DNA of 17,012 nucleotides. Origin: Candidatus Latescibacterota bacterium. GTDB taxonomy: Bacteria > JAAXHH01 > JACQVL01. The stretch covers positions 1 through 17,012 of the forward strand of contig JACQVL010000338.1 in NCBI GenBank assembly GCA_016209865.1, read 5' to 3'. Below the pieces are notes generated by a model. The model was not told the origin of the DNA and did no database searches. It was given only the letters and a program-made list of their open reading frames with translations. Both the position numbers and the translations under genes were made by a program. Positions 1 through 17,012 of this stretch are shown here, piece by piece (position 1 is the stretch's first letter; each line of letters starts with the position of its first letter).

Positions 1-1672
1 CGGGCGTAGCCGCGTCGATGTGGTAGACGAGGCGGCCCAGCGTGGTCATGCCGGGCGGGATGAGCGCATGACCGGTGGTGTAGATGAGCACAGTGGTCGT
101 CTCCTGGCTTGTGGACGCAGCGGCCAGAAAGCCGAGGCTGGCAACCGAATCGCTCAGGCTCTCGAAGTGGACGTGGGCCGGATCACCAGGTACGATTTGG
201 GCCTGCAGGCCATCGACCGGCGTGGTGGTGGGATTGGTGAGGGTCAGTGGCATGGCTGCTGTCTCGCCAGTGGCACCGAAGACATGGCTAAGGGTGAGGT
301 GAAGGAGTTGTGGGGGTGAGATCGCGGTTCCCTGAACCGGAACATGGAAGATTGGCGTCCCAGGATCGTTACTCAGGATCAACAATGTATCCACAGCGGT
401 TCCTGTGGTCATTGGGGAGAACGTGACTATGACAGCGTGACTGTCACCAGGCGCGATGGTGAAGGCTGTATCACTGACCGTAAAGAATGGATCGTTGATG
501 TCGGTTACGGCCAGATCAGCAGTGCCGGTGTTCTGGACAGTCAATGCCTTCGTCGTACTTTGCCCGACAAGAATGGTTTCAAATGCCAGCGAAGTCGGTG
601 TAACCATGAGATGAGGTGACGGCGGAGTCAAGCGCAAGATCACCAGACCGGCATCGCCATCGGCCACATAAATCAGCCCATTGCTGACGGTGATATCATT
701 CGCATTGCCGGGAGTATCATAGGTCCCTACAAGTTGGGGACTCAAAGGATTCGAGATATCAAGAACCTGAATTCCAAACGGCCCATTCGTTACGTAGGCA
801 TAGGAGCCCTGAATGAAGACTTTCGTAGCATACGGCGGTGTAGTTGCCGTCGCAACCAACCTGGGATTTGAGGGGATACTGATATCGATCACATGCAGCC
901 CGACGCCATAAGCCGCAACATACGCATACTGCCCGGCGACAAACACACCTTCCGGATTCCCTGATAAATTGAGACTGGCGACTTGCTGAGCTGTAGCGGG
1001 GTTTGAAATATCAATCACTAACATACCAGCGGCACTATGCACGAGATACCCATAGTTCCCGGAAGGAAAGAGTTCATACGCCCAGCTTGGAGTGCCGAGA
1101 CCTTTCAATAATTGGGGATTCGATGGATTGGCTACATTCACTATCTGAAGGCCGAGAAAATCGTAGGCAATATAGGCAGTGGTGCTCTGTACAGCGACAT
1201 CGTAGGCATATCGCCCGGAGACCACATATTGCCCTGTTAATGTCGGCTGGGTCGGATTTGTGACATTGATGATTTTCAAGCCGCCAGCTTGATCAGCCAA
1301 ATAGACGTAATTCCCTACAACAGATAACCCTAAACCAGGACCATCGGTCGCGAGACTCCCTGCAAGCACCGGATTGGCCGGATTCCCGATATTAATGACT
1401 TGTAGCCCGTTTGGGCCATCCCCGATGTACGTATATTGACCACTGACAGCCACGCCATTGGCACTCCCCGGTGTATTATATTGTCCCACTAACGTGACTG
1501 AGCCAACGGCGGCTGTGACGGGCGTAGATGAGCCCACGAAGAGGAGAACCCAGAACAGCGTCCATGCCCACACCATTTTCCTCTGAGACAACCAAACTTT
1601 CCAGAGACGATTCAAGCGGTGAGAGCGCCGTGGATCAGGAATACGAGCGATAGACACAGAGTAGAGAAACAT
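1..1672 (-). CDS. Exported LVIVD-repeat beta-propeller protein with C-terminal ASH/choice-of-anchor-like domains (3' end cut by window edge)
   Basis: The frame is open from an ATG at 1672 to the left edge (557 residues seen, no stop). An SD GGGAG precedes the ATG, and the stop of the upstream paralogue is 13 nt away, so the two are probably co-transcribed. Residues ~33-56 are a hydrophobic signal (MVWAWTLFWVLLFVGSS, then TPVTAA). An inner ATG at 1576, with AGAGGA just upstream, may be the real start and would give a compact signal peptide. Residues ~58-350 hold seven ~42-residue LVIVD units with the pattern YVY(V/L)AD..GGL.IIDVTNP, predicting a closed seven-bladed propeller. From ~355 an ASH/choice-of-anchor-D-like segment follows (SLAFETILVGQSTTKALTV, later ILSNDPGTP). 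A second beta-sandwich starts at ~455 (PLTLTNPTTTPVDGLQ) and resembles cohesin-type modules. It is probably a periplasmic or surface protein. The ligand is unknown, and the C-terminal anchor, if any, is outside the window. Its codon use is more AT-rich than the central operon. Confidence 0.85.
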   Translation of the reverse strand, partial: MFLYSVSIARIPDPRRSHRLNRLWKVWLSQRKMVWAWTLFWVLLFVGSSTPVTAAVGSVTLVGQYNTPGSANGVAVSGQYTYIGDGPNGLQVINIGNPANPVLAGSLATDGPGLGLSVVGNYVYLADQAGGLKIINVTNPTQPTLTGQYVVSGRYAYDVAVQSTTAYIAYDFLGLQIVNVANPSNPQLLKGLGTPSWAYELFPSGNYGYLVHSAAGMLVIDISNPATAQQVASLNLSGNPEGVFVAGQYAYVAAYGVGLHVIDISIPSNPRLVATATTPPYATKVFIQGSYAYVTNGPFGIQVLDISNPLSPQLVGTYDTPGNANDITVSNGLIYVADGDAGLVILRLTPPSPHLMVTPTSLAFETILVGQSTTKALTVQNTGTADLAVTDINDPFFTVSDTAFTIAPGDSHAVIVTFSPMTTGTAVDTLLILSNDPGTPIFHVPVQGTAISPPQLLHLTLSHVFGATGETAAMPLTLTNPTTTPVDGLQAQIVPGDPAHVHFESLSDSVASLGFLAAASTSQETTTVLIYTTGHALIPPGMTTLGRLVYHIDAATP

Positions 1673-1685
1673 TTTCAGGTCTCCC

Positions 1686-2867
1686 TCATCTCACCTCAAG
1701 GGGCGGCGCAAATTGCAGGATGACCAGCCCGACCGTCCCGTCCGCCACGTAGATCAGCCTGTTGGAAACAGAGAGGTCGTTGGCGCTGCCCAGGGTTTTG
1801 CAGGTTCCAACCCAGTGAGGAGCGGCAGAATCAGAGATGTCGAGGATATGCACGCCGCCGGGGCCGGCGGCTACATACGCATACCGTCCACTGACCATGA
1901 CCCGGTGGGCCAGGCCGGGCATGGCGCAGGTGGATACCAGGGTGGGATTGGACGGAGCGCTCACGTTGACGATGTGGAGCCCTCCATCATAGGCCGCCAC
2001 ATACGCATACTGCCCGACAGCGAATACGCCCATGGGATTTCCCGGTAGATTCAGCGAGCCGATCCGACGGGCTGAAGAGGGTTCGGAAATCTCGATGACC
2101 ACCAATCCGGCGGTATGCTGGACATGGTAGCCATAGCGTCCCGCTGGGAAGAACTCCCGAGACCAGTTCTGCGCGCCCAGTCCCTTGACGAATTGAGGAG
2201 CGGCGGGATTGCGCACATCGACGATGTGAAGCCCCAGGAAGTCATACGCGATGTAGGCGAACCCCGCTTGAAGCGCGACGTCGACTGCCCACCGCTCATC
2301 CTCCGACACCTGCTGGATATAATGCCCCGTCAGCACAGGGTGCGCGGGATCGGTGACATCGATGATTTTCAATCCTCTGGCCTGGTCGGCCAGATAGACA
2401 AGGTTTCTGATCACCGTCAGTCCCATGGCGTCGCCGTCGGTCCGGTATGTTCCGACCAGGCGCGGCACGGCCGGTTTCCCGACATCGATGATGCGTAGAC
2501 CACCGCTCCCCCCACCGAGGTATGAGTATCGACCGCGGACGGCGACACCCTTCGCAATGCCCGGTGAATCACACTGCCCTATAAACTTCACTGTCCCCAA
2601 CGCATGGGCCGGTATCGTGTCAGTATCGATCAACCCGTATTTGACGACCACACGAAACAGTTCCGGCACATTGTGCACCCTCAGTTTGTCCATCAGATTT
2701 TTCCGGTGTTTTTCCACGGTCTTCAGCGTGATCCGCATCCGGTCCGCCATTTCGCGATTCTTGCAACCCTCCACAACGAGTTGAAGCACCTGGCGCTCCC
2801 GAGGAGTCAGCACGATGGATGGATCGGGAATTTCATCAGGATTACGGTAAGGATGGCGCTTTTTCAT
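1686..2867 (-). CDS. LuxR/NarL-type HTH fused to a seven-bladed LVIVD beta-propeller
   Basis: 393 residues. Residues ~20-80 are a GerE/LuxR-type DNA-binding domain: LTPRERQVLQLVVEG, then NREMADRM, and the recognition helix region TLKTVEKHRKNLMDKL. There is no receiver, PAS or autoinducer domain, and no signal peptide, so the protein should be cytoplasmic. From ~91 to 388 it carries seven LVIVD blades that align unit for unit with the downstream gene. Shared features include GLKIIDVTDPAHP, AYIAYDFLGL and LIYVADG near the end. By family knowledge the HTH binds DNA as a dimer. I infer that the propeller senses a ligand or protein partner. The ATG at 2867 has only a weak GGA upstream, but the protein begins just before the HTH as expected. 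The promoter at 2954-2981 would give a leader of about 80 nt. Fusion of these two domains looks unusual to me. The assignment of each domain is firm and the function is not. Confidence 0.88.
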   Translation of the reverse strand: MKKRHPYRNPDEIPDPSIVLTPRERQVLQLVVEGCKNREMADRMRITLKTVEKHRKNLMDKLRVHNVPELFRVVVKYGLIDTDTIPAHALGTVKFIGQCDSPGIAKGVAVRGRYSYLGGGSGGLRIIDVGKPAVPRLVGTYRTDGDAMGLTVIRNLVYLADQARGLKIIDVTDPAHPVLTGHYIQQVSEDERWAVDVALQAGFAYIAYDFLGLHIVDVRNPAAPQFVKGLGAQNWSREFFPAGRYGYHVQHTAGLVVIEISEPSSARRIGSLNLPGNPMGVFAVGQYAYVAAYDGGLHIVNVSAPSNPTLVSTCAMPGLAHRVMVSGRYAYVAAGPGGVHILDISDSAAPHWVGTCKTLGSANDLSVSNRLIYVADGTVGLVILQFAPPLEVR

Positions 2868-2953
2868 CGGAACATGTCCGGTTGCTCTATGACCACCCGC
2901 GGATCCTAAACGCGATCATGTTTGTCGACCGCCAGCAGGCATCATCCTATTTT

Positions 2954-2981
2954 TGTATAAGTCAAATTCTTGATCTGTCAA
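2954..2981 (-). promoter_or_regulatory. Sigma-70-type promoter for the LuxR-LVIVD / LVIVD gene pair
   Basis: On the minus strand a perfect TTGACA (2976-2981) is followed after 16 nt by TATACA (2954-2959). Transcription should begin near 2947. The surrounding 30 nt starts GTATTGAC and ends TTGACTTATAC, so TTGAC occurs twice as a direct repeat, and GTAT/ATAC frame the site. This could be an operator for the LuxR-type protein itself, which is a guess. The rest of the 2868-3156 gap shows no gene and no clear terminator for the hydrolase. Confidence 0.6.
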
Positions 2982-3156
2982 TACGGGTTTACCCTACCAT
3001 ATGTATTTTTTGAGGATTTTGGAGGGTATATGAGGGTCTGATCAGCAAGGCTGGCCAGAGCAGCATCTTCAATGTATTCTGGAAGACCGGATGGATGTAG
3101 AACGGGGGTTCTGCAAACTGCGATCGTGGGAAGATAGTGTTCTCTTCTCTTGAAGC

Positions 3157-3999
3157 CTACACCCAGCCGGGAGGAGTCTCGCGCGGCTCGCCCGATGGGG
3201 CGACTCCCGCCCGCACGTCCCCCAGAAACTGCTCCAGGGCCGTGTTGAAGTCCGACGGCTGCTCCAGCATCAGGTAGTGTCCGCACCGGAAGACGGCAAC
3301 CAGCCGGGCGTGCGGGACGTACTCCATCCAGGCCCGCACACTCGGCCAGTAGTCCATCTCGGCGGCTCCGATGACCAGCACTGGGCAGGTGAGAAACGAG
3401 GCCGCCGCCGCGTTGCAGAAGGTCAGCAGGCCATAGTGCGTCGCATCGATGACCTGACGGGGCGTCTCCGGGGTGGCCGCCAGCGCCTCGGCCACGAACG
3501 CCGCCCGGCCGCTGGCGGGGGAGCTGCAGTACCGGCTCATCATGGCCTGAGCGGCCTGATAATCCTGCGCTCGTGCCACGACGAGCTGCCTCCATTCCTC
3601 TCGATTCTGCGGAAGCACCTCACACCCCGAATCGACGACCACGATGCCGGACACCCGGTCGGGGAAGTCGAACGCATACCGGAGCGCGATCATACCGCCC
3701 AGGCTGTGGCCCACCAGGATGGGACGCTCGATCCGCAAGGCGTCGAGCAACGATGCCAGGTCATCGACGAACGTCTCGATGGAATACCGTCCGCCTGGCG
3801 CATCGGAACGGCCATGGCCCCGGAGGTCGTAGACCAGCACCGTAGTCAGCCGTGCAAAGTAGGGCATCTGCAACTGCCAGTGCCAACAGTGACCCCCGCC
3901 GCCGTGCAGGAATACCAGAGCCGGCTCGCCGTCGCCGTCGCGTTCGTAGTAGACGTCGATCCCGGTCGCCAGCCGGAGCCGTCCCCCCATCGCCGCCAT
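3157..3999 (-). CDS. Alpha/beta hydrolase fold protein
   Basis: 280 residues from the ATG at 3999. The open frame extends upstream to 4047, but a strong SD GGGAGGG lies 7 nt before 3999, and the hydrolase fold begins there (RLRLATGIDVYYERDG). Family landmarks are the oxyanion-loop motif HGGGG (residues 32-36), DLRGHGRS (58-65), the nucleophile elbow GHSLGG with Ser99, a likely acid Asp216, and the catalytic His241 in CGHYLMLEQP. No signal peptide or membrane segment is seen, so it is cytoplasmic. The family covers esterases, C-C hydrolases, haloperoxidase-like enzymes and lipases, and I cannot choose a substrate. It is separated by repeat-rich DNA on one side and a promoter on the other, so it looks like a single-gene unit. 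A hairpin at its SD may control translation. Confidence 0.88.
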   Translation of the reverse strand: MAAMGGRLRLATGIDVYYERDGDGEPALVFLHGGGGHCWHWQLQMPYFARLTTVLVYDLRGHGRSDAPGGRYSIETFVDDLASLLDALRIERPILVGHSLGGMIALRYAFDFPDRVSGIVVVDSGCEVLPQNREEWRQLVVARAQDYQAAQAMMSRYCSSPASGRAAFVAEALAATPETPRQVIDATHYGLLTFCNAAAASFLTCPVLVIGAAEMDYWPSVRAWMEYVPHARLVAVFRCGHYLMLEQPSDFNTALEQFLGDVRAGVAPSGEPRETPPGWV

Positions 4000-4006
4000 A
4001 AAGAAT

Positions 4007-4022
4007 CCCTCCCAAGGGGAGG
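4007..4022 (-). promoter_or_regulatory. Hairpin that includes the hydrolase Shine-Dalgarno
   Basis: On the minus strand CCTCCC (4017-4022), a 3-nt loop CTT and GGGAGG (4008-4013) form a perfect 6-bp stem whose 3' arm is the SD of the hydrolase gene. The ten-base string AAGAATCCCT (plus strand) occurs at 4001-4010 and again at 4033-4042, flanking the hairpin. The structure could lower or switch translation. No ligand site is evident. Confidence 0.45.
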
Positions 4023-4066
4023 CAATGCCCTTAAGAATCCCTAACAAAATATCTCTCTATACCGGC

Positions 4067-4131
4067 TATCATTCTGAGCGTAGCGAAGAATCTCGTCGTG
4101 TGTGAGACCCTTCGCTGCGCTCAGGGTGACA
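4067..4131. repeat. Large imperfect palindrome, dispersed GAGCGYAGCGAAG-type repeat
   Basis: Two 28-bp arms (4067-4094 and 4104-4131) are inverted around a 9-nt spacer. They match at 22 of 28 positions, and all six differences are transitions, so many still pair as G-U in RNA of one strand or the other. The core is CTGAGCG(T/C)AGCGAAG. I know similar short inverted elements as dispersed intergenic repeats in many environmental bacterial genomes. No gene is inside. Confidence 0.75.
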
Positions 4132-4154
4132 TGGTGTGAGCGGTTCTAAACACA

Positions 4155-4198
4155 AATTGCGGACCTGCCACCAGAGAATTGGTATCAAGTCCGCAATT
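4155..4198 (-). terminator. Nested inverted repeat downstream of nadA, possible terminator or small repeat element
   Basis: Perfect 10-bp arms AATTGCGGAC (4155-4164) and GTCCGCAATT (4189-4198) enclose a second small stem ACCA/TGGT (4170-4173 and 4180-4183). On the minus strand the outer stem is followed by TTGTGTTT, a weak U-rich tail, so it could end the nadA transcript. The loop is long for an ordinary intrinsic terminator. A dispersed repeat element is the alternative. Confidence 0.4.
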
Positions 4199-4204
4199 CG
4201 CTTG

Positions 4205-4270
4205 TACTCGTCACTTGTCCTGAAGGGCGCGATGCCTCGCGCCCCTACTCGTCACTTGTCACTCGTCACT
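4205..4270. repeat. 15-bp direct repeat flanking a perfect hairpin, plus heptamer array
   Basis: TACTCGTCACTTGTC occurs at 4205-4219 and 4246-4260. Between them is a perfect hairpin, GGGCGCGA (4225-4232), loop TGCC, TCGCGCCC (4237-4244). The right copy continues as 7-bp units CGTCACT, TGTCACT, CGTCACT (4250-4270), ending 14 nt short of the nadA stop. This looks like a small inserted hairpin with flanking duplication, or a repeat expanded by slippage. Confidence 0.7.
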
Positions 4271-4284
4271 GCTGTTGCCGTCCT

Positions 4285-5415
4285 TCACCCAATCCTCAGC
4301 ATCCGCTCGACCGCGCGGACGGCCCGGACGCGGATGTCTTCCGGCACGTCGATGACGTACTGAATGTCGGTCAGGGATTTGAGCGTATCTTCGAGGGTGA
4401 TCTGATTCATGTGGGGGCACCGGACGCTGCACAGCCGCAACATCTCTTTGTCCGGGTTGGCCACCGCGACGTTCTCCCCCATCGCGCACTCGGTCAGCAG
4501 CAGGTACCGGGGCGCGTGCGTGTGCTCGACGTACTTGATCATCGCCGACGTGCTGCCCGAAAAATCCGCCGCCTCGACGACCTCCGGGCTGCACTCCGGA
4601 TGGGCTAAGATGACGACATCCGGGAACTGCCGCCGGACGTCGAGAATATCCTGCACGGTAAACTGCTCGTGCACCTCGCAGCGGCCATGCCAACCGATGA
4701 GCTGATAGTCCAGGCCGGTCCCGCCGTTCCCCGCCGTCCCGCGCGACGGGAAGATGATGTGCTTGCCCGTCTCCCGCGCCACGTTCTTTGCCAGATACTC
4801 ATCGGGGAGGAAGATCACCGTGTCGGTGCCTAACGACTCCACGACCGCCGCCGCGTTGCTCGACGTGCAGCAGACATCCGACTCCGCTTTCACGTCAGCA
4901 TAGGTGTTGACGTACGTCACGACCGGGACGCCGGGGAACCGCCGCTTGAGCGCCCGCACGTCTTCGGCGGTGATGCTCGCCGCTAAGGAACATCCGGCTT
5001 TTGCTGAGGGCAGGAGGACGGTCTTCTCCGGGTTGAGGATCTTCGCGGTCTCCGCCATGAACCTGACCCCGCAGAAGACGATAATGTCTTTATCGGTCTG
5101 CGCGGCTTTCCGGCTGAGCTCTAACGAATCACCAGTGTAATCGGGGATCGAGTGGTAGAGCGCGGGCTCCATGTAGTTATGGCCCAGGATGACCGCGTTC
5201 TTGACCTTCTTGAGGCGGTTGATTTCAACGGCGAGCTGTGCTTTATACCGCAATTCGAAATCGGGCACGACGTCGTACAGCCGCTCTTTCATGCGGATGT
5301 ACATGTCGTCAGCTAACATGAACTCACTGTCGTAATCGATGAGCGTGTGGAGCGGATCGGGCAGTGTGGGTTGCACCGCGATATCCCCGATCGATGAAGT
5401 CATGGTATTGTGCAT
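4285..5415 (-). CDS. nadA: Quinolinate synthase NadA
   Basis: 376 residues. It condenses iminoaspartate with dihydroxyacetone phosphate to give quinolinate in de novo NAD synthesis, using an oxygen-sensitive [4Fe-4S] cluster. Family signatures seen are ILGHNYM (76-82), GDSLELS, FCGVRFMAETAKIL (114-127), AGCSLA, CTSSNA, GCHG-type GWHGRCEVHE (241-250), AHPEC and RCPHMNQ. The likely cluster ligands are Cys142, Cys246 and Cys333. The start at 5415 has only a weak AAGAGAA upstream; an ATG at 5403 is the alternative. The 76-nt gap to the SDR gene has a small hairpin. No nadB or nadC is in the window. Placement at the end of an operon with Fe-S maturation genes fits its cluster requirement. The assignment is firm. 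Confidence 0.97.
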   Translation of the reverse strand: MHNTMTSSIGDIAVQPTLPDPLHTLIDYDSEFMLADDMYIRMKERLYDVVPDFELRYKAQLAVEINRLKKVKNAVILGHNYMEPALYHSIPDYTGDSLELSRKAAQTDKDIIVFCGVRFMAETAKILNPEKTVLLPSAKAGCSLAASITAEDVRALKRRFPGVPVVTYVNTYADVKAESDVCCTSSNAAAVVESLGTDTVIFLPDEYLAKNVARETGKHIIFPSRGTAGNGGTGLDYQLIGWHGRCEVHEQFTVQDILDVRRQFPDVVILAHPECSPEVVEAADFSGSTSAMIKYVEHTHAPRYLLLTECAMGENVAVANPDKEMLRLCSVRCPHMNQITLEDTLKSLTDIQYVIDVPEDIRVRAVRAVERMLRIG

Positions 5416-5451
5416 ACACGGTTCTCTTGTGATAAGATGGAAGGTCTCGAC

Positions 5452-5473
5452 GACGAACCACCGGTTTTTCGTC
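5452..5473 (-). other. Small bulged hairpin in the nadA leader
   Basis: On the plus strand GACGAACC (5452-5459), a 3-nt loop, then GGTT, a TTT bulge and CGTC (to 5473) pair. It sits between the SDR stop and the nadA start. It may be a processing or attenuation structure, or chance. I see no known NAD riboswitch pattern. Confidence 0.25.
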
Positions 5474-5491
5474 TTGACTGGCCACCGACCA

Positions 5492-6226
5492 CTATACTCG
5501 CGGGTTGATCACGATCTCGCTGATGAGCACGCGGGACGGCGCGGCCGCTAAGTACAATGCTAATTGCGCGATATCTTCCGTACTCAACATCTTGAGTTCA
5601 TCGGCCGGCCTGGGGTCGTGCTCGTACCGGGAATTCGCTACCGCGCCCGGACAGATGGCCACGACCCGGATGTTGTGCGGCTGGACTTCCTCGGCTAAGG
5701 CTTCGGTGAACCCGGTGACCCCGAACTTCGAGGCGCAGTAGGCCGCCATGTTCCCGTAGCCGCGCTTGCCGGCGGCGGAGGAGATGTTGATGATCTGGCC
5801 GGACTGTTGCTGGATCATCGGACGGAGCACCGCCTTCGCGCAGAGAAACACCCCGCGCAGGTTGGTCTCCATCATCCGATCCCATTCCGCCACGCTCGTC
5901 TCCTGCACCGATTTGAACGCCCACACCCCCGCGTTGTTGACGAGAATATCGACCCGGCCAAACCGCTCTAACGCCTGCTCGATCATTCGTTCCACGTCGC
6001 GTTCGTCGGCGACGTCCACCCGGAGCGCCATCGTCTGGCTGTCCGGCCGGCGTTTTCTGATCTCCTGCGCGACGTGAGTCAGGTCGGATTCCGTCCGCGC
6101 CGCGAGCACGACGCTGGCACCGGCACGCGCGAACGTCACACTGATCGCTCTCCCGATCCCCCGGCTGGCCCCGGTGATGATCGCCACCTGGCCGTCTAAG
6201 CTGAGGGCAGCCGACCCGTCGCCCAC
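5492..6226 (-). CDS. SDR-family NAD(P)-dependent oxidoreductase
   Basis: 244 residues from a GTG at 6226. The frame stays open to 6529, but that part overlaps xdhC and has no SDR homology. The GTG has SD AAAGGA 6 nt upstream, which overlaps the end of xdhC, and gives a standard classical-SDR length. Motifs are the cofactor loop TGASRGIG (18-25), NNAG (97-100), the catalytic Ser in INISSAAG (~149-150), and YCASK with Tyr163 and Lys167, followed by CPGAVAN. Asp71 in RVDVAD fits adenine binding. In the cofactor-specificity region LAARTESDL, Arg44 suggests NADP(H), by family rule. The substrate is unknown; 3-ketoacyl-ACP reductase-like or sugar dehydrogenase roles are both possible. It is cytoplasmic, 11 nt downstream of xdhC, and therefore in the same transcript. 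Confidence 0.92.
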   Translation of the reverse strand: MGDGSAALSLDGQVAIITGASRGIGRAISVTFARAGASVVLAARTESDLTHVAQEIRKRRPDSQTMALRVDVADERDVERMIEQALERFGRVDILVNNAGVWAFKSVQETSVAEWDRMMETNLRGVFLCAKAVLRPMIQQQSGQIINISSAAGKRGYGNMAAYCASKFGVTGFTEALAEEVQPHNIRVVAICPGAVANSRYEHDPRPADELKMLSTEDIAQLALYLAAAPSRVLISEIVINPRV

Positions 6227-6237
6227 ACCACGTCCTT

Positions 6238-7344
6238 TCACGCCTGGCTGAACGCCGACTCGGACACCATCTGCTCTTCCGTATGCCCCGGCTTCCCGCG
6301 CGCTCGGCGCACGTTGATCAATTCCGCCACGATGCTCACCGCGATCTCGTCGGGCGTGTCCGCGTTGATGTCCAGTCCGATCGGCGCGTGAACCCGCTCC
6401 AGCAGGGCGCGGGGAATGCCTTGCGCCTCGAGATGCTTCCACATCAGCGCGACCTTCCGCCGGCTCCCGATCATCCCGATGTACTTCGCCCTCGTCCACA
6501 CCGCCTGCGCGATAATCGGCTGATCCCACTGATGGCCGCGCGTCACCGCCACTAAGTAGGACTGCTCGTCGATCGGCAGTTTCTCGACGATGCCGTCGAA
6601 CTCATCGACGATGAGCTGGTCCGCATCGGGGAACCGCTCCGGACTGGCGAACGCGGGCCGGTCGTCGATGACGATCAGCCGGAACCCGACCGTCTTGGCG
6701 ATCCGGGCGATCGCCCGCGACACATGTCCGGCGCCGAACAGGAAGAGCTGAGGATCGGGGAGAATCGACTCGACGAACACCCGCGCCTCGCCAGTGTCCT
6801 GCTCCACGGTGAAGACCTTCAACAGGTCCTCGCGGATGATCCCGTCCGCTTCCCGGCATACCCTCTCATCGAGCGCCGGGTCGCCCAGCGTCCCGACCGT
6901 CTCCCCGGCCGCTGTCACCAACAGCTTCCGGCCGGCTGCGTGCTCCTCCCCGGCGACGAGCGTGGCGAGCACCCCCGTCCCGCGCGTCTCTTGCAGCCGG
7001 ACGACCGACTCGAGCACGTCGCTCAGCACCCCTGAACAGATCGGTTCCGTGAAGATCTCGACGTTGCCCCCGCAGTTCAACCCGCTCTCACCCGCATGTT
7101 TCTCGGTCAGGATGAACCTCTGGAGGCTCGGCTTGCCCGTCTCCATCACCTGCCGGGCTTCCGACCAGACGTCCGCTTCCAGGCATCCGCCCCCCACCGT
7201 CCCGACGAACGTCCCGTCCTGCCGGACGAGCATCTTCGCTTTCTTGCTCATCGGGAGGGAGCCCTTGCTGGAGACGATCGTGGAGAGGGCCGCCGTCTCC
7301 CCCCGTCCCAGGATGTTCAACACCTCACGAAAGACCGCTTCCAT
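6238..7344 (-). CDS. xdhC: XdhC/CoxF-family molybdenum hydroxylase maturation protein
   Basis: 368 residues with both family halves. The N-terminal XdhC/CoxI domain contains KAKMLVRQDG, VGTVGGGCLEADVW (~47-60) and LNCGGNVEIFTEP (~89-101). The C-terminal Rossmann domain begins FLFGAGHVSRAIARIAK (~201-217) and continues with VIDDRPAFA, TRGHQWD, YIGMIGSRRK and PIGLDI. Family members bind molybdenum cofactor, help to sulfurate it, and insert it into xanthine dehydrogenase or CO-dehydrogenase-type hydroxylases. No such hydroxylase subunit is in the window, so the client is elsewhere. The start ATG at 7344 has GGGA 7 nt upstream. It follows the JAMM gene by 52 nt. The symbol follows family usage; coxI/coxF-type naming would be equally defensible. 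Confidence 0.92.
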   Translation of the reverse strand: MEAVFREVLNILGRGETAALSTIVSSKGSLPMSKKAKMLVRQDGTFVGTVGGGCLEADVWSEARQVMETGKPSLQRFILTEKHAGESGLNCGGNVEIFTEPICSGVLSDVLESVVRLQETRGTGVLATLVAGEEHAAGRKLLVTAAGETVGTLGDPALDERVCREADGIIREDLLKVFTVEQDTGEARVFVESILPDPQLFLFGAGHVSRAIARIAKTVGFRLIVIDDRPAFASPERFPDADQLIVDEFDGIVEKLPIDEQSYLVAVTRGHQWDQPIIAQAVWTRAKYIGMIGSRRKVALMWKHLEAQGIPRALLERVHAPIGLDINADTPDEIAVSIVAELINVRRARGKPGHTEEQMVSESAFSQA

Positions 7345-7385
7345 CGCATCTTCCCATCACTCGCCGACACCGTCTCTTCTTCCAT

Positions 7386-7413
7386 CTGCCCACTGCCTAC
7401 TGCCCACTGCCCG
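7386..7413. repeat. Heptamer array (CTGCCYA) x4 over the JAMM gene end
   Basis: Four 7-bp units in a row: CTGCCCA, CTGCCTA, CTGCCCA, CTGCCCG. The JAMM stop codon (7397-7399) lies in the second unit, so the last few residues of that protein (GSGQ) and its stop are written by the repeat. Confidence 0.8.
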
Positions 7414-7879
7414 TCTTCCCGCCGTTCTGAACCTCCAGTTCCTGAAACTGCTGTTGCTGCTCATCCCAGACGAACGCCCGCATGCCCTGCACGACGCGAT
7501 TGATAACGGAGATGACGAGGTAGAACGGCTCCGGGCGGATCAGGTCGACGAGCGCATGGGTACGATCCTCATCCGAGAAGTAGGCGGGATGATCGGGATG
7601 CGAATGGTAGAACCCGACGACCCGGTCGTCCGGGCTGCTCGTCTCCCCGAAGAAGAGTCGCTCCATATCCTCCTTGCTGAACGTGTACGCCGTCCGGGCA
7701 TCCCGCGGGTACTGGTGCGGGTCGCGCGCATGCAGCTCATTCTGGATGTTGCGGCAGCGGTACGCGACCCAGGACGCCGGGTCGTCTGTCCCGGTCAGGT
7801 ACCCGCAGCACTCAGACGGGTACTCCTCGACCGCATGCACGAACATCTCCTCCCGAACCGCGACAGGCAGAACGATCAT
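7397..7879 (-). CDS. JAMM/Mov34 (JAB domain) zinc metallopeptidase, M67 family
   Basis: 160 residues. The zinc motif HxHx7SxxD is complete: His92, His94, Ser102, Asp105 in YHSHPDHPAY then FSDED. Glu23 in SECCGYLTG is the likely catalytic Glu. The size and the ECCG motif match bacterial Mec-like JAMM proteins, which in known cases cleave a C-terminal Gly-Gly bond or release sulfide or cysteine from small ubiquitin-like sulfur carriers (MoaD/ThiS/CysO). No such carrier gene is in the window. It starts 7 nt after the ferredoxin stop, with GAGAGG close to the ATG. Its neighbours (Fe-S carriers, XdhC) suggest a sulfur or cofactor maturation role, which is inference. The C-terminus ends inside a heptamer array and may be slightly altered. 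It is cytoplasmic. Confidence 0.92.
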   Translation of the reverse strand: MIVLPVAVREEMFVHAVEEYPSECCGYLTGTDDPASWVAYRCRNIQNELHARDPHQYPRDARTAYTFSKEDMERLFFGETSSPDDRVVGFYHSHPDHPAYFSDEDRTHALVDLIRPEPFYLVISVINRVVQGMRAFVWDEQQQQFQELEVQNGGKTGSGQ

Positions 7880-7886
7880 CGCCCTC

Positions 7887-8201
7887 TCACGCCGACTCTA
7901 ACTCCAGCTCCCGGACCCGCGTTGGGAACTCCGGTTCCTTCGGGATCGTCTCCTCATCCGGGTAGACCATCCAGATCGTCTCCCAGGGACATTCGCGGGC
8001 ACAGATCGTGCAGCCGGTGCAGGTATCCTCGTCCACGATGCACACCGGGTTGACCGAGGAGTACACCGGTCCCGGGACCTTGGCGATACACTCGACGGGA
8101 CAGACGACCATACAGACTTCGCATCCCGTGCATCCATCCGTGTCGATAAGCGCCTTCGGCCTGGGCTTCCTGGGTTTGCGTTTGACCGCATCCGCAGCCA
8201 C
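7887..8201 (-). CDS. Dicluster 4Fe-4S ferredoxin
   Basis: 104 residues from a GTG with SD GGAGGG 6 nt upstream. Two cluster motifs are visible: Cys24-x2-Cys27-x2-Cys30-x3-Cys34-Pro and Cys61-x2-Cys64-x2-Cys67-x3-Cys71-Pro. Each Cys-Pro probably completes the partner cluster as in classic 2[4Fe-4S] ferredoxins. Two extra cysteines (38 and 54) lie between them. A basic N-terminal arm (KRKPRKPRPK, 7-16) and an acidic C-terminus are unusual and may guide docking. It is likely an electron acceptor for KorAB, or a delta-like subunit of it. It lies between mrp (19 nt upstream) and the JAMM gene (7 nt downstream). It is cytoplasmic. The fold is firm and the partner inferred. Confidence 0.93.
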   Translation of the reverse strand: MAADAVKRKPRKPRPKALIDTDGCTGCEVCMVVCPVECIAKVPGPVYSSVNPVCIVDEDTCTGCTICARECPWETIWMVYPDEETIPKEPEFPTRVRELELESA

Positions 8202-8220
8202 GGGTCACCCTCCATGGAGT

Positions 8221-9102
8221 TCAACATGAACGGCTTGATTCAGGTTCCTTCTTTGGAAGCTCGATCTGTACGGCGTCAGGCCCGGTGAGCGTGACCACAC
8301 TCACCCGCGCGGCTAAGTTGCCGGCGATCTCCCGGAAGGCCAGGGCGAGCGAGGAATCCGGGTTGGCCACGACGATCGGCCGGCCTTCATCCCCCCCGAC
8401 GCGGACACGAGGGTCGAGAGGAATCTCGCCTAAGAACGGCAGGTCTAATTCCTCACTCGCCGCACGGCCGCCGCCATGGCTGAAGATGTCCGTCCGTTCC
8501 CCGCACCGCGGGCAGAGAAAATAGCTCATATTCTCGACCACCCCTAAGATGGGCACGTTCACCCGGCGGAACATCGTGATGCACTTCCGGACGTCCGCCA
8601 GGGCGACTTCCTGGGGGGTGGTGACGATGACCGCGCCGGTGAGGGGGGCGGACTGGGCCAGCGTCAGGGAGGCATCCCCGGTGCCGGGCGGGAGGTCGAT
8701 GATCAAGTAGTCGAGGTCACCCCAGTCGACCCCGCTCAGGAATCGCTGGATCATCTTGCCGACGAGCGGCCCCCGGTAGATGATCGCGTCCGACTCTCCG
8801 GCGACGAACCCCACGGAGACGAGCCGGACGCCGTACTGGACGGGCGGCGTGATCTTCCCCGTCTCACTCCGCTCCAGGGCCTGCTTGATCCCCATCATGA
8901 TCGGGATGTTCGGGCCGTAGATATCCCCATCGAGCAGGCCGACGGACGCGCCCGTCTCCGCTAAGGCCACGGCGACGTTGACGCTGACGGTCGATTTCCC
9001 CACCCCACCCTTGCCGCTGGCCACCGCGATCGCGTGGCGGACGGTCGGGATCGTGCTCCGGTCCGATGTCGCGGCAAGCCCACGAGGCACTGTCGCCCCC
9101 AT
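8221..9102 (-). CDS. mrp: Mrp/ApbC (Nbp35-type) Fe-S cluster carrier P-loop ATPase
   Basis: 293 residues from the ATG at 9102, chosen because GGAGG lies 5 nt upstream. A GTG at 9114 is in frame but would overlap that SD. The deviant Walker A GKGGVGKST is at residues 30-38. LLDGDIYGPNIP, the Walker B-like LIIDLPPGTGD, TTPQEVAL and the cluster-binding CPRC (197-200) are all present. These features define the Mrp/ApbC branch, which binds a bridging 4Fe-4S cluster in a dimer and transfers it to apoproteins. The N-terminal MIP18 domain of longer homologues is absent. A short C-terminal extension ends in Cys. The gene lies between erpA and a ferredoxin, so the likely clients are the ferredoxin, KorAB and NadA. 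It is cytoplasmic. Confidence 0.95.
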   Translation of the reverse strand: MGATVPRGLAATSDRSTIPTVRHAIAVASGKGGVGKSTVSVNVAVALAETGASVGLLDGDIYGPNIPIMMGIKQALERSETGKITPPVQYGVRLVSVGFVAGESDAIIYRGPLVGKMIQRFLSGVDWGDLDYLIIDLPPGTGDASLTLAQSAPLTGAVIVTTPQEVALADVRKCITMFRRVNVPILGVVENMSYFLCPRCGERTDIFSHGGGRAASEELDLPFLGEIPLDPRVRVGGDEGRPIVVANPDSSLALAFREIAGNLAARVSVVTLTGPDAVQIELPKKEPESSRSC

Positions 9103-9122
9103 CCGCACCTCCACTAAAACGG

Positions 9123-9164
9123 CAGGGGGAGACCGTCGTCTACCTGTGGCCGGACCTCCCCCTG
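9123..9164 (-). other. Strong hairpin between erpA and mrp
   Basis: Perfect 9-bp arms CAGGGGGAG (9123-9131) and CTCCCCCTG (9156-9164) enclose 24 nt. On the minus strand the 3' arm is followed by CCGTTTTAG. This could be a weak terminator, an RNA-processing site or a stabiliser that sets different levels for korAB-erpA and mrp onward. The U-run is too short for a confident terminator call. Confidence 0.45.
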
Positions 9165-9175
9165 TGCCTCGACGA

Positions 9176-9499
9176 TTAGACGTGGAACGATTCCCCGCAC
9201 CCGCAGGTCCCTTTGGCGTTCGGGTTGTTGATCTTGAACCCGGCCCCCATCAGGCCTTCGACGTAGTCCAGCTCAGACCCCATCAAATAGATGGCGCTCT
9301 TCATGTCGACGAACACCCGCACCCCGTGCGCCTCGATCACGCGATCGGCCTCGCTGGCCTCTTTATCGAACGCCAGCCGGTACTGAAACCCCGAGCACCC
9401 CCCGCCCATGATCATCATCCGGAGGCCATACTCAGGATGGCCCTGATCGGTCAGCATCGTTCTGATCTTCTCGGCGGCGGTTTCGGTGACGGTAACCAT
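9176..9499 (-). CDS. erpA: A-type iron-sulfur cluster carrier, ErpA/IscA family
   Basis: 107 residues, normal for the family. The three conserved cysteines are Cys35 in GGGCSGFQY and Cys99 and Cys101 in the C-terminal GTCGCGESF. It accepts an Fe-S cluster and inserts it into apoenzymes in the cytoplasm. The ATG at 9499 has an excellent SD, AAGGAGG, 8 nt upstream. It lies 75 nt below korB and above mrp, which places a cluster carrier beside two 4Fe-4S enzymes. ErpA, IscA, SufA and HesB-type proteins cannot be separated safely by sequence alone, so the symbol is a best guess. Confidence 0.92.
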   Translation of the reverse strand: MVTVTETAAEKIRTMLTDQGHPEYGLRMMIMGGGCSGFQYRLAFDKEASEADRVIEAHGVRVFVDMKSAIYLMGSELDYVEGLMGAGFKINNPNAKGTCGCGESFHV

Positions 9500-9519
9500 A
9501 CAGGATTCCTCCTTCTATC

Positions 9520-9547
9520 GATTGCGAATCGTGGATTGCGGATTGAG
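9520..9547. repeat. Heptamer array (GATTGCG) x4 between korB and erpA
   Basis: Units GATTGCG, AATCGTG, GATTGCG, GATTGAG run without gaps. The second is the most diverged. It fills much of the 75-nt gap and stops 13 nt before the erpA SD region. Confidence 0.6.
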
Positions 9548-9574
9548 ACCCCCGTTGCTGACGAGACAGCCGGC

Positions 9575-10474
9575 CTACATGAATTCTCGGATGAGCTCCG
9601 CGCCTTGCTCGGCGGTCAGGCCGAGCGGCAGCTTGGCGAGCGGGCCCTGCTTGAGCGCCAGGTCGCCGTCCTCGTACGTCGGCCGGTCGATCTGGTAGAC
9701 GACGCCCAAGGGAATCTGGGCGCCCCACTCGTACGCCTTCTGGAGCGCCCCGTGGAAGTCCGTCTTCTCGTACTCGCCCTCTTCTAATTTGTACACCCGC
9801 TCCTTGAACCAGGCGTAAGAGTTGATCTTGTTGTACGTCACACACGGGCTGAACACATCGACGAGCGAGAACCCTTTGTGCTGGATCGCCTGCGCGATCA
9901 CGTCCGTCATGTGCTTCGCTTCCCCGGAGAAGGCGCGCGCCACGAACGTCGCGCCGCTGACCAGGGCGAGGGCGAGCGGGTTGAGGGGCATCTCGATGTT
10001 GCCGTTCGGGGTCGACTTCGTTTTATGGCCGATCTCCGTCGTCGGGGAGGCCTGGCCGGTCGTCAGGCCGTAGATCTGGTTGTCCATCACGAGGTACGTC
10101 AGGTTCAGGTTCCGCCGCATCGCATGGATGAAATGCCCCACTCCGATCCCGTACCCGTCGCCATCCCCGCCCGTGACGACGACGTGCAGGCCATGATTCC
10201 CCAGCGCCGCGCCGGTGGCGACAGCGATCGCCCGGCCGTGGATGCTATGGAACCCGTATGCGTTGAAGAACCCGGGCAGGTTGGACGAACAGCCGATCCC
10301 GGACACGACGAGGACGTCTTTGGGCTGGATGCCGAGTTTCGCCGTCGCGCCCTGGAGCGCCCGCAACACCCCGAAGTCCCCGCATCCCGGACACCAGTCC
10401 GGCTCGACCATGCCTTTAAACAACTCAACCGGCAGCTCAACGCGCGGTTCAGCGACCGTTTCGACTTGTGCCAT
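9575..10474 (-). CDS. korB: 2-oxoacid:ferredoxin oxidoreductase beta subunit, probably 2-oxoglutarate specific
   Basis: 299 residues. It is the thiamine diphosphate and 4Fe-4S subunit. Cys28 and Cys31 in DWCPGCGDFG, Cys62 in GIGCSSN and Cys211 in SPCVTYN are the usual cluster ligands. GGDGDGYGIG (102-111) and MDNQIYGLTTGQ (130-141) form the TPP/Mg2+ site. The enzyme interconverts 2-oxoglutarate plus CoA with succinyl-CoA, CO2 and reduced ferredoxin; neighbouring isocitrate dehydrogenase is the argument for 2-oxoglutarate over pyruvate. The ATG at 10474 lies 26 nt inside korA, with SD AAGGAG 7 nt upstream, so translation is likely coupled. It is cytoplasmic. The family is certain and the substrate likely. 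Confidence 0.94.
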   Translation of the reverse strand: MAQVETVAEPRVELPVELFKGMVEPDWCPGCGDFGVLRALQGATAKLGIQPKDVLVVSGIGCSSNLPGFFNAYGFHSIHGRAIAVATGAALGNHGLHVVVTGGDGDGYGIGVGHFIHAMRRNLNLTYLVMDNQIYGLTTGQASPTTEIGHKTKSTPNGNIEMPLNPLALALVSGATFVARAFSGEAKHMTDVIAQAIQHKGFSLVDVFSPCVTYNKINSYAWFKERVYKLEEGEYEKTDFHGALQKAYEWGAQIPLGVVYQIDRPTYEDGDLALKQGPLAKLPLGLTAEQGAELIREFM

Positions 10475-12230
10475 TGAGAATCTCCTTCACATGGTTCACG
10501 ATATAGAGCGGCTCCATCGGCTCCCCGTCGTATTTCAGGATCGTGGCGTCCGGGCTGATCCCGGTCTCCGCCCGGATGTGACGGCCGAGCTGGCCGGTGA
10601 AATTCTGTTCGACCAGGACCTTCAGCTTGCAAGAGTTGAGGATGGTTGCGACCTCATCCGTATGGAACGGGACGAGGTACTTAATCTGGAGGTTGTTCGT
10701 CTTGATCCCTTCCTGGGCGAGCAGGGCGATCGCGTCCCAGATCACCCCTTGCGTCGACCCCCAACTGATGAACGTGATGTCCGCGTCCGCCGGCCCGTGC
10801 AGCGTGGGCGCGGGCAGGTTGCGCAGGAGGCCCTCCAGCTTCCGCATCCGTTTCTGCATCATCTTGATGCGCATCAGCGGGTCGGTATACACGTCGCTGA
10901 TGAGGATGCTGCGCTCGTCGTGCTCGTCGGACGCGCCGACGAACATGTTGCCGGCATCCCCCGGCAGGCTCCGCGGAGAGATCCCCGACTCGGTCACCAG
11001 GTACCGCTTATACTCCCCGTTGCCGTTCTCATTCGGTTCCGCCAGTTCACCCCGGTCGATCGTGACGTTGAAGTCGAACGCCTCCGGGTCGGCGGTCTCG
11101 TTATGCTCGGACAGGAGCAGGTCGGAGATGATCGTGACGGGAAGCTGGTACTTCTCTGCCATCTGAAACGCCTCGACCGTCGTGTTATACGTATCGACCA
11201 GGTCGGCCGGGGCGACGATCATCCGGGGGTACTCGCCCTGAGACGCCCCGAACACCTGGTTCAGGTCGCCCTGCTCCGTCTTTGTCGGCAGGCCGGTCGA
11301 CGGCCCGCCCCGCTGCACCTCAAGGATGACGACCGGGACTTCCGCCATCCCGGCCATCCCGATGGCTTCGGTCATCAACGCATACCCCCCGCCGGACGTC
11401 CCGCACATCGCCCGCACACCCACGTGTCCGGCGCCGATGGCCATGTTCACGACCGCGAGCTCATCCTCCGCCTGCTTCACGCACACCCCGTACTCGGCCG
11501 CGTGGCTGGCCATGAAGTGGAGGAGGGACGACGCCGGGGTCATGGGGTAGGCGGAGTAGAACCGGCAGCCGGCCATCAGGGCGCCGATCCCGATCGTCTC
11601 GTTGCCCGTCAGGACGGGGCGGGACTTGCGGCTGTACGTCCATCGGTAGTCCATCGCCGGATGGTTGGCCTTCGCGTACTCGTACCCGGCTAAGGCTAAG
11701 TCGACGTTCTGGGAGATGACCGCCTGCCCCTTCCGGGCGAAGATTTCCTCGTACATCTTGTTGAGCGTCTCCAGGTCGAGCTGGAGCAGCCAGATGAGCG
11801 CGCCGAGCAGGACGGTGTTCTGCATCACCGTATCCAGTCGCACCCCGTACCGGTCGGCGACCGTCTTCATCAGGTCCTTGATCGGGATGGGGACAGCCCG
11901 GACGCCCGGCTTGAAGACGCTCTCGTCCACGTGGAGCTTGTCGCCGTTGTAGATGATCACCCCGTGCTCGTTCACTTCGGCGGCGTGTTGATCGATCGTA
12001 TCCTGGTTGAGCGCGATCATCGCGTTCAACTGATCGCCGGGTGAGTAGACCTTCTCCTCGGCGGCCCGGATTCGCAGCCAGATGTGCCCGCCCCGGATGA
12101 CCGACTGGTAACTATTATAGGCATACATGTGGAGGCCGAGCCGGGCATACGCGCGCGCGAACGTGTCGCCCGTCTTGTCGATCCCGTCGCCGGCCGCTCC
12201 ACCGACTCCGACCGTCACTTCTTGCGCCAT
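10449..12230 (-). CDS. korA: 2-oxoacid:ferredoxin oxidoreductase alpha subunit (gamma-alpha fusion), KorA type
   Basis: 593 residues from the ATG at 12230, which has GAGGG 9 nt upstream. An ATG at 12239 touches that SD and is less likely. The N-terminal ~190 residues are the gamma domain (VGVGGAAGDGIDKTGD, then SYQSVIRGGHIWLRIR). The alpha/pyrimidine-binding domain follows from ~209 (GNETIGIGALMAGCRFYSA, then YPMTPAS), with EDELAVVNMAIGA, MCGTSGGGYALM and RGGPSTGLPTKTEQGDL. The C-terminal third has the transketolase-C-like region (ITFISWGSTQGV, then VLVEQNFTGQLGR). This two-gene layout is that of KorAB enzymes, which need a separate ferredoxin. It lies 44 nt below isocitrate dehydrogenase, whose product is its presumed substrate. 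It may run oxidatively or in a reductive TCA cycle; the sequence does not decide. Confidence 0.94.
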   Translation of the reverse strand: MAQEVTVGVGGAAGDGIDKTGDTFARAYARLGLHMYAYNSYQSVIRGGHIWLRIRAAEEKVYSPGDQLNAMIALNQDTIDQHAAEVNEHGVIIYNGDKLHVDESVFKPGVRAVPIPIKDLMKTVADRYGVRLDTVMQNTVLLGALIWLLQLDLETLNKMYEEIFARKGQAVISQNVDLALAGYEYAKANHPAMDYRWTYSRKSRPVLTGNETIGIGALMAGCRFYSAYPMTPASSLLHFMASHAAEYGVCVKQAEDELAVVNMAIGAGHVGVRAMCGTSGGGYALMTEAIGMAGMAEVPVVILEVQRGGPSTGLPTKTEQGDLNQVFGASQGEYPRMIVAPADLVDTYNTTVEAFQMAEKYQLPVTIISDLLLSEHNETADPEAFDFNVTIDRGELAEPNENGNGEYKRYLVTESGISPRSLPGDAGNMFVGASDEHDERSILISDVYTDPLMRIKMMQKRMRKLEGLLRNLPAPTLHGPADADITFISWGSTQGVIWDAIALLAQEGIKTNNLQIKYLVPFHTDEVATILNSCKLKVLVEQNFTGQLGRHIRAETGISPDATILKYDGEPMEPLYIVNHVKEILNGTSRNGR

Positions 12231-12274
12231 GGAGATCATCCCTCACGAAGGTTAAGGTGAATGACTCTTCCGTT

Positions 12275-13303
12275 CTACTCGAACGCGGCGATCACCGCAT
12301 CCGCGAACGCCTCAGTCGTCGCCTGACCGCCTAAGTCGGGCGTACGGACGCGTCCCTCCTGCAACACCCGGTCGACTCCTCGCTGTATCCGTTGAGCGGC
12401 GGCGTCTTCGCCAAGATGGCGCAAGAGCAACCCGCCTGAGAGGATCACGGCCGTCGGGTTGGCGATGCCCTTCCCGGCGATCTGGGGCGCGCTCCCGTGA
12501 ACCGCTTCGAAGACCGCGCACGTCTCGCCGATGTTCGCCCCCGGTACCACCCCTAACCCGCCGACTAATCCGCTGCAGATCTCAGAAACGATGTCCCCGT
12601 AGAGGTTCTCCAACAGCAGCAGGTCGAACTGGTACGGGTTCAGGACGAGCTGCATGCACAGGTTATCGATGATGATCTCGTCGTACGTGATGTCCGGGTG
12701 CTCGCGCGCAACTTTCCGGGTGCATTCGAGGAACAGTCCATCACTGAGCTTCATGATGTTCGCTTTATGCACCGCCGTAATCTTGGAGCGTCCCTCCAGT
12801 CGCGCGTACTCAAACGCAAACCGGGCGATCCGCAACACGGCCCGCTCGGTCACGATCTTCAGGCTCTCGATCACCCCCGGGACGACGCGATGCTCGATCC
12901 CCGAATACAGTCCCTCCGTATTCTCCCGGACGACCACCAGGTCGATAGCCTCGTACCGTGACGGCACGCCGGGCAAGCTCTTGACCGGCCGCAGGCAGGC
13001 GTACAGGTCGAGCGCCTTGCGTAACGTCACGTTCGGGCTGGTATACCCGCCCCCGATCGGGGTCGTCAACGGCCCTTTCAGCCCCACCCCGTTCCGGCGG
13101 ATCGACTGGAGCACGGCCTCCGGGATCGTCTCCCCATACTTCATCAGCACTTCCGCGCCCGCTTCCACCCGTTCCCACCGCACCCCCACCCCGGTCGCAT
13201 CGATCACCCGGACGGCCGCGGCCGTGACCTCCGGCCCAATCCCGTCCCCAGGAATGAGGGTGACATCGTAGCCCATCGCACGCGGTTCCCCGATCGGAGT
13301 CAT
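12275..13303 (-). CDS. NAD-type isocitrate dehydrogenase (IDH3/IPMDH-like family)
   Basis: 342 residues, in the size range of the short isocitrate/isopropylmalate dehydrogenase family. Landmarks are LIPGDGIGPEV (16-26), SPNVTLRKALDLY with the substrate-loop Ser89, CLRPVKSLPGV, VVVRENTEGLYSGIEH (123-138), the catalytic-lysine region ITAVHKANIMK, ENLYGDIVSEICSGLVGGLG and HGSAPQIAGKGIANPTA. The RENTEGLYSGIEH form favours isocitrate over 3-isopropylmalate, and the size resembles NAD-linked enzymes; homoisocitrate dehydrogenase is the main alternative. The ATG at 13303 has AGGA 9 nt upstream and a leader of about 27 nt from the promoter. An ATG at 13276, preceded by GGGGAA, is possible. It is the first gene of the central operon. 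Confidence 0.9.
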   Translation of the reverse strand: MTPIGEPRAMGYDVTLIPGDGIGPEVTAAAVRVIDATGVGVRWERVEAGAEVLMKYGETIPEAVLQSIRRNGVGLKGPLTTPIGGGYTSPNVTLRKALDLYACLRPVKSLPGVPSRYEAIDLVVVRENTEGLYSGIEHRVVPGVIESLKIVTERAVLRIARFAFEYARLEGRSKITAVHKANIMKLSDGLFLECTRKVAREHPDITYDEIIIDNLCMQLVLNPYQFDLLLLENLYGDIVSEICSGLVGGLGVVPGANIGETCAVFEAVHGSAPQIAGKGIANPTAVILSGGLLLRHLGEDAAAQRIQRGVDRVLQEGRVRTPDLGGQATTEAFADAVIAAFE

Positions 13304-13336
13304 GACCGGTCGTCCTGGTTATTCTAAACCTATCAT

Positions 13337-13365
13337 AATATAATTCGCCATTCTGTGTCTGTCAA
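13337..13365 (-). promoter_or_regulatory. Strong sigma-70 promoter of the idh-kor-nadA operon
   Basis: On the minus strand TTGACA (13360-13365) and TATATT (13337-13342) are separated by exactly 17 nt. The -35 is perfect and the -10 matches five of six. Transcription should begin near 13330, leaving about 27 nt before the ATG at 13303. The AT-rich stretch contrasts with the GC-rich flanks. It separates the envelope genes from the metabolic operon. No terminator for the upstream lipoprotein gene is evident. Confidence 0.8.
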
Positions 13366-13412
13366 TCTGAAAATCTTTCACCGCTGTTCGCTTTCTGTCC
13401 CGAACCCCGAGT

Positions 13413-14750
13413 TTACGGAACGCTGCTCCCATACCGCGTCCCGGGGTCGACCGAGACGGCGACCGGACGGCTACCCTCGGAGAGCGCCAGGAAGCCGAGC
13501 AGTTGGCCGCCCGCGGTGAATTTGAGCACCGTTCGATTGCCCGCGTCTGCCACCCAGCAGTCCCCGGTCTGCGCGTCCGTAGACACGCCCAACGGCGTCC
13601 GCAACCCGGTGATCGTCTGATGAAACCCTATGCGCTGGCGGATGTCGTACCCGTTCGGGATGCCGGTCAGGAGCTTGATCACCGCCTGCTGTCCCGGGTC
13701 CGCCATCCAGAGGCTGCCGCTCGTCGCGTCATACGACCCGGCGGCCGGGTCGGCGAACCCGACAACAGTCGTCATCCGGACGCCCGTCCGGGTCAGCTTC
13801 ACTACCTGCTTGGCCGCCCGGTCGATCACCCAGCACCCGCCGTCGGCCGGGTCGGCCACCACCCCGATGGGCGCCTCGAACCCCCCGGCTGCAAGCCGGA
13901 TGTCCCCGTTCACGCCGATGTTCGAGACCTGCCGGTTGGCCAGGTCCGCCACCCAGCAGCTCCCATCCATCGGGCTGACCGCCACCGCCTGCGGGTCGGT
14001 GAACGCGAACACACGGAACTCGACCGTCCCATCCCGCTTGACGCGGACGACGTCGCTCGCCTGCCCGATCGTGCCGCCCCCTTCTGCCACCCAGCACGCC
14101 CCATCCCGCACGTCGACGTCGATCGCGCCAGGCCGCGTCAGGCCGGTGACGACCACATCCAGCGCCCCGTCGGCGGTGAACCGGACGAGCGCCCCGTTGA
14201 GCGGGTCCGACGTCCAGCACCCGCCGTCGTTGGGGTCGGTGACGACCGTCGCGGGGTCGAGGAACCCGCTCACCCCCACCGCGATCGCATAGCCGTCCGC
14301 CGACGTCCGGAACAAGGCGCTCGCCCCGCGGTCTATGACCCAGCACGACGACGGGCCGGGGGTGGCCTCGACCGGGTCGGACGACCGGCTCTCCGACCCC
14401 GATGTGATCCGCGCCGTCAGGCTGTACTGATACGTCTTCCCGTTGACTACCTGCAGGTCGACGTACCGGTTGTACTCCACGGACACCGGGATGTCGAGGA
14501 CGGACGAGGCATCCCCGCCCACTTCGGACCGGCGCAGACGGTAGCCGCTCAGGTCGGCGACGGGAAGCCGCTCCCAGGCGAGCGTCACGCGACGGTGCTC
14601 GGCCACCGCGACGAGGTTCTGGGGACGGCCGCCCGTCGACGGGTTCAGCGGGTCGAGGGGGTTGACCCGCGCCCGACGTTCACACCCCGCCCCGACGAGG
14701 CCGCCGAGGACGACCAGGATGACGGCGTACCGCGCCATGATGAGCCTCAC
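13413..14750 (-). CDS. Lipoprotein with fibronectin-III-like domain and seven NHL-like propeller repeats
   Basis: 445 residues from a GTG at 14750 that overlaps the upstream TGA by four bases; GGAGG lies 7 nt before it. An ATG at 14738, with GAGG 6 nt upstream, is equally possible. A hydrophobic signal (YAVILVVLGGLVGAGC) ends in a lipobox-like GAGC, so Cys23 should be lipidated. Residues ~43-132 look like a fibronectin type III domain (LAWERLPVADLSGYRLRR). Seven repeats follow, each with a (G/S)CWVAD or close variant and then about 10 residues to V.(K/R)(L/F)T..G, as in CWVADAGNRTVLKF. This predicts a seven-bladed NHL-like propeller in the envelope. Translation is coupled to the PEGA gene. 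It is likely a binding or assembly scaffold; no catalytic motif is seen. Confidence 0.85.
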   Translation of the reverse strand: MRLIMARYAVILVVLGGLVGAGCERRARVNPLDPLNPSTGGRPQNLVAVAEHRRVTLAWERLPVADLSGYRLRRSEVGGDASSVLDIPVSVEYNRYVDLQVVNGKTYQYSLTARITSGSESRSSDPVEATPGPSSCWVIDRGASALFRTSADGYAIAVGVSGFLDPATVVTDPNDGGCWTSDPLNGALVRFTADGALDVVVTGLTRPGAIDVDVRDGACWVAEGGGTIGQASDVVRVKRDGTVEFRVFAFTDPQAVAVSPMDGSCWVADLANRQVSNIGVNGDIRLAAGGFEAPIGVVADPADGGCWVIDRAAKQVVKLTRTGVRMTTVVGFADPAAGSYDATSGSLWMADPGQQAVIKLLTGIPNGYDIRQRIGFHQTITGLRTPLGVSTDAQTGDCWVADAGNRTVLKFTAGGQLLGFLALSEGSRPVAVSVDPGTRYGSSVP

Positions 14751-15703
14751 TGGCCCGCCTCCGGCTTCGATCCGTCTGAACGGAACACGCGCGACACGAA
14801 GAAGAAGTAGAACGACGCGAGGAAATTCACCTGGGCCGCCCCGATGAGCACCCCGGCGATGCGATCGTTCCGGTTCGCCTGCTGGTAGAACCGCTCCAGT
14901 TCGACCGGGTCTCCGGTCCGCTGATACCGGTCGTACGCCTGGTTCGCCCGGTGCCGCGCGATCAGTGCCAGTCCGCCGCAGACCAGGCCCGTCCCCAGCG
15001 TGGCAGCGCCGAGGAGATGGTGCGACCGGCGCGGGTTGACCTGTGCCTGTGAGACCTGCGGTCTCCTGGCCGCGTCGCCCGACGGTTTCAGCTCCGCCTT
15101 CAGCGTCTGGCGTGTGGTGTCACTGACGGAGACCGGCAGGGTCATGCGTTCATACCCGCGTTTCTGGATGGCGACCTCGTGCAGGCCGGGCGCCAGGTTC
15201 CGCAACCGCAGCGGGGTGGTGCCGGCCAGTACGCCATCGACGTAGACGTTCGCGTCGAACGGCACGGACACCACCGTCACAACCCCGACGAACACCGCGT
15301 GGACGGTGACCGTCTCGTCCGGCCCGACGGTGACCTCCTGCACCCAGTCCCGCATGTCCCAGTCGGCCGGGTTCGGGTTGACCACACGGACGGCGTGGCG
15401 TCCGGCCGCCACCGCGTAGCCGGGAATGGGGGTCGTCCCGATGAGGGCATCATCGACGTACACCGCCAGCCCGGAGGGGGCTGATGACACGTTCAGCACC
15501 CCTCGACCCGGCCTAAGCTCCTGCGCCGCCGCGGGCAGGATCATGACATGCAGCAGGCTGAGGATCAGCGTAAATGACACGAAGGATGAAGGGCGAAGGA
15601 CGAAGGACGAAACAACCCAATCATTCAAGGTAAGAGCAAACGTCCAGGCGCAGAGCAGACCTTTCTTCTCTCGTTCTTGGTTTCTTCGTCCTTCGTCCTT
15701 CAT
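14747..15703 (-). CDS. PEGA-domain envelope protein with C-terminal membrane segments
   Basis: 318 residues if started at the ATG at 15703 (AAAGGA 6 nt upstream). Two PEGA domains are clear: ~69-110 (APSGLAVYVDDALIGTTPIP) and ~141-183 (PFDANVYVDGVLAGTTPLRL). PEGA modules are extracytoplasmic beta domains of surface and cell-wall-associated proteins. Two hydrophobic segments lie at ~229-249 and ~282-303. The first ~41 residues are encoded largely by GAAGGAC repeats and a repeat-bounded insert, and look unlike a signal. An in-frame GTG at 15580 would give a clean signal peptide (SFTLILSLLHVMILPAAAQ), though I see no SD there, so the true start is open. It lies 12 nt below the PQQ-repeat lipoprotein gene and overlaps the next gene by 4 nt. 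Confidence 0.85.
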   Translation of the reverse strand: MKDEGRRNQEREKKGLLCAWTFALTLNDWVVSSFVLRPSSFVSFTLILSLLHVMILPAAAQELRPGRGVLNVSSAPSGLAVYVDDALIGTTPIPGYAVAAGRHAVRVVNPNPADWDMRDWVQEVTVGPDETVTVHAVFVGVVTVVSVPFDANVYVDGVLAGTTPLRLRNLAPGLHEVAIQKRGYERMTLPVSVSDTTRQTLKAELKPSGDAARRPQVSQAQVNPRRSHHLLGAATLGTGLVCGGLALIARHRANQAYDRYQRTGDPVELERFYQQANRNDRIAGVLIGAAQVNFLASFYFFFVSRVFRSDGSKPEAGQ

Positions 15704-15714
15704 CCTTCGTCCTT
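15581..15714. repeat. Inverted pair of GAAGGAC heptamer arrays around a ~75-bp insert
   Basis: Four and a half units (GAAGGAT, GAAGGGC, GAAGGAC, GAAGGAC) run on the plus strand at 15581-15612. The same units run inverted at about 15681-15714. The arms could pair into a long stem. The right arm supplies the SD and start codon of the PEGA gene, and the left arm codes for residues ~31-41 (SSFVLRPSSFV). Confidence 0.8.
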
Positions 15715-15715
15715 T

Positions 15716-16876
15716 CTATTGCGCGGCTCCCGTGAACGCATACACATACCGGTCTTCTGACCCGACGAGGAGGAGGCCATCAACCACGACCGGGGAGACG
15801 GTGATGCTTCCCCCGGTCTCGTACTGCCATAGAAGCCGGCCGGAAGCGGTATCGAGAGCATACAGCCGTTTATCGGACGACCCGACGTAGAGGACGGAGC
15901 CAACCAGCAGCGGCGTCCCACGAATCACCCCGTTCGTGGCGTACCGCCAGCGGAGCGTCCCAGTCGCGGCATCGACACAGGAGAGCGTCCGGTCGTTCGA
16001 CCCGATGAAGACGCGTCCCTCCTTGACGACCGGGCTTCCGTACAGGCTGCCGTCGGTCGTCCATCGCCACCGGAGGCGGCCGGTGGCGGCGTCGAGGCAG
16101 GAGAGCGTCCGGTCATAGCTCCCGACGTACACCGCGCTGTCTGCGACAACCGGGGCGGCGGGAATGCTCCCCCCCGTCCGGAACGACCAGCGGAGCGTCC
16201 CGACCTCCGCGTCGAGCGCGTACAGATGGTCATCGTCCGACCCGACGAAGACGAGGCCATACGCGACGGCGGGGGAGGAGCGGACCGGGGCTTTCGTCAG
16301 AAACCGCCAGCGAGTGTCCCCCGTCTCCGTGTCGAGCGCGTACAGGGCATTATCCTCCGCTCCGATGTACAGGGTGTCATCGACCAGAACGGGAGACGAC
16401 CAGCCCACCGGAAGCGGGCGCTGCCATCTCGTCCGGTTGCGCTGGAGGTCGACGGCCAGCAGACCGGTCTGGTCCCGGTCAGCCCGGCCGGAGAGCGCCA
16501 GGAACAGAACGCCCGCTTTGAGGACGGGCGCCGCCTGCGCGACACCGCCGACTTTGCTGAACGCCGCCTGGACGCCCGTCCGCAGGTCGACGGTATAGAT
16601 TCGATGGTCGGGCATCGGCAGGTAGACCATCCCGTTCTCCACGACGGGCGGGGCGAGTAGGGGGGCGTACAGCTTCGACTTCCAGACCACGGTAAGCGGC
16701 GGCTGGAACGTCCCGGCCGTCTGGACTCTCACCCCCCCCGATGCGGGCCGCATCTCCGCCTTCACCGCACGCTCCGCGCCAGCGTGCGACCCGCTGCAGG
16801 CGGCGAGGAGGAGGAGCAGGAAGAGCAGTGGTCGGGGGTCAGGGGTCGGGGGTCGGGAAAGAGGAGAATCTAACAT
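15716..16876 (-). CDS. PQQ-repeat (BamB-like) beta-propeller lipoprotein
   Basis: 386 residues from the ATG at 16876, with AGGA 8 nt upstream. The frame stays open to 16951, but that part is repeat DNA. The signal is LLFLLLLLAAC with lipobox LAAC, so Cys27 should be lipidated. About eight 40-residue blades follow, with the PQQ-like pattern LYALDTETG..RW, SSPV and VYVGS.D (for example TLYIGAEDNALYALDTETG). Family members include BamB of the outer-membrane assembly machine and PQQ dehydrogenases. The fold is certain, but I see no dehydrogenase catalytic residues, so a scaffold or BamB-like role is more likely. Blades with LSCLDAATG and LSCVDAATG are close copies 120 nt apart. It heads a three-gene envelope set; its promoter is probably beyond the right edge. 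Confidence 0.88.
   Translation of the reverse strand: MLDSPLSRPPTPDPRPLLFLLLLLAACSGSHAGAERAVKAEMRPASGGVRVQTAGTFQPPLTVVWKSKLYAPLLAPPVVENGMVYLPMPDHRIYTVDLRTGVQAAFSKVGGVAQAAPVLKAGVLFLALSGRADRDQTGLLAVDLQRNRTRWQRPLPVGWSSPVLVDDTLYIGAEDNALYALDTETGDTRWRFLTKAPVRSSPAVAYGLVFVGSDDDHLYALDAEVGTLRWSFRTGGSIPAAPVVADSAVYVGSYDRTLSCLDAATGRLRWRWTTDGSLYGSPVVKEGRVFIGSNDRTLSCVDAATGTLRWRYATNGVIRGTPLLVGSVLYVGSSDKRLYALDTASGRLLWQYETGGSITVSPVVVDGLLLVGSEDRYVYAFTGAAQ
16830..16857. repeat. Heptamer array (GGTCGGG) x4 inside the lipoprotein signal region
   Basis: Units GGTCGGG, GGTCAGG, GGTCGGG, GGTCGGG are contiguous. They code, on the minus strand, for the Pro/Arg-rich stretch RPPTPDPRP (about residues 7-16) just before the hydrophobic core of the signal peptide. 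Confidence 0.8.
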
Positions 16877-16917
16877 ACGCTGTGTCCTGCGACCCATCAT
16901 GACCCCCATCCCCCGGT

Positions 16918-16941
16918 CCCTTCCCCGCAAGGGGGGAAGGG
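16918..16941. repeat. GC-rich hairpin upstream of the lipoprotein gene
   Basis: Perfect 9-bp arms CCCTTCCCC (16918-16926) and GGGGAAGGG (16933-16941) enclose GCAAGG. I know similar CCC...GCAAGGG hairpins as common intergenic repeats in many bacterial genomes. It lies within the open frame upstream of the chosen start, which argues that this part is not coding. Confidence 0.65.
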
Positions 16942-16964
16942 GAAGAGCCATTCGGGTGATGACT

Positions 16965-16997
16965 CCCCTTTCTCGCCCCTCGTGGGAGAGAAAGGGG
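16965..16997. repeat. Second hairpin at the right edge
   Basis: Perfect 10-bp arms CCCCTTTCTC (16965-16974) and GAGAAAGGGG (16988-16997) enclose 13 nt. Together with the hairpin at 16918-16941 it forms a repeat block that fills the region above the lipoprotein gene. No promoter is visible before the window ends. Confidence 0.6.
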
Positions 16998-17012
16998 GCC
17001 GGGGGATAGTAA

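Follow-up and report, generated by a model that had tools for sequence, protein, structure and literature searches.

A DNA-binding domain and an LVIVD propeller in one chain

The DNA analysed here (the window, 17,012 nucleotides) is one whole contig of a metagenome-assembled genome of Candidatus Latescibacterota, which consists of 356 contigs and is 83% complete. Close to one end of this contig a gene for a helix-turn-helix (HTH) domain fused to an LVIVD beta-propeller has a neighbour 13 nt downstream and in the same orientation, a gene for a secreted LVIVD paralogue, which is cut by the contig end (Table 1). On the other side, 289 nt of intergenic DNA separate the ATG of the fusion gene from an alpha/beta-hydrolase gene.

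Table 1. Features of the HTH-LVIVD locus; positions are those of the window
Feature	Positions	Strand	Basis
HTH-LVIVD fusion protein P0001, 393 aa	1686..2867	-	intact ORF, Pfam, AlphaFold2
GerE/NarL-FixJ-type HTH, fusion residues 19-73	2649..2813	-	PF00196, EsrB 7vim match
Junction/linker, fusion residues 77-91	2595..2639	-	pLDDT dip, homology borders on both sides
Seven-bladed LVIVD beta-propeller, fusion residues 92-387, 28 strands	1707..2594	-	Pfam, AlphaFold2, VIA-align
Intergenic DNA ahead of the fusion gene, presumed promoter/operator	2868..3156		motif and palindrome scans
Secreted paralogue, at least 557 aa: signal peptide, seven LVIVD repeats, ASH/choice-of-anchor D	2..1672	-	Pfam, NCBIfam
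Signal-peptide-like stretch of the paralogue, MVWAWTLFWVLLFVGSSTPVTA	1511..1576	-	by eye, hydropathy
Propeller of the paralogue	620..1531	-	aligned to fusion residues 82-389; tree

The base composition of the contig is uneven, the GC content being 55-56% in positions 1-3000 and mostly 61-70% in the rest, with 57-64% in the other contigs sampled. Three adjacent envelope- or propeller-like genes occupy the opposite end (13413-16951, reverse strand) and encode a Vgb-lyase-like propeller (below the cut-off), a PEGA-domain protein and a PQQ/BamB-like propeller. Two further genes on the reverse strand were compared with their relatives. The alpha subunit of a 2-oxoacid:ferredoxin oxidoreductase (10449-12239) is 57% identical to proteins of some genomes outside the phylum and about 49% identical to those of its own order, suggesting from sequence comparison either horizontal transfer or a misplaced contig; nadA (quinolinate synthase, 4285-5415) has a match in only one other of 16 genomes of the phylum, at 40% identity.

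The borders that a sequence-only reading had given for the fusion gene were right, and the reading frame between them is unbroken from ATG to stop. That reading had also described a complete GerE HTH followed by seven LVIVD blades, with neither a receiver domain nor a signal peptide nor a membrane segment, and each part of the description is borne out. With Pfam, GerE scores 63.5 bits (cut-off 23.5) and LVIVD is recognized in seven separate stretches with 193.5 bits (cut-off 20.2). In the scan of the genome the GerE domain of the fusion reaches 67.5 bits, near the 74-78 bits of the three strongest other GerE genes there, and NCBIfam assigns the first part of the protein to response-regulator HTHs and the second, weakly, to choice-of-anchor B. 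No receiver domain was detected by Pfam or NCBIfam, only 18 residues lying ahead of the HTH, and the hydropathy scan revealed no signal peptide or transmembrane segment, the highest 19-residue value (1.39) falling inside the last blade. The best PDB match of the HTH is EsrB (7vim, E 1.3e-14), the stretch of the recognition helix reading SLKTVETHRLNLM in the fusion and TLKTVEKHRKNLM in EsrB; the alignment with the DNA-binding domains of EsrB, SsrB and FixJ is free of gaps, the recognition helix included.

The full-length structure prediction proposed in the sequence-only reading agrees with this division of the protein. AlphaFold2, run on the whole chain with an alignment of 31 rows, gave a model with a mean pLDDT of 91.9 and a pTM of 0.79, in which four HTH helices (residues 22-32, 37-44, 48-61 and 67-76) are followed by exactly 28 propeller strands (seven times four) between residues 92 and 387; the linker is modelled weakly, with a block pLDDT of 63 at residues 81-90. 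Comparison of the modelled propeller by VIA-align retrieved the designed seven-bladed v13WRAP-T (7big; Z 36.9, rmsd 1.5, 266 residues) and many WD40 propellers at about Z 35. For the model, this comparison returns generic propellers alone and is a match of fold and no more. The natural reading of the gene product is a soluble DNA-binding protein: DNA binding is the most likely activity of a soluble protein with so good a GerE HTH, as predicted from sequence and model, whereas the roles of "regulator" and "sensor" are inferred from the domains alone.

The secreted neighbour and the origin of the joint

The secreted paralogue, which was absent from the earlier description of the locus, sits next door and explains where the propeller of the fusion came from. 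Its signal peptide was judged by eye, with the start taken at the internal ATG at 1576, and the hydropathy of this stretch reaches 1.64. Outside these two genes no LVIVD match was found in the genome. Their propellers are 56% identical, the paralogue being the closest relative found for the propeller of the fusion, and they are sisters with 100/100 support in a tree of 20 propellers.

The borders of homology on both sides locate the joint. Homology to other HTHs extends to about residue 84, propeller homology begins at about residue 82-88, and homology to the paralogue starts at residue 82; in the alignment the propeller of the fusion begins where the mature paralogue would begin, past its signal peptide. 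The nearest HTH relatives found belong to response regulators of the same phylum, where they form the C-terminal domain and are up to about 53% identical; these response regulators reach their stop codon at the point where the fusion runs on into the propeller. The end of an HTH is thus joined to the start of a mature propeller with few residues between. Comparison of the sequences suggests that the secreted gene was duplicated and that the signal peptide of one copy was exchanged for the HTH of a lineage-native response regulator, the order of these events being our inference.

Divergence of the two propellers sets the age of the event in perspective. Synonymous sites are saturated (pS 0.78) and non-synonymous sites are not (pN 0.28), with identities of 67, 78 and 32% at the three codon positions; the fusion is therefore no accident of recent date, nor a join that a repeat produced during assembly. 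Alongside the architecture, the paralogy and the gene order, purifying selection on the propeller pair since the duplication is established. The fusion has kept 101 of the 150 LVIVD consensus residues and the secreted copy 97 of 150, and codon make-up does not shift sharply at the joint between HTH and propeller. The branch of the fusion propeller is the longer one (0.73 versus 0.30), which as a sign of faster evolution counts against the functional reading favoured below.

Rarity of the architecture and its place among known systems

The full fusion protein was searched against the 16 genomes of the phylum, against LVIVD-rich phyla and against a broad sample, in overlapping sets that amount to roughly 600 genomes, and no second GerE-LVIVD protein was present among the matches listed. 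Matches covering the propeller mostly begin at about query residue 85-110 or later, and none of the few that start earlier spans both HTH and propeller, again among the matches listed; in the loci that were fetched, the only ORFs matching both parts are copies of the fusion gene itself. Contig collections searched for orthologues gave one HTH-only match among genome contigs and none among viral contigs, and the tblastn matches listed for plasmids and phages cover, to judge by their ranges, either LVIVD or the HTH but not both. The best plasmid match (Nostoc, query 47-384) was rejected, its full reading having an N-terminal hydrophobic stretch and no HTH. The literature search found no text naming LVIVD together with LuxR.

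On the one hand, the architecture is as unusual as the sequence-only reading had held: the many described proteins of the same kind that it regarded as fatal to its proposal were found neither in the genomes nor in the literature searched, and no other example is among the matches listed for plasmids and phages. On the other hand, its "new regulator class" is not upheld, because the protein is a singleton from one metagenome-assembled genome with no second member in the genomes searched. This single occurrence in an 83%-complete assembly, with no orthologue found, also counts against the functional reading.

LVIVD-repeat proteins (PF08309) are known as secreted or surface proteins (PMC2447325), and the remark in the sequence-only reading that they come mostly from exported proteins holds for those relatives whose starts are legible: judged by eye, the majority of the remaining LVIVD ORFs that have a readable start open with an export-like hydrophobic stretch. 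The fusion shares the seven-bladed LVIVD propeller with these proteins, but whereas the secreted relatives examined have an export-like start or lack an HTH, here the HTH replaces the signal peptide. No ligand of LVIVD propellers was found in the literature searched, which is a further point against the functional reading. With response regulators of the NarL/FixJ type (SsrB, EsrB, FixJ; PF00196) the HTH is held in common; those proteins have a receiver, whereas the fusion has none and carries its HTH at the N-terminus with the propeller after it. PedR-type standalone LuxR HTH proteins (NF052366) likewise have an HTH without a receiver, but the model, which has 74 positions and no propeller, gives the fusion 37.6 bits, far under its cut-off of 120.

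Beta-propellers as inputs of DNA-binding regulators are already known from the hybrid two-component systems of Bacteroidetes (Reg_prop; PMC3243724). In those hybrids, however, a periplasmic propeller of another family is combined with a transmembrane segment, a histidine kinase and a receiver (PMC3243724), parts that the fusion lacks. The membrane-integrated one-component regulators of ToxR/CadC type resemble the fusion in layout, with an N-terminal DNA-binding domain and a C-terminal sensor in one chain (PMC10269533). They differ in having a transmembrane helix, where the fusion has a linker of about 15 residues and a hydropathy nowhere above 1.39. Their DNA-binding domain is a winged HTH, and forms with PD40/TolB-like propellers exist. 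An input-type domain and a DNA-binding domain in one chain, with no phosphotransfer domains, give the fusion a one-component layout, as a statement about layout only. By sequence and model, it is a protein that combines parts of two known families.

Putative regulatory role and alternatives

Our results favour, with moderate confidence, a soluble cytoplasmic regulator of the one-component type, born of tandem duplication and the exchange of a signal peptide for an HTH, which would putatively control its own transcription unit. HTHs of the NarL/FixJ type usually bind DNA as dimers, and in NarL-type proteins the dimer contact is generally made by the last helix of the HTH. In the fusion a short, flexible linker would join the HTH to the first, presumably closing, strand of the propeller. 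The propeller may bind a ligand or a protein partner in the cytoplasm, which would alter either dimerization of the HTH or its access to DNA; since the last HTH helix leads via the short linker into the propeller, a propeller ligand could control dimerization. The target is probably the two-gene unit itself, secreted paralogue included, autoregulation being the simplest target. Scans of 2860-3157 for promoters, terminators and palindromes gave no result that exceeded shuffled sequences: no sigma-70-like site was found, and the best palindrome was no better than those of the shuffles (96/200); this lack of an outstanding operator palindrome or promoter counts against the regulatory reading. A redox role for the cysteines at the same position of blades 1, 6 and 7 was considered and dropped, as secreted relatives have Cys there too.

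What the propeller would do within such a regulator could take a more specific form. Many WD40 propellers act in protein-protein docking or scaffolding, and among solved structures the fusion propeller is nearest in fold to docking propellers of the WD40 type (beta-TrCP, RACK1 and TLE1, for example). As a sub-case of the favoured reading, the propeller might bring another regulator or an RNA polymerase component to DNA instead of sensing a small molecule. We regard this as possible but tentative, because a likeness of propeller folds at 10-15% identity shows no function and LVIVD is a sequence family distinct from WD40. It is also conceivable, if quite improbable, that the two genes form an inside/outside pair, in which the internal copy with its DNA-binding head would read the ligand or partner of the secreted copy, or failed export, and feed back on the shared unit.

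The alternative to any regulatory role is a one-off fusion, in which the HTH would be a passenger on a surface-type protein that has lost its export, or the whole protein would be decaying. The occurrence in a single genome among the matches listed, the longer branch of the fusion and the absence of an upstream operator that stands out are all in its favour. Yet the ORF is unbroken despite saturated synonymous sites, and random decay over such a time would break the frame; the HTH and blade consensus residues are retained, and the AlphaFold2 model is confident throughout both domains. We consider this explanation unlikely. An error of assembly or binning that fused an HTH gene with an LVIVD gene is very improbable, the sequence evidence making an artefact unlikely even though the window is a single 17-kb contig of a metagenome-assembled genome, the joint lies 2.6 kb from the contig end and GC is lower in the first 3 kb than further in. 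The joint is in frame and at the borders of both domains, with almost no unexplained residues between; at the DNA level the two propellers are only 59% identical, and the longest word they have in common, 18 nt, is also the longest direct repeat on the contig, leaving no repeat that could have misled the assembly. Relatives of the HTH are found within the same phylum, and the tetranucleotide composition of the contig agrees with that of the other contigs of the genome (r 0.93).

If the fusion is a regulator as favoured above, the large LuxR-type family would gain a new input domain. A surface protein has apparently been turned into a gene regulator through duplication and replacement of its export signal by a DNA-binding domain, and the secreted sister next door offers a direct comparison for what LVIVD propellers bind.
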